Assembly (NCBI RefSeq): GCF_001983955.1
Contig: NZ_CP019562.1
Coordinates: 1,364,001 to 1,428,000 of the forward strand
Direction of reading: 5' to 3'
DNA: 64,000 bases
Source: Streptococcus oralis
GTDB lineage: Bacteria; Bacillota; Bacilli; Lactobacillales; Streptococcaceae
A program made the position numbers and the translations under genes. A model generated the notes under the pieces. That model ran no database searches. It saw nothing but the letters and a program-made list of their open reading frames with translations, and was not told where the DNA came from. How positions within the stretch are numbered: the stretch's first letter is position 1; each line of letters begins with the position of its first letter. Of the stretch, positions 1 through 64,000 are shown piece after piece.

Positions 1-183
1 GACTCCAATCAATAAAAGTAATTCTGGTAAATAGGACAGAAGTGTTAAATTGAAGATATAAAGTTTTGCAAAAATTTCCAGTGCCAAAAATAGGCACATT
101 CCCAAGAGAATTTCTCCTGAAATGTTTCCGTCCAATTTTTCCGTACGTTCATCTTTGATCACAAGTTTCTTTCTATTTTTCAT
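1..183 (-). CDS. Small membrane protein of unknown family, 3' end outside window
   Basis: Reading the minus strand from an ATG at 183 gives 61 codons open to the window edge. The N-terminus is basic and hydrophilic (about residues 1-22), followed by hydrophobic stretches at about 25-45 and 47-61 that look like membrane helices. The start lies inside the end of the upstream HTH gene, overlapping it by 11 bases, so the two are probably translationally coupled. An Xre-type regulator followed by a small membrane protein is a common arrangement in Firmicutes. I do not recognise the family and the protein is cut by the window, so no function is assigned. Confidence 0.75.
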   Translation of the reverse strand, partial: MKNRKKLVIKDERTEKLDGNISGEILLGMCLFLALEIFAKLYIFNLTLLSYLPELLLLIGV

Positions 184-382
184 CTTCTTCCTCCCAAAAT
201 AATTGATCTAAAGTTTTGCCTAAACATCTGCAAATGGACTGACAGAGTGAGAGACTAGGATTGTATTTCCCAGCTTCAATCAAGCCTATAGTCTGCCTAG
301 TAACACCCACAGCCTCTGCCAAATCCCCTTGTGTTAAATCAAGCTCCACACGAGCTAATTTTAATTTTAAATTTTTAGCCAC
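173..382 (-). CDS. Xre/Cro-C1 family helix-turn-helix regulator (69 aa)
   Basis: The short protein is almost entirely an HTH_3 domain (about residues 5-60), with the pattern LTQGDLAEAVGVTRQTIGLI for the two DNA-contacting helices. It has no sensor domain, as in the YozG/Cro-like single-domain repressors that pair with a membrane protein. The start is GTG at 382, chosen because AAGGAGG lies a suitable distance upstream. The stop overlaps the next gene, a membrane protein. A perfect inverted repeat lies between its promoter and the ribosome binding site, which suggests autoregulation. The DNA-binding role is clear; the target and signal are unknown. Confidence 0.9.
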   Translation of the reverse strand: MAKNLKLKLARVELDLTQGDLAEAVGVTRQTIGLIEAGKYNPSLSLCQSICRCLGKTLDQLFWEEEDEK

Positions 383-400
383 TAGAGTCCTCCTTCACAT

Positions 401-457
401 TTTTTAAAAGTTGCGCTTCTTTTAAAAACATTATACCATATATCTAACTTAATGCAA
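401..457 (-). promoter_or_regulatory. Promoter and inverted-repeat operator of the HTH gene
   Basis: On the minus strand there is a TTGCAT -35 (452-457), a 16-base spacer and a TATAAT -10 (430-435) with TG one base upstream (extended -10). Immediately downstream are two perfect 10-base inverted arms, TTTTTAAAAG at 401-410 and its complement at 419-428, separated by 8 bases. This lies in the transcribed leader just before the ribosome binding site of the regulator. That is a typical place for an autorepressor operator, but it has not been tested. Confidence 0.6.
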
Positions 458-489
458 TATATAAATGTCATTTTGTAAGATTTTATTAA

Positions 490-525
490 CAAAAAAACTC
501 TCTACCATCTTACATGATAAAGAGT
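490..525 (-). terminator. Intrinsic terminator after acetyltransferase gene
   Basis: An 11-bp stem (497-507 paired with 515-525, including some G-T pairs) with a 7-base loop is followed on the minus strand by a T run. It ends the transcript of the acetyltransferase at 581-991. Confidence 0.75.
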
Positions 526-580
526 ATTCGTTCTTTTTTGATACTTAGCTAAGTTCCTCTCCAAAAGAAAGAAGTCTAGG

Positions 581-991
581 TCACAAATCCTTTTGGTAAT
601 AAAATCTTTGCCCTGTGTAGGGATAGTCTTGCAAGGTAAAGACTTCCTTGTAGCCATGGCTTATATAAAAATCTGGCGCTTGAAACTGGTAAGTATTGAC
701 AAAAGCAAAACGACAGTTTCGTTTCTTGGCTTCATTTTCTGCTCGCTGCAATAGTTTTGAACCAATTCCTTGTCCCCGTAATTCCTCTTTCACAAACAGA
801 TATTCGATTTCCAACCAATTTCCGAAAGTCTCAGCTACTAAGCCCGCCAAGAGATTGCCCTTTTCATCTTCGAGATAAAGATTCAGTGGCTTACTTTCAG
901 CCTCTTCTCTTTTAGAACGATTATAAGCACGAATCAAATTCCCTATTTCTTGCGCTTTATGCGACTCCTTATTTTCCAATCTAACGTGCAT
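581..991 (-). CDS. GNAT-family N-acetyltransferase (136 aa)
   Basis: This is a single GNAT fold. The acetyl-CoA pyrophosphate-binding loop motif is visible as LRGQGIGSKLLQRAE at about residues 72-86, preceded by the beta-4 strand LEIEYLFVKEE and followed by FVNTYQFQAPDFYISHGY, the usual C-terminal motif with a Tyr near the thiol site. The start ATG has AAGGAGG upstream. It is a stand-alone gene with its own terminator. Substrate cannot be told from the sequence. Confidence 0.9.
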   Translation of the reverse strand: MHVRLENKESHKAQEIGNLIRAYNRSKREEAESKPLNLYLEDEKGNLLAGLVAETFGNWLEIEYLFVKEELRGQGIGSKLLQRAENEAKKRNCRFAFVNTYQFQAPDFYISHGYKEVFTLQDYPYTGQRFYYQKDL

Positions 992-1053
992 CCAAACCTC
1001 CTTAGAACTGCTACAGCTTGATTATAATCCTATTTTAATAGACTGTCAAACTA

Positions 1054-1083
1054 GAAAAACTCACCAAACAGAGTTGATGAGTT
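1054..1083 (-). terminator. Intrinsic terminator after permease gene
   Basis: A 9-bp stem (about 1059-1067 with 1074-1082) and, on the minus strand, a T run. It lies just downstream of the amino-acid permease stop. Confidence 0.7.
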
Positions 1084-1089
1084 CATGAT

Positions 1090-2454
1090 TTATTTTCTAA
1101 ATTTCCACTGACTATAAATCCCAAAAACAAGGATCCAGATAGCAGAACCAACTGCCCCCATGAAAGTAGACTCTTGCAAAAAGAGAGTCACAAAAACAAA
1201 GACAAAAAAGAGAATGGTTAGGGGATTAAGCAAGCGATACTGAGGCATGAGGTAGCCATCAGCCATGAAATCTTGTGACTTGCGGTATTTGAGATGGGCC
1301 ACCATTATCAAGATATAAATCGCGATGTAAACGCCTGATGAGGATGCTGTGATCAAAGCAAAGGCATCTGAAACACCAGGTAGCACATTGATAAAGGCAG
1401 CCAGAGCAATCAAGATCGCTGAGGCGATGATGGCATTTTGTGGAACATTGTGGCGAGAAAGGGTATCGACCTTGATGGCCCTTAAGAAACGATTGGGCGA
1501 ATCATGGGCAATCTGATATAAGTGTCTCCCTGTTGAGTAGAGAGTTGAGTTAAGAGCAGACGCTGCTGAGGTCAAGACAACAAAGTTGATTAGAGCCGCC
1601 GCCCACTTGATCCCTGCCAGTTCAAAAACCGTTACAAAAGGAGAATCTGAAGAATTAAGATAAGACCAAGGAATAATGGCCATAATCGCAATGAGAGCTC
1701 CCCCGTAGAAGAAGATAATTCTGAGAGGAATTTCCTTGACAGCTTTGGGCAAGACCTGACGAGGGTTCTTTGTTTCAGAAGTTGTCACCCCGATAAACTC
1801 AATCATCAGATAGGCAAAAAATACCATTTGAAAGGCCATGACAAAGTTCATAACTCCGTTTGGAAAAAGAGAGAATTGGTCACTGATATTTGCCAAACTT
1901 GCAACACCATGGGGTGTCTTAAAGCCTGTCAAAACCATAAAGACTCCTGTTGCAATCATGGCTAAAATCGCTACAATCTTGACCATAGCAAACCAAAACT
2001 CGACTTCGCCAAAGAGCTTAACTGCAATCAGATTGACCAAAGCCAAAATCGTTAAAAAGACAAGCTGAATCAGCCAGCTAGGCCAGGTGGGAAACCAGAA
2101 GCGGACATAGTCTGAGATGGCAGTGATTTCTGCCATACCGATAAAGACAACTGACAACCAATAAGACCAAACTGAGAAATATCCCCAGCCTTTCCCCAAA
2201 TGACGTGTGATAAAGTTGATAAAGGTATGTTGTTCCGGATCCTGATACAGCATCTCTCCAACAGCCCTCATCATCAAAAACATAAAGGCTCCTGTGATCA
2301 TATAAATCAGGATGATAGAAGGTCCTGTAAGGCTGATAGAGCGACCAGCACCTAGGAAAAGTCCTGTTCCGATTGTTCCCGCAATGGCCATCACCTGAAC
2401 ATGGCGATTGGTTAAACCACGCTCCATTTTATTTTTCTTCTTATTTTCACTCAT
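1090..2454 (-). CDS. APC-family amino-acid permease
   Basis: At 454 residues with about 12 hydrophobic segments, it has the length and hydropathy of the amino acid-polyamine-organocation (AAT subfamily) transporters. The first helix has the substrate-binding signature GTIGTGLFLGAG (about residues 27-38), and MRAVGEMLYQDPEQHTF follows helix 2 as in the CycA/AapA/ProY group. It is probably a proton-coupled importer of a neutral amino acid in the cytoplasmic membrane; the exact substrate (for example D-Ala, Gly or Ser) is inference. It is monocistronic, with terminators on both sides. Confidence 0.92.
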   Translation of the reverse strand: MSENKKKNKMERGLTNRHVQVMAIAGTIGTGLFLGAGRSISLTGPSIILIYMITGAFMFLMMRAVGEMLYQDPEQHTFINFITRHLGKGWGYFSVWSYWLSVVFIGMAEITAISDYVRFWFPTWPSWLIQLVFLTILALVNLIAVKLFGEVEFWFAMVKIVAILAMIATGVFMVLTGFKTPHGVASLANISDQFSLFPNGVMNFVMAFQMVFFAYLMIEFIGVTTSETKNPRQVLPKAVKEIPLRIIFFYGGALIAIMAIIPWSYLNSSDSPFVTVFELAGIKWAAALINFVVLTSAASALNSTLYSTGRHLYQIAHDSPNRFLRAIKVDTLSRHNVPQNAIIASAILIALAAFINVLPGVSDAFALITASSSGVYIAIYILIMVAHLKYRKSQDFMADGYLMPQYRLLNPLTILFFVFVFVTLFLQESTFMGAVGSAIWILVFGIYSQWKFRK

Positions 2455-2475
2455 ATAGTCTCCTTTTTATCCAAA

Positions 2476-2523
2476 AAACCAAAAAGGAGTTGAGCAAGGC
2501 AAAACCTTCACTACTCCTTTTTC
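2476..2523 (-). terminator. Intrinsic terminator after greA
   Basis: Inverted arms AAAAAGGAGT (2481-2490) and its complement (2513-2522), followed on the minus strand by T-rich sequence. It lies in the gap between greA and the permease and also contains the permease leader. Confidence 0.7.
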
Positions 2524-2530
2524 ATCCTAT

Positions 2531-3013
2531 TTAGGCTGTTTTCTCAACCTTTAAGATTTTGACATCATAGCTACCAACTGGTGTTTCAATCGTTGCAGTA
2601 TCGCCAGTCTTCTTGCCAATTAGAGCACGGCCAATCGGACTTTCATTTGAGACTTTACCAGCAAAAGCATCTGCACCTGCAGAACCGACGATGATGTAGA
2701 CCTCTTCTTCGTCTTCACCGACTTCTTGGATTGTTACTGTCTTACCGATTGCTACCTCATCTTGGGCAACCGCATCGCTATTAACAATTTCAGCATAGCG
2801 AATCTTTGTTTCTAGACTTGAAATTTGACCTTCAACAAAAGCTTGTTCATCTTTCGCTGCTTCATACTCACTATTTTCTGAAAGGTCTCCATAGGAACGA
2901 GCAATCTTGATACGCTCTACGACTTCAGGACGTCGAACGAGTTTCAACTCCTCTAATTCTTTTTCTAGTTTTTCCTTTTCTTCAAGGGTCATTGGGTAAG
3001 TTTTTTCTGCCAT
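2531..3013 (-). CDS. greA: Transcription elongation factor GreA
   Basis: The 160-residue length is normal for GreA. The N-terminal antiparallel coiled coil (about residues 1-76) carries the acidic tip [10 protein letters not shown], where D43 and E46 correspond to the residues that enter the RNA polymerase secondary channel and promote transcript cleavage. The C-terminal FKBP-like domain includes [14 protein letters not shown]. It rescues backtracked RNA polymerase. It lies directly downstream of mltG in the same orientation, but a strong terminator separates the two. The ribosome binding site is weak (AAAGAAAG). Confidence 0.98.
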
Positions 3014-3040
3014 TTTTTTAACTTTCTTTTCTATTTACTT

Positions 3041-3077
3041 TTTTAAAACAAAATTATGTGGAAAACCACATAATTTT
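3041..3077 (-). terminator. Intrinsic terminator overlapping mltG stop codon
   Basis: A perfect 12-bp stem (3050-3061 with 3066-3077), an AAAA/TTTT loop and a T run on the minus strand. The stem includes two bases of the mltG stop codon. Confidence 0.85.
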
Positions 3078-4815
3078 AGTTTGAACTACTTGCTTGAGGT
3101 AATTTGCTATTGATATGCTCTGCAACGTTTTGATCATGTTCTTCTTTTGTTGTTGCAAAGTATACTTTACCATCTTCAACATTTGCTACAAAGTACAAGT
3201 ACTCACTCTTTGTCTGGTTTACACTTGCTTCAATCGCATCCGAACTTGGGCTATCAACCGGTCCAGGCATGAGGCCAAGGTGTGTGTAAACATTGTATGG
3301 TGAATCAATCGTTGTATCAATTCCAGCGTCATCTGCTAAACTAATCTTTTGACCAAGTTTTCCTTGAGCATATAGGATAGCGATATTACTTTGAAGTGGC
3401 ATACCGACATTCAAGCGGTTATAGAAGACACCTGCGATTTTCTTGCGGTCTTCGGTCTTAGCACCTTCTTTTTCGACAAGAGAAGCAATGCTGAGCAATT
3501 CATTAACTGTCAGATTCTTTTCTTTGATCGTAGCGTAATATGGTGACATAGCCTTATCCATAGCAGCCACCATCTCATCAATCAAACTTTCAACAGTTGT
3601 ATCGTCTTTGATCGTATAGGTTGCTGGGAAAAGGTAACCTTCAAGACGATAACGAACGCCACTGTCTTTTGTTGGAAGACTTCCAAGTAGGTTTGGATAC
3701 TTAGCTACTAATTGTGAGATAAAGGTCTCATCTTGAACTTTTGCCAAGAAAGCATCCGCAGTAAGGGGTTCTTTAAATTCACCTTGAAGTTGTCCTACTG
3801 TTTGAGCGATTTGCTCTAATGTATAGCCTTCTGGAATTGTCAAGCTTGCAAGAACAGGTGCCTGAGCTTCAGGAGTCCCACCTTTTTGCAATTCTTGAAT
3901 CAACTCATCCGTACTCATACTCTTCTTCAAGTTGTAATAACCTGACTTCAAGTTAGCATGGCTATAGTATTTAGCATAAAGACTAAAGATAAGTCCATGT
4001 TTAACCAAACCAGATTTTTCCAAGGTGCTTCCAATTTCTTGAACATTTGCACCGTCTGGAATTTGAACCGTTACGTAATCCTTAGAGCTCGCATCAACAG
4101 GTTTCAAGGAATCTTGAACATAACCATAACCAAAGTAACCGCCAACTGCAACGAGTACTAGGAGAACTAGAACTGTTACTAGGCAACCTTTGGCTTTTGA
4201 TTTTTTCTTAGTTGATGTTGCACCTTGACGACGACTACGACGTGGAGCATCAGCTAATCCACTGCTAGATTCTGTAGAAACAGGCTCTACTCTTTCAGGC
4301 ATTCCTGGGGTGATTTCCTCTTTCTTGTCTTCTGTTTTATAGGTTACGGCTACCTTAGTCGGAGTATCGTTAAATTCTTTTTCTTCGGGTTTAAGCTCAA
4401 CTGGTTCTACCTTAGGTTGAACAGGTTCCACTACAGGTTCTTCAGCCAGATGAATCGGCTCTACTAGAGGTTCTTCAGATTCTACAACTTCAATTTTATC
4501 AATGATTGGCTGTCTAATCTCTTTCTCTTCTTGGTCATCCGCTTCATCAGTTCTAGCACTTGAAAGTGGAGGAACACTTGGTGCATTTTTTAGAATTTTA
4601 TCGACAACAGATAGGGAATCAGCCATCAACTCTTCTGTTGATGTTTCTGGTTCAAGATCTGAAGGAGTTGCTGAACTAGCTGGAGATGATGAAACCGTCA
4701 GATTTGGAATCTCTACTTCTTTCTCTCTTCTATCTTGTTCTTTTACTCTTTCTAAATCACGTAGAATCTGCTCTTTAAAGCTTAATTTTTCTTCTTCTCT
4801 TGATTTTTCAGTCAA
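3076..4815 (-). CDS. mltG: Endolytic murein transglycosylase MltG (YceG-like)
   Basis: Cleaves nascent peptidoglycan glycan strands at the membrane and acts with the peripheral wall synthesis machinery in streptococci. A long acidic, Pro/Glu-rich cytoplasmic region (about residues 1-205) precedes one membrane helix (about 210-230, LVTVLVLLVLVAVGGYFGYG). The outer part has a LysM-like region and the YceG catalytic domain, with the catalytic Glu in ASLVEKEGAKTEDR and the partner motif GVFYNRL. An ATG at 4821 lies only two bases after AGGAGG, so the TTG at 4815, eight bases away, is the better start. The cytoplasmic tail is repeat-like (EEPVVEPVQPKVEPVELKPEE) and differs from what I recall of the pneumococcal tail. 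Confidence 0.96.
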   Translation of the reverse strand: MTEKSREEEKLSFKEQILRDLERVKEQDRREKEVEIPNLTVSSSPASSATPSDLEPETSTEELMADSLSVVDKILKNAPSVPPLSSARTDEADDQEEKEIRQPIIDKIEVVESEEPLVEPIHLAEEPVVEPVQPKVEPVELKPEEKEFNDTPTKVAVTYKTEDKKEEITPGMPERVEPVSTESSSGLADAPRRSRRQGATSTKKKSKAKGCLVTVLVLLVLVAVGGYFGYGYVQDSLKPVDASSKDYVTVQIPDGANVQEIGSTLEKSGLVKHGLIFSLYAKYYSHANLKSGYYNLKKSMSTDELIQELQKGGTPEAQAPVLASLTIPEGYTLEQIAQTVGQLQGEFKEPLTADAFLAKVQDETFISQLVAKYPNLLGSLPTKDSGVRYRLEGYLFPATYTIKDDTTVESLIDEMVAAMDKAMSPYYATIKEKNLTVNELLSIASLVEKEGAKTEDRKKIAGVFYNRLNVGMPLQSNIAILYAQGKLGQKISLADDAGIDTTIDSPYNVYTHLGLMPGPVDSPSSDAIEASVNQTKSEYLYFVANVEDGKVYFATTKEEHDQNVAEHINSKLPQASSSN

Positions 4816-4867
4816 AAGCATTACCTCCTTGTTGACAATCCATAATATTATATCTTAAAAGTCGTAG

Positions 4868-4901
4868 AAAAGCAACCAACTAGGGCATTCCCTAGCTAGT
4901 T
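4868..4901 (-). terminator. Intrinsic terminator after acetyltransferase pair
   Basis: A 12-bp stem (4874-4885 with 4890-4901), a CATT loop and GCTTTTC downstream on the minus strand. It sits against the stop codon of the second acetyltransferase and isolates murC and the acetyltransferases from mltG. Confidence 0.75.
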
Positions 4902-5399
4902 TTATTGATTTTCAGGCTGCCAGACCATATCATACCATGTTTCCCCAGCAAAGTTTGACTGGGATATTCCTTCATTAACAAAGCCGTGCTTTTCGTAATA
5001 GGAGATAAGGTAATCATGACATGTCAGATTAATGCCCTCTCGCTCATGTTCTAAAGCGACTTCTTTCAAAGCCCTTAATAGTCTTTTCCCCACTCCCAAA
5101 GCTTGTGCTTCCTTGGCAATAGATAGGCAAGTCACAGAAATATAACCTCCAGGTTGATGGCTATAGTCTTTTATTTTTTCTGTAAAGGACTGATCTTGGA
5201 GATGGCGGTGCGGGACGACTGGACCTTCGATATAACCAAGAATATGCCCCTCTTTTTCAGCTACCAGAAAACTGGTCTGAATTTCCTGCAAATGCGCCTC
5301 AAAGACCGAACGAGGAATGGCCTCCTCAAGGGAAAAATTCTCTAGCTCTATCTCTATAATCCGATCCAAATCCGAAAATCTTGCTTGTCTGATTTTCAT
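4902..5399 (-). CDS. GNAT-family N-acetyltransferase (165 aa)
   Basis: It begins MKIRQARFSDLDRIIEIE, a typical N-terminus of RimI-like acetyltransferases, and carries the acetyl-CoA loop as AQALGVGKRLLRALKEVALE (about residues 96-115) and the C-terminal YYEKHGFVNEG. It overlaps the preceding acetyltransferase gene by four bases (ATGA). The pair shares an architecture and probably arose by duplication. Both follow murC closely, but there is no evidence that they act on cell-wall precursors. Substrate unknown. Confidence 0.92.
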   Translation of the reverse strand: MKIRQARFSDLDRIIEIELENFSLEEAIPRSVFEAHLQEIQTSFLVAEKEGHILGYIEGPVVPHRHLQDQSFTEKIKDYSHQPGGYISVTCLSIAKEAQALGVGKRLLRALKEVALEHEREGINLTCHDYLISYYEKHGFVNEGISQSNFAGETWYDMVWQPENQ

Positions 5400-5863
5400 A
5401 TTTCCTCCTGATAAAAGGGATTAGCCCAAGTCAGATACCATTCAGAACCACTGCCATAATGACTTTCTGTCATTTCTTCTTCAACAAAGCCATTCATTTC
5501 AAAATATGATAGCAACTCATCAGGACTTTGCAAAAGAATACCTTGGTAATCTAGTTCGACTGTCACCTGTTTCAAGGCTGCAAGAAGAAGAGTTCCCAAC
5601 CCCTGTCCCCAATGGTCAGGATGAATGGTCAATGATTTTAATTCTATCCACTTGGGATGAAGATACTGAGCTTCTCCTAAAACATAGCCTAGGAGCTGAT
5701 TTTCATCCCCAGCTACAAGAAAGGTACCCGCAGTCTTGCGGATACTCTCTTCTAAGGATTGGCGGCTAAATGCCTCTTCTGATGTAGGATTGGCTTCTTC
5801 AATCGCCAACATTTCTTCTAAATCTGATAGGATAGCTTGCCTTATTGTGATTGGAATTTCCAT
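5396..5863 (-). CDS. GNAT-family N-acetyltransferase (155 aa)
   Basis: It begins MEIPITIRQAILSDLEEMLAIE and has the acetyl-CoA loop HWGQGLGTLLLAALKQ (about residues 84-99) and a C-terminal YFEMNGFVEEE. It is about the same length and layout as the next gene, which it overlaps by four bases. Nine bases separate it from the murC stop, so it is likely cotranscribed with murC. The ribosome binding site is TAAGGAAAA. Substrate unknown. Confidence 0.92.
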   Translation of the reverse strand: MEIPITIRQAILSDLEEMLAIEEANPTSEEAFSRQSLEESIRKTAGTFLVAGDENQLLGYVLGEAQYLHPKWIELKSLTIHPDHWGQGLGTLLLAALKQVTVELDYQGILLQSPDELLSYFEMNGFVEEEMTESHYGSGSEWYLTWANPFYQEEI

Positions 5864-5872
5864 CTATTTTCC

Positions 5873-7207
5873 TTATTGGACGTTGCTTGTCAAGTTAGAC
5901 AAGAGACGTTCAAATGAATATTCATAGGTTTGGATGTCTCCTGCACCCATAAAGACGTAAACAGCATTGTCATGGTCTAGGAGTGGTGAAACATTTTCAA
6001 CAGTGATAACCTGGTGTTTCTTGTTGATCTTATTGGCTAAGTCTTCTACTTTGACATCACCATGGTCCACTTCACGAGCTGATCCATAGATTTGCGCTAG
6101 GTAGACGGCGTCTGCTTGATTCAATGCATGGGCAAATTCGTCCAACAAGGCAATGGTTCTTGTAAAGGTATGCGGTTGGAAGATTGCCACGATTTCCTTG
6201 CTTGGGTATTTCTGACGAGCTGCATCCAAGGTTGCAATGATTTCTGTTGGATGGTGGGCAAAGTCATCAATGATCACTGTATCATTGACAATTTTTTCAG
6301 TGAAACGACGCTTAACACCTGCAAAAGTTTTCAAGTGTTCACGGACCAAGTTCAAATCAAAGCCAGCTGTGTAAAGAAGACCAATAACAGCTGTCGCATT
6401 CATGATATTGTGACGACCAAAGGTTGGAATGTGGAATTGACCCAATTCTTGACCACGGAAATGAACTGTAAAGGTCGAACCAGTTGTTGAACGAAGGAGG
6501 TCACTAGCTACAAAGTCATTGCCTTCAGCTTCAAACCCATAGTAATAGATTGGCGCATTGGCTGTGATCTTACGCAACTCAGCATCCTCACCGTATACAA
6601 ACAAACCTTTGGTAATTTGTTTGGCATAGTCGTTAAAGGCATTGAAAACATCCTCTAGACTTGTAAAGTAGTCTGGATGGTCAAAGTCAATGTTGGTGAT
6701 GATAGAGTATTCTGGGTGGTAAGGCATGAAGTGACGCTCATATTCGTCTGATTCAAAGACAAAATATTTGGCATTGGCTGAACCACGACCTGTCCCATCA
6801 CCAATCAAGAAGCTGGTGTCTGTGATGTGAGACAAGACGTGTGACAGCATACCTGTCGTTGAAGTTTTTCCATGTGCTCCTGCCACTCCCATGCTGACAA
6901 AGTCGCGCATAAAGCTACCGAGGAATTCGTGATAACGTTTATAGCTGATGCCATTTTGGTTCGCATAGGCGATTTCAACGTTGTTATCTGGACGGAAGGC
7001 GTTTCCCGCGATAATCTCCACATCACCTTGTAGGTTCTTTTCATCAAAAGGAAGAATGGCAATCCCTGCCTGCTCTAGTCCACGTTGAGTAAAGTAGTAT
7101 TTTTCAACGTCTGAACCTTGAACCTTGTGTCCCATTTGGTGCAACATCAAGGCTAGGGCACTCATCCCTGATCCCTTGATTCCAATAAAATGATATGTTT
7201 TTGACAT
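5873..7207 (-). CDS. murC: UDP-N-acetylmuramate--L-alanine ligase MurC
   Basis: Adds L-Ala to UDP-MurNAc in the cytoplasm, the first peptide step of peptidoglycan precursor synthesis. The Mur ligase N domain starts with the dinucleotide-like [14 protein letters not shown]. The ATP-binding loop is GAHGKTST (residues 110-117), the central-domain acidic residues follow in [10 protein letters not shown], and the C-terminal domain has FQPHTFTRT. The length of 444 residues is normal. A good ribosome binding site (GGGGAG) precedes the ATG. The unknown gene at 7219-7830 lies 11 bases upstream, and the two acetyltransferases follow. Confidence 0.98.
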
Positions 7208-7218
7208 GCTTTTCTCCC

Positions 7219-7830
7219 CTACTCAGTAATTCTTGTCAGATTCAACTCTTGGGCAACCTGACGTTCCTGTTCCGTTTGCTTATTCTTTTTATTATAGATT
7301 TGACTCTTCTTTAGAAAATCATAGTTGTTCTTGTTAGCTTTTCCCGTTTGGACTTTCGGAGTTGGGTTCGCCATTTGGCCAACCTCCTCAGCTAAGATAT
7401 AGTGAGACTGGCTCAAGTTTTTACTAAATTTGGCAAGCTCACCTGGATTTTCCTTTTGAAATGGTGCTGTTGGTTGGTTTCCTTGACGAACAAGTGTTGA
7501 ACCATTGTGTCGTCTAGTATGACTAACATCCTGAGTCAAATACTTGGCTGAACGTTTCTTCTTCAAGTCCGCACGCGCCTCTTCTCGAGCCAATTCAGCA
7601 TACGTTTTTTCAACTTTTTTAGGTTCTGGGCTTGGCTTCGACTCCTTATTAACCACTGGAGAAACTACGGTTTCTTCCTCATTGATAGGAGACCATTCTA
7701 AATAGTTCTTATCACGGTAATCACCTTTGATATTGCTAATAAAGTCTGACTCATCGTACAAGTCCATGACTGGCATTTTGGTCAGCATGATCTCATCATC
7801 TGACACCAATGGAAATCGATCTTGTTTCAT
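7219..7830 (-). CDS. Unknown streptococcal protein between murC and SNF2 helicase
   Basis: A 203-residue hydrophilic protein with no membrane segment or signal peptide. It is rich in Lys, Glu, Asn and Gln, with a probably disordered middle ([19 protein letters not shown]) and a basic stretch [18 protein letters not shown] recognise it only as the conserved hypothetical usually found upstream of murC in mitis-group streptococci, and I know no function. It has its own ribosome binding site (AAAGGAAA), and the short gap to murC suggests one operon. The composition would fit a nucleic-acid- or protein-binding adaptor, but that is a guess. Confidence 0.85.
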
Positions 7831-7877
7831 TTTGTATTTCCTTTCAACACTTCATTATAGCGTATTGTCTTGATTTT

Positions 7878-10800
7878 TCAAGTGCTGGCTTCAGAAATTC
7901 CCAAAATTTCACGAATTTCTGCCAGACTGAGACTGGCACGCGACTCCGTACCATCTAAAACTTGGGAAACCAAATGTTTCTTTTGTTCTTGAAGTTCTTG
8001 GATTTTTTCTTCAATGGTTCCCTTGGTAATCAAACGATAGACCTCGACCATCTGCTCCTGCCCCATGCGGTGGGCTCGTCCGATAGCCTGGGCTTCGACA
8101 GCGGGATTCCACCAGAGGTCAACCAAAATAACCGTATCAGCTCCCGTTAGATTAAGACCGACACCTCCTGCCTTCAGAGAGATGAGAAAGGCGTCTCTTT
8201 CTCCCTGATTAAAGGCCTTGGTCATCTCCTGTCTGTCTTGAGCAGGAGTTGAACCTGTGATTTTAAAGGAAGTCAAGCCCAAGTCTGGGAGTTCTTTCTC
8301 GATTTTTTCCAACATTCCTTTGAACTGGGAGAAAATCAAGACCCGATGCCCACCATCAGCCACTTGTAGCAATAAATCTCGGAGACTATCCAATTTACCA
8401 CTAGCTCCTTGGTAATCGTTCATGAAGAGGGCTGGCGTATCGCAGATCTGGCGCAATCGCATGAGACCAGATAAGATTTCCACCCGACTTCTCTGGAATT
8501 CTTGATCTGTCACTTGGGCTAGACGGTCTCGCATCTGTTGCAACTGGGCGAGATAGATGGCCTTCTGCTGGTCTTCCAGTTCATTTTTATAGACAACTTC
8601 GATCAGATCAGGTAGTTCTGTTAGGACTTCTTCTTTCTTACGCCTCATGACGAAGGGCTTGATAAACTGCGCTACTCGGTCAGCCGGTAATTTCATAAAC
8701 TCCTTTTTACTTGGTAAGAGCCCTGGAAGCACAATTTGGAAGATAGACCACAACTCTCCTAAATGATTTTCGATGGGCGTACCTGACAAAGCAAAGACTG
8801 CCGGCACCACAAACTGGCGCAAACTCTGAGCAATCTTAGTCTGAGCATTTTTCATGACCTGGGCCTCATCTAAAAAGAGAAAATCAAAGGACTTCTCTTG
8901 ATAGAGCTCGCTATCTTGACGAAAGCTCGCATAGCTAGTCACATAGATTTGATGATTTTCGGAAAGAATCACTTCTCGATTCGCTTTCAAACCATGAACA
9001 ACAGCTAAATCCAATTGTGGTGCGAATTTCCTGAATTCATCTGCCCAGTTGTAGATCAAACCTGACGGCGCCAAAATCAAGACACGACTATCCTCTGTTA
9101 CCTGACTTGTCAAAAAAGCAATGGTTTGCAGCGTTTTTCCCAACCCCATATCATCTGCCAAGATGCCTCCAAAGCCATAGTGATGAAGCATCTGGAGCCA
9201 ACGGACTCCCTTTTCCTGATAGTCTCTCAAGCTCGCCTGCACCCGTATATCTCCCAAAGGAAAGTCCTCTGGATGGGTCAAATCATGAGCTAAATGCTGA
9301 AATTCCTCTGAGAAGGAAATCCTGTCTCGACCTTCAAAAAGCTGAGAAAGGCTATAAGCTAGAGATTTTCGAGCTTGAAAAGAACCATCTTTTAGCTCAA
9401 CTCCCAGTTCCTGCAAATTTTGACGAATCTGCTTGGTTTCCTCATCAAAAAAGTACACTTGGTCAGAAGAACTGATATAGAAATCCTGATTGCTGGTCAG
9501 GGCTTTAAGAGCTTGATCAATCTCTTCTTGGGCAATCCCTTGGAAATCAAACTGAATCTCCAACAGTCCTCCCTTGGACTCAATCTGAACCTGAGGAGCT
9601 TGGACGCTGTAGAGCTGATTCATCTCATCAGACAAGAAAACCTGACCCAACTTCTCAAAAGCTGGAATCGTATGGTGAAAGAAAGAATAAACTGCCTCTG
9701 GCTTCAAAGCCTGTCTCCAAGACTGAAAATCAGCCTCAAAACCAGCCCCTAAACAGACTTGAAATAGCTGATTTTCCAAGACAGCATCGCTTGAAAATGG
9801 TAATTGTTCCAGCTGTTGCTGACTAGTCACCTTAAGATCTCCATAATCAAACTCGATATCCAAACGAATGCGACCGTCATCCTCCCTATCAAAGTAAAAG
9901 ATTGGTGAAAAGGGTCTGATTTGCAAGCGCTCAGGAGCAGAAACTGTGCCCAGCTGTCCAAACAAAGGCAGACAGGCAGCCAGACGGTCACGATCACTGT
10001 TGTCAAACTGGAGGCATTTTCTCCCTCTTTCCTCCTGAGGAAGCTCCTTGATTTCCTTTAGGAGGCTGATTTGTTTAGGATTTAAGAGATAAAGATTCCC
10101 CTTACGAAAGAGAACCGCTCCCCCATAGAATACGTTGATTCGCTCACTTTCAGAAATCTCCATCTCAAAATAATCGGGATACTCCTGCACTGAAAAAGAG
10201 AAAAGTTCTGCATCGGGATCTAAATCATGAAAGAGAAGATTTTCATAACTAGTAATCTGGTGTTCGAAATGAAAATCTTCCAAGTTCATCAATAACCCCA
10301 CTCCCTGCTCAAAAAAGGTCAGAGGGAAAAAGAGGTGACGACCTTGATTGGGGAAAAAGAGCTCTTGACTCAGTCCCTCCTCAATCAAGCCACATAAAAA
10401 AGTAAGAACATCTTGACTAGCTGTATCAAAAGACTCCCAAGACAAGTCATTTTCATAGTATTTCCCAATCATGTATGGCTTTCGATGGACTAAGACCTTC
10501 AAAAAGAGAGGGATGTCACGAATGACATAATATTTTTGACTATCAACTAAACCGATTCGGAGTGTCCAAAGGAGGCGATTGGTCCCAGCTTCCACCTGAC
10601 CTTGAGCCGACAAAGTGTAGATTTTCTCTCTCTTCTGAGGTTGGATACGCTCCAAAAAACTACCGCCAAAACTAACCTTGGTTTCGACCTCTTCTTGCTC
10701 TTCATGTCCTTTTTCTAAGGCTTGTAAAATCACCTGGCCTTCTTCATCATTCTTCAGATAATGCTCGAGCGCTGCTAGGTGAACACAGTAACCTCTTTTT

Positions 10801-10973
10801 TGGAAAAAATCGCAAGCACAAAAAACCAAATCATCCTCTAAACTGTAGCGTAAGTCTTCTCCCGCGACACGTGTATAGAGGCGATTCCCTTTTTCCTTGA
10901 TAATCTCAATGTTGCCTGTTTCATAGAGAGTAACACCCTCCATGCGCAACTTTCCCGGAATCAATTTAGCCAT
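7878..10973 (-). CDS. SNF2-family DEAD/DEAH-box helicase with SWIM zinc finger
   Basis: A large (1031 aa) ATP-dependent DNA translocase. A SWIM-type zinc finger near residues 50-73 (CACDFFQKRGYCVH, pattern CxC...CxH) is followed by a bacterial SNF2-associated region. The SNF2 ATPase has Walker A DDMGLGKTLQT and Walker B FLDEAQ. The helicase C-terminal domain has VGLNLTGADTVI and the arginine finger motif QAIGRAHRMGQ. The bacterial HepA/RapA-like group remodels protein-DNA or RNA polymerase complexes; the specific role here is not known. Ribosome binding site AAAGGGG, with TATAAT upstream. Domain order and length look complete. Confidence 0.95.
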   Translation of the reverse strand: MAKLIPGKLRMEGVTLYETGNIEIIKEKGNRLYTRVAGEDLRYSLEDDLVFCACDFFQKRGYCVHLAALEHYLKNDEEGQVILQALEKGHEEQEEVETKVSFGGSFLERIQPQKREKIYTLSAQGQVEAGTNRLLWTLRIGLVDSQKYYVIRDIPLFLKVLVHRKPYMIGKYYENDLSWESFDTASQDVLTFLCGLIEEGLSQELFFPNQGRHLFFPLTFFEQGVGLLMNLEDFHFEHQITSYENLLFHDLDPDAELFSFSVQEYPDYFEMEISESERINVFYGGAVLFRKGNLYLLNPKQISLLKEIKELPQEERGRKCLQFDNSDRDRLAACLPLFGQLGTVSAPERLQIRPFSPIFYFDREDDGRIRLDIEFDYGDLKVTSQQQLEQLPFSSDAVLENQLFQVCLGAGFEADFQSWRQALKPEAVYSFFHHTIPAFEKLGQVFLSDEMNQLYSVQAPQVQIESKGGLLEIQFDFQGIAQEEIDQALKALTSNQDFYISSSDQVYFFDEETKQIRQNLQELGVELKDGSFQARKSLAYSLSQLFEGRDRISFSEEFQHLAHDLTHPEDFPLGDIRVQASLRDYQEKGVRWLQMLHHYGFGGILADDMGLGKTLQTIAFLTSQVTEDSRVLILAPSGLIYNWADEFRKFAPQLDLAVVHGLKANREVILSENHQIYVTSYASFRQDSELYQEKSFDFLFLDEAQVMKNAQTKIAQSLRQFVVPAVFALSGTPIENHLGELWSIFQIVLPGLLPSKKEFMKLPADRVAQFIKPFVMRRKKEEVLTELPDLIEVVYKNELEDQQKAIYLAQLQQMRDRLAQVTDQEFQRSRVEILSGLMRLRQICDTPALFMNDYQGASGKLDSLRDLLLQVADGGHRVLIFSQFKGMLEKIEKELPDLGLTSFKITGSTPAQDRQEMTKAFNQGERDAFLISLKAGGVGLNLTGADTVILVDLWWNPAVEAQAIGRAHRMGQEQMVEVYRLITKGTIEEKIQELQEQKKHLVSQVLDGTESRASLSLAEIREILGISEAST

Positions 10974-11065
10974 AGTTACCCCTTTATCTTATCTTTTCAT
11001 TATACCACATTTTCCCCTACGAAAATAGCCTTCCAGGAAGACTTTTCTCCTAGAAGGCTCGATTT

Positions 11066-12232
11066 TTAAAGTGTAGCAAAAGTGGTCACGATACGTTGGC
11101 AAACTTCTTCTAGTACTGACTTCGGCATAGCTACATTGAGGCGGGCATGAAGAGTTCCCTCCTCCCCAAAGTCCAAACCTCGGTTCAAGATAACCTTGAC
11201 TTCATTCTTCAAAAGCTCTTGCAAGCGGTCATCCGTTAGGTCATAGGCTGAAAAATCAAGCCAGATCAAGTAGGTACCTTGTGGTTTCATGACCTTAATC
11301 TTGGTTTCGTTGCCCAAAACATCCACTACATAGTTAATGTGGTCCTCGATGACTTCTTTTAACTCTCCTAACCAGTCCTTACCATAACGGTAGGCAGCTT
11401 CTGTCGCCAAATACCCCAAGCCTGAGATTTCATGTTGGTTATTGGCCAACTGGCATTTTTGGAAAGCAACACGAAGCTTTGGATTTTCAATAACTGCATA
11501 GGAATTCTTGGTCCCAGCAATATTAAAGGTCTTAGTGGCACTGCTCAAGATAAGGGCGAAGTCTTTAAAAGCAGGATCAATGGTATTAAAAGACTGGTGT
11601 TTGTGACCAAAGAGTGCCAAATCTTGGTGAATCTCATCTGAAACCAACAAAACACCATGTTTTTGGCAGAGATGCCCAATCTTTTCTAACACTTCCTTTT
11701 CCCAAACACGTCCACCAGGATTGTGGGGATTGCAAAGGATATAAAGCTTCACATACTCTTCCACCAATTCCTTCTCTAACTGGTCAAAGTCAATCTCAAA
11801 CAGCCCGTCCTTTTCCACCAAAGAATTAGTAATCAATCTGCGATTGTTCAGTTTGACACTGCGGGCAAAAGGTGGATAGACCGGTGTGTTAATCAGAACA
11901 GCCTCTCCTTCTTTTGTAAAGGCTTGAATAGCTGTTGAGATGGCCGGTACCACTCCCTCGATAAAGACGAGGGCATCCTTGTCAAAGTGATACCCGTGTT
12001 GATTGGCTTCCCAGTCCTGAACCGACTCAATCAAAGCATCACTTGCATAAGTATAGCCATAGACCAACTGATCTGCGTAGGCTTGTACAGCTTGTCGAAC
12101 CTCAGGCAAAACCACAAAGTCCATATCTGCTATCCAGGCTGGTAGAACTTCGCGATCAGCTTCCGCTTCTTTCCATTTATAGGTATGGTGCCCAAAACGA
12201 TTGGGCAGGCTTGTAAAATCATATTTTCCCAT
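11066..12232 (-). CDS. MalY/PatB-type cystathionine beta-lyase (PLP)
   Basis: A class I PLP-dependent aminotransferase fold of the MalY/PatB group, which breaks C-S bonds (cystathionine or cysteine to ammonia, pyruvate and a thiol). The N-terminus RFGHHTYKWKE...LPAWIADMDF is diagnostic. The PLP lysine is in SSATKTFNIAG (about K234), and NPHNPGGRVW and SDEIHQDL bind the cofactor. The ATG at 12232 is used because GGAAGG precedes it and homologues begin MGKYDF; a longer frame reaches back into the upstream gene. It follows the Cys/Met-metabolism gene by seven bases, so the two form an operon under the MET-box. Confidence 0.94.
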   Translation of the reverse strand: MGKYDFTSLPNRFGHHTYKWKEAEADREVLPAWIADMDFVVLPEVRQAVQAYADQLVYGYTYASDALIESVQDWEANQHGYHFDKDALVFIEGVVPAISTAIQAFTKEGEAVLINTPVYPPFARSVKLNNRRLITNSLVEKDGLFEIDFDQLEKELVEEYVKLYILCNPHNPGGRVWEKEVLEKIGHLCQKHGVLLVSDEIHQDLALFGHKHQSFNTIDPAFKDFALILSSATKTFNIAGTKNSYAVIENPKLRVAFQKCQLANNQHEISGLGYLATEAAYRYGKDWLGELKEVIEDHINYVVDVLGNETKIKVMKPQGTYLIWLDFSAYDLTDDRLQELLKNEVKVILNRGLDFGEEGTLHARLNVAMPKSVLEEVCQRIVTTFATL

Positions 12233-12239
12233 ATCTATC

Positions 12240-13334
12240 TTATCCTTCCAAAGCTTGGCGCAAGTCCGCAATCAAATCTCTAGCATCTTCAATCCCAATT
12301 GACAAGCGCAGGAGGTCATCTGTTAAGCCATAGGAATGACGCACTTCTGCCGGAATATCCGCATGAGTCTGAGTTGTCGGATAGGTGATCAGACTCTCTA
12401 CCCCACCCAAACTTTCCGCAAATGAGAAGACCTTGAGGCTATTTAAAATATGAGGAATACGTTTTTCATCCACTACTTTAAAGGAAATCATACCCCCACG
12501 CCCAGTATAGAGCACTTCCTTGACAGCAGGTGAATCCTTCAAAAAAGCAACCACTTCTTGGGCATTGGCTGTAGAACGCTCCATACGAAGAGGCAGGGTT
12601 TTGAGACCACGAATCAACTGATAACTATCAAATGGTGACAAGACCGCACCTGTCGTATTGAGATTATAGAAAAGTTGTTCATATAGTTCTAAACTATTAG
12701 TCACAACCACCCCAGCTAAGACATCATTGTGCCCTGCTAAATACTTGGTGGCAGAATGAAGAACGATATCCGCACCATCTTCAATCGGACGTTGGTAAAT
12801 CGGACTGTAGAAGGTATTGTCCACCACTACCTTGGCACCCTTGGCATGAGCTAGTTTGGCTAGTTTGGCAATATCAAATTCCAACATCAAGGGATTGGTT
12901 GGTGTTTCAATATAAAGAACATCCACATCTTTCTCTAACTCTGCGATAAGCTCTTCTTCTGTATTGGCATAGGTAAAATGGAAACGGCCTTCTTGCTCCA
13001 CTTGGTTGAACCAACGGAAAGAACCCCCATACAGATCACGCACAGCCAAGACTTTACTTCCAACTGGAAAAACACTAAAGGCCAGTACAATCGCAGCCAT
13101 TCCTGAGCTTGTCGCTAGGGCATAGTCTGCTGACTCAATAGCCGCCAAGACCTCCTCCGCCTTACTGCGAGTTGGGTTTTTAGTCCGAGTATAGTCAAAT
13201 CCCGTAGACTGACCGAACTCCGGATGCTGATAAGTGGTTGAAAAATGAAGCGGTGTTACCAAGGCACCTGTGGCCTCATCTGACTTGATCCCAGCCTGAG
13301 CCAAAATTGTGTTGATGTGTAGTTTTTTGCTCAT
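12240..13334 (-). CDS. Cystathionine gamma-synthase/beta-lyase family enzyme (Met biosynthesis)
   Basis: A Cys/Met-metabolism PLP enzyme, 364 residues. The PLP lysine is K197 in LHSATKYLAGHNDV, with the substrate/cofactor-binding YIETPTNP and SSGMAA motifs. It interconverts cysteine and homocysteine precursors through cystathionine or O-acylhomoserine; synthase, lyase or sulfhydrylase activity cannot be separated by eye. Pneumococcal annotation calls this position metB or metC. First gene of a two-gene operon with the MalY-like lyase, and it has a MET-box upstream. Ribosome binding site GGAGG. Confidence 0.94.
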   Translation of the reverse strand: MSKKLHINTILAQAGIKSDEATGALVTPLHFSTTYQHPEFGQSTGFDYTRTKNPTRSKAEEVLAAIESADYALATSSGMAAIVLAFSVFPVGSKVLAVRDLYGGSFRWFNQVEQEGRFHFTYANTEEELIAELEKDVDVLYIETPTNPLMLEFDIAKLAKLAHAKGAKVVVDNTFYSPIYQRPIEDGADIVLHSATKYLAGHNDVLAGVVVTNSLELYEQLFYNLNTTGAVLSPFDSYQLIRGLKTLPLRMERSTANAQEVVAFLKDSPAVKEVLYTGRGGMISFKVVDEKRIPHILNSLKVFSFAESLGGVESLITYPTTQTHADIPAEVRHSYGLTDDLLRLSIGIEDARDLIADLRQALEG

Positions 13335-13360
13335 ACAATACCTCCAAATCTATAGTAACT

Positions 13361-13427
13361 ATTGTACCACTTATTTTTACTAACTCATTTTCTTGTTTTC
13401 AAGAGCTAGTTATAGTTTCAAACTATA
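13361..13427 (-). promoter_or_regulatory. MET-box (MtaR/MetR site) and promoter of the methionine operon
   Basis: A 17-base palindrome TATAGTTTCAAACTATA at 13411-13427 matches the streptococcal MET-box consensus TATAGTTnnnAACTATA bound by the LysR-type regulator MtaR/MetR. Downstream on the minus strand is an extended -10, TGGTACAAT (TACAAT at 13361-13366), about 27 bases before the start codon. The box lies upstream of the core promoter, as expected for an activator. Confidence 0.8.
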
Positions 13428-13428
13428 T

Positions 13429-13462
13429 AAAAACGATAGTTCCTTGAGAAACTATCGTTTTT
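13429..13462 (-). terminator. Intrinsic terminator after AliB-like gene
   Basis: Symmetric stem of about 14 bp (13429-13442 with 13449-13462) with A and T runs on the two sides. It lies just downstream of the peptide-binding protein stop and next to the MET-box. Confidence 0.85.
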
Positions 13463-13479
13463 CCTGTTGAATAGACTGG

Positions 13480-15438
13480 TTATTTAACGTGTTTTGCCAG
13501 TTCTTCTTGGGCTTTTTTATTTGATTCTTCTTTTTCTTTTAGCCATTTTTCTTTCGCTTTTTCATACTCATCAGCCGTTACAGTCTTATCTTGTAACTTG
13601 AGATACTTGTATGATTCGACACCCTTATTTCCAGCTTGTGAGAATGGTGATGAGAATGGAACTGTCTTTCTCAAGGTCGGTGTTCCACCCTGAGAAACGT
13701 TTGGAATTGCAAGGGCGCTATCAACGAGCCAAGCTTGAACTTCAGCATATTTTTCATAACGTTTTGCTGGTTCTTGCTCCTTGTTCGCTTCTTCTAACAT
13801 TTGAGTGTAAGTATCCAGACCAACCGCCTTAGCCTTGTCATTGACCTCACCTGGTTCTAGACCAATGTTTTGCAACATACCACCGTTATTGACATTTAAG
13901 ATATCAAGATAGCTTGATGGATCCAAGTAGTCAGCACTCCAACCGCCATTATAGATATCAAAGTCTTTTTGAGCTGCAGTTTGAGCTAGGTAGCTAGAGT
14001 TGTCAAAATCATCTGTTGATAGCTGTTGGATATCGATAACCACATTCTCAGCTCCTAGAACAGATTCGATGGATTGTTTCAAAGAACTTGCTTCAAGTAC
14101 ACCTTTTTTAGCTGATTGGTCAACTGTTACATCCAAGTGGATTGGGAATTGCACACCCTTAGCTTCCAATTCTTTCTTAGCTTCTGCAAATTTAGCTTTA
14201 GCCTTGTCAGGATTGTAGTATGGATCTTGCGCATCTGCAAAGTTGATTCCTTGCCATTCTTGGCCATAGTTGACCATCTTTTCTGAAACAACATCACCAA
14301 AGTCTTTTCCGTTGATACTTACAAATGTTGGAGGTACAACCAAGTTACGAATAATCTTTGTTGCTCCGTCCTCCCCTTGAGATTGTGCTCCATAGGCTGT
14401 ACGGTTATAAGCATAGTTGAAGGCTTGACGGAAGTTTTTATTCAGAACTGCTTCTTGGGTTGATTTCTTTTCAATATCTGAGGATTTAGACGTGAAGTTA
14501 TAAGATTTTCTGTCCAAGTTGAAGTTCAAGTAATAAGAAGTTGCGTTTTGCATACTATAGATGATGTTATCCTTGTTCTTCTCTTTAATGCCTTCAAAGC
14601 TTGAGCTATTTGGATAGAGACGCGCGTAGCTGTATACTCCTTCTACGAAGTTACGAGCTAGGGCATCTTGGTCACTACCATCATAGTAAGTCAATTTCAC
14701 ATCGTCCACAAAGACATTTTTAGCATCCCAGTAATTTGGATTTTTCTTGTATTCGATAACAGATTTTGAAACAAAAGATTTCATCAAGAAAGGTCCACTA
14801 TACAAAATACTAGAAGGATCTACCTTACCAAAATCATCCCCTTTTGATTTTAGGAAGTCTGCATTGACAGGGAAGAGAATGGTTGAAGTTGTTTTAGAAT
14901 TCCAATAAGGTTCTGGACGTGTCAAAGTATACTGAACTGTTTGGTCGTCAATCGCCTTAACACCGACAGTTGAAAAGTCAGTTGTTTTCCCGTTGATATA
15001 GTCATCCAAACCTGCTACAGAGTCTTGAACCAAGTACAAGGCTTCGGATTTTTTATCAGCAGCATATTTCAAACCTGTCACAAAGTCTTGGGCCGTTACA
15101 GGGGCATATTCTTCACCCTCATAAGTATACCATTTTGCATCCTTACGCAATTTGTAAGTATAGGTCAAACCGTCCTGAGAAACAGTCCAATCCTCTGCCA
15201 ATGATGGAACATAGTTACCGTATTGGTCATTTTCCATCAACCCATCCACCAAATTGGTCACGATGTCGGTAGTTGTTGCACGGTTTTCTGCAAGATAGTT
15301 CAAACTAGATGGATCGCTCGAATAAACATAGTTATATGTTTTAGAAGCGCTACTTGAATTTCCACATGCGCTCAGTAAGATACCTGCGCTTAACACGACA
15401 CTTGCAAGTGTCAGATACTTGGCCTTAGACTTTTTCAT
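13480..15438 (-). CDS. Oligopeptide ABC transporter substrate-binding lipoprotein (AliB/AmiA-like)
   Basis: A family 5 extracellular solute-binding protein (SBP_bac_5), 652 residues. The signal peptide ends in a lipobox LLSAC, with the lipidated Cys at residue 25. The start of the mature domain, YNYVYSSDPSSLNYL, and WTVSQDGLTYTYKLRKDAKW are typical of AmiA/AliA/AliB. It captures peptides at the cell surface for the Ami permease; no permease genes are adjacent, which is normal for the orphan Ali proteins. Whether it is AliB or AliA cannot be settled without alignment. Ribosome binding site AGGAGG. Confidence 0.95.
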   Translation of the reverse strand: MKKSKAKYLTLASVVLSAGILLSACGNSSSASKTYNYVYSSDPSSLNYLAENRATTTDIVTNLVDGLMENDQYGNYVPSLAEDWTVSQDGLTYTYKLRKDAKWYTYEGEEYAPVTAQDFVTGLKYAADKKSEALYLVQDSVAGLDDYINGKTTDFSTVGVKAIDDQTVQYTLTRPEPYWNSKTTSTILFPVNADFLKSKGDDFGKVDPSSILYSGPFLMKSFVSKSVIEYKKNPNYWDAKNVFVDDVKLTYYDGSDQDALARNFVEGVYSYARLYPNSSSFEGIKEKNKDNIIYSMQNATSYYLNFNLDRKSYNFTSKSSDIEKKSTQEAVLNKNFRQAFNYAYNRTAYGAQSQGEDGATKIIRNLVVPPTFVSINGKDFGDVVSEKMVNYGQEWQGINFADAQDPYYNPDKAKAKFAEAKKELEAKGVQFPIHLDVTVDQSAKKGVLEASSLKQSIESVLGAENVVIDIQQLSTDDFDNSSYLAQTAAQKDFDIYNGGWSADYLDPSSYLDILNVNNGGMLQNIGLEPGEVNDKAKAVGLDTYTQMLEEANKEQEPAKRYEKYAEVQAWLVDSALAIPNVSQGGTPTLRKTVPFSSPFSQAGNKGVESYKYLKLQDKTVTADEYEKAKEKWLKEKEESNKKAQEELAKHVK

Positions 15439-15589
15439 TTCCAGAACCTCCTGTTTTAAATATTTGTCTTATTATACAGTTTTGGTTTTATTTAGTCAAG
15501 CTTTTTTTGAAGAAAAAGTCAAAAAACATATTTTTTTGCTACTAATTTTAGAAAAAGTTCTACTTTTTTAATATTTTGAACAATAAAAC

Positions 15590-15618
15590 AACCTTTCTTT
15601 AATAGAAAGGTTGTAATT
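15590..15618 (-). terminator. Intrinsic terminator after ytgP
   Basis: Inverted repeat ACAACCTTTCT...AGAAAGGTTGT (11-bp arms, about 15591-15617), followed by TTTTATTG on the minus strand. Confidence 0.8.
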
Positions 15619-15640
15619 ATAACTTTTATTTATAAATCAT

Positions 15641-17263
15641 TTACGATATTTTCAATCGTGTCCGTAGTCGGTCTGCTTGATCTTTGCCAATTATCTTGTC
15701 CAAGAGTCGTGTCCGTAGGCTCATCAAACCATACAGACCTCCTCCAAACCCTCCGATGAGAGCCACATAAAGGAAACTCCAGAAGCGTCCACTTGGTTGG
15801 AAGATAAAACCGATTATCCACTGCAAAAAGCCAACTAGGATAAACATGACAAGGGTCAAGATGGTAATCAAAATAGTCCGTTTCAAGATTATCTTTCGAC
15901 GAGCACCCGTTACCTGGCAGATGTCTCGGTACATCAAGACATTCGGAATGATCAAGCCGATAGTCGTTGAAATCAAAGGACCGTAGCTGTGGAAAATAGC
16001 AATGGTTGGCAATTGCAAGATGATCTTAGCAATGGAACCATAGATAAAGTAAAGAACTGCCTTGCGGTTGTGGAACATAGCCTGAAGCATAGGAGACAAG
16101 ACCATATATAAGCCTAGGATAGTAGACTGCAAAACCGCAAAGATAAATAATCCCATAGCCAGACTATCTGGCTTACCATAAAAGACTGTGTAGAGCGGTT
16201 CTCCTACCATGACAACTCCAACCGTTGCTGGTAGCAAGAATAAGAGGAGCATGGTCATACTATCTTGAACTAGGCGAGCTGCTGCCTGCAAGTCACCTTT
16301 TACATAGTTCTCCGTCAAAAGTGGCAAGCCAACACTACCAATGGAAACTCCTACAGAGATTAAAATCATGGTAATTTTATTCGGATTGGCAGAGAAATAA
16401 GAAAACATAACAACCAAGTCTTCATTGCTGTAGTTGGTAAACCAAGTCATGCTTCTGATAAAAGTCATCTGGTCCAAGATTTGGAAAAGCTGGATGGCTG
16501 ATCCTGTCAGGATAAAGGGAATGGCTTCCTTGATGGTATCGACTAAGAGTCGCTTACTATTGATTTTATCCCGTGTATCAAATACTCTTTTGAGCAAACC
16601 TTCTTGGGCAAGAAAGTAGATTAGGACTACAAAACTAGCCACCATCCCCACAAAAGCCGCAAAGGTCGACTGGGTAACTGCTGATAAGTAGTCACCAGAC
16701 CCCATCTTCATAATGAAGAAAGTCGCTAGCAACATCCAGATGACACGAATCACCTGCTCAGCGATTTGGCTCATAGCATAAGGCTTGAGGTTATTCATCC
16801 CTTGGAAGAATCCTCGGATGACGCTCATGGACGGGAAAATCAAGACCGCCCATGCCAAACTCTGCATGATAGGTATCAAATCTTTCCCAACACCTGATAA
16901 ATCTGCTAACCAAGGAGAAAAGAGATACAAGACCAAGGCAAAGGCAAGTCCCAATACAGTCATAAAGCCTAAGAAGCTTCGAATCAGGGCAAAACTATGC
17001 TCTTCCTCATGCATGGTATTGTATTTAGCGACCTGCTTAGCGACTGCAACAGGAATACCCGCAGTCGAAATCAACAAGAACCAAGCATAGATATTGTAAC
17101 CCATGGTAAAGAGACCATTAGCCTTAGCAGCATATGTTCCCATCCAAATATACCAAGGGATAATGTAAATAGCCCCGAGCAAGCGACTGATAAAGTTACT
17201 AGCTGTAAGCCAGGCAGTCCCACGTAACATCTGGGCCTGCTGATGATTATTTTCGTTAGACAT
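15641..17263 (-). CDS. ytgP: MOP-superfamily lipid II flippase homologue (YtgP/MurJ-like)
   Basis: A polytopic membrane protein with about 14 hydrophobic segments, in the polysaccharide-transporter/MVF part of the MOP superfamily. The streptococcal YtgP group substitutes for MurJ and moves lipid-linked peptidoglycan precursor across the membrane. Visible family features are LRGTAWLTASNFISRLLGAIYIIPW at the N-terminus (helix 1) and a polysaccharide-synthesis C-terminal domain. An ATG at 17278 has no ribosome binding site; the ATG at 17263 follows GAGGAA and is preferred. It diverges from murE, which also serves cell-wall synthesis. A terminator follows. Confidence 0.93.
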   Translation of the reverse strand: MSNENNHQQAQMLRGTAWLTASNFISRLLGAIYIIPWYIWMGTYAAKANGLFTMGYNIYAWFLLISTAGIPVAVAKQVAKYNTMHEEEHSFALIRSFLGFMTVLGLAFALVLYLFSPWLADLSGVGKDLIPIMQSLAWAVLIFPSMSVIRGFFQGMNNLKPYAMSQIAEQVIRVIWMLLATFFIMKMGSGDYLSAVTQSTFAAFVGMVASFVVLIYFLAQEGLLKRVFDTRDKINSKRLLVDTIKEAIPFILTGSAIQLFQILDQMTFIRSMTWFTNYSNEDLVVMFSYFSANPNKITMILISVGVSIGSVGLPLLTENYVKGDLQAAARLVQDSMTMLLLFLLPATVGVVMVGEPLYTVFYGKPDSLAMGLFIFAVLQSTILGLYMVLSPMLQAMFHNRKAVLYFIYGSIAKIILQLPTIAIFHSYGPLISTTIGLIIPNVLMYRDICQVTGARRKIILKRTILITILTLVMFILVGFLQWIIGFIFQPSGRFWSFLYVALIGGFGGGLYGLMSLRTRLLDKIIGKDQADRLRTRLKIS

Positions 17264-17310
17264 AACTTCCTCATTCATTTTTAATAACTAGGAAATGTTC
17301 CTTATCTTCC

Positions 17311-17361
17311 ATTATAAACTTTTCCTTGTTACTTGTAAAATTCAGACTTTCGGTTTACAAT
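17311..17361. promoter_or_regulatory. Overlapping divergent promoters of ytgP and murE
   Basis: Plus strand (murE): -35 TTGTAA 17333-17338, 17-base spacer, -10 TACAAT 17356-17361. Minus strand (ytgP): -35 TTTACA at 17334-17339, 17-base spacer, -10 TATAAT at 17311-17316. The two -35 hexamers occupy the same bases. The murE -10 ends seven bases before its ATG, so its transcript would start at or next to the start codon. Confidence 0.65.
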
Positions 17362-17368
17362 AGAAAGT

Positions 17369-18814
17369 ATGATAAAGATTGAAACCGTATTAGATATTTT
17401 AAAGAAAGACAATCTCTTCCGTGAGATTATCGACCAAAGACATTACCACTATAACTTTAATGATGTAACTTTTGGTAGCATCTGCTACGATAGCCGAAAA
17501 GCACAAGAAAATAGTCTCTTTTTTGTAAAAGGAGCTGCTTTTAAGAAGGAATTTCTTCTTTCGGCAATCTCACAAGGACTCGGTTGGTATGTAGCCGAGC
17601 AGGACTACGAAGTAGGCATTCCTGTTATTGTCGTTAGCGATATCAAGAAAGCCATGAGTTTGATTGCCATGGAGTTCTATGGTAATCCACAAAAGAAACT
17701 CAAAATTCTCGCTTTCACAGGGACCAAAGGTAAGACAACAGCAGCTTACTTTGCATACAACATCCTATCTCAACGCTACCCAACCGCCCTCTTGTCAACT
17801 ATGAACACAACTCTAGATGGCAGAACCTTCTTTAAATCTTCCTTCTCAACACCTGAAAATATCGATCTTTTCGACATGATGGCTCAGGCTGTTAAAAATG
17901 GTAGAACCCATCTCGTAATGGAGGTTTCTAGTCAAGCCTATCTAGTTCACCGAGTCTATGGTCTGACCTTTGATGTAGGAGTCTTTCTTAACATCACTCC
18001 TGACCATATCGGTCCGATTGAGCATCCGACTTTTGAAGATTACTTCTACCATAAACGTCTCTTGATGGAAAATAGCCGAGCAGTTGTCATTAATAGCGAC
18101 ATGGACCACTTTTCTGTCTTGAAAGAACAAGTAGAAGATCAAGAACATGACTTCTACGGTAGCCAATCTGATAACCAAATAGAAAATTCCAAAGCCTTTA
18201 GCTTCTCAGCTACTGGTAAATTAGCTGGCGATTATGATATTCAGTTGATTGGATATTTCAACCAAGAAAATGCCGTGGCTGCCGGACTTGCCTGCCTTCG
18301 TTTAGGTGCTAGTCTTGAAGACATTAAAAAAGGGATTGCTGCAACACGCGTTCCTGGCCGCATGGAAGTTCTCACTCAGAAAAATGGTGCTAAGGTCTTC
18401 GTCGACTACGCCCACAATGGCGACAGTCTGAAAAAACTCATCAATGTAGTTGAAACTCATCAAACTGGAAAAATCGCTCTGGTTCTCGGTTCGACTGGAA
18501 ACAAGGGGGAGAGTCGTCGCAAAGACTTTGGACTCCTTCTCAATCAACATCCTGAGATTCAAGTCTTTCTCACCGCTGATGACCCCAACTATGAAGATCC
18601 TATGGCGATTGCAGATGAGATCAGTAGCTATATCAGCCATCCTATTGAAAAGATTGCCGATCGTGAAGAAGCCATCAAGGCGGCGATGGCCGTCACAAAT
18701 CAAGAACTCGATGCCGTGATTATTGCGGGTAAGGGTGCTGATTGCTACCAAATCGTCAATGGAGTGAAAGAATCCTACCCTGGTGACGCTGCTGTCGCAG
18801 AACGTTACCTATAA
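17369..18814 (+). CDS. murE: UDP-MurNAc-L-Ala-D-Glu--L-lysine ligase MurE
   Basis: Adds the third residue of the peptidoglycan stem peptide. The ATP-binding loop is FTGTKGKTT (about residues 116-124). The diamino-acid pocket reads ADDPNYEDP: the DDPN form is that of L-lysine-adding enzymes, unlike the DNPR of meso-diaminopimelate enzymes, which fits a streptococcal wall. The carbamylated-Lys region and the MurD-like C-terminal domain are present, with GRMEVL as expected. No ribosome binding site is evident and the promoter lies immediately upstream, so translation may be leaderless. Length 481 is normal. Confidence 0.97.
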
Positions 18815-18816
18815 AA

Positions 18817-18851
18817 TCAAAAAATCAAGGGAAGTTTTCCCTTGATTTTTT
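18817..18851. terminator. Bidirectional terminator between murE and CsbD-like gene
   Basis: AAAATCAAGGGA and its complement (about 18821-18832 and 18837-18848) with A and T runs on both flanks. It serves convergent murE and the small CsbD-like gene. Confidence 0.85.
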
Positions 18852-19050
18852 AGTCTTCTTTCTTAAATGAGTTTTTAAGACCTTCAACGGCACCTTCTAC
18901 AGCACCTTTAGCATCTTCGACAACTTCTTTTGCTTTGGCAACTGTTTTTTCTACAGCACCTTCTGCTTCTGTTTTGCTATCGCCAGTAACTTTACCAAAT
19001 CCTTCTTTGATAGCACCAGTTGCTTGTTCCAATTTATTTTCAAGTGACAT
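18850..19050 (-). CDS. CsbD-family general stress protein (66 aa)
   Basis: A small, charged, helical protein with the CsbD pattern: [21 protein letters not shown] followed by alternating Ala/Lys/Glu repeats ([25 protein letters not shown]). CsbD proteins are stress-induced and of unknown biochemical role. Strong ribosome binding site AAAGGAG. Single gene between terminators; a promoter within 19060-19150 is likely but was not resolved. Confidence 0.92.
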
Positions 19051-19152
19051 AGCTCTGTCTCCTTTTTGTTTTAATACGATAATGGTTATCGCTTACATTT
19101 AGTTTATGCTTATTCTTTGGTAAAGTCAAACAATCTGCTCAAAAGCAAACAA

Positions 19153-19803
19153 TTAAGACAAATAGAAAAACAAGCGTTCCTTGTCAAAATCAACAGCCAA
19201 CTCATACTTTCCTTCTTCGTTTTGAACAATATAACCCAAGACGACTAAACTCTCAACGAAAATATCACGCCGTTTCTGCATGAGCTGGTCCTTTTTGAGG
19301 AACTTGAGCAAAAACGTCGTCATATACTTGAGAGCATACTCAGGATTGACATCTCCCAAAATGGCATAGAGTTCCTGCTGTTTTTCTGTCAAAGGATAAT
19401 GATTCTTGACCTTGTAGAAATAATTAGACAGGGTCATTTTTGTCCGCGCAAAATCCGTATATTCGACTAAAATGGCTGCATTGGTTTGATTGCGCAATTC
19501 TGTCTCAAAAGTCTTCTCTAGCAAGGCTTGATAGACTGGATTGTCCTCTCTGATAAAAATTTCTTGGTCAAGGGCTAAATCATCCGTAGATTCTAAAAAA
19601 GGGAGATTGAGAAAATAGCGTTTGTTTTCCCTTCGGATCAAGCCTGCCTTAATATACTCTTCCATCAGTTTATCAACTGCCGAATCTGGAAACTTAGCCT
19701 TGATTTCTCGGAGGATTACATCATCATGCTGGTCCAGATAGTTCACCAAATCTATAAAAAATGGCTGTCGCGTCAAACGTGATGGATTAAAAATCTGAAT
19801 CAT
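19153..19803 (-). CDS. DUF1803-family protein (216 aa)
   Basis: A cytoplasmic protein whose N-terminal part looks like a winged-helix fold (FFIDLVNYLDQHDDVILREIKAKF...LMEEYIKAGLIRRENKRYFL). This is the DUF1803 family of lactic acid bacteria, with no known function. Its start overlaps the end of the upstream hydrolase gene by 17 bases, so the two are coupled. Ribosome binding site AAAGGAA. The DNA-binding-like appearance is inference. Confidence 0.88.
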   Translation of the reverse strand: MIQIFNPSRLTRQPFFIDLVNYLDQHDDVILREIKAKFPDSAVDKLMEEYIKAGLIRRENKRYFLNLPFLESTDDLALDQEIFIREDNPVYQALLEKTFETELRNQTNAAILVEYTDFARTKMTLSNYFYKVKNHYPLTEKQQELYAILGDVNPEYALKYMTTFLLKFLKKDQLMQKRRDIFVESLVVLGYIVQNEEGKYELAVDFDKERLFFYLS

Positions 19804-20299
19804 GAAGATTCCTTTCTTTACATTCTAAAAGAGGAGATGCTGCCAACTGACTGGGATTGGTCCCTGGTTGGTTCAGAGGCACAGGAAGTTCGAGTTTCCT
19901 GTAGTATTCTCTCCAAAAATCACTGATCTCCTGCTCCCCATCCCCAAATTTCATCGGAATGGTCTCAAAAATAGGTAGGATTTCTGCGATGTACTGGGAG
20001 CAATAAAAGCCAGAACCATCTGGATAAAAAGAGGCATTATAGGGTGCACCCAAATGTTTGCTAGCTCTCTCCTTTACCAAGTCAGCTTCCAGCTCTGGAT
20101 AGACATAAAGATCGTAAAGATGAGTTGGTTCAAAAAATTCAGCCGGTTCTTGACAAATGACACCAGCTTTCCCACTAGCATGGTAGATGAAACCGTCCAA
20201 AAAGATAGCTACATGACTATAGTTTCCAGTAGAAGCCTGGATAGCCTGCCCCATATCTGAAAGGTCCTTCACAAAAATCAAATCGCCATTTTCTAACAT
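19787..20299 (-). CDS. YiiX/NlpC-P60-like permuted cysteine hydrolase
   Basis: A 170-residue protein of the permuted papain-like YiiX/YebB group. The catalytic His is probably in NYSHVAIFLDGFIYHASG (about residues 27-44), and the Cys follows in GSGFYCSQYIAE (about C103). In this order the His comes before the Cys, unlike classical NlpC/P60. No signal peptide is visible, so it likely acts inside the cell, perhaps on an acyl or peptide bond. It overlaps the DUF1803 gene. Ribosome binding site TAGGAGAG. Confidence 0.88.
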   Translation of the reverse strand: MLENGDLIFVKDLSDMGQAIQASTGNYSHVAIFLDGFIYHASGKAGVICQEPAEFFEPTHLYDLYVYPELEADLVKERASKHLGAPYNASFYPDGSGFYCSQYIAEILPIFETIPMKFGDGEQEISDFWREYYRKLELPVPLNQPGTNPSQLAASPLLECKERNLHDSDF

Positions 20300-20309
20300 C
20301 TTTCTCTCC

Positions 20310-20336
20310 TAGAAAAAAAGGAGCCGAAACCCCTTT
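20310..20336 (-). terminator. Intrinsic terminator after ppaC
   Basis: A 7-bp stem (20317-20323 with 20330-20336) and a TTTTTTT run on the minus strand, about 50 bases downstream of ppaC and just before the YiiX-like gene. Confidence 0.65.
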
Positions 20337-20384
20337 AGCTATAAGGAAAACATCGTTTTCTCGTGTCAATTATCTCACAGACTA

Positions 20385-21320
20385 TTACCCATTAAAGCTT
20401 TCTGTCAACTGAGGCACCACTTGTTTCTTACGTGAAACGGCACCTGGAAGGAAAGCGTGGTTGTTTTCAAGTTTGAAGTTAAAGGCTGCTTCCACCTTGT
20501 CCATGTTTGATCCAAGAGCCAAAATTTCTGAGTTTGAGTTGACAATGTCTGTAATCATCAAGACAAAGTCAGAGTATCCGTTTGCTGTATTGGCAGTTTG
20601 CATTGCAGCTTCAATTTCTGCTTGACGTTCCAAGACTTCAGCAATATCAACTGTGTTTACTTGGGCAACACGGACCTTATTTCCGTTGAGTTCAAAAGTC
20701 TTAGCATCGATGTCAATCAATTCTTCAGCAGATTTACTAGCCAAGTTTGTACCAGCTTTCAGCATAGCCAAACCGTACTCTTCCAAGTTGACACCAGCCA
20801 ATTCAGCCAATTCAGGAGCAATGACTTTATCAGATGGGTGAGTTGTTGGTGATTTCAAAAGGAGGGTATCTGAAATCAAACCTGAAAGCATCAAACCTGC
20901 GATTTCTTTAGGAACAGCTACACCATGTTCTTTGAACATGCGGTAAACGATAGAAGACGCTGATCCAACTGGTTCCAAACGCATGTAAAGTGGACTTGCA
21001 GTTTCAAAATTAGCCACACGGTGGTGGTCCACAACACCGTAAACTTCTACTTCAGCGATATCTGATACAGATTGTTGGAATTCATTGTGGTCAGTCAAGA
21101 TGACTTGCTCTGCACCTTCTGCTTTAGCAGATGTGATGACGCGTGGTGCTTCTACACCAAAATAGTTCAAAACGAAAGCTGTTTCTTCATTAGGAGTTCC
21201 AAGTGCTACTGCTTCTGTGTCTAATCCATAAGCCTCTTTTGCAAGATAGGCAAAGGCTACAGATGACCCGATGGCATCTGAGTCTGGATTTTGGTGACCA
21301 AATACTAGAATCTTAGACAT
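20385..21320 (-). CDS. ppaC: Manganese-dependent inorganic pyrophosphatase PpaC
   Basis: A family II pyrophosphatase of the DHH superfamily, 311 residues. N-terminal domain metal motifs are [11 protein letters not shown] (residues 8-18) and [10 protein letters not shown] (DHH). The C-terminal substrate-binding motif is [10 protein letters not shown] (about residues 295-304). It hydrolyses pyrophosphate from biosynthesis in the cytoplasm using Mn2+. Ribosome binding site AGAGG. Monocistronic with its own terminator. Confidence 0.98.
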
Positions 21321-21369
21321 GATAATACCTCTTTAAATTTATTCATCTTATTGTAGCACTTTTTTCCTC

Positions 21370-21405
21370 TTTTGACAAAAGTAAGAGGAGCCAAAAGACT
21401 CCTCC
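21370..21405 (-). terminator. Intrinsic terminator after GIY-YIG gene
   Basis: Stem GAGGAGCC/GACTCCTC (21385-21392 with 21397-21404) with an AAAA loop; the downstream T run is interrupted. Confidence 0.6.
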
Positions 21406-21690
21406 TTAGACATCAATATGGTTGACTAGATTTTTCTCTTGATTTTCAGATAAAAATCGTTCTTTCTGAGGACGTTTCTTTCGTTTGAGGAGAGCCTCGG
21501 CAGACATGGCTTCTTCCTTACTGGCAAAACCCTCTACATAGATGAGTTTGACTGGCAAGCGAGCTCGGGTATACTTGGCTCCCTTACCACTATTATGAAC
21601 GGCAAGGCGCCTCTTCACATCCGTTGTATAGCCCGTATAGTAAGAACCGTCGCGACACTCCACCACATACATATAGGCCTTATGATCCAT
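21406..21690 (-). CDS. GIY-YIG domain protein, UPF0213 (YazA/YhbQ-like)
   Basis: A single GIY-YIG nuclease-like domain: [17 protein letters not shown] (the GIY...YTG part), [17 protein letters not shown] with the conserved Arg, and the Glu-containing [14 protein letters not shown]. Small stand-alone members are of unclear function, possibly structure-specific nucleases. The ATG at 21690 is chosen because it overlaps the trmN6 stop by 11 bases, an arrangement kept in many Firmicutes. The longer frame has no support. Confidence 0.9.
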
Positions 21691-22429
21691 AGTAAATCTC
21701 TTGAATTTCTGGTGTATAAGAACCATCATCATTGTGAACGATGAGTGGTGGCAAGACCTTAAAGCCACTGGTCGATCCATCCTTGATAGCTTCGATTAAG
21801 AGCATATTAGCCTCCTTCTCACGTTTAGGATAGACAAATTGCAGGCGCTTGGGTGCCAAATTATGGCGTTGAAGCATGTCTAAGATATCCAAGAGCCGAT
21901 CTGGACGATGAACCATGGCCAAACGGCCATTAGACTTGAGAATACTCTGAGCACTACGGCAAATTTCTTTTAGGTTAGTCGTAATTTCGTGTCTGGCCAG
22001 AAGGTAATGTTCACTCTCGTTCAGATTGGAATGCGGATCCACCTTAAAATAAGGCGGATTGCACAAAATCATATCCACCTTACTTCCCTGAATGTGGGCA
22101 GGCATATTTTTCAAATCATCACAGATGACCTGCATCTGCTCTTCCAAGCCATTCAACTGAACCGAACGCTCTGCCATATCCGCCAAGCGCTCCTGAATCT
22201 CTACAGATATTATCCGCGCCTGAGTACGTGAACTAGCAAAAAGTCCCACTGCACCATTTCCAGCACAAAAGTCCACAATTAAACCCCGTTTAGGGAAGCG
22301 AGGAAAGCGTGATAAAAGAACACTATCCACCGAATAGCTAAACACCTCTCTATTTTGAATGATCTTGATATCTGTCGAAAAGAGCTGATTGATTCGCTCT
22401 CCTGATTTTAATAATTGTTCTTCTTTCAT
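21680..22429 (-). CDS. tRNA1(Val) adenine-37 N6-methyltransferase (TrmN6/YfiC-like)
   Basis: A class I SAM-dependent methyltransferase, 249 residues. The SAM-binding strand is [13 protein letters not shown] (about residues 50-62), and the N6-adenine motif NPPY is in [10 protein letters not shown] (about residues 122-125). It resembles YfiC/TrmN6, which methylates A37 of tRNA-Val. There is no ribosome binding site before the ATG, and a TATAAT box ends six bases upstream, so the mRNA is probably leaderless. Followed by an overlapping GIY-YIG gene. Confidence 0.92.
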
Positions 22430-22435
22430 ATTTTC

Positions 22436-22463
22436 ATTATAACAAATTATGTTAATATTACAA
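22436..22463 (-). promoter_or_regulatory. Promoter of trmN6, likely leaderless
   Basis: -35 TTGTAA (22458-22463), 16-base spacer, extended -10 TGTTATAAT (TATAAT at 22436-22441). Only six bases separate the -10 from the ATG, and there is no Shine-Dalgarno sequence. Confidence 0.6.
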
Positions 22464-22482
22464 ATGATTTAGATAATCGTAT

Positions 22483-22842
22483 TTATGGCTTCTTCTTTAA
22501 ATGCTCTAATGCCTCACGCGTCCAAACAGGCATCATTCGTCCAAGTGGTTCAAAACCGTGCTTGATCCGATCATTTGAAAAACGTCTCCGTCTTGGCAAT
22601 TGATGTTTTTCCTCTTCCAAGGTACGGATAGAAAGACTGGCCTTCCCAGTGTATTCGTCAAAATCCACCACCTGAACTTGAACTTCATCGCCAATTTTTA
22701 AAATGTCATAGATATTTTCAATAAATCCCGTCCGAATCTCCGAGATGTGAATCAGCCCTGTCACCCCTGTCTCTAACTCGACAAAGGCACCATAGGGCTG
22801 AATTCCTGTAATACGCCCGTTTAGCTTATCACCAATTTTCAT
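22483..22842 (-). CDS. S1-domain RNA-binding protein (CvfD/YugI-like)
   Basis: The N-terminal S1 domain (residues 1-70) is clear: KIGDKLNGRITGIQPYGAFVELETGVTGLIHISEI. The tail is basic (LPRRRRFSNDRIKHGF). The family includes pneumococcal CvfD and Bacillus YugI (general stress protein 13), which bind RNA and affect expression globally. The start at 22842 lies one base after the stop of the HAD-cyclophilin gene, so the two are cotranscribed and probably coupled; the frame also extends nine codons upstream. Confidence 0.93.
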   Translation of the reverse strand: MKIGDKLNGRITGIQPYGAFVELETGVTGLIHISEIRTGFIENIYDILKIGDEVQVQVVDFDEYTGKASLSIRTLEEEKHQLPRRRRFSNDRIKHGFEPLGRMMPVWTREALEHLKKKP

Positions 22843-22843
22843 T

Positions 22844-24244
22844 CTAGTCCTCAATTTCAATCGTTTCAATTACTACATCTTCAACTGGCTTGTCCATTGC
22901 ACCAGTCTCAACAGCTGCAATGGCATCCAAGACTGCGAAAGATTCTGCGTCTACCAACTGCCCGAAAACAGTATGGCGGCGGTCAAGGTGAGGAGTCCCA
23001 CCTTGTTCTGCATAAATCTCAGCGATAGGTTCAGGCCAGCCACCACGCGCAATCTCTTTCTTAGAGTATGGCAAATGTTGGTTTTGCACGATAAAGAACT
23101 GGCTACCATTGGTATTTGGACCCGCATTGGCCATAGAAAGGGCACCACGGATATTGTAGAGTTCTTCTGAAAATTCATCTTCAAAAGAGTCGCCGTAGAT
23201 TGACTCACCACCCATACCAGTACCAGTTGGGTCTCCACCTTGGATCATAAAGTCCTTGATAATTCGGTGGAAAATCACACCATCATAGTAACCGTCTTTT
23301 GACAGAGCAACAAAGTTAGCCACTGTTTTAGGAGCATGTTCAGGGAAAAGCTTGATACGCAAGTCTCCGTGATTTGTCTTAATGGTCGCAAGAGGACCTT
23401 CTACTGTTTCAATTTCTACTTGTGGGAAATGCAATTCTTTTTCTACCATACCAAATCCTTCTAAGGCATCAAAAATGCCATCTTCTTCTACTGTTTTTGT
23501 AATATAATCTGCTTTTTCTTTGATTTTTTCATGGGAAACTCCCATGGCAATACTGATTCCAGCATAATCAAAGAGTTCCAAGTCATTGAGCCCATCTCCA
23601 AAGACCATGACATTCTCTGGTTTCAAGCCTAGATGTTCTACCACCTTGGCTACGCCTGTGGCTTTTGAACCTGAAATCGGCACGATATCTGATGAATGTT
23701 CATGCCAACGCACCATGCGAAGTTTACCTGAGAGACTATCTGGTAGGTGCAAATCATCCCCTTTATCCTCAAAGGTCCACATCTGGTAAATATCTGCTTT
23801 TTCATGGAAGTTAGGATCCACATCTAAGTTTGGATAAATCGGGTCAATCGCCTCACTGATCAGTTCTGTTCGAGTAGAAAGTTTGGCGTCATGGCTACCA
23901 ACCAAGCCGTACTCAATTCTCTCTTCCTTTGTCCAAGAAATGTACTCCTCAACATCTGACTTGTCAATCTGATGTTGATAAACCACCTTCCCTTTTTTGT
24001 CTTCTATATAAGCCCCATTTAGGGTTACAAAAAAGTCCGGCTTGAGCTCACGAATCTCTGGAACGACACCGAAAATACCACGACCAGAGGCAATTCCTGT
24101 TAAAATTCCTTTTTCACGTAACTGTTTAAAGACAGTGGGAATTGTAGCTGGAATAAAACCTGTCTTTGACGTACGCAAGGTATCATCAATATCAAAAAAG
24201 ACGATTTTAATCTTCTTTGCCTTGTATTTTAATTTCGCATCCAT
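22844..24244 (-). CDS. Fusion of Cof-type HAD phosphatase and cyclophilin peptidyl-prolyl isomerase
   Basis: The N-terminal half (about residues 10-270) is a Cof/IIB-type HAD hydrolase: motif I VFFDIDDTLRTS with the nucleophile Asp and general-acid Asp, and motif IV VMFGDGLNDLELF. The C-terminal half (about 275-466) is a cyclophilin-type isomerase: FHRIIKDFMIQGGDPTGTG, GALSMANAGPNTNGSQFFI and HLDRRHTVFGQ, which hold the catalytic Arg and substrate pocket. No signal peptide, so cytoplasmic. This fusion is known in streptococci; why the two activities are joined is not understood. Good ribosome binding site (AGAGG). Confidence 0.95.
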   Translation of the reverse strand: MDAKLKYKAKKIKIVFFDIDDTLRTSKTGFIPATIPTVFKQLREKGILTGIASGRGIFGVVPEIRELKPDFFVTLNGAYIEDKKGKVVYQHQIDKSDVEEYISWTKEERIEYGLVGSHDAKLSTRTELISEAIDPIYPNLDVDPNFHEKADIYQMWTFEDKGDDLHLPDSLSGKLRMVRWHEHSSDIVPISGSKATGVAKVVEHLGLKPENVMVFGDGLNDLELFDYAGISIAMGVSHEKIKEKADYITKTVEEDGIFDALEGFGMVEKELHFPQVEIETVEGPLATIKTNHGDLRIKLFPEHAPKTVANFVALSKDGYYDGVIFHRIIKDFMIQGGDPTGTGMGGESIYGDSFEDEFSEELYNIRGALSMANAGPNTNGSQFFIVQNQHLPYSKKEIARGGWPEPIAEIYAEQGGTPHLDRRHTVFGQLVDAESFAVLDAIAAVETGAMDKPVEDVVIETIEIED

Positions 24245-24325
24245 CTCTCTACCTCTTTTCCATCACTCTTTCCATTATACCATAAAGCTGATGAAATTCC
24301 TTTTTTGGAAAAAGATGAAAATCCT

Positions 24326-24357
24326 ATCAAAAAGAGGGCCAGAAAAACTAGCCCTCC
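24326..24357 (-). terminator. Intrinsic terminator ending the exopolysaccharide-type operon
   Basis: A 9-bp stem (24334-24342 with 24348-24356), an AAAAA loop, and TTTTTG downstream on the minus strand. It marks the 3' end of the five-gene operon that starts at 28866. Confidence 0.85.
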
Positions 24358-24366
24358 CTTTTCATT

Positions 24367-25470
24367 CTAGAACATCTCTAGAGCAATCATGGTAATCATC
24401 GTTGCATCATAGTAGTTGTCCAAAGGTAAATCTTGTGTGAAAATGTATTTATTTTGCTGAAGAAGTTTCAGATAGCCTTCTCCCTTGTCAGACGCGTAGG
24501 TAATCGGTGCCAAGAAACTACCTGCCTGGTATTGATTGAGGGCCGTTCCGTTCAAGTCATAACCAGCATAAATGCGTTGCTCTTTCATAAAGAAATCCAT
24601 CATCTTTTGAACGAGTTTTTGGCTTCTTTCATCCTGGCTCTGTGACAAGTGATAAGGCAAACGACAAGCGTTATAAGAATACGCTCCATCGTATTGAGAT
24701 TCGATAGTATTGGCATCAACAAGATGTGCCCCTGACTTCTCAGCCCAGATAAAGTCTGGCAAGAGACCCGTATCAGAATGAGAACTGATTTGCTCTAGTT
24801 GGCCAAGCATCTTATCCTTAACATCTAACCACTGTTTATTTCCAGTCAGGTCATAGAAAGATTGGAAATAGTGAGGTAAGGTGTCAGAAGTCCGCATCAA
24901 GTAATAATAATCGGAATCCTTGTTCGCCCAGTTCCCTACTGTTAGGACACCTGTCTCTTCATTATAATTGTATTTAAGGATATCATCCAATATTTTTTTA
25001 GCTTGCGCTTGGTATTCCTGTGCTTTATCAGGCCACTGCTTGGCAGCTTCAATCAAAGAATAAGCGATGTAGAGATCCCCATCAGTTGCGTTCTGCTTCT
25101 CAACCGTTTCACTACCATTTGTGATCACTTGCTTCCAAGACATCAACTGCGTTCCCTCAATACGATGATTTTGATAATAGCGATAAAGGTTATCAAAATC
25201 TGCTTGACTTGCTTGCCCTTTTTGGGCTGCTAAAACCGTTATGAGCATGCCGTAACTTTGGGCCTCTGATAGAACCGTTGTTTCCTCAGAATCATCCGTC
25301 GTACGAACATAAGACTGATCGCCTTTTGTAACAAGGAACTGTTGGCTCCATTGGCTGTAAATTCGATTACGCATTTCGATTTTAGTCCTTCCTCTTGCTA
25401 AAAACAAGGCTAAACAAAAGATAGAAAGGATGAGCACAAACCAGACATATTTTAATTTATTCGTTTTCAT
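24367..25470 (-). CDS. Membrane-anchored glycoside hydrolase family 8 glycanase
   Basis: An N-terminal signal anchor (about residues 8-26) precedes an extracellular GH8 domain. Visible GH8 motifs are SEAQSYGM, with the general-acid Glu (E69), and NATDGDLYIAYSL with the conserved Asp (D130, D132). Where many GH8 enzymes have an Asp in a YDA-R-P motif, this one has SYNACRLP (N267), pointing to a GH8 subfamily with a different base or to altered activity. GH8 enzymes of the BcsZ/PssZ type trim polymer made by an adjacent synthase. Last gene of the operon, eight bases after the glycosyltransferase. Ribosome binding site AGGAGG. Confidence 0.88.
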   Translation of the reverse strand: MKTNKLKYVWFVLILSIFCLALFLARGRTKIEMRNRIYSQWSQQFLVTKGDQSYVRTTDDSEETTVLSEAQSYGMLITVLAAQKGQASQADFDNLYRYYQNHRIEGTQLMSWKQVITNGSETVEKQNATDGDLYIAYSLIEAAKQWPDKAQEYQAQAKKILDDILKYNYNEETGVLTVGNWANKDSDYYYLMRTSDTLPHYFQSFYDLTGNKQWLDVKDKMLGQLEQISSHSDTGLLPDFIWAEKSGAHLVDANTIESQYDGAYSYNACRLPYHLSQSQDERSQKLVQKMMDFFMKEQRIYAGYDLNGTALNQYQAGSFLAPITYASDKGEGYLKLLQQNKYIFTQDLPLDNYYDATMITMIALEMF

Positions 25471-25478
25471 AGAACCTC

Positions 25479-26789
25479 CTATCCTGCAAATCGCTTGGTT
25501 TTAACCCACTTGGTTTCTTTTCTTCGGAGTACCTTGTCTAGAACGATTGAAGAAATGGAATCAATGGAAACAACGATAAACATCTGTGCATAAGTGAAAT
25601 AGGCAGCCAAGGCCAACCAGATTTGCTTTGTAGTAGCTTGTCCAAATTGACTTGCCAATGCTGTCATAATTTGCATCAGATAAAGACCAATCATGAGAAT
25701 CCAGTTGAAGAGCATGAGCTGGGCGATGTAGATATTGTCCGCATCAAAAGCAAATGGAACCCTGACATCTGGGAAGAAAAGATTAAGACAGATCGCTAGC
25801 ACATTCGCTAGGAAAATCAAATCCGATAGGACAATGGCAAAGTTAAACCAAAAGAAAACACATGAATAGTTAAAGACTTCTAGTTTAACGCGCCAGTTTG
25901 CTCTGCCAAATAGATGCTTAAAGTTTGAGAGAACAACTTCGTAATTTCCTTTTGCCCAGCGTTTCCGTTGCATATAGTAACTCTTTAAGGTCTCAGGTTC
26001 TTGTTGGAAAGCCTCTGAATTATAGGCAAGGGCAATCAATTTACCACTCTGCATGATTTTGAAGGAAATATCGGTATCCTCAGTTAAGGCACCATTTTTC
26101 CAACCCCCGATGCTCTTTACAAAGTCGGTTTGAATGATAAAGTTGGTTCCTGGAATACGCCCAATTTTAAAGAGATGCCACATTCCAACGTGGTGCACGC
26201 GCTGAGTAACAACGATTTCCTGGTTGATACAACGAGTCAAGAAATTTTGATTGGCATTTCGAGTCTTGTTGCGACCAAAAGATGCCACATGACGTTCTGG
26301 ATCCTTCATCACTTCTTTGACAAGGAAATAAAGGGCATTTTTTTCAGGCATGGCATCCGCATCATAAACACAGATGTATTCACCTGTTGCCATCTCCAAA
26401 GCATCATTTAGAACGCCCGCTTTTCCTCCCGTACCAGTACGGTCGATAATGGTTAGATTTCTTCCTGCATATTCAGGCATGGCTTGTACAGACAAACATT
26501 CTGCATAGGTGTTATCCGAACAGTTATCCGCAAATAAGAGCAACTCCACACGGTCGTGAGGATAGTTCATATCCAAGATAGCTTTTGCCGTCTGCGCAAT
26601 AACTACATCCTCATTATGTGCAGGAACAACAATGGTGACCTTAGGATAATAAGGTAGCGGCGAAGTGTCTACACGAAAATCACTGTGTTTAAACCAAAAG
26701 TGTACTGCCGAAAAGAGAATTACCAAGCCCCATGCTAGAGAAATCCAAATTGTAAGCAAGGTAAAAATCATTAACATTTGACTAATCAT
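25479..26789 (-). CDS. Processive family 2 glycosyltransferase (exopolysaccharide synthase, PgaC/BcsA type)
   Basis: A membrane GT2 synthase of 436 residues. One helix at about residues 8-30 precedes the catalytic domain: LFADNCSD (D88), YDADAM (DxD, D143/D145), LTEDTD (E237/D238) and QRKRW (Q274, R277, W278). These are the full set of a processive synthase that polymerises and extrudes a beta-linked glycan. Several C-terminal helices (about 305-415) form the channel part. No PilZ domain is fused. The start overlaps the end of the 46-residue membrane peptide by eight bases. With the 2-epimerase upstream, UDP-ManNAc or UDP-GlcNAc is a plausible substrate; the polymer is not known. Confidence 0.92.
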   Translation of the reverse strand: MISQMLMIFTLLTIWISLAWGLVILFSAVHFWFKHSDFRVDTSPLPYYPKVTIVVPAHNEDVVIAQTAKAILDMNYPHDRVELLLFADNCSDNTYAECLSVQAMPEYAGRNLTIIDRTGTGGKAGVLNDALEMATGEYICVYDADAMPEKNALYFLVKEVMKDPERHVASFGRNKTRNANQNFLTRCINQEIVVTQRVHHVGMWHLFKIGRIPGTNFIIQTDFVKSIGGWKNGALTEDTDISFKIMQSGKLIALAYNSEAFQQEPETLKSYYMQRKRWAKGNYEVVLSNFKHLFGRANWRVKLEVFNYSCVFFWFNFAIVLSDLIFLANVLAICLNLFFPDVRVPFAFDADNIYIAQLMLFNWILMIGLYLMQIMTALASQFGQATTKQIWLALAAYFTYAQMFIVVSIDSISSIVLDKVLRRKETKWVKTKRFAG

Positions 26790-26922
26790 GATTCACCGCC
26801 TTAAAATTTTTGTTTACTCGGTGGTAAAGAATATTGTATGCAATAAATAGTATGATAAAACAAATGCCAAAGACGAGACTGAGTCCCAAAGCAATACCAA
26901 AAAATAGTTCGGTTAAAGTCAT
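26782..26922 (-). CDS. 46-residue membrane peptide within the exopolysaccharide operon
   Basis: Reading from an ATG at 26922 gives MTLTELFFGIALGLSLVFGI and continues as one long hydrophobic helix (about residues 6-31), then a basic end (YHRVNKNFKAVNHD). A strong ribosome binding site (AGGAGGG) lies five bases upstream. It starts nine bases after the degenerate GGDEF gene and overlaps the glycosyltransferase start by eight bases. This tight packing and good translation signal make it very likely real. I do not recognise a family. Small single-helix subunits accompany other synthases (compare PgaD-type partners), so an accessory synthase subunit is a reasonable inference. Confidence 0.82.
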   Translation of the reverse strand: MTLTELFFGIALGLSLVFGICFIILFIAYNILYHRVNKNFKAVNHD

Positions 26923-26931
26923 GTTTCCCTC

Positions 26932-27711
26932 CTAATATTCTACAATTACATCTGTCTCTAGTTGACGTTTGAGATGACTGGCGACATCCGCGTAGTCTTG
27001 GTATTTATCTTTATTATCAGAATTAATCACCAAATAGCCTGTTTGAAACTGAATTCCTTGATTGCCATCTTCTCCGTGAAAAACTAAACTGCTCAGTTTC
27101 TCCTGCAAACCATTCAAATAAAGTTTCTTCAAAGAATGTTGGTTAGTACTCGATAGAACGAGAAAATTACCATCCGAAACGTAATAGAGCTTATCATTGT
27201 AACTCAATTCCTGAGCAATTTCCTCTTGAATACGACTGAGCATCTGGTTATGTTCTTTTGGTTTAATCTGGAAGAACAAATCTTCATGTGCCCAATGAAT
27301 CAATAGAGATTGAACCGTAAAATCACTTTGTTCAGCGACCATAGCTTGGTAATCTGCTCGAGCTGCGTCTTCCTGTTCTTGGACCTTTGAGGCCACCTTG
27401 AAGAAATAATAACGAACCTTAAGTAGAATCCCAATCAAAAGAGGAAAACTGATTAATAAGAAGATCAGTTGCATGATTGGGATGTAAACCACACCCGCAA
27501 CCAAAACGATAAGTCCAAAACCAAATGCTAAGATAAGAGTCCAAGTAAGCAAAAGGTCAGATAATACCAACACGGCAAACAAGGCTAAAGCCAAAAACAA
27601 GATTTGTTCTAAAATGATTGCTCGAGCATACAAAAAACAAAGCACCAAAAGAATGACCTCACAAGCAAGCAAAGCCATAAGCCAGTTTTTAAATTGACTC
27701 CAATTTTTCAT
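26932..27711 (-). CDS. Four-TM protein with degenerate GGDEF-like domain (PelD/PssE-like)
   Basis: Four membrane helices lie within about residues 8-102, then a coiled linker (KVQEQEDAARADYQ) and a C-terminal domain of about 125 residues with GGDEF-fold spacing. The signature reads DKLYYVSDGNFLVLSS: SDGNF occupies the GGDEF position. The inhibitory-site RxxD, five residues before, reads SYND, so the Arg is lost. It should be catalytically dead and may not bind c-di-GMP. Architecture and context match receptors of synthase-dependent polysaccharide systems such as PelD and Listeria PssE. The assignment is by fold pattern, not alignment. It sits between the epimerase (6 bases) and the membrane peptide (9 bases). 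Confidence 0.78.
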   Translation of the reverse strand: MKNWSQFKNWLMALLACEVILLVLCFLYARAIILEQILFLALALFAVLVLSDLLLTWTLILAFGFGLIVLVAGVVYIPIMQLIFLLISFPLLIGILLKVRYYFFKVASKVQEQEDAARADYQAMVAEQSDFTVQSLLIHWAHEDLFFQIKPKEHNQMLSRIQEEIAQELSYNDKLYYVSDGNFLVLSSTNQHSLKKLYLNGLQEKLSSLVFHGEDGNQGIQFQTGYLVINSDNKDKYQDYADVASHLKRQLETDVIVEY

Positions 27712-27717
27712 TTTATC

Positions 27718-28866
27718 TTATTTCCCCCCTTTGAATTCAGATACAGAAGTCGCTGCCCCAAAGAACTGTTGAATGGATTGTACGATTCGTTCAGAGGCTC
27801 TTCCATCTCCATAAGGATTTGGTGCCTGAGACATTTGTCTATAAAGAGTTTCATCTGTTAAGAGTGCTGCCATCGCTTCTTTCACACGTACTGGATCCGT
27901 ACCAACTAGCTTCAACGTACCTGCTCTTACTCCTTCTGGACGTTCCGTCGTGTCACGAAGGACAAGGACAGGTTTGCCGAGAGAAGGCGCCTCTTCTTGA
28001 ACACCTCCAGAGTCAGTCATGATAAAATAGCTTCTTGAAGCCAAATTATGAAAATCAAGTACATCTAAAGGCTCGATCAAGTGAATACGATCGTGACCAG
28101 ATAAGATATCTTTTGCTGCTTCTTGCACAGCAGGGCTAAGGTGAACAGGATAAACAACTTCAATTTCCTGATGAAGATCGACCATCTCACGTAAAGCTGC
28201 AAAGACATTTCTCATTGGTTGACCTTGATTCTCACGACGATGCATGGTTACCAATACAAGTTTCTTATCTGGATCCAATTGATCTAGAACTTCATGATAG
28301 TAATCCGATTGAACGGTTAGTTTCAAGGCATCAATGGCTGTATTTCCCGTAATGACAATAGCAGACTCAGGATGATTTTCCTTGAGGAGATTTTCTTTAC
28401 TCTCACTAGTTGGAGCAAAATAAAGATCCGCTAAGTTATCAGTCATCTGACGATTCATTTCTTCTGGGAAAGGAGAATACTTATCAAAGGTCCTTAGACC
28501 AGCTTCAACGTGGCCGATACGTACCTGATTATAGAAAGCAACTAAACTTGCTGCAAAAGTTGTTGTTGTATCTCCATGAACAAGAATTATATCTGGAAGT
28601 TCTTGCTTAACAACTGGATCAAACTTTTCTAAAATTTTTCCAGTAATATCTAAGAGGGATTGATTTTTCCCCATAATATCCAGATCATAATGTGGCTCGA
28701 TGCTAAAAGTTTCAAGAACTTGATCTAGCATTTGGCGATGCTGAGCTGTCACAACTGTGATCGTCTCAATGCTGTCACTATGTTTTTGCAATTCTAACAC
28801 TAAAGGGGCCATTTTAATAGCTTCTGGTCGTGTTCCAAAAACAACCATCACTTTCAGTTTCTTCAT
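27718..28866 (-). CDS. UDP-N-acetylglucosamine 2-epimerase (non-hydrolysing, WecB/MnaA-like)
   Basis: Interconverts UDP-GlcNAc and UDP-ManNAc in the cytoplasm. Length 382 is normal. Motifs: VFGTRPEAIKMAPL at the N-terminus, LVHGDTTTT, VEAGLRT, PFPEEMNRQMTD, TMHRRENQG with the catalytic His, TDSGGVQEEAPSLGKP and TTERPEG binding the nucleotide. First gene of the five-gene operon. Ribosome binding site AAGGA. Its place here suggests the operon needs UDP-ManNAc, for the polymer itself or for its side groups. A housekeeping copy elsewhere cannot be excluded. Confidence 0.94.
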   Translation of the reverse strand: MKKLKVMVVFGTRPEAIKMAPLVLELQKHSDSIETITVVTAQHRQMLDQVLETFSIEPHYDLDIMGKNQSLLDITGKILEKFDPVVKQELPDIILVHGDTTTTFAASLVAFYNQVRIGHVEAGLRTFDKYSPFPEEMNRQMTDNLADLYFAPTSESKENLLKENHPESAIVITGNTAIDALKLTVQSDYYHEVLDQLDPDKKLVLVTMHRRENQGQPMRNVFAALREMVDLHQEIEVVYPVHLSPAVQEAAKDILSGHDRIHLIEPLDVLDFHNLASRSYFIMTDSGGVQEEAPSLGKPVLVLRDTTERPEGVRAGTLKLVGTDPVRVKEAMAALLTDETLYRQMSQAPNPYGDGRASERIVQSIQQFFGAATSVSEFKGGK

Positions 28867-28903
28867 TACGCTATCCTTCTACTATAATAAAATTTGATAA
28901 ATC

Positions 28904-28932
28904 ATATTAATTTGTATATCGAATAGTTCCAA
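28904..28932 (-). promoter_or_regulatory. Candidate promoter of exopolysaccharide-type operon
   Basis: -35 TTGGAA (28927-28932), 17-base spacer, -10 TAATAT (28904-28909), 4/6 matches each. It lies about 37 bases before the epimerase start, in an A+T-rich stretch where chance matches are common. Confidence 0.35.
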
Positions 28933-29224
28933 TTTCAATTAATTTGACTTTCATAATTATTTTACCGTCAATTTATTTATATGTCAAATTTTTTCCAAAT
29001 TATATTATTTCATTTCATTTAATTTTAACATTCTGTAACTTTTTTTGTAATGATATCGTTTACAACTAAAAATAGCCCATTTCCCGATATATTTCAGATT
29101 TTTTTCAGAAAATACGACAATACACAAACTATTATTTATATGTCTTGTTGTATATTTATATTTGTATTGATATTTCAAACAATTATATTCTACCACTTTG
29201 AGGAATAAATCAAACAATTTCAAA
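28933..29224. other. A+T-rich intergenic stretch upstream of the exopolysaccharide operon
   Basis: Part of the 436-base gap between the epimerase and the next acetyltransferase. It is very A+T rich. The only long frame uses a TTG start, has no ribosome binding site and resembles no protein. I see no repeat or RNA structure here. It could carry regulatory sites for the operon. Confidence 0.5.
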
Positions 29225-29255
29225 CAAAAAATCCCTTTTCCGAATGAAAAAGAGA
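29225..29255 (-). terminator. Intrinsic terminator after acetyltransferase gene
   Basis: A 10-bp stem with G-T pairs (29232-29241 with 29246-29255), GAAT/ATTC loop, and TTTTTTG on the minus strand. Confidence 0.7.
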
Positions 29256-29302
29256 CTGTGATTGTTTACTATATTTAAAATTTAAATCTTATAAAATCTG
29301 TC

Positions 29303-29812
29303 TTAAAACAAATTTTTCGACAGATACAAGACCAATTCTCCGATATCTTCATACACCGCATTCATGGCCGGTTGATGGTTCTGATACCAAACACCCGTCC
29401 CATCTGGAATATAGCCTCGTTTGATGTACAATCTCTGGGCAGGTCCATACCCTGAATGGAGCCCAACACCAAGGGTCACCTTATCCGATATGAGCCTAAC
29501 TCGTTTTTCTGCTTCTTCCAGCAAGAGATTTCCAATACCTTGATTTTGAAAAGGTTCAAAGACATTGAAATCTGAGAGTTCTGGATAGATTTCTGCAAAA
29601 GGCCCCTGCTTAGCGCAGGGCAAAATTGTGATATAACCCGCTAAAGCACCCTCAACCTCTGCAACTAAGACTTCTCTCTCCCCACATTCTTGTTCCTTAA
29701 AGTATCGAGTTAAAATCTCCTCTCTACTTGACCAACCTTGGCTGATAAATCCTCGAGATAGATCTTGTATGTCAGATTCTTGCATTTTTCTAATTGAACA
29801 TATCGTCTTCAT
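29303..29812 (-). CDS. GNAT-family N-acetyltransferase (169 aa)
   Basis: It begins CSIRKMQESDIQDLSRGFISQGW. The acetyl-CoA loop is FQNQGIGNLLLEEAEKR (about residues 90-106), followed by GYGPAQRLYIKRGYIPDGTG, the C-terminal motif that carries the usual Tyr. Ribosome binding site AAAGGAG and an extended -10 upstream. It lies between the exopolysaccharide-type operon and rpsR, so it belongs to the accessory stretch not recalled in pneumococcus. Substrate unknown; a sugar or antibiotic amine is possible but unsupported. Confidence 0.9.
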   Translation of the reverse strand: MKTICSIRKMQESDIQDLSRGFISQGWSSREEILTRYFKEQECGEREVLVAEVEGALAGYITILPCAKQGPFAEIYPELSDFNVFEPFQNQGIGNLLLEEAEKRVRLISDKVTLGVGLHSGYGPAQRLYIKRGYIPDGTGVWYQNHQPAMNAVYEDIGELVLYLSKNLF

Positions 29813-29865
29813 AAGTTGCTCCTTTATAGCTTTCTCCTACCATTATAGCACGATAATAAAGATTA

Positions 29866-30073
29866 AAAGAAAAACCTAGTAAGATAAAAGGATCTTACTA
29901 GATCAACAGGGAATCCTTTCTAACAAAGTCCCATAAAAATCTGAAAAAGAGGTCCCCCGGACCTCAACTCGCTCTCTCATTTCCATGCTCGTGAAAAAAA
30001 GACCCGTATGGGTCTTAATTCGCTTTCTTATTTCCGAGCTCATGAAAAAGAGGTCCACCCGGACCTCTTTTTT
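29866..30073 (-). terminator. Four stacked intrinsic terminators downstream of rpsR
   Basis: In transcription order on the minus strand: a 12-bp stem at 30045-30072; a 6-bp stem at 30000-30015; a 7-bp stem at 29949-29965; and a perfect 10-bp stem at 29876-29901. Each is followed by a T run. The first three are imperfect tandem copies at 50-51-base spacing with related linkers (TTTCC-[AG]-[TA]-GCTC). Confidence 0.8.
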
Positions 30074-30311
30074 AATCTTCGTTTACGAAAGGCATCAAAG
30101 CCATTACGCGAGCGCGTTTGATAGCTGTTGTTACTTTACGTTGGTTTTTAGCTGAAGTTCCTGTTACACGACGAGGAAGGATTTTCCCACGTTCTGAAAC
30201 GAAACGGCTAAGAAGCTCAGTATCTTTGTAATCAACATATTCAATTTTGTTTGCTGCGATGTAATCAACTTTTTTACGGCGTTTGAATCCGCCACGACGT
30301 TGTTGAGCCAT
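30072..30311 (-). CDS. rpsR: 30S ribosomal protein S18
   Basis: 79 residues, typical of S18. The core [20 protein letters not shown] and [15 protein letters not shown] is conserved, with a basic N-terminus ([13 protein letters not shown]). It binds 16S rRNA as a dimer with S6. Third gene of the rpsF-ssb-rpsR operon, 31 bases after ssb. Strong ribosome binding site. A stack of terminators follows. Confidence 0.98.
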
Positions 30312-30342
30312 GTTTTTTCTCCTTTATAGTATTAATTGTCCA

Positions 30343-30813
30343 TTAGAATGGTAAATCATCATCTGAAATGTCCAATGGATTGGTTGCTCCAAATGGATTT
30401 TCAGAACGTGAAAAGTCTGGTACTGGGTTTGCAGGTGCTGATTGGCCAGCAGTTGGTGCAGAATAAGCTCCACCTGAATGTCCTTCACGCACTCCGCGGC
30501 TTTCCAACATTTGGAAATTCTCAGCCACGACTTCTGTTACGTAGACACGTTGTCCTTGCTGGTTATCGTAACTACGAGTCTGGATACGGCCTGTGATCCC
30601 GATAAGAGAGCCTTTCTTAGCCCAGTTAGCAAGATTTTCAGCCTGTTGGCGCCACATAACGACATTGATAAAATCAGCCTCACGTTCGCCATTTTGACTC
30701 TTAAATGTACGGTTTACTGCAAGAGTAAAAGTCGCAACTGCTACATTTGATGGGGTATAACGTAACTCAGCGTCACGTGTCATACGCCCTACAAGTACAA
30801 CATTGTTAATCAT
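30343..30813 (-). CDS. ssb: Single-stranded DNA-binding protein Ssb
   Basis: An N-terminal OB fold (about residues 1-105), starting [22 protein letters not shown], with [26 protein letters not shown] as the typical central part. A Gly/Ser/Pro-rich linker leads to the acidic tip DISDDDLPF that recruits replication and repair proteins. 156 residues: the housekeeping replicative copy, as its operon with rpsF and rpsR shows, not the shorter competence-induced paralogue. Confidence 0.98.
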
Positions 30814-30824
30814 AATTTACCTTC

Positions 30825-31115
30825 TTACGCGTCAAGTTTGACGATCATGTGACGAAGAATGTCAGTGTTGATTTTTGAAAGACGGTCAAACTCTTTAAGA
30901 GCTGCGTCGTCGTTTGCTTCAACGTTAACGATGTGGTAAAGTCCTTCACGGAAATCTTGGATTTCGTATGCAAGACGACGTTTTTCCCATGATTTTGATT
31001 CAACAACAGTTGCACCGTTGTCAGTCAAGATAGAGTCAAAACGTGCTACCAAAGCGTTTTTCGCTTCTTCTTCAATGTTTGGACGAATGATATAAAGAAT
31101 TTCGTATTTAGCCAT
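30825..31115 (-). CDS. rpsF: 30S ribosomal protein S6
   Basis: 96 residues, normal for S6, with the ferredoxin-like fold pattern: [21 protein letters not shown] at the N-terminus and [27 protein letters not shown] at the centre. Partner of S18. First gene of the operon. Strong ribosome binding site AGGAGG. Its leader of about 70 bases is long enough for S6:S18 autoregulation, known in many bacteria, but I could not identify the RNA motif with confidence. Confidence 0.98.
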
Positions 31116-31189
31116 TGATATGTTCCTCCTTTTGGTCTAATGACCCCAAGACTTTGCAAGGGGTAAGTGAGGTTTGCTCACAATTAATT

Positions 31190-31218
31190 ATTATACTAGA
31201 AAAACTGATAGATAGCAA
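31190..31218 (-). promoter_or_regulatory. Promoter of rpsF-ssb-rpsR
   Basis: -35 TTGCTA (31213-31218), 17-base spacer, perfect -10 TATAAT (31190-31195). The predicted leader has a short ACCCC/GGGGT hairpin (about 31143-31164), which might take part in autoregulation; this last point is weak. Confidence 0.75.
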
Positions 31219-31225
31219 GATAAAA

Positions 31226-31256
31226 GTGAAAAAAGAAGATGAAAATATCTTCTTTT
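31226..31256 (-). terminator. Intrinsic terminator after asnS
   Basis: A 10-bp stem (31231-31240 with 31247-31256) and a TTTT run on the minus strand. It overlaps the upstream side of the rpsF promoter region. Confidence 0.8.
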
Positions 31257-31263
31257 TACTAGT

Positions 31264-32607
31264 TTATGGTTTGATACGGTGCAACATACGTGGGAATGGA
31301 ATAGCTTCACGGATGTGTTTTGTACCTGCTGCGAAGGTTACCATACGTTCAATACCGATACCAAATCCACCATGTGGTACTGTACCGTATTTACGAAGGT
31401 CAAGGTAAAATTCGTATTCTGTACGATCCATGCCCAGTTCTTCCATTTTAGCGACAAGGGCATCGTAGTCTTCCTCACGCATAGAACCACCGATGATTTC
31501 TCCGTAACCTTCTGGTGCAAGCAAGTCTGCACAAAGTACGCGCTCTGGATTTCCAGGAACTGGTTTCATGTAGAAGGCCTTGATAGCTGCTGGGTAGTTC
31601 ATGACAAATGTTGGCACACCAAAGTGGTTTGAAATCCATGTTTCGTGTGGTGAACCAAAGTCATCGCCATGTTCCAAATGCTCGTAGTCAGCATCTTCAT
31701 CATTTTCATGCTCTTGCAAGAGATCAATGGCTTGATCGTAAGTGATGCGTTTGAATGGCTCTGCAATGTAGCGTTTCAAGAGCTCTGTATCACGTTCCAA
31801 GGTTTCCAAGGCTTGAGGCGCACGATCCAAAACGCCTTGAAGAAGAGCTTTAACATAAGCTTCTTGCAAGTCAAGTGACTCATCGTGTGTCAAGTAGGAG
31901 TACTCCGCATCCATCATCCAGAACTCAGTCAAGTGACGGCGTGTTTTTGATTTTTCAGCACGGAATACTGGACCAAAGTCAAAGACGCGACCAAGGGCCA
32001 TAGCACCAGCTTCAAGGTAAAGCTGACCAGATTGACTCAAGTAGGCTGGTGTTCCAAAGTAGTCTGTTTCGAAAAGTTCTGTAGAATCTTCTGCCGCATT
32101 TCCTGAAAGAATTGGGCTATCAAACTTCATGAAGCCATTTTTATCAAAGAACTCATAAGTTGCATAGATGATAGCATTACGGATTCGCATCACAGCCACT
32201 TGCTTACGAGAACGGAGCCACAAGTGACGGTTGTCCATCAAAAAGTCTGTTCCGTGTTCTTTTGGTGTGATTGGGTAGTCTTGAGATTCACCGATCACTT
32301 CGATGTCTGTAATATCCAACTCATAGCCAAACTTAGAACGTTCGTCTTCTTTGACAATTCCTGTCACATAAACTGAAGTCTCTTGGCTCAATCGTTTGAT
32401 GACATCAAACTTCTCAAGTCCCACTTCTTCACCAAATTTTTCAATAAAGTTTGGTTTAAAGGCTACACCTTGGAAGAAGGCTGTTCCATCACGCAATTGC
32501 AAGAAGGCAATTTTCCCTTTTCCTGATTTATTGGCAACCCAGGCTCCGATGGTCACTTCTTGACCAACGTAGTCTTTTACATCAATAATTGTTACACGTT
32601 TTGTCAT
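31264..32607 (-). CDS. asnS: Asparaginyl-tRNA synthetase
   Basis: A class IIb synthetase, 447 residues. The N-terminal OB-fold anticodon-binding domain (about residues 1-110) is followed by the catalytic core with motif 2 [23 protein letters not shown] split around FGPVFRAE, and motif 3 [10 protein letters not shown] near the C-terminus. It charges tRNA-Asn with asparagine. Ribosome binding site AAAGGAAG, with its own promoter (TGGTAAAAT) after the aspC terminator. No T-box is seen in the short leader. tseB-aspC-asnS order is kept in Bacillus (ypmB-aspB-asnS). Confidence 0.98.
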
Positions 32608-32722
32608 AATCTATCTTCCTTTTTTCGTTTAACTTGTCCGAAGACATCATTACCCACTATTTTACCATAAATAGACTGTGATAGCTAGGTTCTACTAGAG
32701 AAAAATCGCGAGATTTTCGTTA

Positions 32723-32752
32723 CAAAAAATCTTCGCTAAAAAGGCGAAGATT
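32723..32752 (-). terminator. Intrinsic terminator after aspartate aminotransferase gene
   Basis: A 9-bp stem AATCTTCGC/GCGAAGATT (32728-32736 with 32744-32752) with T-rich sequence downstream on the minus strand. Confidence 0.8.
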
Positions 32753-32759
32753 CTAAGTT

Positions 32760-33938
32760 TTATTTTTCCATAAATTGATGCAAACGACGAATAGCTTCTT
32801 TTAATGTATCCAAGTCTGTGGCATAGCTGAGACGAACATTTTCTGGTGCTCCAAATCCAGCTCCTGTAATCAAGGCCAGTCCGACTTCTTCGAGAATAGC
32901 CGTTGCAAACTCTGTCACATCTGTATAACCCTTCATTTCCATCGCTTTTTTAACATTTGGGAAGAGATAGAAGGCTCCTTGGGGCTTGACAACTTCAAAA
33001 CCTGGGACTTGGCACAAGAGTGGATAAATGGTATTCAAACGTTCTTCAAAGGCTTGGCGCATGGTTTCAACAGAGTCTTGCGGTCCAGTTAGGGCTTCAA
33101 TGGTAGCATATTGAGATACTGCTGTCAGATTTGAAGTCGTTTGTCCTGTTAATTTGCTCATGGCAGCGATAATTTCAGGATTTCCCACAGCATAACCTAC
33201 CCGCCAACCAGTCATGGCATAAGCCTTAGATACTCCGTTGATAACGATGGTTTGCTTGCGAATGGCTTCTGACAGACTAGAGATTGGAACAAATTCATTT
33301 CCGTTATAGACCAGACGTCCGTAGATATCATCTGCTAGGATGAGGACATCATGTTCAACAGCCCAATTTCCGATAGCCATCAATTCCTCACGAGTGTAAA
33401 TCATACCGGTCGGATTCGATGGTGAATTGAGAACCAAGACCTTGGTCTTATCTGTTCGGGCCGCTTCTAGCTGCTCGACTGTTACTTTAAAGTGATTGTC
33501 TTCCTTAGCCTGGACAAAGACTGGCACACCTTCTGCCATCTTGACCTGGTCTCCATAGCTGACCCAGTATGGTGTAGGAATGATGACCTCATCACCTGGA
33601 TTGACCACAGCCATAAAGAAGGTGTAGAGAGAGAACTTAGCACCAGTGGCAAAGGTAATCTCGTTAGCCGCTACGGAATACCCGTAGTAGCGTTCAAAAT
33701 AGGTATTAACCGCAGCCTTTAAGTCTGGCAGACCTGAAGCAACTGTATAAAAGGAAGCTCGTCCATCTCGAATCGCTTCTACCGCTGCATCCTGAATGTT
33801 TTCAGGAGTATGAAAATCAGGCTGTCCCAAGGTTAAGAAAAGAACATCCTTTCCCTGAGCTTTTAATGCTTTGGCTCTTGCATCACTAGCTAGAGTGACA
33901 CTTTCTTCCATTTCTAGTACACGTTTGGATAGTTTCAT
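32760..33938 (-). CDS. Pyridoxal-phosphate aspartate aminotransferase
   Basis: A class I aminotransferase of the Bacillus AspB subgroup, 392 residues. The PLP lysine is K238 in NGVSKAYAMTGWRVGY; NSPSNPTG (about residues 171-178) and the Asp in LADDIYGRL bind the cofactor. It converts aspartate and 2-oxoglutarate to oxaloacetate and glutamate. It follows the TseB-like gene by nine bases, and asnS lies downstream after a terminator. Probable operon with tseB. Confidence 0.95.
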   Translation of the reverse strand: MKLSKRVLEMEESVTLASDARAKALKAQGKDVLFLTLGQPDFHTPENIQDAAVEAIRDGRASFYTVASGLPDLKAAVNTYFERYYGYSVAANEITFATGAKFSLYTFFMAVVNPGDEVIIPTPYWVSYGDQVKMAEGVPVFVQAKEDNHFKVTVEQLEAARTDKTKVLVLNSPSNPTGMIYTREELMAIGNWAVEHDVLILADDIYGRLVYNGNEFVPISSLSEAIRKQTIVINGVSKAYAMTGWRVGYAVGNPEIIAAMSKLTGQTTSNLTAVSQYATIEALTGPQDSVETMRQAFEERLNTIYPLLCQVPGFEVVKPQGAFYLFPNVKKAMEMKGYTDVTEFATAILEEVGLALITGAGFGAPENVRLSYATDLDTLKEAIRRLHQFMEK

Positions 33939-33947
33939 ATGCCCTCC

Positions 33948-34424
33948 TTATTGGATCACTGCTCCTGTTTCAAAATCTATCAGATAGTAGTGGTTTCCTG
34001 ACTTAACTTCCCAAATCGGCTTGTCCTGATAGCGACCAAAAGTGACTTTGTCAATGTCACTAGCACCTTTTTCCCTCGAAATCGTCGCTGCCTTGTCTTG
34101 AGAAATCCCCTTATCTAGCTGATAAACGTAAATCTTGTGGTCATTCTTTTCAATCAGTACGGCAATGGCCTCTTGCTTTTTATTATGCCCCAGAAGGCTG
34201 TAATAAGCTTCCGAACCATTAAAAAAATCAACCTGATCTGCCTTTTCCAATTCTGCATACTGCTTGGCCAGTTTTTCTCCTTCAACACTAGCATCTTGAT
34301 AGGGTTTCATGCTAAGCGAAATCAGGTAAAGAAAGGATCCAGTCAGCACTAGTATCACCAGAGAAATGCCGATTCCGTATTGTATAAGTAGCTTGTTTTT
34401 TGCTTTTTTCTGTCTTAGTTTCAC
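33948..34424 (-). CDS. TseB/YpmB-like membrane protein (DUF5590)
   Basis: A single N-terminal membrane helix (about residues 14-36, LIQYGIGISLVILVLTGSFLYLI) and an extracellular domain ending YYLIDFETGAVIQ, typical of the YpmB/TseB group (DUF5590, PepSY-like). In Bacillus TseB helps control cell-wall elongation through PBP2A. The start codon is GTG at 34424, and no ribosome binding site lies at a working distance. A TAAAAT -10 ends six bases upstream, so the mRNA is likely leaderless. Operon with the aminotransferase. Confidence 0.9.
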   Translation of the reverse strand: MKLRQKKAKNKLLIQYGIGISLVILVLTGSFLYLISLSMKPYQDASVEGEKLAKQYAELEKADQVDFFNGSEAYYSLLGHNKKQEAIAVLIEKNDHKIYVYQLDKGISQDKAATISREKGASDIDKVTFGRYQDKPIWEVKSGNHYYLIDFETGAVIQ

Positions 34425-34430
34425 TCGTCT

Positions 34431-34459
34431 ATTTTACCATCTATCCTCCTGTATTACAA
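34431..34459 (-). promoter_or_regulatory. Promoter of tseB-aspC, likely leaderless with GTG start
   Basis: -35 TTGTAA (34454-34459), 17-base spacer, extended -10 TGGTAAAAT (TAAAAT at 34431-34436), six bases to GTG. A GGAGG at 34445-34449 on the minus strand precedes an ATG followed at once by a stop, so it does not serve this gene. Confidence 0.55.
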
Positions 34460-34507
34460 GTGAAGACAGGAACATTCTGAGATTCTTTTCCTATAAAATA
34501 TAAGTTC

Positions 34508-34536
34508 TTGTTTTTCTCTCTCATTATTGATAAAAT
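34508..34536 (+). promoter_or_regulatory. Promoter of marR gene, likely leaderless
   Basis: -35 TTGTTT (34508-34513), 17-base spacer, -10 TAAAAT (34531-34536), six bases to ATG, no Shine-Dalgarno sequence. Confidence 0.55.
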
Positions 34537-34542
34537 AACCTT

Positions 34543-34989
34543 ATGAAACAATATTTGAAAGAGAAAATTTCCGATAATCAACTAGACTTAAAAACGGCTA
34601 TCGTCCTCAATAAAGCCATACGGACTTTTAAACCATATGAAGCTAAGGCTGCTAAAGAACACGGGCTAACACCCACCCAATTTTCAGTTTTGGAAACCCT
34701 CTATAGCAAGGGGGAACTACGCATTCAGGATTTGATTGAAAAAATGTTGGCCACTTCTGGAAACATGACTGTTGTCATTCGAAATATGGTTCGAGATGGA
34801 TGGATTTCTAGAACTTGCGACCCCAAGGATCGTCGATCCTTTTTCCTGAAATTAACACCTGCAGGACGCAGAAAAATCGAAGAGGTTCTTCCTGACCATA
34901 TCGATTCTATCTTAGAAGCACTCAGCATCTTGGAAGATGGCGAAAAGGAAGACTTAATCCGCATTTTAAAAAAATTTAAAAATTTGTGA
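34543..34989 (+). CDS. MarR-family transcriptional regulator
   Basis: 148 residues with the MarR winged helix-turn-helix at about residues 38-108: LTPTQFSVLETLYSKGELRIQDLIEKMLATSGNMT for the core, and the wing VRDGWISRTCDPKDRRSFFLKLT with the DxRxR-type motif. Dimerisation helices lie at both ends. It probably represses the flavin reductase gene that follows in the same direction. A single Cys in the wing (TCDPKD) might sense redox state, but this is speculation. No ribosome binding site; see the promoter entry. Confidence 0.93.
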   Translation: MKQYLKEKISDNQLDLKTAIVLNKAIRTFKPYEAKAAKEHGLTPTQFSVLETLYSKGELRIQDLIEKMLATSGNMTVVIRNMVRDGWISRTCDPKDRRSFFLKLTPAGRRKIEEVLPDHIDSILEALSILEDGEKEDLIRILKKFKNL

Positions 34990-34998
34990 GCAAAATTA

Positions 34999-35054
34999 TT
35001 GCTAATTAGTATCATTTGTTGTAACATAGATGGTAACAAAAGAGTTCGCTCTTT
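34999..35054 (+). promoter_or_regulatory. Promoter, candidate operator and leader hairpin of flavin reductase gene
   Basis: -35 TTGCTA (34999-35004), 17-base spacer, -10 TAACAT (35022-35027). Arms TTTGTT (35015-35020) and AACAAA (35035-35040) flank the -10 and could form an operator for the MarR protein. A hairpin AAAGAG-TTCG-CTCTTT follows at 35039-35054. Confidence 0.4.
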
Positions 35055-35080
35055 GAATTTTAAACTAAAGGAGACACATC

Positions 35081-35629
35081 ATGTCTAAAAAAGTATTATT
35101 TATCGTCGGTTCACTACGCCAAGGTTCTTTCAACAACCAAATGGCCCTCGAAGCTGAAAAAGTACTTGCTGGAAAAGCAGAAGTTAGCTATCTTGATTAC
35201 TCAGCTGTTCCTCTCTTCAGCCAAGATTTGGAAGTTCCAACTCATCCAGCTGTAGCTGCTGCTCGTGAAGCAGTCCTTGCTGCGGATGCTATCTGGATCT
35301 TCTCTCCAGTCTACAACTTCTCTATCCCTGGAACAGTGAAAAACTTGCTTGACTGGCTCTCTCGTGCCCTTGACTTGTCTGATACACGTGGCGCTTCTGC
35401 TCTCCAAGACAAGTTTGTTACTGTCTCATCTGTAGCCAATGCCGGTCACGATCAACTCTTTGCTATTTATAAAGACCTCTTGCCATTTATCCGTACACAA
35501 GTCGTTGGTGACTTTACAGCCGCTCGTGTCAATGACTCTGCTTGGGCAGACGGAAAATTGGTGTTAGAAGAAGCAACTGCTTCATCACTTGCAAAACAAG
35601 CTGACGACCTTCTTGCAGCCATCAACTAA
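35081..35629 (+). CDS. NADPH-dependent FMN reductase
   Basis: A flavodoxin-like reductase of 182 residues. The FMN phosphate loop is GSLRQGSFNNQMA (residues 9-21), and FSPVYNFSIPGTVKNLLDWLSR (about residues 73-94) is the isoalloxazine/dimer region of the family. It reduces flavins or quinone-like compounds with NADPH in the cytoplasm. Ribosome binding site AAAGGAG. It follows the MarR gene by about 90 bases and has its own promoter, consistent with MarR control of an enzyme that handles quinones or electrophiles. Confidence 0.94.
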   Translation: MSKKVLFIVGSLRQGSFNNQMALEAEKVLAGKAEVSYLDYSAVPLFSQDLEVPTHPAVAAAREAVLAADAIWIFSPVYNFSIPGTVKNLLDWLSRALDLSDTRGASALQDKFVTVSSVANAGHDQLFAIYKDLLPFIRTQVVGDFTAARVNDSAWADGKLVLEEATASSLAKQADDLLAAIN

Positions 35630-35636
35630 TACAGCA

Positions 35637-35662
35637 AAAACCAGCTCGAATGAGCTGGTTTT
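35637..35662. terminator. Bidirectional terminator between flavin reductase and yaaA
   Basis: AAAACCAGCTC and its complement (35637-35647 with 35652-35662) with a four-base loop; convergent genes on both sides. Confidence 0.85.
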
Positions 35663-36389
35663 ATGCTTGTTTCACAAAGACGAGTTCTAAGTCACTGGAT
35701 AAATCAGGTTGGTAGTCAAAACCTGCAAAACTGAGCTGGCGAGCTTGTTCGACTGTTTGGACTTGCCCCTCTATCAAGGCGGTCAAAAAGGCGCCACGGG
35801 CTTTTTTTGAAATAGTTGAGTGGATTTTCAACTGACCTGCCTTATCCTCCATAAATTTGAAGGTCACCATCTTTTCTCTAATTTCCTTAGAAAATACGGT
35901 TTCAAACTCTGATGATAGGAGTGAGAATATCAAGTTCTCATCCCGTAGGGCCTCATCGTAGGCTGACTTCCAATGACTCTTTAAAGTCTTACCAGCAACT
36001 TTTAACTTCATCAAGAAGTCCAAACGGTGAGGAGCCATGGGCGACAAGGCGGGGACAACACCGTATAAAGCCGAGGTAATTAGGACATGATTTTCAAGAT
36101 AGGTTTGTTCAGCCTTGGTTAACTCATCTCGTTTGATATGGCGGTACATGAGACCATCGAAAAGTTTCAAGGCTGGATAATGTTTAGCCCTGTGATCTTT
36201 TAAAACTTGAATATGGCCGTACTCTTCTTCTGCTTTCTCGACAGATACCTTATAAAAAGTCTCTAATTCACTAGCTGAATAATTCGCCAGTGAGTCAAGG
36301 ACTGCCTGACTTTCTTCACTCAACGGGAGCGCTTCGATACAAGGATGGTCTGTGTTCATTTCTTTTGCTGTTGGGATTAAAATTTTCAT
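35661..36389 (-). CDS. yaaA: Peroxide stress protein YaaA (DUF328)
   Basis: 242 residues of the YaaA family: the N-terminus MKILIPTAKEM and the central LITSALYGVVPALSPMAPHRLDF are diagnostic, with the C-terminal KKARGAFLTALI. In E. coli YaaA lowers free iron during peroxide stress and binds DNA through a helix-hairpin-helix-like part. This is relevant in a hydrogen-peroxide-producing streptococcus. No ribosome binding site; TACACT with TG upstream ends six bases before the ATG. Convergent with the reductase gene. Confidence 0.95.
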   Translation of the reverse strand: MKILIPTAKEMNTDHPCIEALPLSEESQAVLDSLANYSASELETFYKVSVEKAEEEYGHIQVLKDHRAKHYPALKLFDGLMYRHIKRDELTKAEQTYLENHVLITSALYGVVPALSPMAPHRLDFLMKLKVAGKTLKSHWKSAYDEALRDENLIFSLLSSEFETVFSKEIREKMVTFKFMEDKAGQLKIHSTISKKARGAFLTALIEGQVQTVEQARQLSFAGFDYQPDLSSDLELVFVKQA

Positions 36390-36395
36390 ATTGTT

Positions 36396-36424
36396 AGTGT
36401 AGCATATTTTTCAATCACGACCAA
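36396..36424 (-). promoter_or_regulatory. Promoter of yaaA, likely leaderless
   Basis: -35 TTGGTC (36419-36424), 17-base spacer, extended -10 TGCTACACT (TACACT at 36396-36401), six bases to ATG, no Shine-Dalgarno sequence. Confidence 0.55.
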
Positions 36425-36436
36425 GAATTTCATCTT

Positions 36437-36463
36437 AAAAACCTCGGTTCATACCGAGGTTTC
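36437..36463 (-). terminator. Intrinsic terminator downstream of BOX element
   Basis: AAACCTCGG/CCGAGGTTT stem (about 36438-36446 with 36453-36461) with TTTTTAAG on the minus strand. It ends the transcript that runs through the 531-residue protein gene and the BOX. Confidence 0.75.
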
Positions 36464-36468
36464 TCTGT

Positions 36469-36600
36469 TTATTTTGGCCATCCTAACCAGATAGCCACGA
36501 GAACAAGGGTTGTGCCAGCTAAGCTTGTTAAGATAGATAAGAATTTATCTTTTTTCTCCTTGAACTGAGAAAACCTATTTTTATACTCAATGAAAATCAA
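36469..36600 (-). CDS. Possible small membrane peptide or gene remnant next to the BOX
   Basis: A minus-strand frame of 43 codons, ending just before a terminator, has a basic segment (FSQFKEKKDKF) and a clear hydrophobic helix (LTSLAGTTLVLVAIWLGW). The only start codon (TTG at 36600) lies within the BOX sequence and has no ribosome binding site. It may be the 3' remnant of a small membrane-protein gene whose start was replaced by the BOX, or a real peptide with a BOX-derived N-terminus. I do not recognise it. Confidence 0.3.
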   Translation of the reverse strand: MIFIEYKNRFSQFKEKKDKFLSILTSLAGTTLVLVAIWLGWPK

Positions 36601-36688
36601 AGAGCAAACTAGGAAGCTAGCCGCAGGCAGTACTTGAGTACGGCAAGGCGACGCTGACGTAGTTTGAATTTGATTTTCTAAGAGTATT
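36582..36688 (-). repeat. BOX element (boxA-boxC, no boxB)
   Basis: On the minus strand, boxA-type sequence (about 36639-36688, containing CTACGTCAGCGTCGCCTTGC) is joined to boxC-type sequence (about 36582-36628, containing CTAGCTTCCTAGTTTGCTC and ending TTTTCATTGAGTATA). These match the pneumococcal BOX modules as I remember them; boxB is missing. The 5' end coincides with the stop codon of the 531-residue protein gene. Confidence 0.85.
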
Positions 36689-38282
36689 ATTGTACTTTAA
36701 AGGTCTTGAGATAATTATCTTTTCCAACTTGACCTTCGAAGGTTTGGCCATTTTCGAGGTAAGGAAGGTCGTCTGACACTGAAGCCTTGACCTTATAAAT
36801 CTTGCCATCAACTTTAAAGAAATAGACGGTATCACCCTTGATGACAGCTGATTTAAGGTCTGAGACGATACCCTTGATGTTTTCTACCGTTTCATTATCC
36901 AACTCGAGGTCATTTTTATTGGCATACTTGCTGAGGAGTTCATCTACCGTAGTTGCTACGATGACGTTTTGGTACTCCACGGCATCGACCAATGCATACT
37001 CCTTGACCAAGCCTGCGTTATCTTTCAAGCCCATGATATAAAGAGGCCTGTCATTGAGATTAACAAGGATAGGGAAGGTAGCCTTGTAGGCCTTCTCTTG
37101 CACTGCTCCTTCTGCGGAAGCACGGGCTGATTCTTCGGTTGCTGAAGCTAGATTGTACTTGGTGATTTCACCAGTGCGCATATTTTCAAGGATAAATCCT
37201 AGATTACTTTCATCAGCATTTGCTGAAGTCACCCCTGTGTAGAGATAAATATCATTTCCGATAGAAAGATAGTTATAGCCCTCTGTCGTTTGGGTGACGT
37301 TTTTCTTAGAAATCAAGGCATTCCAGAAGCCGTCTTTATACTTACCGTTGTAGTTGATTTGCTCAATGGTTTCTTCTGCTGGATAGACACGATCCACCCA
37401 TTCTGGTACTTCATCCAAGCTGTATTCCTTGGTTTCTCCATTGGTGGCGTCTAAGATAATAACAGACGAAGGGCGAGGGACTCCTAGACCAAACTGCTTT
37501 TGATAAACAGTTGCTACATAGAAAGGATTGCCTGCATCATCCACCTCAAAGGATGGCGTTTTAAAAATCTTGGTCGGATACTTGATCCGAAGATGACGTT
37601 TGACATCGCGGTTAAAATACTCAGAGTCTGAATACTTCATTGGCGTTTTTAAATCCACCAATTCCGCATTTCCTGTCACCATATCAACCTTGATATACTC
37701 GCCAATTCCCTTGGACTGATTATTAAACCATTTGATCGGGTCGGCATACTCCAAAGGAGTCACTCGATAAGGTTTGCCATCAACCGTCAGCTGGGTATAG
37801 GTATCTGCTGCCACGTACTGGGAGACCTTATCCGTCAGAGATCCTAGATAACGGTCTCCAATCTTTTCTGCAGTGCTCCGATCTAGGATTGGAACCTTAC
37901 TGGTATCACTCTTAGGAAAATCTTTAAAGTCTTTTTCTGTAATGGATACCACATTAGCATAATTTTTTGCTTGGAAAAAGCTAGAGGTTACTAGGCTTAC
38001 CAGACCAGCAAGGGCAAAAATGATACCTGCAGTCAGAAACAATCCTCTACTAAGTTTGGTAAAAAGGAATCCTTCTAGATTGAGATCTTTGGTAGCCTTG
38101 CCATGGCGTAGGTGAACAGTTTTGAGGAGATTGGTATCCTTGCGGAAACTAAACAAAATCCCCATCACCACCAAATGCCCACAGAGAAAGAAGATGAATT
38201 CCCAGCTAGTCAGATTGAAGGGTGGTAAAAAAATATACCATGTCGTTGCGATAAAAACAAGTTCAAAAAGTATACGTTTCAT
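36687..38282 (-). CDS. Unknown membrane protein with large extracellular domain (531 aa)
   Basis: Three hydrophobic segments lie in the first 125 residues (about 5-20, 28-46 and 86-108), followed by a Lys-rich loop and a long, probably extracellular region of about 420 residues. I see repeated PepSY-like features there: strands such as EYIKVDMVTGNAELVDL, SSVIILDATNGETKEYSL and GFILENMRTGEITKYNL, each carrying a (D/N)xxTG(E/N) turn. No catalytic motif is recognised. It lies 11 bases after the deformylase-like gene. The TAA stop abuts the BOX, so the last codons may have been set by BOX insertion. Function unknown. Confidence 0.85.
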   Translation of the reverse strand: MKRILFELVFIATTWYIFLPPFNLTSWEFIFFLCGHLVVMGILFSFRKDTNLLKTVHLRHGKATKDLNLEGFLFTKLSRGLFLTAGIIFALAGLVSLVTSSFFQAKNYANVVSITEKDFKDFPKSDTSKVPILDRSTAEKIGDRYLGSLTDKVSQYVAADTYTQLTVDGKPYRVTPLEYADPIKWFNNQSKGIGEYIKVDMVTGNAELVDLKTPMKYSDSEYFNRDVKRHLRIKYPTKIFKTPSFEVDDAGNPFYVATVYQKQFGLGVPRPSSVIILDATNGETKEYSLDEVPEWVDRVYPAEETIEQINYNGKYKDGFWNALISKKNVTQTTEGYNYLSIGNDIYLYTGVTSANADESNLGFILENMRTGEITKYNLASATEESARASAEGAVQEKAYKATFPILVNLNDRPLYIMGLKDNAGLVKEYALVDAVEYQNVIVATTVDELLSKYANKNDLELDNETVENIKGIVSDLKSAVIKGDTVYFFKVDGKIYKVKASVSDDLPYLENGQTFEGQVGKDNYLKTFKVQ

Positions 38283-38293
38283 CTGAGTTTCTC

Positions 38294-38704
38294 CTAAATA
38301 ATCCGTCCTTCCAAATGATCCAGTTCATGCTGGCAGATCTGAGCTGGAAAACCTGTTAGCGTAATGGTCTGTTCCTGCCACTTGCTATCACGATAGGAAA
38401 CTGTAATCGTTTCATAACGAGTTGTTGGTCGCACCCCAGTCAAGGACAAACACCCTTCCTCTGTCTCGTAAGGTCCTTTATAGGAAAGGAGAACGGGATT
38501 AAACATGACCATGGGAACCAAGCCAAGATTAAAGATAATGACACGCTTCTGCACGCCAATCATATTGGCCGCTAGACCGACACAGGTCTCGCGATTGGCC
38601 AGCAGGGTATCCTGCAAATCCTTAGCCAAATAAAGGTCTTCCTGACTTGCAGCTTTCGAGACCTGCGACAAGAATAAGACATCTCGGACAATTTTCTTTT
38701 CCAT
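38294..38704 (-). CDS. Peptide deformylase-like protein lacking the active-site Gln
   Basis: 136 residues, shorter than the usual 200-residue streptococcal Def. Motif 2 EGCLS (83-87) and motif 3 QHELDH (125-130), which hold the metal-binding Cys, two His and the catalytic Glu, are intact. Motif 1, normally GxGxAAxQ, reads VGLAANMIG: Met48 replaces the Gln that supports the reaction intermediate. It may have little deformylase activity or a different substrate. Housekeeping Def is presumably elsewhere. Ribosome binding site AGGAG. Upstream of the unknown membrane protein, probably in one transcript. Confidence 0.88.
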   Translation of the reverse strand: MEKKIVRDVLFLSQVSKAASQEDLYLAKDLQDTLLANRETCVGLAANMIGVQKRVIIFNLGLVPMVMFNPVLLSYKGPYETEEGCLSLTGVRPTTRYETITVSYRDSKWQEQTITLTGFPAQICQHELDHLEGRII

Positions 38705-38776
38705 TCTCTTTCACTCCTTGCTATTTTACTTTATTATAGCACAAAAGAGGATAACTTCTAACCATTCTCCTCAAAT

Positions 38777-38808
38777 GCAAAAAAAGCCATCCGAAGATGA
38801 CTTTCTTT
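38777..38808 (-). terminator. Intrinsic terminator after P-type ATPase gene
   Basis: A 9-bp stem AAAGTCATC/GATGGCTTT with a stable TTCG loop (38783-38804), followed by a T run on the minus strand. Confidence 0.85.
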
Positions 38809-41505
38809 TTAAATCGCATTCTTATCAAGACCAAGTTTACGTTGAACAAACTTGACGATTTCAACGATAAGTATCATTGAGAAGCTTCCAGCTAGAACAA
38901 TACCCCATTGCGATAAGTCTAGTTTGGTTACGTGGAAGATACCTTCAAGCGGTTCTACAACGATTGTTGCCATCAAGAGGATGAAGGATACCAAGATTGA
39001 CCAGTTGAAGGTCTTAGACTTGAACGGTCCGACTGTCAAGATAGATTGGTAAACAGACTTGACATTATAGGCATGGAAGAGCTGGATCAAACCAAGTGTT
39101 GCAAAGGCCATAGTGAGGGCATCTGCGTGAATGGCGTGATTGTCTCCTACATGGACCGGATAGGCAAGAGCAAGACCATAAACAGTCAAGACGAGAGCCC
39201 CTTGGAGTACACCTTGATAGATAATAGAACTCATGACCCCACCTGAGAAGAAGCTTGATTTGCGTCCACGTGGTTTGTGGGTCATAACACCTGGCTCAGC
39301 TGGTTCAACACCAAGAGCGATAGCTGGGAAGGTATCGGTTACCAAGTTGATCCACAAGAGATGAACTGGCTGCAAGACATCCCAACCAAACAAGGTTGAT
39401 AGGAAGATGGTTAATACTTCAGCCGTATTGGCAGAAAGTAGGTACTGAATGGTCTTTTGAATGTTTGAGAAGACCTTACGTCCTTCTTCAACTGCGACGA
39501 TGATGGTCGCAAAGTTATCATCTGCAAGAATCATGTCAGAAGCTCCCTTAGAAACCTCTGTACCAGTGATTCCCATACCGATACCGATGTCGGCTGTTTT
39601 CAGAGCTGGAGCGTCATTAACACCGTCACCTGTCATAGCAACGACCTTACCTTGGTTTTGCCAAGCTTTCACGATACGAACCTTGTGTTCTGGAGATACA
39701 CGCGCATAAACAGAGTATTGACCAACGACTTTTTCAAATTCTTCATCAGAAAGTTCGTTAAGCTCAGCACCAGTCAAAACATGGTCTTCCGAGTCATTTT
39801 CGTCGATAATTCCCAAACGTTTGGCAATGGCTTCTGCTGTGTCTTGGTGGTCACCAGTGATCATGATTGGACGGATTCCCGCTTCCTTGGCCACACGAAC
39901 AGCTTCTGCAGCTTCGGCACGTTCAGGGTCAATCATCCCAATCAAACCAGTAAAGATCAAGTTGTTTTCAAGATCTTCAGAAGTCAAGTTCTCTGGAATG
40001 CTATCAATAATCTTATAAGCACCTGCAAGGACACGCAAGGCTTGGTGAGCCATTTCAGAGTTGTTTGTATGGATTAATTCAGTAACTTTCTCATCAATCG
40101 GAGCAACATCTCCTGCTTTATCACGAGCAACACAACGTTTCAAAAGTTGATCTGGAGCCCCTTTGACTGCCACGAGGAATTTACCATCTGGCAATGGATG
40201 AACCGTTGACATGAGTTTACGATCTGAGTCAAACGGCAATTCAGCTACACGAGGATATTTCTCTAAGAACCCTTTAACATCGTAGCCCTTGTCCAAGGCA
40301 TACTGGATGAAGGCTGTTTCCGTTGGATCCCCGATCAAGTTTCCTTCAGCATCAATCTTAGTATCGTTGGCCAAGACAACTGAACGAAGTAGTGGCATGT
40401 CCAAGCCAAGTTCAATATCATCAGATGAGTCATGTAGGACTGCGTCATAGAAGACTTTCTCGACTGTCATCTTGTTCATGGTAAGTGTACCAGTCTTATC
40501 AGAAGCGATGATTTCTGTTGAACCAAGTGTTTCGACTGCTGGCAACTTACGAACGATAGAGTTTCGTTTGGCCAAAACTTGAGTACCAAGGGCAAGAACG
40601 ATCGTCACGATAGCAGGAAGTCCTTCTGGAATGGCTGCAACAGCAAGCGCAACAGAGGTCATCAACTCACCAAGTGGATTTTTACCTTGAATGAAGACTC
40701 CAACTACAAAAGTAACAAGGGCAATAACCAAAATTGCATAGGTCAAGACCTTAGAAAGGTTGTTCAAGTTTTGTTTGAGTGGCGTATCTGTCTCATCAGC
40801 ATCTTGGAGCATGCCAGCGATATGACCCACTTCAGTATACATACCTGTATTGACAACAACACCAAGACCACGACCGTAGGTCACGTTTGAGTTTTGGAAG
40901 GCCATATTGACACGGTCACCAATACCAGCATCTGCAGAGAGCTCAACGGTCAAGTCTTTTTCGACTGGAACAGACTCACCTGTTAGGGCTGCTTCTTCGA
41001 TTTTAAGTGAATTAGCTTCTAGCAAACGTAGGTCTGCTGGTACGACGTCACCTGCTTCAAGAGCAACGATATCACCTGGTACCAATTCTTTTGAGTCAAT
41101 CTCAGCCATATGCCCATCACGAATAACGCGAGCAGCTGGACTAGACATAGACTTGAGGGCTTCGATGGCTTCTTCTGCTTTTCCTTCTTGGTAAACACCA
41201 AAGGCAGCGTTGATGATAACAACTGCTAGAATAATGATGGCATCTGCAATATCTTCCCCACCAGAAGTTATGACGGACAAGATGGCTGCAGCCACCAAAA
41301 TAATAATCATCAAATCCTTAAATTGCTCGATAAACTTGACTAGGAGAGATTTTTTCTCACCCTCTTCCAGTTCATTGCGTCCATATTCAACTAGGCGTTT
41401 CTGTGCTTCGCTTGACGAAAGACCTTGCTCAGTTGCTTCAACCGACTTCAAGACCTCTTCAGGACTCTGAGTATAAAACGCTTGGCGTTTTTGTTCTTTT
41501 GACAT
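38809..41505 (-). CDS. P-type cation ATPase (CaxP/MgtA-like, Ca2+/Mn2+ export)
   Basis: A P2A-type ATPase of 898 residues from the chosen start. The N-terminal cation ATPase domain is followed by ALTGESVPV (actuator), SDKTGTLTMN with the phosphorylated Asp, KGAPDQLLKR (nucleotide binding) and MTGDGVNDAPALK (hinge). About ten membrane helices. In pneumococcus this gene is called caxP or mgtA; it exports Ca2+ and is induced by Mn2+ through a riboswitch, which is present here. The ATG at 41505 has AGGAGG six bases upstream; a longer frame lacks support. Divergent from mntE. Confidence 0.95.
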   Translation of the reverse strand: MSKEQKRQAFYTQSPEEVLKSVEATEQGLSSSEAQKRLVEYGRNELEEGEKKSLLVKFIEQFKDLMIIILVAAAILSVITSGGEDIADAIIILAVVIINAAFGVYQEGKAEEAIEALKSMSSPAARVIRDGHMAEIDSKELVPGDIVALEAGDVVPADLRLLEANSLKIEEAALTGESVPVEKDLTVELSADAGIGDRVNMAFQNSNVTYGRGLGVVVNTGMYTEVGHIAGMLQDADETDTPLKQNLNNLSKVLTYAILVIALVTFVVGVFIQGKNPLGELMTSVALAVAAIPEGLPAIVTIVLALGTQVLAKRNSIVRKLPAVETLGSTEIIASDKTGTLTMNKMTVEKVFYDAVLHDSSDDIELGLDMPLLRSVVLANDTKIDAEGNLIGDPTETAFIQYALDKGYDVKGFLEKYPRVAELPFDSDRKLMSTVHPLPDGKFLVAVKGAPDQLLKRCVARDKAGDVAPIDEKVTELIHTNNSEMAHQALRVLAGAYKIIDSIPENLTSEDLENNLIFTGLIGMIDPERAEAAEAVRVAKEAGIRPIMITGDHQDTAEAIAKRLGIIDENDSEDHVLTGAELNELSDEEFEKVVGQYSVYARVSPEHKVRIVKAWQNQGKVVAMTGDGVNDAPALKTADIGIGMGITGTEVSKGASDMILADDNFATIIVAVEEGRKVFSNIQKTIQYLLSANTAEVLTIFLSTLFGWDVLQPVHLLWINLVTDTFPAIALGVEPAEPGVMTHKPRGRKSSFFSGGVMSSIIYQGVLQGALVLTVYGLALAYPVHVGDNHAIHADALTMAFATLGLIQLFHAYNVKSVYQSILTVGPFKSKTFNWSILVSFILLMATIVVEPLEGIFHVTKLDLSQWGIVLAGSFSMILIVEIVKFVQRKLGLDKNAI

Positions 41506-41562
41506 GTGTCTCCTCCTTGACATTGTGTGCAAAACAAGTTCTCTTTTGGTTTTATGACAAAC

Positions 41563-41686
41563 AAAAAGAGACCTGTTAATCATAACAAGTCTCGCTGTTT
41601 AAGATAGTGCCGGAAAACATACTTTTCAGTATACAATTCGGAATGACGACACTATCACAGGTTTCTGCCAGCTACTCCCTTGAGTA
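41563..41686 (-). ncRNA. yybP-ykoY manganese riboswitch
   Basis: Minus-strand leader of the P-type ATPase gene. It begins CTCAAGGGAGTAGC, with the AAGGGGAGTAG-like entry of the yybP-ykoY class. The conserved second-domain element CCGGCACTATC pairs with GATAGTGTCG. A terminator hairpin GAGACTTGTT/AACAGGTCTC (41568-41593) with TTTTTG follows. Such switches bind Mn2+ and allow read-through when the metal is high, which fits control of a cation exporter. Confidence 0.88.
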
Positions 41687-41691
41687 GTACT

Positions 41692-41719
41692 ATTATATCA
41701 AAATTTGAAAAGTTTTCAA
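41692..41719 (-). promoter_or_regulatory. Promoter of the Mn riboswitch transcript
   Basis: -35 TTGAAA (41714-41719), 16-base spacer, perfect TATAAT -10 (41692-41697) with TG upstream. It lies 8 bases before the riboswitch entry. Confidence 0.75.
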
Positions 41720-41811
41720 GGGTTAAAATCAGATGAAACAAGACTAAATTTGAATTTTCCCATGAAAACCAGTATAATGGTAGAATACTATATGCCTAGA
41801 AAGGAAGCCCG

Positions 41812-43005
41812 ATGAATCAATCCATGTCAAATCTCAAATTGGCAGAACGTGGAGCCATTATCAGCATTTCGACTTACCTCCTCTTGTCTGCGGCAAAATT
41901 GGCAACTGGCCACCTCCTGCATTCCTCCAGTTTGGTGGCAGATGGTTTCAACAACGTATCCGATATTATCGGAAACGTTGCTCTCTTGATTGGGATTCGG
42001 ATGGCCCGCCAACCTGCAGACCGTGACCATCGCTTTGGTCACTGGAAGATGGAAGATTTGGCTAGCTTGATTACTTCCATCATCATGTTCTATGTTGGTT
42101 TTGATGTGCTTCGGGACACCATTCAGAAAATCCTCAGTCGGGAACAAACACCCATTGATCCTCTGGGAGCGATTCTAGGAATCATTTCAGCAGCGATTAT
42201 GTTTGTGGTCTATCTCTACAACACACGCCTCAGTAAGAAATCCAAATCCAAGGCTCTCAAGGCAGCTGCTAAGGACAATCTTTCCGATGCTGTCACCTCG
42301 CTTGGGACTTCCATTGCTATCCTAGCCAGCAGTTTCAATTACCCTATCGTGGATAAATTGGTCGCTATCATCATCACCTTCTTTATCTTAAAAACAGCCT
42401 ATGATATCTTTATCGAGTCTTCCTTCAGTCTTTCAGATGGTTTTGATGACCGCCTGCTAGAGGACTACCAGAAGGCCATCATGGAGATTCCAAAGATTAG
42501 TAAGGTCAAGTCCCAAAGAGGGCGTACCTACGGTAGCAATATCTACCTTGATATCACCCTGGAAATGAATCCTGACTTATCAGTCTATGAGAGTCATGAG
42601 ATTGCGGACCAGGTCGAATCCATGCTGGAAGAACGTTTTGGAGTCTTTGATACCGATGTCCATATTGAGCCAGCGCCTATCCCTGAGGATGAAGTTTTAG
42701 ACAATGTCTATAAAAAATTGCTCATGCGTGAACAATTGATTGACCAAGGAAACCAACTGGAAGAACTATTAGCTGATGATTTTGTCTATATTCGTCAAGA
42801 CGGAGAGCAGATGGATAAAGAGGCTTATCAAGCCGAAAAAGAACTTAGTGCTGCGATTAAGGACATTCAGATTACTTCCATTAGTCAGAAAACCAAGCTC
42901 ATTTGCTATGAGCTAGATGGCATCGTCCATACCAGTATCTGGCGTCGCCATGAAACTTGGCAAAACATCTTCCACCAAGAAACTAAAAAAGAAGACAAAC
43001 AATGA
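41812..43005 (+). CDS. mntE: Cation diffusion facilitator, Mn2+ exporter MntE
   Basis: A CDF transporter of 397 residues with six membrane helices in the first 215 residues and a cytoplasmic C-terminal domain. Metal-site residues are N47 and D51 in helix 2 (FNNVSD) and D155 and D159 in helix 5 (KDNLSD). This NxxxD-DxxxD set is that of Mn-type CDFs, not the HxxxD of Zn transporters. It exports Mn2+ in exchange for protons. An added C-terminal region (about residues 300-397) resembles a SnoaL/NTF2-like part. Ribosome binding site AAAGGAAG. Next to the Mn-controlled P-type ATPase. Confidence 0.95.
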   Translation: MNQSMSNLKLAERGAIISISTYLLLSAAKLATGHLLHSSSLVADGFNNVSDIIGNVALLIGIRMARQPADRDHRFGHWKMEDLASLITSIIMFYVGFDVLRDTIQKILSREQTPIDPLGAILGIISAAIMFVVYLYNTRLSKKSKSKALKAAAKDNLSDAVTSLGTSIAILASSFNYPIVDKLVAIIITFFILKTAYDIFIESSFSLSDGFDDRLLEDYQKAIMEIPKISKVKSQRGRTYGSNIYLDITLEMNPDLSVYESHEIADQVESMLEERFGVFDTDVHIEPAPIPEDEVLDNVYKKLLMREQLIDQGNQLEELLADDFVYIRQDGEQMDKEAYQAEKELSAAIKDIQITSISQKTKLICYELDGIVHTSIWRRHETWQNIFHQETKKEDKQ

Positions 43006-43032
43006 CCCTATCCAGTGGATAGGGCCTTTTTG
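43006..43032 (+). terminator. Intrinsic terminator after mntE
   Basis: CCCTATCC/GGATAGGG stem (43006-43024) with a three-base loop, followed by CCTTTTTG. It directly follows the stop codon. Confidence 0.85.
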
Positions 43033-43058
43033 ATTATTCCACTTTAAGCAAAGACGGA

Positions 43059-43670
43059 CTATGACGGTTTGGAAGATTTGCTTTTCGAAGCTTGTTTTGC
43101 CTCTTTTCTTGCTTGACGATTTTGTTCGATACGCCATTCTCTTTCATAGTACTTCATGGCATCATAGACCCTTTCAGGAAGTCCTACATCTAGTAGAAAG
43201 ATCGGGATAATTAAATCTGCTGACTGATGAAAAGGGAGAATCCTTCTCTTCAACAGAGCTAGAAAGGATTGGGATTTCACATTTTCCTTGTTTTTAAAAT
43301 CAACTTCAATCCGATAAGAATCCCTATACTTCCCTCGAATCCGAGAGAAGGAAAAGTCCTCTACATCTGCCCAAGCGTAGAAATGACTAGGTTTCTTTGG
43401 ATTTTGTTTGTAGTAAAACCCCTCGACAGTACATCTCAAATATTCCTTATCGGAACTTAACAGCCTGTATGTCTGATAAACGACTACTCCAGCACAAAAG
43501 AGGACAAGCAGTATTAATAACAGACTTATCGTATGAAGTTTAGTTCCCTTTTGCGAGTACGAATGGAGATAAGAGAGAGGCAGCAAGAAGAAAAGCACTG
43601 AAGCAAAGCCAAACAAGGTATTCCAAATGATTTTCTTGGGACTACGTTTAATGACTTTTTCTTCCATCAT
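43059..43670 (-). CDS. Two-helix membrane protein of unknown function (203 aa)
   Basis: Two membrane helices (about residues 13-36 and 46-68) are followed by a cytoplasmic domain that looks like a bacterial PH-like fold (YLRCTVEGFYYKQNPKKPSHFYAWADVEDFSFSRI) and a basic, Lys/Ser-rich tail (ARKEAKQASKSKSSKPS). Its ATG overlaps the ABC-F stop by four bases, so the two genes are coupled. Function unknown; I base the PH-like remark on pattern only. Confidence 0.85.
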   Translation of the reverse strand: MMEEKVIKRSPKKIIWNTLFGFASVLFFLLPLSYLHSYSQKGTKLHTISLLLILLVLFCAGVVVYQTYRLLSSDKEYLRCTVEGFYYKQNPKKPSHFYAWADVEDFSFSRIRGKYRDSYRIEVDFKNKENVKSQSFLALLKRRILPFHQSADLIIPIFLLDVGLPERVYDAMKYYEREWRIEQNRQARKEAKQASKSKSSKPS

Positions 43671-45535
43671 GCCAACTCACTTAGGTATTCATAGCGTTCG
43701 TATTTTTCAAGAAGTTCTTCGTTTTTCTCGTCTAGCTCTTTTTGAAGAGTCGCTAGTTTACCAAAGTCAGAGCCATTTGCCTGCATTTCTTCTTCAATAG
43801 CAGCAATACGATTTTCCAAGGCTTCAATATCCCCTTCAATGCTTCCCCACTCCTGCTTTTCTTGGTAGGTCATGCGTTTCTTGTCTTCACGGACCTTGAC
43901 CACTTTCTCCTTTTCGGCCTTTTGCACTTGATTGGCCATCTCTGTTTCAAAGGCTTTTTCATCAAGATAGTCGGTGTAATGGCCAAAGAAAGTACGAATC
44001 TTGCCATTCTCAAAGTCGAGAATCTTGGTCGCTACCTTATCCAAGAAATAACGATCGTGGCTAACTGTCAAGACAGGACCTGCAAAGCCCTGCAAGAAAT
44101 TTTCCAAGACTGTCAAGGTCGCAATATCTAGGTCATTGGTCGGCTCGTCCAAAAGAAGAACATTTGGTTTTTCCAAAAGCAATTTGAGGAGATAAAGGCG
44201 TTTTTTCTCTCCACCAGACAATTTCTCAATCAGGGTTCCATGCGTCGAACGTGGGAAGAGGAACTGCTCCAGCAACTCAGCGATGGAAGTCGTAGAACCA
44301 CCACTGGTCTTTACCTCTTCTGCTAGTTCCTGCAGGTAATTGATAACGCGCTTGCTCTCGTCTAAGCCTTCGATTTGTTGAGAGAAATAGGCAATGCGAA
44401 CCGTCTCACCGATGATAACTTGACCTTTAGTCGGCTCAAGACTCCCTGCAATGAGATTAAGCAGAGTTGACTTCCCGACACCGTTGTCCCCAACGATTCC
44501 GATACGGTCTTTGGCTTGCACCAAGAGATTAAAATTTTGTAATATCGGCTTATTCTCATAAGCAAAGGAAACATCTTTAAATTCGATGACTTTCTTCCCA
44601 ATACGGCTAGTTTCAAAGTTCATGGTCAAGTCTGTTTCAACAACGCCACCTGAAACTTCCTTTTTCAAGTCGTGGAAACGATTGATCCGAGCCTGCTGCT
44701 TGGTCGCACGCGCTTGCGGTTGTCTGCGCATCCAGGCCAGTTCTTGTTTGTAGAGTTGTTCTTTTTTATGAAGGAGAGCGGCATCGCGTTCATCCTGTTC
44801 AGCCTTGAGGCGAACATAGTCCTGATAATTTCCCTGATACTCCGTCAAACCAGCTCGGTCCAACTCGAAAATTCGTGTTGACAACGCGTCTAGGAAATAG
44901 CGATCATGGGTGATAAAGAGAACGGTCTTCTTGGAATTTTTCAAAAAGAGGGTCAGCCACTCGATGGTCGCAATGTCCAGATGGTTTGTCGGCTCATCCA
45001 GTAACAAGAGGTCGTGGTTTCCCAGAAGAACTTGCGCCAACTGGACCCGTCTTCTCAGACCACCTGACAATTCACCAACTGGAGCCGACAAATCCTGAAT
45101 ACCCAACTTGCTAAGAACAGTCTTGACCTGACTTTCGATTTCCCAGGCTTGGAGAGAATCCATCTCTGCCATGACCCGTTCTAGACGAGCCTGCTTATCC
45201 TCACTATAGTTGAGTATGAGCAGTTCATATTCACGAATTAACTGGATTTCCTTGAGGTCGCTGGATAGGACTGTATCCAAAACCGTCTTGCTATCATCGA
45301 ACTCTGGATCCTGAGTCAAGTAGCCAATCTGGTAATCATTTTTAGCTGAAAAAGGACTGACATCCCCATCAAAGCCTGAAACACCTGATAAAACATCTAA
45401 AAGGGTGGTCTTACCCGTGCCATTGACACCAATGAGACCGATTCTATCCAAATCATGGATTATAAAAGAAATATCTTTAAAAACGGTCTTGTCACCAACG
45501 GATTTACTTAGTTTTTCAACGATAAAATCACTCAT
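43667..45535 (-). CDS. ABC-F family ATPase (Uup-like)
   Basis: Two ABC domains without membrane parts. Walker A loops are [11 protein letters not shown] (about residues 37-47) and [11 protein letters not shown]; the signatures are [13 protein letters not shown] and [13 protein letters not shown]; Walker B is [12 protein letters not shown] and [12 protein letters not shown]. The linker ([27 protein letters not shown]) and a C-terminal coiled coil (about residues 540-620) place it with Uup. ABC-F proteins act on the ribosome in translation; Uup also affects transposon excision in E. coli. No sign that it is a resistance factor. It overlaps cca by four bases. Confidence 0.95.
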
Positions 45536-46731
45536 TTTTTCTCCCTCAGGTAAGTATGAATGGCATCACGGTCATTCTCCAAGTCACCATCGACAATGGC
45601 AAACTCAATCTCTGTTAAAATCTCTCCCAAATCTGGACCTGGCTGGTAACCATATTCCTTGATTAAAATACCACCGTTAATCTGGATTTCTTTCTTGTCA
45701 TGAATGGTCAAACTCTGGTAAGTTTCTGTGATAAGTTGGGGGTTGACCTCTTTTCCTTGGGCTTGACGAAGACGTTCAGCTTGTAGAAGGGAATCCAAGT
45801 CAAAGCGGTAACAATCACGCTTGCTCAATTCTCCCTTTTCACGCAAAGCCAAAATAGTCAGCAAATCCTGTACTTGCTTTGTAAATTGGCGTGAGGTCTT
45901 CCAATGCTTCAAAAATTGTTGAGCATCCTCAATTTCCAGTACCCACAAGAGAGCCGCCCAAGCTTGTTCAGAAGACTCAAAGGTGAAATCCGCCTCTAAA
46001 TCAAACAATTTTTGGAGCTTTTCTCGACTGTCTGTCATATCAGGGAGGTAATCATAAGCTTGACTCTCAATCATAGAAAACAAGCCAACACGCCAAAAAG
46101 GTGCAAGCAAGAGTTTGTCAAATTCAACAAAGGTACGCTCCACAGAAATTTTCTCCAAGAGTGGCGTCAAGGTCTTCATCGCTTCAAAAGTTTCTGGCTC
46201 AAGTTTAAAACCGAGACTGGCCTGAAAACGAAAACCACGCATGATACGTAAGGCATCTTCATTGAAACGCTCACTAGCCACCCCAACCGCTCGCAAGACT
46301 TGGTTTTCCAGATCTTTGAGACCATCGAACAAATCGATGATTTCTCCTGTCTCATCCAAGGCAAAGGCGTTTACTGTGAAATCACGGCGCTTGAGATCTT
46401 CTTCTAGCGAGCGCACAAAGGAAACTGCACTGGGTCTGCGATAGTCTACATAGACATCCTCTGTCCGAAAGGTGGTTACCTCATACTCCTCGTCACCATC
46501 TAAGACCAAGACCGTTCCGTGCTCAATTCCGATATCGGCTGTGCGGGAAAATATCTGCTTGGTTTCCTCTGGATAGGATGAGGTCGCAATATCCACATCA
46601 TGGATGGGACGATGGAGAATGGCATCTCGAACAGAGCCCCCAACAAAATAGGCTTCAAAACCTGCTTCTTTAATTTTTTCTAATACTGGTAAAGCCTTCT
46701 GAAATTCAGAAGGCATTTGTGTTAATCTCAT
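45532..46731 (-). CDS. cca: CCA-adding tRNA nucleotidyltransferase
   Basis: A class II CCA enzyme, 399 residues. The head domain has [28 protein letters not shown] with the DxD metal pair, and the neck shows [23 protein letters not shown] and [16 protein letters not shown]. It adds and repairs the 3' CCA of tRNAs. It starts four bases inside the end of dapB and ends inside the ABC-F start, so dapB, cca and the ABC-F gene form one coupled unit. Confidence 0.97.
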
Positions 46732-47495
46732 AATAAGTGTTCTAATCCATAGACAAGCTCATGACGCTTGACAACTTCTTTGATTCCCAAATTGACCCCT
46801 GTCATGAAGGAGCTGCGATCATAGGAGTCATGACGGAGGGTCAATCCTTCTCCCTGATTGCCAAAGATAACTTCTTGATGGGCTACTAAGCCTGGCAAAC
46901 GAACTGAGTGAATCCGCATACCTTCAAAGTCAGCTCCACGAGCTCCTGCAAGCAGTTCTTCCTCATCAGGCACACCTTGTTGGATAGACTCTCGAACTTC
47001 TGCTATCAACTCAGCTGTTTTAATGGCTGTTCCACTCGGAGCATCTTTTTTCTTGTCATGATGAAGCTCGATAATCTCCACATTTGGGAAATATTTGGCA
47101 GCCTGCGTTGCAAATTGCATAAGCAAGACAGCACCCAAGGCAAAATTAGGGGCTATCAAACCACCCAAATCTTGTTCACGGGAAAATGCTTTTAGTTCTG
47201 CAATTTCTTCACTAGTGAATCCTGTTGTTCCTACGACAGGAGCAAAGCCATTTTCAAGGGCAAAGCGCGTATTTTCGTAAGCAACGGCTGGTGTTGTAAA
47301 GTCTACCCAGACATCCGCTTCAAATCCAACCAAGGCTTCCTTATCATTGAAGACAGGAACCCCCTGCCATTCTGATTCAGACTCAAAAGGATCCAACACT
47401 GCAACCAAGTCCAAGTCAGGATCAGCCAAAACCATCTGACAAGCGGCCTGGCCCATCTTTCCCTTAAACCCAGCAATAATCACTCGAATACTCAT
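46728..47495 (-). CDS. dapB: 4-hydroxy-tetrahydrodipicolinate reductase DapB
   Basis: Lysine-pathway reductase, 255 residues. The NAD(P)-binding motif is [16 protein letters not shown] at the N-terminus, and the substrate/catalytic motif is [20 protein letters not shown] (about residues 142-161). Supplies lysine, needed for the wall cross-link as well as protein. Ribosome binding site AGGAG. First gene of the dapB-cca-ABC-F unit. Confidence 0.97.
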
Positions 47496-47647
47496 AACTA
47501 CTCCTGACTAAGATACAAAGGACGTTAGCTGCCCATGAAAAATAGGGAATGGCGCTGACTTTCCACGAAAGGCAAGACAGGCATCTTTTTTCAAGAGGCA
47601 GATAGTCCGTGTTCATTTTCTAAGATACAAAGTCTGCCCAGAACAAT
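47496..47647 (-). repeat. Spacer between degV and dapB with an imperfect direct repeat
   Basis: The 152-base spacer carries CTTTGTATCTTAG twice on the minus strand (about 47508-47520 and 47623-47635), each preceded within about 20 bases by GGGCAG. Between them is a CTTTC-GTG-GAAAG hairpin. It may be a small RNA leader or part of a repeat family. No terminator of usual form is seen after degV. Confidence 0.4.
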
Positions 47648-48496
47648 CTAGACAACTGGCGTATAGCTCAAGGCAATACTGCCTTCTCCAAGGTGGGTCC
47701 CAATGACACTACCAAAGCTAACAATTGGAATCTCAGAATTCACACCACTCTCAATCAAAAGCTGACGTAAATCCGCTGCCTTTTGAGGAGCGTTCCCATG
47801 AATGACTGTAATACGGTAGTCCTCATCTTTTGTCAACTCTTTGATGATTTCCACCAAACGTTTGGTTGCCTTCTTTTCCGTACGAACTTTTTCGTAAACT
47901 TCAATTACACCTTGGTCATTGAAGTAAAGAATGGGCTTGATACTGAGAAGATTTCCTAGGATGGCCGCACCATTTGACAGACGTCCTCCCTTAACCAAGT
48001 GATCAAGGTCATCTACTATGATAAAGGCGGAGTTATCAGCGATTTGAATAGCCAATTTCTCCTGAATCTGAGCAAAATCATCGCCCTGTTCTGCCCATTC
48101 AAAGGCACTCTCTACCATAAATCCTAGAGGGGAGCTTGTGATATGAGTATCTGGAAAGGCAATGGTCAAACCTTCATACTCGTCTAACATATATTGGATA
48201 TTCTGATAAAAACCTGAAATCCCTGACGAAAGAAAGAGTCCCAAGACATGGGTATAGCCATCTTCTTTCAAGGAACTTAGAATCTCATCCAATTTAGCAA
48301 TACTTGGTTGACTGGTCTTAGGCAATTCAGCAGACTGAGCCATTTTTTGATAAAATTCCTCAGCAGTCAGATTGACACTTTCGACATACTCTTCCCCATC
48401 AATATTGACAGGAATATCCAAGATAAATAGATTCTCTCTTTGCAGCGTCTTCTCCTCTAAATAGGCGGAAGAATCTGTAATGACAGCTAATTTCAT
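47648..48496 (-). CDS. DegV-family fatty-acid-binding protein
   Basis: 282 residues of the DegV fold: [10 protein letters not shown] at the N-terminus, the fatty-acid head-group residues in [15 protein letters not shown] and [18 protein letters not shown], and [19 protein letters not shown] near the end. Family members (FakB) present fatty acids to the kinase FakA for incorporation into lipids. The ligand type cannot be deduced. It follows the DUF1149 gene by two bases. Confidence 0.95.
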
Positions 48497-48498
48497 GA

Positions 48499-48873
48499 CT
48501 AAAACTCCAAATTGATCCCTGGAAGATCCAAGGCGATTTCTGTTACTTCATACGTCAAACGATTGAGCATGTTCAAACATGGACGTGCCAAGGTTTCGAC
48601 TTCTTCTTGGTTAAATTCGCTTGGTTCGTTGACAATACGACCTTCCACATGGTTCACTTGGGAAATCGTCCCGCTGATGACAAATTTGTCAAAGACAATC
48701 ATGAAACTCAAGATAACAACTAGCGAAGTTACTTGGTTTTCTTGGTCGTGTTGGAGTAACTGAAAGTTCACGTCTACCTTGGTTTCAGGAGCGCCATTTT
48801 CATTTTCCCATTCAAAGTTACGAGCATCATAGTGATACTGGCTAACAAATTCTTGTTCTCTTTTAAGATTCAT
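48499..48873 (-). CDS. DUF1149-family protein (124 aa)
   Basis: A soluble protein of 124 residues, the DUF1149 family of streptococci (SecB-like fold in some databases, from memory). It has [25 protein letters not shown] at the N-terminus and a strand-rich core. No catalytic motif is visible. It precedes degV by two bases, so the two are cotranscribed. Ribosome binding site GGGAG. Function unknown. Confidence 0.9.
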
Positions 48874-48947
48874 TTTTCTCTCCCATTGCTACAATTTACT
48901 ATGCAATTGTACCACATTTTTATCATTTCATCTAGTTTTTCTAGGCT

Positions 48948-50300
48948 TTAGTCAATTCCGATTTCATCTTTAACCACAGCAGCAATCGTATCTACATAGT
49001 AGTTGACTTCTTCTGTTGTTGGTGCTTCTGCCATGACACGCAAGAGGGGTTCTGTTCCACTTGGGCGGACAAGGATACGGCCGTTGCCTGCCATCTCTTC
49101 TTCCATCTTTTCGATGATGGCTTTGATAGCTGGTACTTCCATGGCTTTTTCTTTCATGGCATTTTCCACTCGGATATTGACCAATTTTTGTGGGTAAATC
49201 GTCACTTCTGATGCCAGTTGAGACAAGCTCTTACCTGTTTCTTTCATGATTTTGGTCAATTGGACAGCTGATAATTGACCATCACCAGTTGTATTGTAGT
49301 CCATCAAGATAACGTGACCAGACTGTTCACCACCAAGATTGTAGCCTGATTTTCTCATTTCTTCAACGACATAGCGGTCACCAACAGCAGTCACTGCCTT
49401 GTTAATGCCAGCACTCTCCAAGGCCTTATGGAAACCAAGGTTAGACATAACTGTTGTCACAATGGTGTTTTGAGCCAACTGGCCTTTTTCAGAAAGATAT
49501 TTCCCAATGATGTACATGATCTTATCACCATCAACGATGTCGCCATTTTCATCAACAGCAATCAAACGGTCACTGTCTCCGTCAAAGGCCAAACCAATAG
49601 CTGACTGGCTTTCTTTGACTAGTTCTTGGAGAGCTTCTGGGTGTGTTGAACCAACATTCAAGTTGATATTAAGACCATCTGGTGTCTCACCGATAACTGT
49701 CAACTGAGCACCTAAATCAGCAAAAATCTGACGAGCACTCGTAGCTGCTGCACCGTTGGCTGTATCCAAGGCCACTTTCATTCCTTCAAGAGGAGTTCCA
49801 GTTGAAACAAGGTAGCCTTCATACTTACGTAAGCCTTCTGGATAGTCCACTAAGGTTCCCAAGCCCTCAGCACTCGGACGAGGAAGAGTGTCTTCTGTAG
49901 CATCAAGCAAGGCTTCGATTTCTGCTTCTTTTTCATCATCAAGTTTGAAACCATCCCCACCAAAGAATTTAATTCCATTATCAAGGGCTGGGTTGTGACT
50001 CGCTGAAATCATGACACCCGCACTAGCTCCCTCAGTTTTAACCAAATAAGCTACTGCTGGTGTTGCAAGGACACCCAGTTTGTAGACGTGAATCCCTACT
50101 GATAGAAGACCTGCCACCAAGGCAGATTCTAGCATTTCTCCGGAGATACGTGTATCACGTCCTACAAAGACTTTAGGAGCTTCCGTTTCATGTTGGCTAA
50201 GAACATAACCACCAAAACGTCCCAATTTAAAGGCCAATTCTGGCGTCAATTCTACGTTTGCTTCTCCACGGACTCCATCGGTCCCAAAATATTTACCCAT
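48948..50300 (-). CDS. glmM: Phosphoglucosamine mutase GlmM
   Basis: Converts glucosamine-6-phosphate to glucosamine-1-phosphate, on the path to UDP-GlcNAc. 450 residues. The phosphoserine is S101 in [16 protein letters not shown]; the metal site is AFDGDSDRL; the sugar loop GGEQSGH and the phosphate-binding [11 protein letters not shown] are intact. The ATG at 50300 is preferred ([12 protein letters not shown], with AAGGA upstream). It closes the cdaA-cdaR-glmM cluster conserved in Firmicutes, in which CdaA activity is linked to GlmM. Confidence 0.98.
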
Positions 50301-50330
50301 TTTATTTATCATCCTTTTCTACTATTTTAT

Positions 50331-51128
50331 TTAGTCCTGTTTAGACGAGTCTGGTTTCGTTTCTGAACTCGTTGAAGACGAACTGCTGGTTGAAGAGCCC
50401 GTTGACGAGGTCGCTGACGAAGAACTCGAGCTAGACGATACTGTCTTGGTTGTAATTTTCATTGTAGTGTCAAATGGCATAATGACGCTTGGTAAGACAT
50501 TTCCATTTTTATCGACTGCTTGTAGAGGAACAGAAGCCGAATAGTTACCTGTTATCCGTTCACTCGTTGGCAAGATGGCAATGACACGATCTACTCTAGA
50601 GAGAGTTTCCTCGTCACTAATAACCGTTACTTTCTCATCTGACACAGTGACTGTATCAATTTTCACACGAGAATCAATCTGACTAGGGTCAATCTCTGAC
50701 ACAACGATTACATTATCTCGTTTTGCTTTTTTACCGACCTTCACTGTTATCTTTTGCGGTGTTGCAACAGCCGTCAAACCACTCGGTAAATTTTCAATGG
50801 TTAGAGGAACTTCGATGGTTCCTACACTAGCATTGGTTAAGTCAGCTTTGACCTTGAATTTCCGAGTGCTTTCCTGCATCTCGCTCGCTAATGCAACTCT
50901 ATTTGATCCAGTTAGGAAGACAGTAACTTCAGATGTAAAACCACTGATAAAATACTGATCACTGTCATACTGAATATCGATTGGGACATTAAGGACCGTG
51001 TTGGTATAAGTTTCTGTCCGCACTTGTCTGGCACTGTTGCTATTCTGGTAGTTTGTAGAAGTCGCGTAGATAAAGAGGATGCAGGCGAAAAAGAAGGAAG
51101 AAATAATATAAAGACTATTTTTTCTCAT
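50331..51128 (-). CDS. cdaR: CdaA regulatory protein CdaR (YbbR domains)
   Basis: One N-terminal membrane anchor (about residues 5-23) and an extracellular part made of YbbR repeats; conserved runs are NVPIDIQYDSDQYFISGF and EVPLTIENLPSGLTAVATPQKITV. A Ser/Thr-rich tail (about residues 235-265) ends the protein. It binds and modulates the diadenylate cyclase CdaA. It overlaps cdaA by 14 bases and precedes glmM. Confidence 0.95.
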   Translation of the reverse strand: MRKNSLYIISSFFFACILFIYATSTNYQNSNSARQVRTETYTNTVLNVPIDIQYDSDQYFISGFTSEVTVFLTGSNRVALASEMQESTRKFKVKADLTNASVGTIEVPLTIENLPSGLTAVATPQKITVKVGKKAKRDNVIVVSEIDPSQIDSRVKIDTVTVSDEKVTVISDEETLSRVDRVIAILPTSERITGNYSASVPLQAVDKNGNVLPSVIMPFDTTMKITTKTVSSSSSSSSATSSTGSSTSSSSSTSSETKPDSSKQD

Positions 51129-51972
51129 GTTTCAATCCTCCTAGCAAACGCTCTTTCAGACCTTGTTTTTTCTCTGATGCTGGAAGCAAGATTCTTCTTA
51201 ACTCCGATTCAAACTCTTCCAAGGTCAAATCATGCTTAAAGACTCCATTATAGGTGATTGAGATTCCACCTGTTTCCTCAGAAACCACAAAGGTAAGAGC
51301 ATCCGATACTTCTGACAAACCAATCGCCGCCCTATGACGTGTTCCAAACTCCTTGGAAATTCCAGTATTTTCAGTCAGGGGTAGGTAGGCTGAAGTTACG
51401 GCAATCCTGTCTTCTCTGACAATGACCGCACCATCGTGCAAGGGTGTATTGGGGATAAAGATATTAATCAATAACTCAGAGGAAATTTTAGCATCTAGAG
51501 GAATCCCAGTTGAGATGTATTCCTGCAAGGTTCTCACACGCTGCACCGCTACTAGAGCACCAATCTTACGCGGACTCATGTACTCGACTGATTTGACAAA
51601 GGCACGAACCATTTGCTCTTCTGCACTAATAGGGGCATTGTAGAAGAAATCCGTAGCCCGGCCCAATCGTTCCAAACCAGTCCGAATCTCTGGTGAAAAA
51701 ATAACCACCGCTGCGATAACCCCGTAAGTGATGATCTGATTGATCAGCCAGGAAATGGTCGTTAAACCAATCATATTGGACAGAATCTGACCTAAAATAA
51801 AGACCAGAACACCCCGCACCAATATCATGATTTTGGTCCCTGCAATCGCTTTGGTAAAATGATATAAAATATAAGTCACAATGAGAATATCAATCAGATT
51901 GGTGACTATTGTCCAAGGACTTGAAAACAAACTCGTCCAGTATTGCAAATTGGATAATTGTTGAAAATTCAT
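51115..51972 (-). CDS. cdaA: Diadenylate cyclase CdaA
   Basis: Makes c-di-AMP from two ATP. Three N-terminal helices (about residues 20-95) precede the DAC domain with LHDGAVIVR (DGA at about 180-182) and GTRHRAAIGLSE (RHR at about 212-214), both intact. The ATG at 51972 has GGAGG upstream; the longer frame has none. c-di-AMP is the main cyclic dinucleotide of streptococci, controlling potassium and osmotic balance. This is relevant to the degenerate GGDEF protein at 26932-27711. Confidence 0.97.
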   Translation of the reverse strand: MNFQQLSNLQYWTSLFSSPWTIVTNLIDILIVTYILYHFTKAIAGTKIMILVRGVLVFILGQILSNMIGLTTISWLINQIITYGVIAAVVIFSPEIRTGLERLGRATDFFYNAPISAEEQMVRAFVKSVEYMSPRKIGALVAVQRVRTLQEYISTGIPLDAKISSELLINIFIPNTPLHDGAVIVREDRIAVTSAYLPLTENTGISKEFGTRHRAAIGLSEVSDALTFVVSEETGGISITYNGVFKHDLTLEEFESELRRILLPASEKKQGLKERLLGGLKHEKK

Positions 51973-52108
51973 CCCTGGCCTCCTCCCTGTCAAAACACTT
52001 TCCGTACTATTATACCATTTTCTGCTCATTTTTTCCCCATCCTACTTCATTTTAAATTAAGCAAAATTATGATAAAATAAACTGACTAGAAAAAACGAAG
52101 GAGAAATC

Positions 52109-53077
52109 ATGTCTCAACTCTATGATATTACCATTGTAGGTGGCGGTCCTGTCGGGCTCTTTGCTGCCTTTTACGCCCACCTACGCCAAGCCAAAGTCCA
52201 AATCATCGACTCCCTTCCCCAGCTCGGTGGTCAACCAGCCATCCTCTACCCTGAAAAGCAAATCCTTGATGTGCCAGGTTTTCCAAACTTAACTGGAGAA
52301 GAGTTAACCAAGCGTTTGCTTGAGCAGCTAGATGGCTTTGACACACCTGTTCACCTCAACGAAACCGTTCTTGAGATTGAGAAACAAGATCAAGGATTTA
52401 GCATTATAACCAACAAGGGAAGACACCTGACTAAAACAGTCATCATTGCCATGGGTGGCGGTGCCTTTAAACCGCGTCCGCTCGAATTAGATGGCGTCGA
52501 AAACTATGAAAATATCCACTACCACGTTGCCAATATCCAGCAATACGCTGGTAAGAAAGTGACCATCCTTGGTGGAGGGGACTCAGCAGTTGACTGGGCA
52601 TTGGCTTTTGAAAAGATTGCCCCAACTACCCTCGTTCACCGCAGAGATAATTTCCGCGCCTTGGAACATAGTGTGCAAGCTCTACAAGAATCATCTGTAA
52701 CCATCAAGACACCTTTCGTTCCTAGCCAACTCCTTGGAGATGGAAAAACACTTGATAAACTGGAAATCACCAAAGTCAAATCAGATGAAACCGAAACGAT
52801 TGAGGTGGACCACCTCTTTGTCAACTACGGCTTCAAGTCTTCTGTCGGAAATCTTAAAAAATGGGGTCTGGACCTCAATCGTCACAAGATTATCGTCAAC
52901 AGCAAGCAAGAGTCTAGCCAAGCAGGTATCTATGCTATCGGCGACTGCTGCTACTATGAAGGTAAGATTGATTTGATCGCTACAGGACTGGGTGAAGCTC
53001 CAACAGCTGTTAACAATGCCATTAACTACATTGACCCAGAACAAAAAGTTCAACCCAAACACTCGACCAGTTTATAA
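52109..53077 (+). CDS. Ferredoxin--NADP reductase, thioredoxin-reductase type
   Basis: A flavoprotein of 322 residues. FAD-binding motif GGGPVGLFAAFYA (residues 11-23), NADPH-binding GGGDSAVDWALAFEK (about residues 155-169), and the C-terminal FAD contact GIYAIGDCCYY. It lacks the redox CxxC of thioredoxin reductase, as expected for type 2 FNR (YumC group). It reduces ferredoxin or flavodoxin with NADPH; the ferredoxin at 60215 is a possible partner. Ribosome binding site GAAGGAG. Confidence 0.95.
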   Translation: MSQLYDITIVGGGPVGLFAAFYAHLRQAKVQIIDSLPQLGGQPAILYPEKQILDVPGFPNLTGEELTKRLLEQLDGFDTPVHLNETVLEIEKQDQGFSIITNKGRHLTKTVIIAMGGGAFKPRPLELDGVENYENIHYHVANIQQYAGKKVTILGGGDSAVDWALAFEKIAPTTLVHRRDNFRALEHSVQALQESSVTIKTPFVPSQLLGDGKTLDKLEITKVKSDETETIEVDHLFVNYGFKSSVGNLKKWGLDLNRHKIIVNSKQESSQAGIYAIGDCCYYEGKIDLIATGLGEAPTAVNNAINYIDPEQKVQPKHSTSL

Positions 53078-53083
53078 GAAAAG

Positions 53084-53112
53084 AACCACGGATCAACTGA
53101 TTCGTGGTTTTA
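53084..53112. terminator. Bidirectional terminator between FNR and whiA
   Basis: An 11-bp stem with one G-T pair (53084-53094 with 53099-53109), loop AACT; convergent genes on both sides. Confidence 0.75.
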
Positions 53113-54021
53113 TAGTTCATCTGCTATTTTATTGATCTTTCTAAGTCTGTGGTTGACGCCACTTTTGGTCAGGGGATTGCTCAGGCTATCTGCCAACTGC
53201 TGGATAGAGTAGTCTGGGTGCTGAATCCGCAACTGCGCTACCTCTTGCAAATCCACGGGTAAATTTTCCAAACCCATTCTATCTTTGATTTTACTGATAT
53301 TATTGATGGTCTTCATACTAGCAGAAACCGTTCGAGCGATATTAGCTGTCTCGGCATTATTAGCCCGATTGAGATCATTACGGGTTTCACGCAAAATCTT
53401 GACGCGCTCAAAATTATCACGCGCTTGCATGGCCCCAATCACGATCAAGAAATCCATGATGTCCTCTGCACGTTGAAGATAGGTAACTGCACCTTTCTTG
53501 CGCTCAATAACCTTGGCGTCCAGCAAAAACTGCTGAAGGAGAGAGGCTAGTCCTTGGGCGTGGTCCAAATAAACGGAACTGATCTCCAACTGGTACTTGC
53601 CAGACTCAGGATCTCGGATGCTACCATTTGCCAGAAAGGCCCCACATAAGTAAGCACGACCAGCCTCCTCATCTGCTAAAATATCGGGATCAATACCCGT
53701 CTCCAAACCAAAGAAGGAATCCGCAAGCCGCAAATCAGCTAAAAGCTCCTGCACCCTCTCATCAGTATAGACCGTGTAGACACGATTCTTGCGAAGATTG
53801 CTTCTCTGATGGTGACGAATTTCTGACTTGATCTCATAAAAATGGAGAAAGGATTCATAAAGGTGCCGAGCCAACTTGGCATTTTCGGTCACGACGGACA
53901 AGGTCAAGCCTGAAGTCGAGAGACCGATGCTACCAGACATCTTGATAATGGCCGATAGTTCATAACGACTGAGATGGTGTTGACCAAGAATTTCCTCTTT
54001 TACTGCAACTGTGAAACTCAT
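53110..54021 (-). CDS. whiA: DNA-binding protein WhiA
   Basis: 303 residues. An N-terminal LAGLIDADG-like fold ([21 protein letters not shown] is the core) and a C-terminal helix-turn-helix (about residues 235-295, [14 protein letters not shown]). In Firmicutes it affects cell division and chromosome segregation, not sporulation. It overlaps yvcK by four bases in the conserved rapZ-yvcK-whiA cluster. Confidence 0.97.
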
Positions 54022-54995
54022 TTTCTCACCTGTATAATGCGCATCAATTCATCTACAATCAAATCGCCATCATGGAAGGCTCCTCCATTTTCCAAACGAA
54101 GGAAGTTGGATGAAATCACACGAGGGACCTGCTTGCAAAGACCAGCAAAGTCATGCTCTACCTGAACCAAATATTCATCAAAACGGTTGGTATCCATGTA
54201 TTCTCTAGGAACCTTCTCGATATTAACCAAGACCGTATCAATAAAAGGCCGACCTAAGTGTCGATGGAGGACTTCCACGTGGTCACTGTCTGAAAAGTGC
54301 TCTGTTTCCCCACGCTGGGTCATGATATTGCAGACATAGGCGATCTCTGCCTTAGTCTCCAAGAGTGCCTGTCCAATCTCCTCGATGACAATATTCGGCA
54401 AAATCGATGTAAAGAGGGAACCAGGCCCCAAGACAATCATGTCACTCTCGAGAATGGTATTGACTACTCGACGGCTGGCTTGGGGTGTCTCATCATCCAA
54501 GGTATTGGTCACATAGACATGGTCGATCATGCCTGGATGATCTGCAATGTGGCTCTCACCTGCCACCTCAGAACCGTCTCTAAAGACTGCATGCAGTGTC
54601 AAAGGCTGATCGCTTGAGGGGTAGATTTTTCCTGTTGTGTGAAAGAACTTACTGAGTAATTGCATAGCATTGTAGGTAGATCCTTGCATTTCAGAGAGCC
54701 CTGCTATGATGATATTCCCCAAGGGATGACCCGCAAAAGCTCCAGCCTCTTCTGAGAAACGGTACTGAAAAACCTTCTCATAAAACTTAGGCATATCCGA
54801 CATGGCTACCAGGACATTGCGAAGATCGCCTGGTGGTGTCAGCTGTTGGATATTCTTTCTTAGTTCACCAGAAGAGCCACCATCATCAGCTACCGTTACG
54901 ATAGCTGCGATATCAACATCCTTTTCTCGCAAGCTTTTCAAAATGACGGGGATACCTGTTCCTCCACCAATTACCGTTATCTTTGGTTTTCTCAT
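54018..54995 (-). CDS. YvcK/CofD-like gluconeogenesis factor
   Basis: 325 residues of the CofD-like fold: [17 protein letters not shown] binds UDP-sugar or nucleotide, [12 protein letters not shown] and [14 protein letters not shown] are signature motifs, and [12 protein letters not shown] follows. In Firmicutes YvcK binds UDP-GlcNAc and is needed for cell shape and wall synthesis on gluconeogenic carbon. Overlaps both neighbours (rapZ and whiA) by four bases. Confidence 0.96.
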
Positions 54996-55882
54996 GAACG
55001 GTTTACCGTTTCCTTTCTTCTGTCTTTGTCACGATGGCTTTCATTGACAGGCCAGTTTTTAGCAAGGTCCTCAGCTATGCGTTTGGCAAAGGCAACACTA
55101 CGGTGTTGTCCACCTGTACATCCTACTGCAATGGTTAAAACAGACTTGCCTTCTTTTTTGTAACTTGGCAAAATGGGCTCAATCAAGGCGAGTAAGTGCT
55201 GATAAAAACTTTCAGACTCTTCATGATTCATCACATAGTCATAAACTGCTTGATCCTCACCTGTCTGATTACGGAGTTCAGGGAGGTAGTATGGATTTGG
55301 CAAGAAACGGACATCAAAGACCAAATCTGCATCGATTGGAATTCCATATTTAAAGCCAAAAGACATGACCTCGATACGGAAAGACTGGGCCTGTTCTTGG
55401 TCTGAAAATTGCTCAGCAATGGTTTTACGAAGTTCACGCGGAGTAAGTTCTGTCGTATCCACCACATTTTGGCTCATGTTTTTCAAAGGTGCCAAGAGCT
55501 CGCGCTCCAGCTTGATGCCGTCCAAAATCCGACCATCCGCTGCTAGAGGGTGACTCCGTCTGGTTTCCTTGTAACGGGCCACCAATTCCTTATCTTTTGC
55601 ATCCAAAAAGAGAATTTTGAAATCCAAATCATCTTGGTTTTCCAATTCATCCAAAACGGCCTGAATCTCTGAAAAGAAGGAACGGCTACGCATGTCCACA
55701 ACCAAGGCCAGTTTGTGGTCATCATCCTTGGTCTCTACCAACTGCAAAAACTTTGGCAAGAGGGCTGGTGGCATATTGTCAATAGTGAAATATCCCAAAT
55801 CCTCGAAGGACTGAATGGCTACTGTTTTCCCTGCGCCACTCATCCCTGTCACAATTACCAGGTGAAGTTGTTTCTTTGTCAT
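54992..55882 (-). CDS. rapZ: RNase adapter RapZ / YvcJ-like nucleotide-binding protein
   Basis: 296 residues. The N-terminal P-loop is [28 protein letters not shown] (residues 11 onward). The C-terminal domain ends with [20 protein letters not shown], the sugar-phosphate-binding site of RapZ. In E. coli RapZ senses glucosamine-6-phosphate; in Firmicutes (YvcJ) it hydrolyses GTP and affects competence and sugar metabolism. First gene of the rapZ-yvcK-whiA cluster. Ribosome binding site AAGGAGAG. Confidence 0.96.
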
Positions 55883-55898
55883 CTATCTCTCCTTATAT

Positions 55899-55926
55899 CA
55901 AAAAAAGTTTGGCAGAGCCAAACTTC
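55899..55926 (-). terminator. Intrinsic terminator after ridA
   Basis: AAGTTTGGC/GCCAAACTT stem (55906-55914 with 55918-55926) and a T7 run on the minus strand. Confidence 0.85.
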
Positions 55927-55933
55927 AACTAGC

Positions 55934-56314
55934 TTATCCAATCTCTGCGATCACTTCAATTTCGACTTTTACATCACGAGGAAGACGTGCAACCTCTACA
56001 GCTGAACGAGCTGGAAATTCCTCGTTAAAGGCAGTCTGGTAAACCTCGTTAAAAGGAACAAAGTCATTCATATCACTCAAGAAGCAAGTTGTTTTGACAA
56101 CATGGTCAAAGTCTGTTCCTGCTTCAGCCAAAATAGCACCGATATTTTTCAAAACTTGTTCTGTCTGTTCTTGGATAGTCTCTCCTACAATTTCTCCAGT
56201 TTCAGGAGATAGGGGAACTTGACCGCTAGCAAACAAAAGATTACCAACGATTTTTCCTTGAACATAAGGTCCGATTGCTTTTGGAGCTTTGTCTGTATGA
56301 ATTGTTTTTGCCAT
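55934..56314 (-). CDS. ridA: RidA-family enamine/imine deaminase
   Basis: 126 residues of the YjgF/YER057c/UK114 family: the N-terminus TDKAPKAIGPYVQGKIVGNLLFASGQ and the C-terminal ARSAVEVARLPRDVKVEIEVIA, with the active-site Arg in PARSAVEV. It hydrolyses reactive 2-aminoacrylate made by PLP enzymes. Ribosome binding site GAGGG. It lies nine bases after engB. Confidence 0.95.
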   Translation of the reverse strand: MAKTIHTDKAPKAIGPYVQGKIVGNLLFASGQVPLSPETGEIVGETIQEQTEQVLKNIGAILAEAGTDFDHVVKTTCFLSDMNDFVPFNEVYQTAFNEEFPARSAVEVARLPRDVKVEIEVIAEIG

Positions 56315-56323
56315 TTCTTTCCC

Positions 56324-56911
56324 TCACAATTTTTCTAATATTGCATCCCAAGCCTGATCCATCCCTGCCTTGCTGACAGATGAAAAGAGGATGAAGTCGT
56401 CACTTGGGTCAAAGTTTAATTTCTTTTTGATTGCTGATTCATGCTTGTTCCACTTACCACGGGGAATCTTATCTGCCTTAGTCGCAACGATGATAACCGG
56501 AATCTCATAATACTTGAGAAATTCGTACATCTGCACATCATCTGCTGACGGGTCGTGACGGAGATCCACCAGACTGACCACGGCACGGAGATTTTCCCGA
56601 GTGGTCAAATACTCCTCAATCATGCGCCCCCATTTTTCACGTTCCTTTTTGGAAACGCGGGCATAGCCATAACCTGGTACATCCACAAAACGCATCTTGT
56701 CATCAATGTTAAAGAAGTTGAGTAGCTGGGTTTTCCCAGGTTTTCCTGATGTACGGGCCAGATTTTTGCGGTTCAGCATGGTGTTGATAAAGCTAGACTT
56801 GCCGACATTTGAACGCCCTGCAAGGGCAATCTCTGGCAGGTCATCCTGCGGATAGTGGGACTTATTGGCCGCACTGAGCAGGATTTCAGCATTGTGTGTA
56901 TTGATTTCCAT
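56324..56911 (-). CDS. engB: Ribosome biogenesis GTPase EngB (YsxC/YihA)
   Basis: 195 residues from the ATG at 56911 (GAGGTG upstream). G1 is GRSNVGKSS (about residues 32-40), G3 DVPGYG, G4 ATKADK and G5 SSVSKAG. It takes part in late 50S subunit assembly. An in-frame GTG two codons earlier is a less likely start. It follows clpX by eight bases; a clpX-engB operon is common in Firmicutes. Confidence 0.97.
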
Positions 56912-56919
56912 AGTCACCT

Positions 56920-58152
56920 CTAGGCTGTTTCTAGGATTGGTTTTTCCGTTCCATCGACAGCTTCTTTCGTGATGCGGACCAATTTCACATTTTCCTGACT
57001 TGGTACCTCAAACATAACGTCTAGCATGGTTTCTTCGATGATTGAGCGAAGACCACGCGCACCCGTTTTGCGTTCGATAGCCTTATTGGCGATTTCTTGA
57101 AGGGCTTCATCGTCAAATTCCAACTCAACATCATCATAAGAAAGCAAGGTTTGGTATTGTTTCACCAAGGCATTTCTTGGTTCTTTCAAGATGCGAACCA
57201 AGTCATCGACCGTCAATTGCTCAAGAGCAGCAAAGACAGGCAAGCGTCCAATCAACTCAGGGATAATACCGAATTTTTGAATATCCTCTGCGATAATTTC
57301 TTGCATGTAGGAGCTGTTTTCATCAATCGCCTTGTTATTTTGGCCGAAACCGATGACTTTTTCACCCAGACGTTGTTTAACGATTTCTTCGATACCATCA
57401 CAAGCACCACCCACGATGAAGAGGATATTCCTGGTATCTACCTGAATCATCTCTTGTTGTGGATGTTTGCGTCCACCTTGAGGTGGTACACTAGCGACAG
57501 TTCCCTCGATAATCTTGAGAAGGGCTTGTTGCACCCCTTCACCCGAAACGTCACGTGTGATAGAGACGTTCTCGCTCTTCTTGGCAATCTTATCAATTTC
57601 ATCTACGTAGATAATCCCACGTTCTGCACGTTCGATGTTAAAGTCAGCAGCCTGCAAGAGTTTGAGGAGGATATTTTCCACGTCCTCACCTACATAACCA
57701 GCCTCAGTAAGAGCTGTTGCATCTGCAATAGCGAAAGGCACGTTCAAGCTCTTAGCCAAAGTCTGAGCCAAGAAAGTTTTCCCTGAACCAGTTGGGCCAA
57801 TCATCAAGATGTTTGACTTCTGCAAATCCACATCTTCTGACTCTTCACGCGTATCGTGGAAATTGATGCGTTTGTAGTGGTTGTAAACAGCCACTGCCAA
57901 GGCACGTTTGGCACGATCTTGACCAATCACATAGTGGTTTAAGATATTGAGGAGTTCGATTGGTTTTGGTACTTCAGACAAGTCTGCCAAAACTTCCTCG
58001 GCCAACTCCTCCCGAATGATTTCCTGGGCCAACTCCACACATTCATTACAGATAAAGGCGTTGTTCCCAGCGATTATTTTCTTTACTTCTTCTTGGCTTT
58101 TGCCACAAAATGAGCAATAAACCATCATATCATTTTTCCTATTTGTAGGCAT
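56920..58152 (-). CDS. clpX: ATP-dependent Clp protease ATP-binding subunit ClpX
   Basis: 410 residues. The zinc finger YCSFCGKSQ...FICNEC (residues 12-37) is followed by the AAA+ core: Walker [13 protein letters not shown], Walker [13 protein letters not shown], pore loop GYVGEDVE, sensor [11 protein letters not shown] and the C-terminal [11 protein letters not shown]. It unfolds substrates for ClpP. Ribosome binding site GGAAGGAAA. Confidence 0.98.
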
Positions 58153-58183
58153 GATTTCCTTCCATTCTAATTTATCATTCTAT

Positions 58184-58354
58184 CTAAAATAAGGTCATAT
58201 AAAAAGCGTGGACACTGTTCACCAGATTGGTAAAAGCATTCAACCAGAGTAAAGCAGACAGTCCATAGCGCTTCTTACGAAAAGCCTGTGCTCCAGTCAA
58301 AATACAGATCACACACAAAAAAGCTGTAAAAAATCCAAATATACTGCGCTCCAT
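58184..58354 (-). CDS. Small two-helix membrane protein between dfr and clpX (56 aa)
   Basis: A minus-strand frame of 56 codons from an ATG at 58354. It starts [20 protein letters not shown] (first helix), then a basic turn (FRKKRYG) and a second hydrophobic part (LSALLWLNAFTNLVN). Its ATG shares a base with the dfr stop codon (TAATG), so the two are coupled. I recall a similarly placed short hypothetical gene in pneumococcus. Function unknown. Confidence 0.78.
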   Translation of the reverse strand: MERSIFGFFTAFLCVICILTGAQAFRKKRYGLSALLWLNAFTNLVNSVHAFYMTLF

Positions 58355-58860
58355 TAGACTTCCTTTCTATCTCGGTATTCGATAGTAAAATCATAGTCGT
58401 TTTTCTCATCTCGGGTGTAAGATTTGCTTGCTACTGTCTCAAAACGAGACAAGTCAAACTCCTCAGGGAAATAGGTATCTCCCTCCACCTGAGCATGAAT
58501 CTGTGTCACGATGATTTCATCTAAATAGGGCTCAAAAGCCTGAAAAATCTGTTTTCCGCCAAGGATATAGAGATTTTTTTCCTGACTCTGATACCACGCT
58601 AAAACAGACTCCACATCTTGAAATACGAGCGCCCCATCTATGACTTCTTCGCTATTGCGCGTTAAAATCAGGGTTTGCCGTTTTGGAAGCAGACGACGTC
58701 CCATGCCATCAAAGGTCACTCGCCCCATCAGTATAGCATGATTTAAAGTTGTTTCCTTAAAATGTTGCAACTCTGCTGGCAAATGCCAAGGGAGACGATC
58801 TTCCTTCCCAATCACACCTTTTTCATCTTGGGCCCAAATGGCTATGATTTTCTTTGTCAT
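58354..58860 (-). CDS. folA: Dihydrofolate reductase with Leu100 (trimethoprim-resistance type)
   Basis: Reduces dihydrofolate with NADPH; 168 residues. The substrate region is [17 protein letters not shown] (D/E-type acid E30 and W25), NADPH binding at [10 protein letters not shown] and ILGGKQIF. Residue 100 is Leu (codon CTT at 58563-58561): NLYILGGK, where susceptible pneumococcal enzyme has Ile. Ile100Leu is the classical trimethoprim-resistance substitution. Ser at 70 (RNSEE) also differs from the Pro I recall. Ribosome binding site AAAGGACGG. The name dyr or dfr is also used. Confidence 0.97.
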
Positions 58861-58932
58861 GCTTCCGTCCTTTTTATTGATACTACTATTTTATCAAAAT
58901 TCTCCCAAAAAGACTGTTTTGAAACGCGCGCA

Positions 58933-58970
58933 AAAGAGAGAAAAGGAGCAGGCTTCATTTAGCCTGCTCC
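58933..58970 (-). terminator. Intrinsic terminator after cmk
   Basis: A perfect 10-bp stem GGAGCAGGCT/AGCCTGCTCC (58945-58954 with 58961-58970) with TTTTCTC on the minus strand. Confidence 0.85.
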
Positions 58971-58978
58971 TCTCGTCC

Positions 58979-59653
58979 CTAGGACAAATATTTTTTTGCT
59001 TCTGATTCGATTTTTTCGACCACTTCTTGGATACTTAGTCCAGTTGTGTCAAGGTAAACTGCATCCTCAGCCTGTTTGAGAGGTGAGGTTTCACGATGAC
59101 TATCCTTGTAGTCACGCGCCGCAATCTCTTCTTTCAACGTTTCAAGGTCTGTTTCAATCCCTTTAACAATATTTTCCTTGTAACGACGCTCTGCTCTTTC
59201 TTCAACAGAAGCCACTAAGAAAATCTTGAGTTCAGCTTGTGGTAAAACAACTGTCCCGATATCACGCCCATCCATGACGATACCACCTTGCTGAGCAATC
59301 TCTTGCTGGAGCGAAACCAGTTTCTCACGCACTTCAGGAATGGCAGCAATGCTTGAAACCTTGTTGGTCACTTCATTTTCACGAATCGGATGCGTAATAT
59401 CAACATCCCCTACAAAAACAAGTTGCTCACCAGTTTCTGAACGACCAAAACTAATGGGGTGTTGGTTAAGAAGCTCGAGAAGTTGATCTACATTTCCTGC
59501 ATCCAACTGGTGTTTGAGCGCTATATAAGTCGCAGCACGGTACATAGCACCCGTATCGAGATAAGTGTAACCAAAATCCTTAGCGACAATCTTTGCGACC
59601 GTACTCTTACCACTCGAAGCCGGACCATCGATAGCAATTTGAATTGTCTTCAT
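58979..59653 (-). CDS. cmk: Cytidylate kinase
   Basis: 224 residues. P-loop [14 protein letters not shown] (residues 7-20), then [13 protein letters not shown] and [13 protein letters not shown], which bind the nucleotide. Phosphorylates CMP and dCMP. Ribosome binding site AGGAG. It follows the LysM protein gene by nine bases. In pneumococcus, as I recall, a block including dpr and lytC separates dfr from cmk; here they are adjacent. Confidence 0.97.
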
Positions 59654-59662
59654 GACCGACTC

Positions 59663-60169
59663 CTATCTTGTCTTAATCACATCACCTGGGTTGGCAAACC
59701 AAGATCCAGATGACATATGAGAAGGATTTAGAGCCTCTAGCTGGGCAATGGAAATCCCTGCACGTTGAGCAAGAGCTGCTTCTCCCTCTCCCGGCTGTAC
59801 TGTAAGTGTTCCTTCACCCTCTGTATGTTCTTCCGAACTGCTCTCTGAAGGTGTTGATTCAGAAGAAGATGTTTCCTCTACCTTGCTACTTGAAGATGAT
59901 GATGCTTCCACTTTAGAACTTGAACTTGTAGAAGGAGACGATGCATCATAGAAGTCCTTCAAAGATGAAGTACGATTGCTTCCTCCGGTTGATAGGTAAA
60001 TCAATACAACTACCATCGCTACAACGATTACAAAGAAGAGGCTAGCTAGAACCGTCAAGACACGATTCGCAACAACGCCCTTCCCTTTTTGTTTCCGGTG
60101 TCGACGCTCTGATCTTGTCTCTTCCTCATTGTTTTCGTAAATATCTTCTTGCCACGGTTCTTTTTCCAT
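59663..60169 (-). CDS. LysM-domain membrane protein (SAG1386/EF1546 family)
   Basis: 168 residues. A charged cytoplasmic part (EDIYENNEEETRSERRHRKQKGKG), one membrane helix (about residues 34-60, VLTVLASLFFVIVVAMVVVLIYL), a long Ser-rich low-complexity linker (about residues 72-112), and a C-terminal LysM-like domain TLTVQPGEGEAALAQRAGISIAQLEALNP. It is probably anchored in the membrane and binds peptidoglycan. Ribosome binding site AAGGAG. Cotranscribed with cmk, nine bases away. Confidence 0.92.
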   Translation of the reverse strand: MEKEPWQEDIYENNEEETRSERRHRKQKGKGVVANRVLTVLASLFFVIVVAMVVVLIYLSTGGSNRTSSLKDFYDASSPSTSSSSKVEASSSSSSKVEETSSSESTPSESSSEEHTEGEGTLTVQPGEGEAALAQRAGISIAQLEALNPSHMSSGSWFANPGDVIKTR

Positions 60170-60179
60170 ACCTTACTCC

Positions 60180-60208
60180 TTGTTTTTTTTACATTTTCTT
60201 ATTACAAT
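60180..60208 (+). promoter_or_regulatory. Promoter of ferredoxin gene, likely leaderless
   Basis: -35 TTGTTT (60180-60185), 17-base spacer, -10 TACAAT (60203-60208), six bases to ATG, no Shine-Dalgarno sequence. It lies back to back with the LysM gene, whose start is at 60169. Confidence 0.55.
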
Positions 60209-60214
60209 ATAAAT

Positions 60215-60418
60215 ATGAAAGTCACACTTATACCCGAACGGTGCATTGCCTGCGGGCTTTGCCAAACCTATTCTGAACTCTTTGATTACCATGATAATGG
60301 AATCGTTCGATTTTACGATGATCCAGTTGAATTGCAAAGAGAAATCGCTGAGACCAGCGATGTTCTGGAGGCCATCAAAAATTGTCCTACAAGAGCACTT
60401 CTAAAAGATCCATCGTAG
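60215..60418 (+). CDS. Small [Fe-S] ferredoxin (67 aa)
   Basis: A single-cluster ferredoxin: CIACGLC (residues 10-16) gives three cysteines, and NCPTRALL (about residues 56-63) the fourth, a full set for one 4Fe-4S cluster. It begins MKVTLIPERC. A longer frame upstream lacks support. Electron carrier in the cytoplasm; a partner might be the FNR at 52109. A -10 element ends six bases before the ATG and there is no Shine-Dalgarno sequence, so the mRNA is probably leaderless. Confidence 0.93.
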   Translation: MKVTLIPERCIACGLCQTYSELFDYHDNGIVRFYDDPVELQREIAETSDVLEAIKNCPTRALLKDPS

Positions 60419-60493
60419 GAAGCAGGGAATAAATATAATTGATTTTTTCTCATTTTTCCCACACCTACTAGTTTAGCATATTTCTAGGTAAAA

Positions 60494-61459
60494 TTATAGT
60501 CTTTTTTGGTTATTTTTTCCTTCAATAATAGAAAGGTCACTTTTTTCTTTGACGAGATAGAGTGGTCTTTTTTTGGTCTCTAGATAAATCTTACTGATAT
60601 ACTTACCGAGAATCCCAATAGTCAGAAGTTGAATCCCTCCAAGAAAAAGAATGACAGCCATCAAAGAGGTCCAACCAGATGTCGGATTTCCCAAGATAAG
60701 AGTCCGAAACACTACAAAAACTGTCATCACAAAAGAAAGAAAACAAGATAGAAGTCCCGCTACAAAGGCTATACTCAAGGGAAAATCTGAAAAATTGAGA
60801 ATTCCTTCAATCGAGTAGAAAAAGAGTTGTCTAAAACTCCAACTGGTCTTGCCAGCCTGTCGTTCAACGTTTGGATAATCAAGATAGTGCGTTTTAAAAC
60901 CCACCCAGGCAAAGAGTCCTTTAGAAAAACGATTGGATTCGGTCAGTGTTAAAATAGCATCTACCACAGACCTTCTCATCATGCGAAAATCACGGACACC
61001 TGAGGGTAGAGCCACTGGGCTAATTTTTTGCATGAGGCGGTAAAAGAGGTCCGCACAGAAACTGCGGAAAAAGGGTTCTCCCTCCCGACTAGTTCTCCGT
61101 GTCCCAACACAGTCTATGTCTGCATTTTGGTCTAGTAAGGCTTTCATCTCAAGTAGCATACTAGGAGGATCCTGAAGGTCTGCATCCATCACGACCACCA
61201 AGTCTCCAGTTGCATGCTGCAAGCCTGCGTATAAGGCTGCCTCTTTCCCAAAATTTCGTGAGAATGAGACATAATGGACCGCAGGATTTTGCTCCCGATA
61301 GGCCTTCAAAAGCTCTAAGGTCCCATCGTTTGAGCCATCGTCTACAAAGACATATTCGACTTCTACTCCCAAGTCAGGAAGCAGCACTTCAACAGACTGA
61401 TAAAAAAGAGGAAGTATTTCCTCTTCGTTTAGACATGGGACAATGATTGAAATCATCAT
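60494..61459 (-). CDS. Family 2 glycosyltransferase, undecaprenyl-phosphate type (GtrB/DPM-like)
   Basis: The catalytic domain begins ISIIVPCLNEEEILPLFYQ, with VFVDDGSNDGTLELL and VVMDADLQDPP as the acidic metal motifs (residues about 35-100). Two C-terminal membrane helices (about residues 230-255 and 270-295) follow, with GKYISKIYLETKKRPLYLV. This is the GtrB/CsbB group that loads a sugar onto undecaprenyl phosphate. The ATG at 61459 is preferred, one base after the galE stop; the frame runs further upstream without signal. Next to galE, so UDP-glucose or UDP-galactose is plausible. Confidence 0.92.
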   Translation of the reverse strand: MMISIIVPCLNEEEILPLFYQSVEVLLPDLGVEVEYVFVDDGSNDGTLELLKAYREQNPAVHYVSFSRNFGKEAALYAGLQHATGDLVVVMDADLQDPPSMLLEMKALLDQNADIDCVGTRRTSREGEPFFRSFCADLFYRLMQKISPVALPSGVRDFRMMRRSVVDAILTLTESNRFSKGLFAWVGFKTHYLDYPNVERQAGKTSWSFRQLFFYSIEGILNFSDFPLSIAFVAGLLSCFLSFVMTVFVVFRTLILGNPTSGWTSLMAVILFLGGIQLLTIGILGKYISKIYLETKKRPLYLVKEKSDLSIIEGKNNQKRL

Positions 61460-61460
61460 C

Positions 61461-62480
61461 TTAGTATTCAAATCCATTTGGATGCTTGCTTTGCCAACGC
61501 CATGCGTCTTCACACATTTGGGTGATGTCGAGTTCTGCTTCCCATCCGAGCTCTGCTTTGGCTTTTGCTGGGTCTGAGTAGCAGGCAGCTATATCACCTG
61601 GGCGGCGTTCTACGATGCGGTAAGGAATAGGACGTCCCACTGCTTTTTCCATATTTTGGATAATTTCAAGAACGGAGTAACCTTTACCAGTTCCAAGGTT
61701 ATAAATGTTTAGACCTGAACCTTTTTGGATTTTTTTCAAAGCTGCAACGTGACCTTTAGCTAAATCGACAACATGGATATAGTCACGAACCCCGGTTCCA
61801 TCTTCTGTATCGTAATCATCTCCAAACACTTGTACTTGTTCTAGTTTGCCCACTGCTACTTGCGAAACATAAGGCAAGAGATTGTTTGGAATTCCGTTAG
61901 GATTTTCTCCCAAGTCTCCACTTTCATGCGCTCCGATTGGATTAAAGTAACGAAGCAAGACCACATTCCATTCTGAGTCAGCCTTGTAGATATCGGTCAA
62001 AATTTCCTCTAGCATGAGCTTGGTGCGACCGTATGGATTGGTCACTGAAAGTGGGAAATCTTCTAGGATTGGAACTGTATGAGGATCTCCGTAAACTGTC
62101 GCAGAAGAACTGAAGATGATGTTCTTACAGTTGTTCTCTTCCATGGCTTTTAAAAGGCTGACAGTTCCAGCGATATTGTTGTCATAGTAGGTAAGAGGGA
62201 TACGTGTTGATTCGCCAACAGCCTTCAACCCAGCAAAGTGAATCACACCAGTCGGTTCTTCCTGCTTGAAAATATCTCTGAGAGTATCCGTGTCACGGAT
62301 ATCTGCCTCATAAAAAGGAATCTCAACTCCTGTGATTCTTTCAACAACTTCTAAACTTTTACGATTGCTATTGACAAGATTATCCACCACAACCACTTGA
62401 TGACCTGCTTGGATCAACTCAATAACAGTGTGGGTTCCGATAAATCCAGCACCACCAGTTACCAAAATCTTTTCTTGCAT
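61461..62480 (-). CDS. galE: UDP-glucose 4-epimerase GalE
   Basis: 339 residues of the extended SDR fold: NAD-binding GGAGFIGTHTVIEL (residues 8-21), FSSSATVYGD, catalytic Tyr/Lys NPYGRTKLMLE (YxxxK), and the nucleotide-sugar site RYFNPIGAHESGDLGE. Interconverts UDP-glucose and UDP-galactose. Ribosome binding site GAGGAAA. Followed directly by the glycosyltransferase, probably one operon. Confidence 0.97.
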   Translation of the reverse strand: MQEKILVTGGAGFIGTHTVIELIQAGHQVVVVDNLVNSNRKSLEVVERITGVEIPFYEADIRDTDTLRDIFKQEEPTGVIHFAGLKAVGESTRIPLTYYDNNIAGTVSLLKAMEENNCKNIIFSSSATVYGDPHTVPILEDFPLSVTNPYGRTKLMLEEILTDIYKADSEWNVVLLRYFNPIGAHESGDLGENPNGIPNNLLPYVSQVAVGKLEQVQVFGDDYDTEDGTGVRDYIHVVDLAKGHVAALKKIQKGSGLNIYNLGTGKGYSVLEIIQNMEKAVGRPIPYRIVERRPGDIAACYSDPAKAKAELGWEAELDITQMCEDAWRWQSKHPNGFEY

Positions 62481-62581
62481 CTTTTTTCCTCGATTCTCGG
62501 ATTATTTTTTCTTATTTTATCATTTTTGATAGGGAATGTCATTTGACATCCTAAACTACCTGCTAAAATTTCAGTAAAATC

Positions 62582-63685
62582 TTATTCGCTTTTTACTCGT
62601 TTGACATAGTTTGCGATTGGGTAGTTTACTGGGTCCAAGGTCAACTCCTTGTCTTGGACCAGCTGGGCTAGATGGTAACCGATGATAGGACCCGTTGTGA
62701 GACCTGATGAACCTAGTCCACTAGCCGCATAGACACCTGCCAATCCTGGTACCTGCCCAAAGAAAGGGGAGAAATCACTGGTGTAGGCACGAATTCCCAC
62801 ACGATCACCCGATGATTTCGCTTCTGCCAAGGCTGGATAGTGAGGCAAGGCCGCATCCTCCATTTGTTGGAGCAAGGTTTCATCTACCGTCAAGTCAAAT
62901 CCCATATCATTTTCGTGGGTAGCGCCCAAGGACAATTTCCCACCTGCAAAAGGGATCAAATCCCACTCCCCTTCTGGCATGACAACAGGGTATGATTCCA
63001 TGTCTTGGGCAAGCTGATAATCTCGGAGTTGCCCCTTTTGGGGACGAACATCTACCTCATATCCTAAAGGTTCCAAAATGTCCCCCAACCAAGCTCCCGT
63101 CGCTAGAATAAGCTGATCAAACACCTCTTCGCCAATCTGATAGCCAGTTGCTAAAGGTGTCAGACTCACTTTTTCTTTGACCAGCTTGACTTGACTGGCT
63201 TCTAGCAAACGAGTCACTAATAGGTGACCATCCACCCGTGCCCCACCAGAAGCATAGAGCAGGCTGTCAAATCCCTGCAAACCAGGGAATAATTCATTTG
63301 CAGATGCTTGGTCTAAAATGGCTAATTGACCTATCAAGGGAGATTCTTCCCTACGCTGGAGTGCTAGTTCATAGAGTTCTTCTAACTTGGATTCATCCTT
63401 TTTCAAGAGAAAAACTCCCGAACGCTGGTAAAAATCAATTTCCTGACCAGACTTTTCTATATCAGCCAACAAATCCACATAAAAGTCAGCCCCCAAGCGC
63501 GCCATCTTATACCAGGCTTTATTGCGACGTTTGGAAAACCAAGGACTGATAATTCCCGCTGCAGCCTTGGTTGCTTGCCCCTTTCCATGGTCAAAAACGG
63601 TCACCTCTAAATCACTTTCTTTAGAGAGGTAGTAGGCAGCAGTTGCCCCTACAATCCCTGCTCCAATAATGGCAACTTTTTTCAT
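62582..63685 (-). CDS. FAD-dependent amine/glycine oxidase-like enzyme (DAO family)
   Basis: A DAO-family flavoenzyme, 367 residues from the ATG at 63685. The FAD motif is AIIGAGIVGATAAYYLS (residues 5-21). The substrate domain lies in the middle; C-terminal VGIRAYTSDFSPFFGQVP and YAASGLGSSGLTTGPIIGY contact FAD. Related to ThiO/DadA/glycine oxidase; the amine substrate is unknown. Ribosome binding site GGAAG. A GTG three codons earlier overlaps that site and is unlikely. It lies 16 bases after the NIF3 gene, which ends on the same strand. Confidence 0.93.
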   Translation of the reverse strand: MKKVAIIGAGIVGATAAYYLSKESDLEVTVFDHGKGQATKAAAGIISPWFSKRRNKAWYKMARLGADFYVDLLADIEKSGQEIDFYQRSGVFLLKKDESKLEELYELALQRREESPLIGQLAILDQASANELFPGLQGFDSLLYASGGARVDGHLLVTRLLEASQVKLVKEKVSLTPLATGYQIGEEVFDQLILATGAWLGDILEPLGYEVDVRPQKGQLRDYQLAQDMESYPVVMPEGEWDLIPFAGGKLSLGATHENDMGFDLTVDETLLQQMEDAALPHYPALAEAKSSGDRVGIRAYTSDFSPFFGQVPGLAGVYAASGLGSSGLTTGPIIGYHLAQLVQDKELTLDPVNYPIANYVKRVKSE

Positions 63686-63701
63686 TGTCTTCACTTCCTA
63701 A

Positions 63702-64000
63702 CTAGATATGGTGGAAAGGATTGGTCGATGCTTGACTAGGTACAATATCAATAGTCCAACCCTTTTCTTCCTTCCATTGAGTAAGGAGTGCAGCAATTTT
63801 TTCCACAAAAAGCACTTCGATATAGTGGCCCGGGTCCAATGCCAGCAAACCATCAGACAGCATATCCTGTGCTGTATGGTAGTAGATATCACCAGTTATA
63901 TAGACATCTGCTCCCTTTGCTAAAGCATCCTTATAAAAAGATTGCCCGCTGCCACCACAGATGGCCACTCTTGAAATGGGCTTCTGCAAATCACTCTCTT
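63702..64000 (-). CDS. NIF3/YqfO family protein, C-terminal part
   Basis: The frame is open to the window edge, and its 5' part lies outside. It has the C-terminal domain of the NIF3 family: [30 protein letters not shown] and the metal-binding [12 protein letters not shown] (His) with the final [18 protein letters not shown]. The family binds two metals and is of uncertain function (GTP cyclohydrolase I type 2 in old annotation). It precedes the DAO enzyme by 16 bases, probably in one operon. Confidence 0.92.

What the first reader, a model, noticed from the sequence alone, without database searches (positions are those of the whole stretch)
24367..28866. Five-gene synthase-dependent exopolysaccharide operon in a streptococcus
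Seen: an operon with gaps of 10 bases or less or overlaps holds a UDP-GlcNAc 2-epimerase, a four-TM degenerate GGDEF protein, a 46-residue membrane peptide, a processive GT2 with the complete D, DxD, TED, QxxRW set, and a GH8 glycanase with a signal anchor, ended by a terminator. Known: this parts list (synthase, glycanase, degenerate GGDEF receptor) is that of Listeria Pss and of Pel/Bcs-type systems; Listeria Pss makes a ManNAc-based polymer. Inference: it makes a cell-surface or secreted ManNAc- or GlcNAc-based glycan. Most streptococcal capsules are Wzy-dependent, so this would be a separate route. I do not recall it at this locus in pneumococcus, where the HAD-cyclophilin gene adjoins rpsR.
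Basis: partly seen in the sequence, partly recalled or inferred. Interest (0 to 1): 0.85.

Follow-up and report, generated by a model that had tools for sequence, protein, structure and literature searches.

The report
Hidden sugar-polymer operon in oral streptococci
Many mouth streptococci carry a conserved five-gene machine that very probably makes and exports a surface sugar polymer, related to a Listeria polymer system but with other parts and with a control protein that no longer matches the usual bacterial signal, so these bacteria may make a biofilm sugar that has been overlooked.

Summary
In detail: five tight genes (2-epimerase, four-TM degenerate GGDEF protein, 46-aa membrane peptide, processive GT2, GH8 glycanase) with a promoter-like site and a terminator hairpin. 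It is not local. The GGDEF-like protein occurs in 64 of 284 Streptococcus genomes; an operon-type epimerase occurs in exactly those 64; all five genes were detected in 61 of the 63 other loci. A four-gene core, mostly without the epimerase, occurs in other Lactobacillales and on plasmids. The GGDEF relation is invisible from streptococcal sequences alone but clear through distant orthologues. The streptococcal proteins lack motif and RxxD, and 62 of the 64 genomes, this one included, have no recognisable GGDEF domain, so c-di-GMP control is unlikely. It is related to Listeria Pss (GT2 34%; PssE homologous) but is not a Pss operon: PssA, PssB and BcsB are not in it, while the small peptide, GH8 and epimerase are. 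A ManNAc-containing polymer is the best guess, not shown. The S. mutans copy appears to be the CovR-regulated epsC locus, whose deletion weakens early sucrose biofilms; that paper discussed epsC as cell-wall/surface gene. New variant of a known kind.

The parts
28959..28987 (-). promoter-like site (TTGACA, 17 nt, TAAAAT), 92 bases before the first gene
   Evidence: 11 of 12 consensus matches; 25 promoter-like sites found in the stretch against 14.5 expected in shuffles, so weak by itself
27718..28866 (-). non-hydrolysing UDP-GlcNAc 2-epimerase (makes UDP-ManNAc)
   Evidence: TIGR00236 520.6 bits, cut-off 210.15; the only match in this genome at E<=0.001; operon-type epimerase in exactly the 64 operon genomes of 284
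26932..27711 (-). four-TM protein with a degenerate, shortened GGDEF-like cytoplasmic domain (SDGNF at the GGDEF place, no RxxD)
   Evidence: one continuous hydrophobic block at residues 6-104, read by eye as four helices
26782..26922 (-). 46-aa single-TM peptide with a conserved FKAV-type tail; probable synthase subunit
   Evidence: found in 63 of 63 streptococcal loci L063-L125; overlaps the GT2 start by 8 bases in 52 of 57 complete loci
25479..26789 (-). processive family-2 glycosyltransferase, the polymer synthase
   Evidence: one N-terminal and several C-terminal hydrophobic stretches
24367..25470 (-). GH8 glycanase with N-terminal signal anchor; invariant E69, D130, D132, D196, D239, D261
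   Evidence: PF01270 108.5 bits; best solved relatives 5xd0 (glucanase) and chitosanases 7cju, 1v5c; residues fixed in 81 of 81 members of 330 aa or more
24329..24361 (-). intrinsic terminator hairpin after the glycanase gene
   Evidence: -21.2 kcal/mol, 0 of 200 shuffles as stable

Best explanation
A synthase-dependent exopolysaccharide operon. The epimerase supplies UDP-ManNAc; the membrane GT2, held with the 46-residue peptide, polymerises an amino sugar on the cytoplasmic side and threads the chain through itself; the anchored GH8 trims or releases the chain outside. The four-TM GGDEF-like protein descends from the same stock as the c-di-GMP receptor PssE but in streptococci no longer senses c-di-GMP; it stays as a subunit or as receptor for something else, and output is set largely by transcription (CovR in S. 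mutans). Shown: gene content, conservation, catalytic residues, homologies, absence of GGDEF and EAL matches in this genome. Inferred: polymer identity (ManNAc-containing, perhaps 55%), role of the peptide, extracellular trimming, scaffold role.
For: GT2 residues fixed in 81 of 82; five genes in order in 61 of 63 streptococcal loci; the four core genes found in 21 of 25 non-streptococcal loci. Operon-type epimerase in exactly the 64 GGDEF-like genomes of 284; an epimerase at other operon positions in L166 and L171 and on a L. sakei plasmid; an epimerase somewhere in 25 of 25 non-streptococcal operon genomes against 21 of 30 others. Closest studied synthase compared is Listeria PssC, 33.9%; its polymer is beta-1,4-ManNAc with galactose (PMC6307706, passage). 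GH8 has Asn in 81 of 81 where cellulase CelA has Asp. No GGDEF or EAL match in the genome; RxxD/E absent in 65 of 65 streptococcal proteins. S. mutans epsC deletion: fewer microcolonies, loosely attached 8 h biofilm, more eDNA (PMC3595261, passages).
Against: No polymer has been seen. The glycanase's best solved relatives are a glucanase and chitosanases, not ManNAc-ases. Non-streptococcal relatives mostly lack an epimerase in the operon (2 of 25 have one), so the polymer may differ. The 25/25 against 21/30 contrast is not corrected for relatedness. R-x-x-D/E elsewhere (16 of 25) does not track the presence of diguanylate cyclases, so 'lost together with c-di-GMP' is not shown. Two of the 64 genomes do have a GGDEF protein. 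Three of 63 streptococcal loci have a split GT2 and one a fragmentary GH8, and L056 is decayed. In S. mutans the 18 h biofilm mass was unchanged, autolysis rose slightly, and the phenotype could be a cell-wall effect; VicR is named as regulator in some data. The GT2 tree leaves our rows unresolved in part. No structure could be predicted.
Confidence: 0.68

Rival explanations
1. A true member of the c-di-GMP-regulated Listeria Pss system.
For: GT2 33.9% identity to PssC; PssE homologous to the GGDEF-like family (40.9 bits; soluble part alone 25.4 bits, best null 11.0; TM part alone gave no match).
Against: No BcsB or DUF2334 gene in the operon; extra peptide, GH8 and epimerase; PssC sits in a six-row set (97/100) that excludes all our rows; no GGDEF or EAL match in the genome; no RxxD.
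Confidence: 0.06
2. A poly-beta-1,6-GlcNAc (Pga/Ica-like) operon with the small peptide in the role of PgaD/IcaD.
For: Best NCBIfam match of the GT2 is PgaC_IcaA (129.9 bits); small membrane partner.
Against: Far below that model's cut-off (422.3); 25% identity to E. coli PgaC; no deacetylase in the operon; an epimerase is not needed for PNAG.
Confidence: 0.12
3. A cellulose or mixed-linkage glucan operon (Bcs-like) with BcsZ-type glycanase.
For: GH8 present; GT2 profile matches BcsA structures; the best solved relative of the GH8 is labelled glucanase.
Against: 26% identity to BcsA; no BcsB gene and no PilZ match; BcsZ model 67.2 bits against a cut-off of 299; Asn at CelA's Asp position in 81 of 81; epimerase unexplained.
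Confidence: 0.1
4. The epimerase serves teichoic-acid attachment or the cell wall (a role named for epsC in S. mutans) and the other genes are unrelated neighbours.
For: Discussed in PMC3595261 (passages).
Against: Operon-type epimerase in exactly the 64 operon genomes and in no other of 284; the 31 other epimerase-bearing genomes carry a 55-59% identical type; same order in 61 of 63 loci.
Confidence: 0.06

Closest known systems
Listeria monocytogenes Pss operon (pssA-E, lmo0527-0531; PMC4125290, passages)
   Same: processive GT2 (33.9% identity) and a membrane protein with degenerate GGDEF (PssE) that is homologous
   Different: Pss has PssA, a DUF2334 PssB, BcsB-type PssD and a c-di-GMP-binding PssE; its glycosidase PssZ is placed in GH126 by CAZy (PMC7479077, passages) and is not in the stretch read; ours has epimerase, small peptide and GH8 and no known c-di-GMP partner
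Lactobacillus acidophilus gts operon (gtsA, gtsB, pdeB; PMC6123363, passages)
   Same: BcsA/PgaC-like GT2, a small two-TM partner and a degenerate c-di-GMP-type protein in one operon
   Different: the receptor there is a degenerate EAL protein; GH8 is not mentioned in the text (0 occurrences), epimerase not looked for; sequences not compared here
Streptococcus mutans epsC locus SMU.1437c-1434c (PMC3595261, passages)
   Same: very probably the same operon: epimerase gene first, SMU_1434c listed as glycosyltransferase (PMC9513430, passage); genome G140, taken as S. mutans, has the five genes and one epimerase
   Different: discussed as a cell-wall/surface gene, not as part of a polymer synthase system, in the passages read; locus tags not compared
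Gram-positive Pel (PMC7112168) and S. intermedius Pel (PMC12345266), passages
   Same: biofilm polymer operon; streptococcal PelD lacks the GGDEF domain, so control is c-di-GMP-free there too
   Different: Pel is made with PelF and PelG beside PelD, PelE and PelA parts; none of these gene families was matched by our five genes

Membership tests
Synthase-dependent exopolysaccharide systems | single membrane GT2 with D, DxD, TED, QxxRW and TM helices | tested here: met
   (81 of 82)
Synthase-dependent exopolysaccharide systems | polymer made and exported | not testable with these tools
   no wet-lab data; only the S. mutans epsC mutant phenotype in print
Listeria Pss | operon holds PssB (DUF2334) and PssD (BcsB) | tested here: not met
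   the five window genes match no such domain; Listeria locus, its Pfam matches. PssA has no Pfam match, so its absence rests on gene content alone; elsewhere in the genome not searched
Listeria Pss | GT2 belongs with PssC | tested here: not met
   PssC pairs with an E. faecalis GT2 (100/99) inside a six-row set (97/100) without our rows; 34% identity. 8 of 18 inner branches are open and long branches are flagged
Listeria Pss | PssE homologue present | tested here: met
c-di-GMP receptors of PssE/PelD type | RxxD I-site before the GGDEF place | tested here: not met
   0 of 65 streptococcal proteins
c-di-GMP receptors of PssE/PelD type | c-di-GMP made in the cell | tested here: not met
   no PF00990 or PF00563 match in this genome; PF00990 in 2 of the 64 operon genomes; EAL searched in this genome only, HD-GYP nowhere
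GGDEF superfamily | homology of the soluble domain | tested here: met
   family profile (31 rows) against real GGDEF domains 97.2%, E 4e-11; 19-row A1 13.1%; 17 streptococcal rows alone 3.2%; L180 and L184, 2 of 10 distant members scanned, pass PF00990
Pga/Ica PNAG synthases | GT2 passes PgaC_IcaA cut-off | tested here: not met
   129.9 bits, cut-off 422.3
GH8 with CelA-type Asp base | Asp in the YDAxR position | tested here: not met
   Asn in 81 of 81; that this Asp is CelA's base is recalled
GH8 chitosanase type (loop Glu base) | loop Glu aligned with 1v5c | tested here: inconclusive
   E257 in the window but Glu in only 43 of 81; D261 fixed instead; the role of that Glu in 1v5c is recalled
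Pel | PelF and PelG | tested here: not met
   no Pel model among the Pfam and NCBIfam matches up to E 1 of the five proteins

The most novel reading that the evidence does not exclude
A widespread, undescribed matrix polysaccharide of dental-plaque streptococci, probably ManNAc-containing, is made by a synthase complex whose ancestral c-di-GMP receptor has been kept after c-di-GMP was lost and re-used as a structural subunit or as sensor of another ligand.
Probability: 0.4. Interest if true: 0.77.

Novelty: new variant of a known kind. Interest (0 to 1): 0.62.

Why it matters
Oral streptococcal matrix work centres on sucrose glucans, Wzy capsules (recalled) and lately Pel (PMC12345266, passages). 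An operon present in 64 of 284 Streptococcus genomes held, including S. oralis, S. sanguinis, S. parasanguinis and very probably S. mutans, would be a further, sucrose-independent route to a surface polymer. It would give the S. mutans epsC phenotype a direct explanation and offer a natural case of a c-di-GMP receptor relative outliving its signal.

Tried and rejected
Rejected: 'Listeria Pss member' (gene content); 'BcsZ-like cellulase' (Asn at the CelA Asp position); 'chitosanase-type catalytic Glu' for E257 (written so in my note; one search then showed Glu in only 43 of 81, so withdrawn); 'I-site retention follows c-di-GMP' (R-x-x-D/E in 16 of 25 non-streptococcal proteins; genomes of groups g9 and g11 with it gave either no PF00990 match or one of 23.5-28.4 bits in a 650-688 aa frame, GdpP-like by recall, while L184 and L185 lack it and their genomes have matches of 119-126 bits). 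A profile search of the PDB with the GGDEF-like family found nothing up to E 1. Paper searches without a useful paper; the listings were capped (20 of 3,442 and 12 of 236 papers seen).

Dropped rows. From the survey: L001-L034, short stretches of genomes fetched again in longer form or at named loci. From: G428 (E 9.7e-4, one stop inside) was not fetched; the other 23 of 24 non-streptococcal hits were. From the residue counts: named loci L035-L062 except L054 and L057 (many repeat the G genomes), GT2 under 400 aa, GH8 under 330 aa, GGDEF-like under 170 aa. From alignment A1: L039, L040, L043, L045, L049, L052, L055 and the second DD12 copy. The best 'null' ORF lies directly before a GT2 relative (L060), so it may be a true distant relative.
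Full report
The window carries five minus-strand genes exactly as described. They are spaced by 6, 9, -8 and 8 bases, preceded by a promoter-like site at 28987-28959 and closed by a stable hairpin at 24329-24361.

The operon is widespread. The GGDEF-like protein was found in 64 of 284 Streptococcus genomes. I fetched the 63 loci other than the window and searched them for all five genes: 61 of 63 gave all five in the same order and 57 of 63 gave five full-length single ORFs. Of the six others, L091 ends with its contig, L078 has an overlong GT2 frame and no GH8 (cause not looked into), L092, L099 and L116 have a split GT2, and L115 a fragmentary GH8. Named loci with the operon include S. oralis, S. 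parasanguinis, S. sanguinis, S. australis, S. rubneri (GT2 incomplete), S. vestibularis, S. ferus, S. ratti, S. orisasini and S. hyointestinalis. The small peptide was detected in 63 of 63 and overlaps the synthase start by 8 bases in 52 of 57 complete loci, which suggests coupled translation. Thirteen of the 63 loci share the rpsR and HAD-cyclophilin flanks; the others do not show both flanks within the stretch fetched.

Outside streptococci, a profile search of 395 Lactobacillales genomes found 41 with a match, 24 of them outside the genus. I fetched 23 of those 24 (G428 left out), and with the two Liquorilactobacillus loci that makes 25. All four core genes were detected in 21 of 25, in a few of them with a shortened or split gene (L168, L170, L177); the exceptions are decayed (L165), cut by a contig end (L171), broken (L179) or without a detected peptide (L180). 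The epimerase is mostly not in the operon there: it lies downstream of the glycanase in L166, upstream in L171, and after the glycanase on a Latilactobacillus sakei plasmid (the GGDEF-like gene and peptide of that plasmid were not verified). Eight L. plantarum plasmid records hold the synthase at 63.0-63.7% identity; the one opened has GT2 and GH8 annotated, transposase and recombinase genes near by, and an open 47-aa peptide frame before the GT2.

Epimerase linkage. In Streptococcus, 95 of 284 genomes have an epimerase at E<=1e-60; the 64 closest (61-100% identity) are exactly the 64 genomes with the GGDEF-like protein, and the other 31 carry only a 55-59% type. This genome has one epimerase match. 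Outside streptococci, 25 of 25 operon genomes have an epimerase somewhere against 21 of 30 others (the 30 are handles taken as operon-negative because one search did not list them as matches, and relatedness is not corrected). This makes UDP-ManNAc a likely substrate, which is inference.

The GGDEF-like protein. The window protein has no Pfam GGDEF match, and a profile of 17 streptococcal rows fails against real GGDEF domains (3.2%; 13.1% with the two Liquorilactobacillus rows). A 31-row profile with distant orthologues reaches 97.2%, E 4e-11 over 144 columns, and 2 of 10 distant members scanned pass the Pfam cut-off themselves (L180, L184). The streptococcal rows aligned lack the stretch that aligns with the first helix motif and have SDGNF or similar at the GGDEF place; 0 of 65 have R-x-x-D/E in front of it, against 16 of 25 non-streptococcal ones. 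The C-terminal ETDxxVEY-type tail is nearly fixed. Listeria PssE is a homologue: 40.9 bits against the whole-family model, where the best non-family ORF of 17,580 scores 10.2, and 25.4 bits against the soluble part alone, best null 11.0; the TM part alone gave no match. This genome has neither GGDEF nor EAL matches; PF00990 is over its cut-off in 14 of 284 streptococcal genomes, 2 of them among the 64.

Synthase and glycanase. The GT2 catalytic residues are fixed in 81 of 82 members. Among the rows identity to the window is 55-84% within the family, 34.3% to an E. faecalis GT2, 33.9% to Listeria PssC, 25% to PgaC and 26% to BcsA. The tree puts PssC and five others in a set apart (97/100), but 8 of 18 inner branches are open and PgaC, BcsA and Acinetobacter are flagged as long. 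The glycanase is GH8, closest among solved structures to 5xd0 and to chitosanases. The Asp of CelA in this region is Asn in 81 of 81, and D261 in the inserted loop is fixed in 81 of 81, so a base other than CelA's is likely; that is inference.

Link to published work. PMC3595261 (passages only) reports an operon-like locus SMU.1437c-1434c in S. mutans with epsC as a UDP-GlcNAc 2-epimerase gene. CovR binds its promoter and epsC rises 2.6-fold in a covR mutant; SMU.1434c-1437c were also listed as down-regulated in the vicK mutant, although the paper calls epsC regulated by CovR only, and PMC4528225 (passage) names vicR under heat stress. The epsC mutant gave smooth colonies, fewer microcolonies, loosely attached and reduced 8 h sucrose biofilm, more extracellular DNA and slightly more late autolysis; mureinolytic activity and 18 h biofilm mass were not significantly changed. 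PMC9513430 (passage) lists SMU_1434c as a glycosyltransferase. Genome G140, identified as S. mutans only by a recalled species primer, has the five-gene operon (L119) and a single epimerase. I therefore read epsC as the first gene of this operon; the locus tags themselves were not compared. None of my ten paper searches listed a paper whose title or abstract start describes this operon as a polymer synthase system; some listings were capped, and the library holds open-licence PMC papers only. A review of the dental plaque matrix (PMC9413593, passages) speaks of the synthase-dependent pathway for PNAG and, in the passages seen, of no streptococcal one.

Verdict. A real, conserved operon for a synthase-dependent exopolysaccharide, related to but distinct from Listeria Pss, with an epimerase tied to it in streptococci and a GGDEF-like partner that very probably does not sense c-di-GMP. 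Polymer identity is open.

Noticed in passing
L203:1293-7435; by ORF lengths and first residues also L204, L205, L207: A second, unrelated system in some streptococci: a PAS-GGDEF protein with intact GGDEF motif, a GtrA-type GT2, a BcsA-like synthase with a PilZ domain (TIGR03030 340.1 bits, below its 699.1 cut-off) and a 617-651 aa protein without Pfam match (Pfam run on L203 only). In L203, L205 and L207 it lies between trmB-like and rimP-like genes (names by eye). This goes against the statement that streptococci lack c-di-GMP pathways (PMC4125290, passage). L206 has the GGDEF gene without the synthase.
   Followed up: partly
14 of 284 Streptococcus genomes: PF00990 GGDEF domains over the curated cut-off in 14 genomes of a genus usually said to have none.
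   Followed up: partly
L102 (contig length of Streptococcus sp. DD12), ORF ending at 9809: A second, diverged GGDEF-like family member (20% identity to the window protein) downstream of the glycanase.
   Followed up: no
L035 (S. oralis DD24): Synthase 99% but GGDEF-like protein only 75% identical to the window: the operon looks mosaic by recombination.
   Followed up: no
L056 (Streptococcus sp. Marseille-Q5986): Decayed operon: GT2 and GH8 in pieces, epimerase and GGDEF-like gene not found, rpsR and HAD-cyclophilin flanks kept.
   Followed up: no
L201 (Acinetobacter baumannii record) and L198 (Enterococcus faecalis record): Pss-like clusters: GT2 with BcsB beside a divergent 2-epimerase gene in Acinetobacter; GT2 with a PssE-like protein (27.9 bits) in E. 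faecalis. Both records are labelled plasmids.
   Followed up: partly
L037 (S. sinensis HKU4, 10.6 kb contig): Operon with GT2 97% identical to the window on a short contig of another species: recent transfer or contamination.
   Followed up: no
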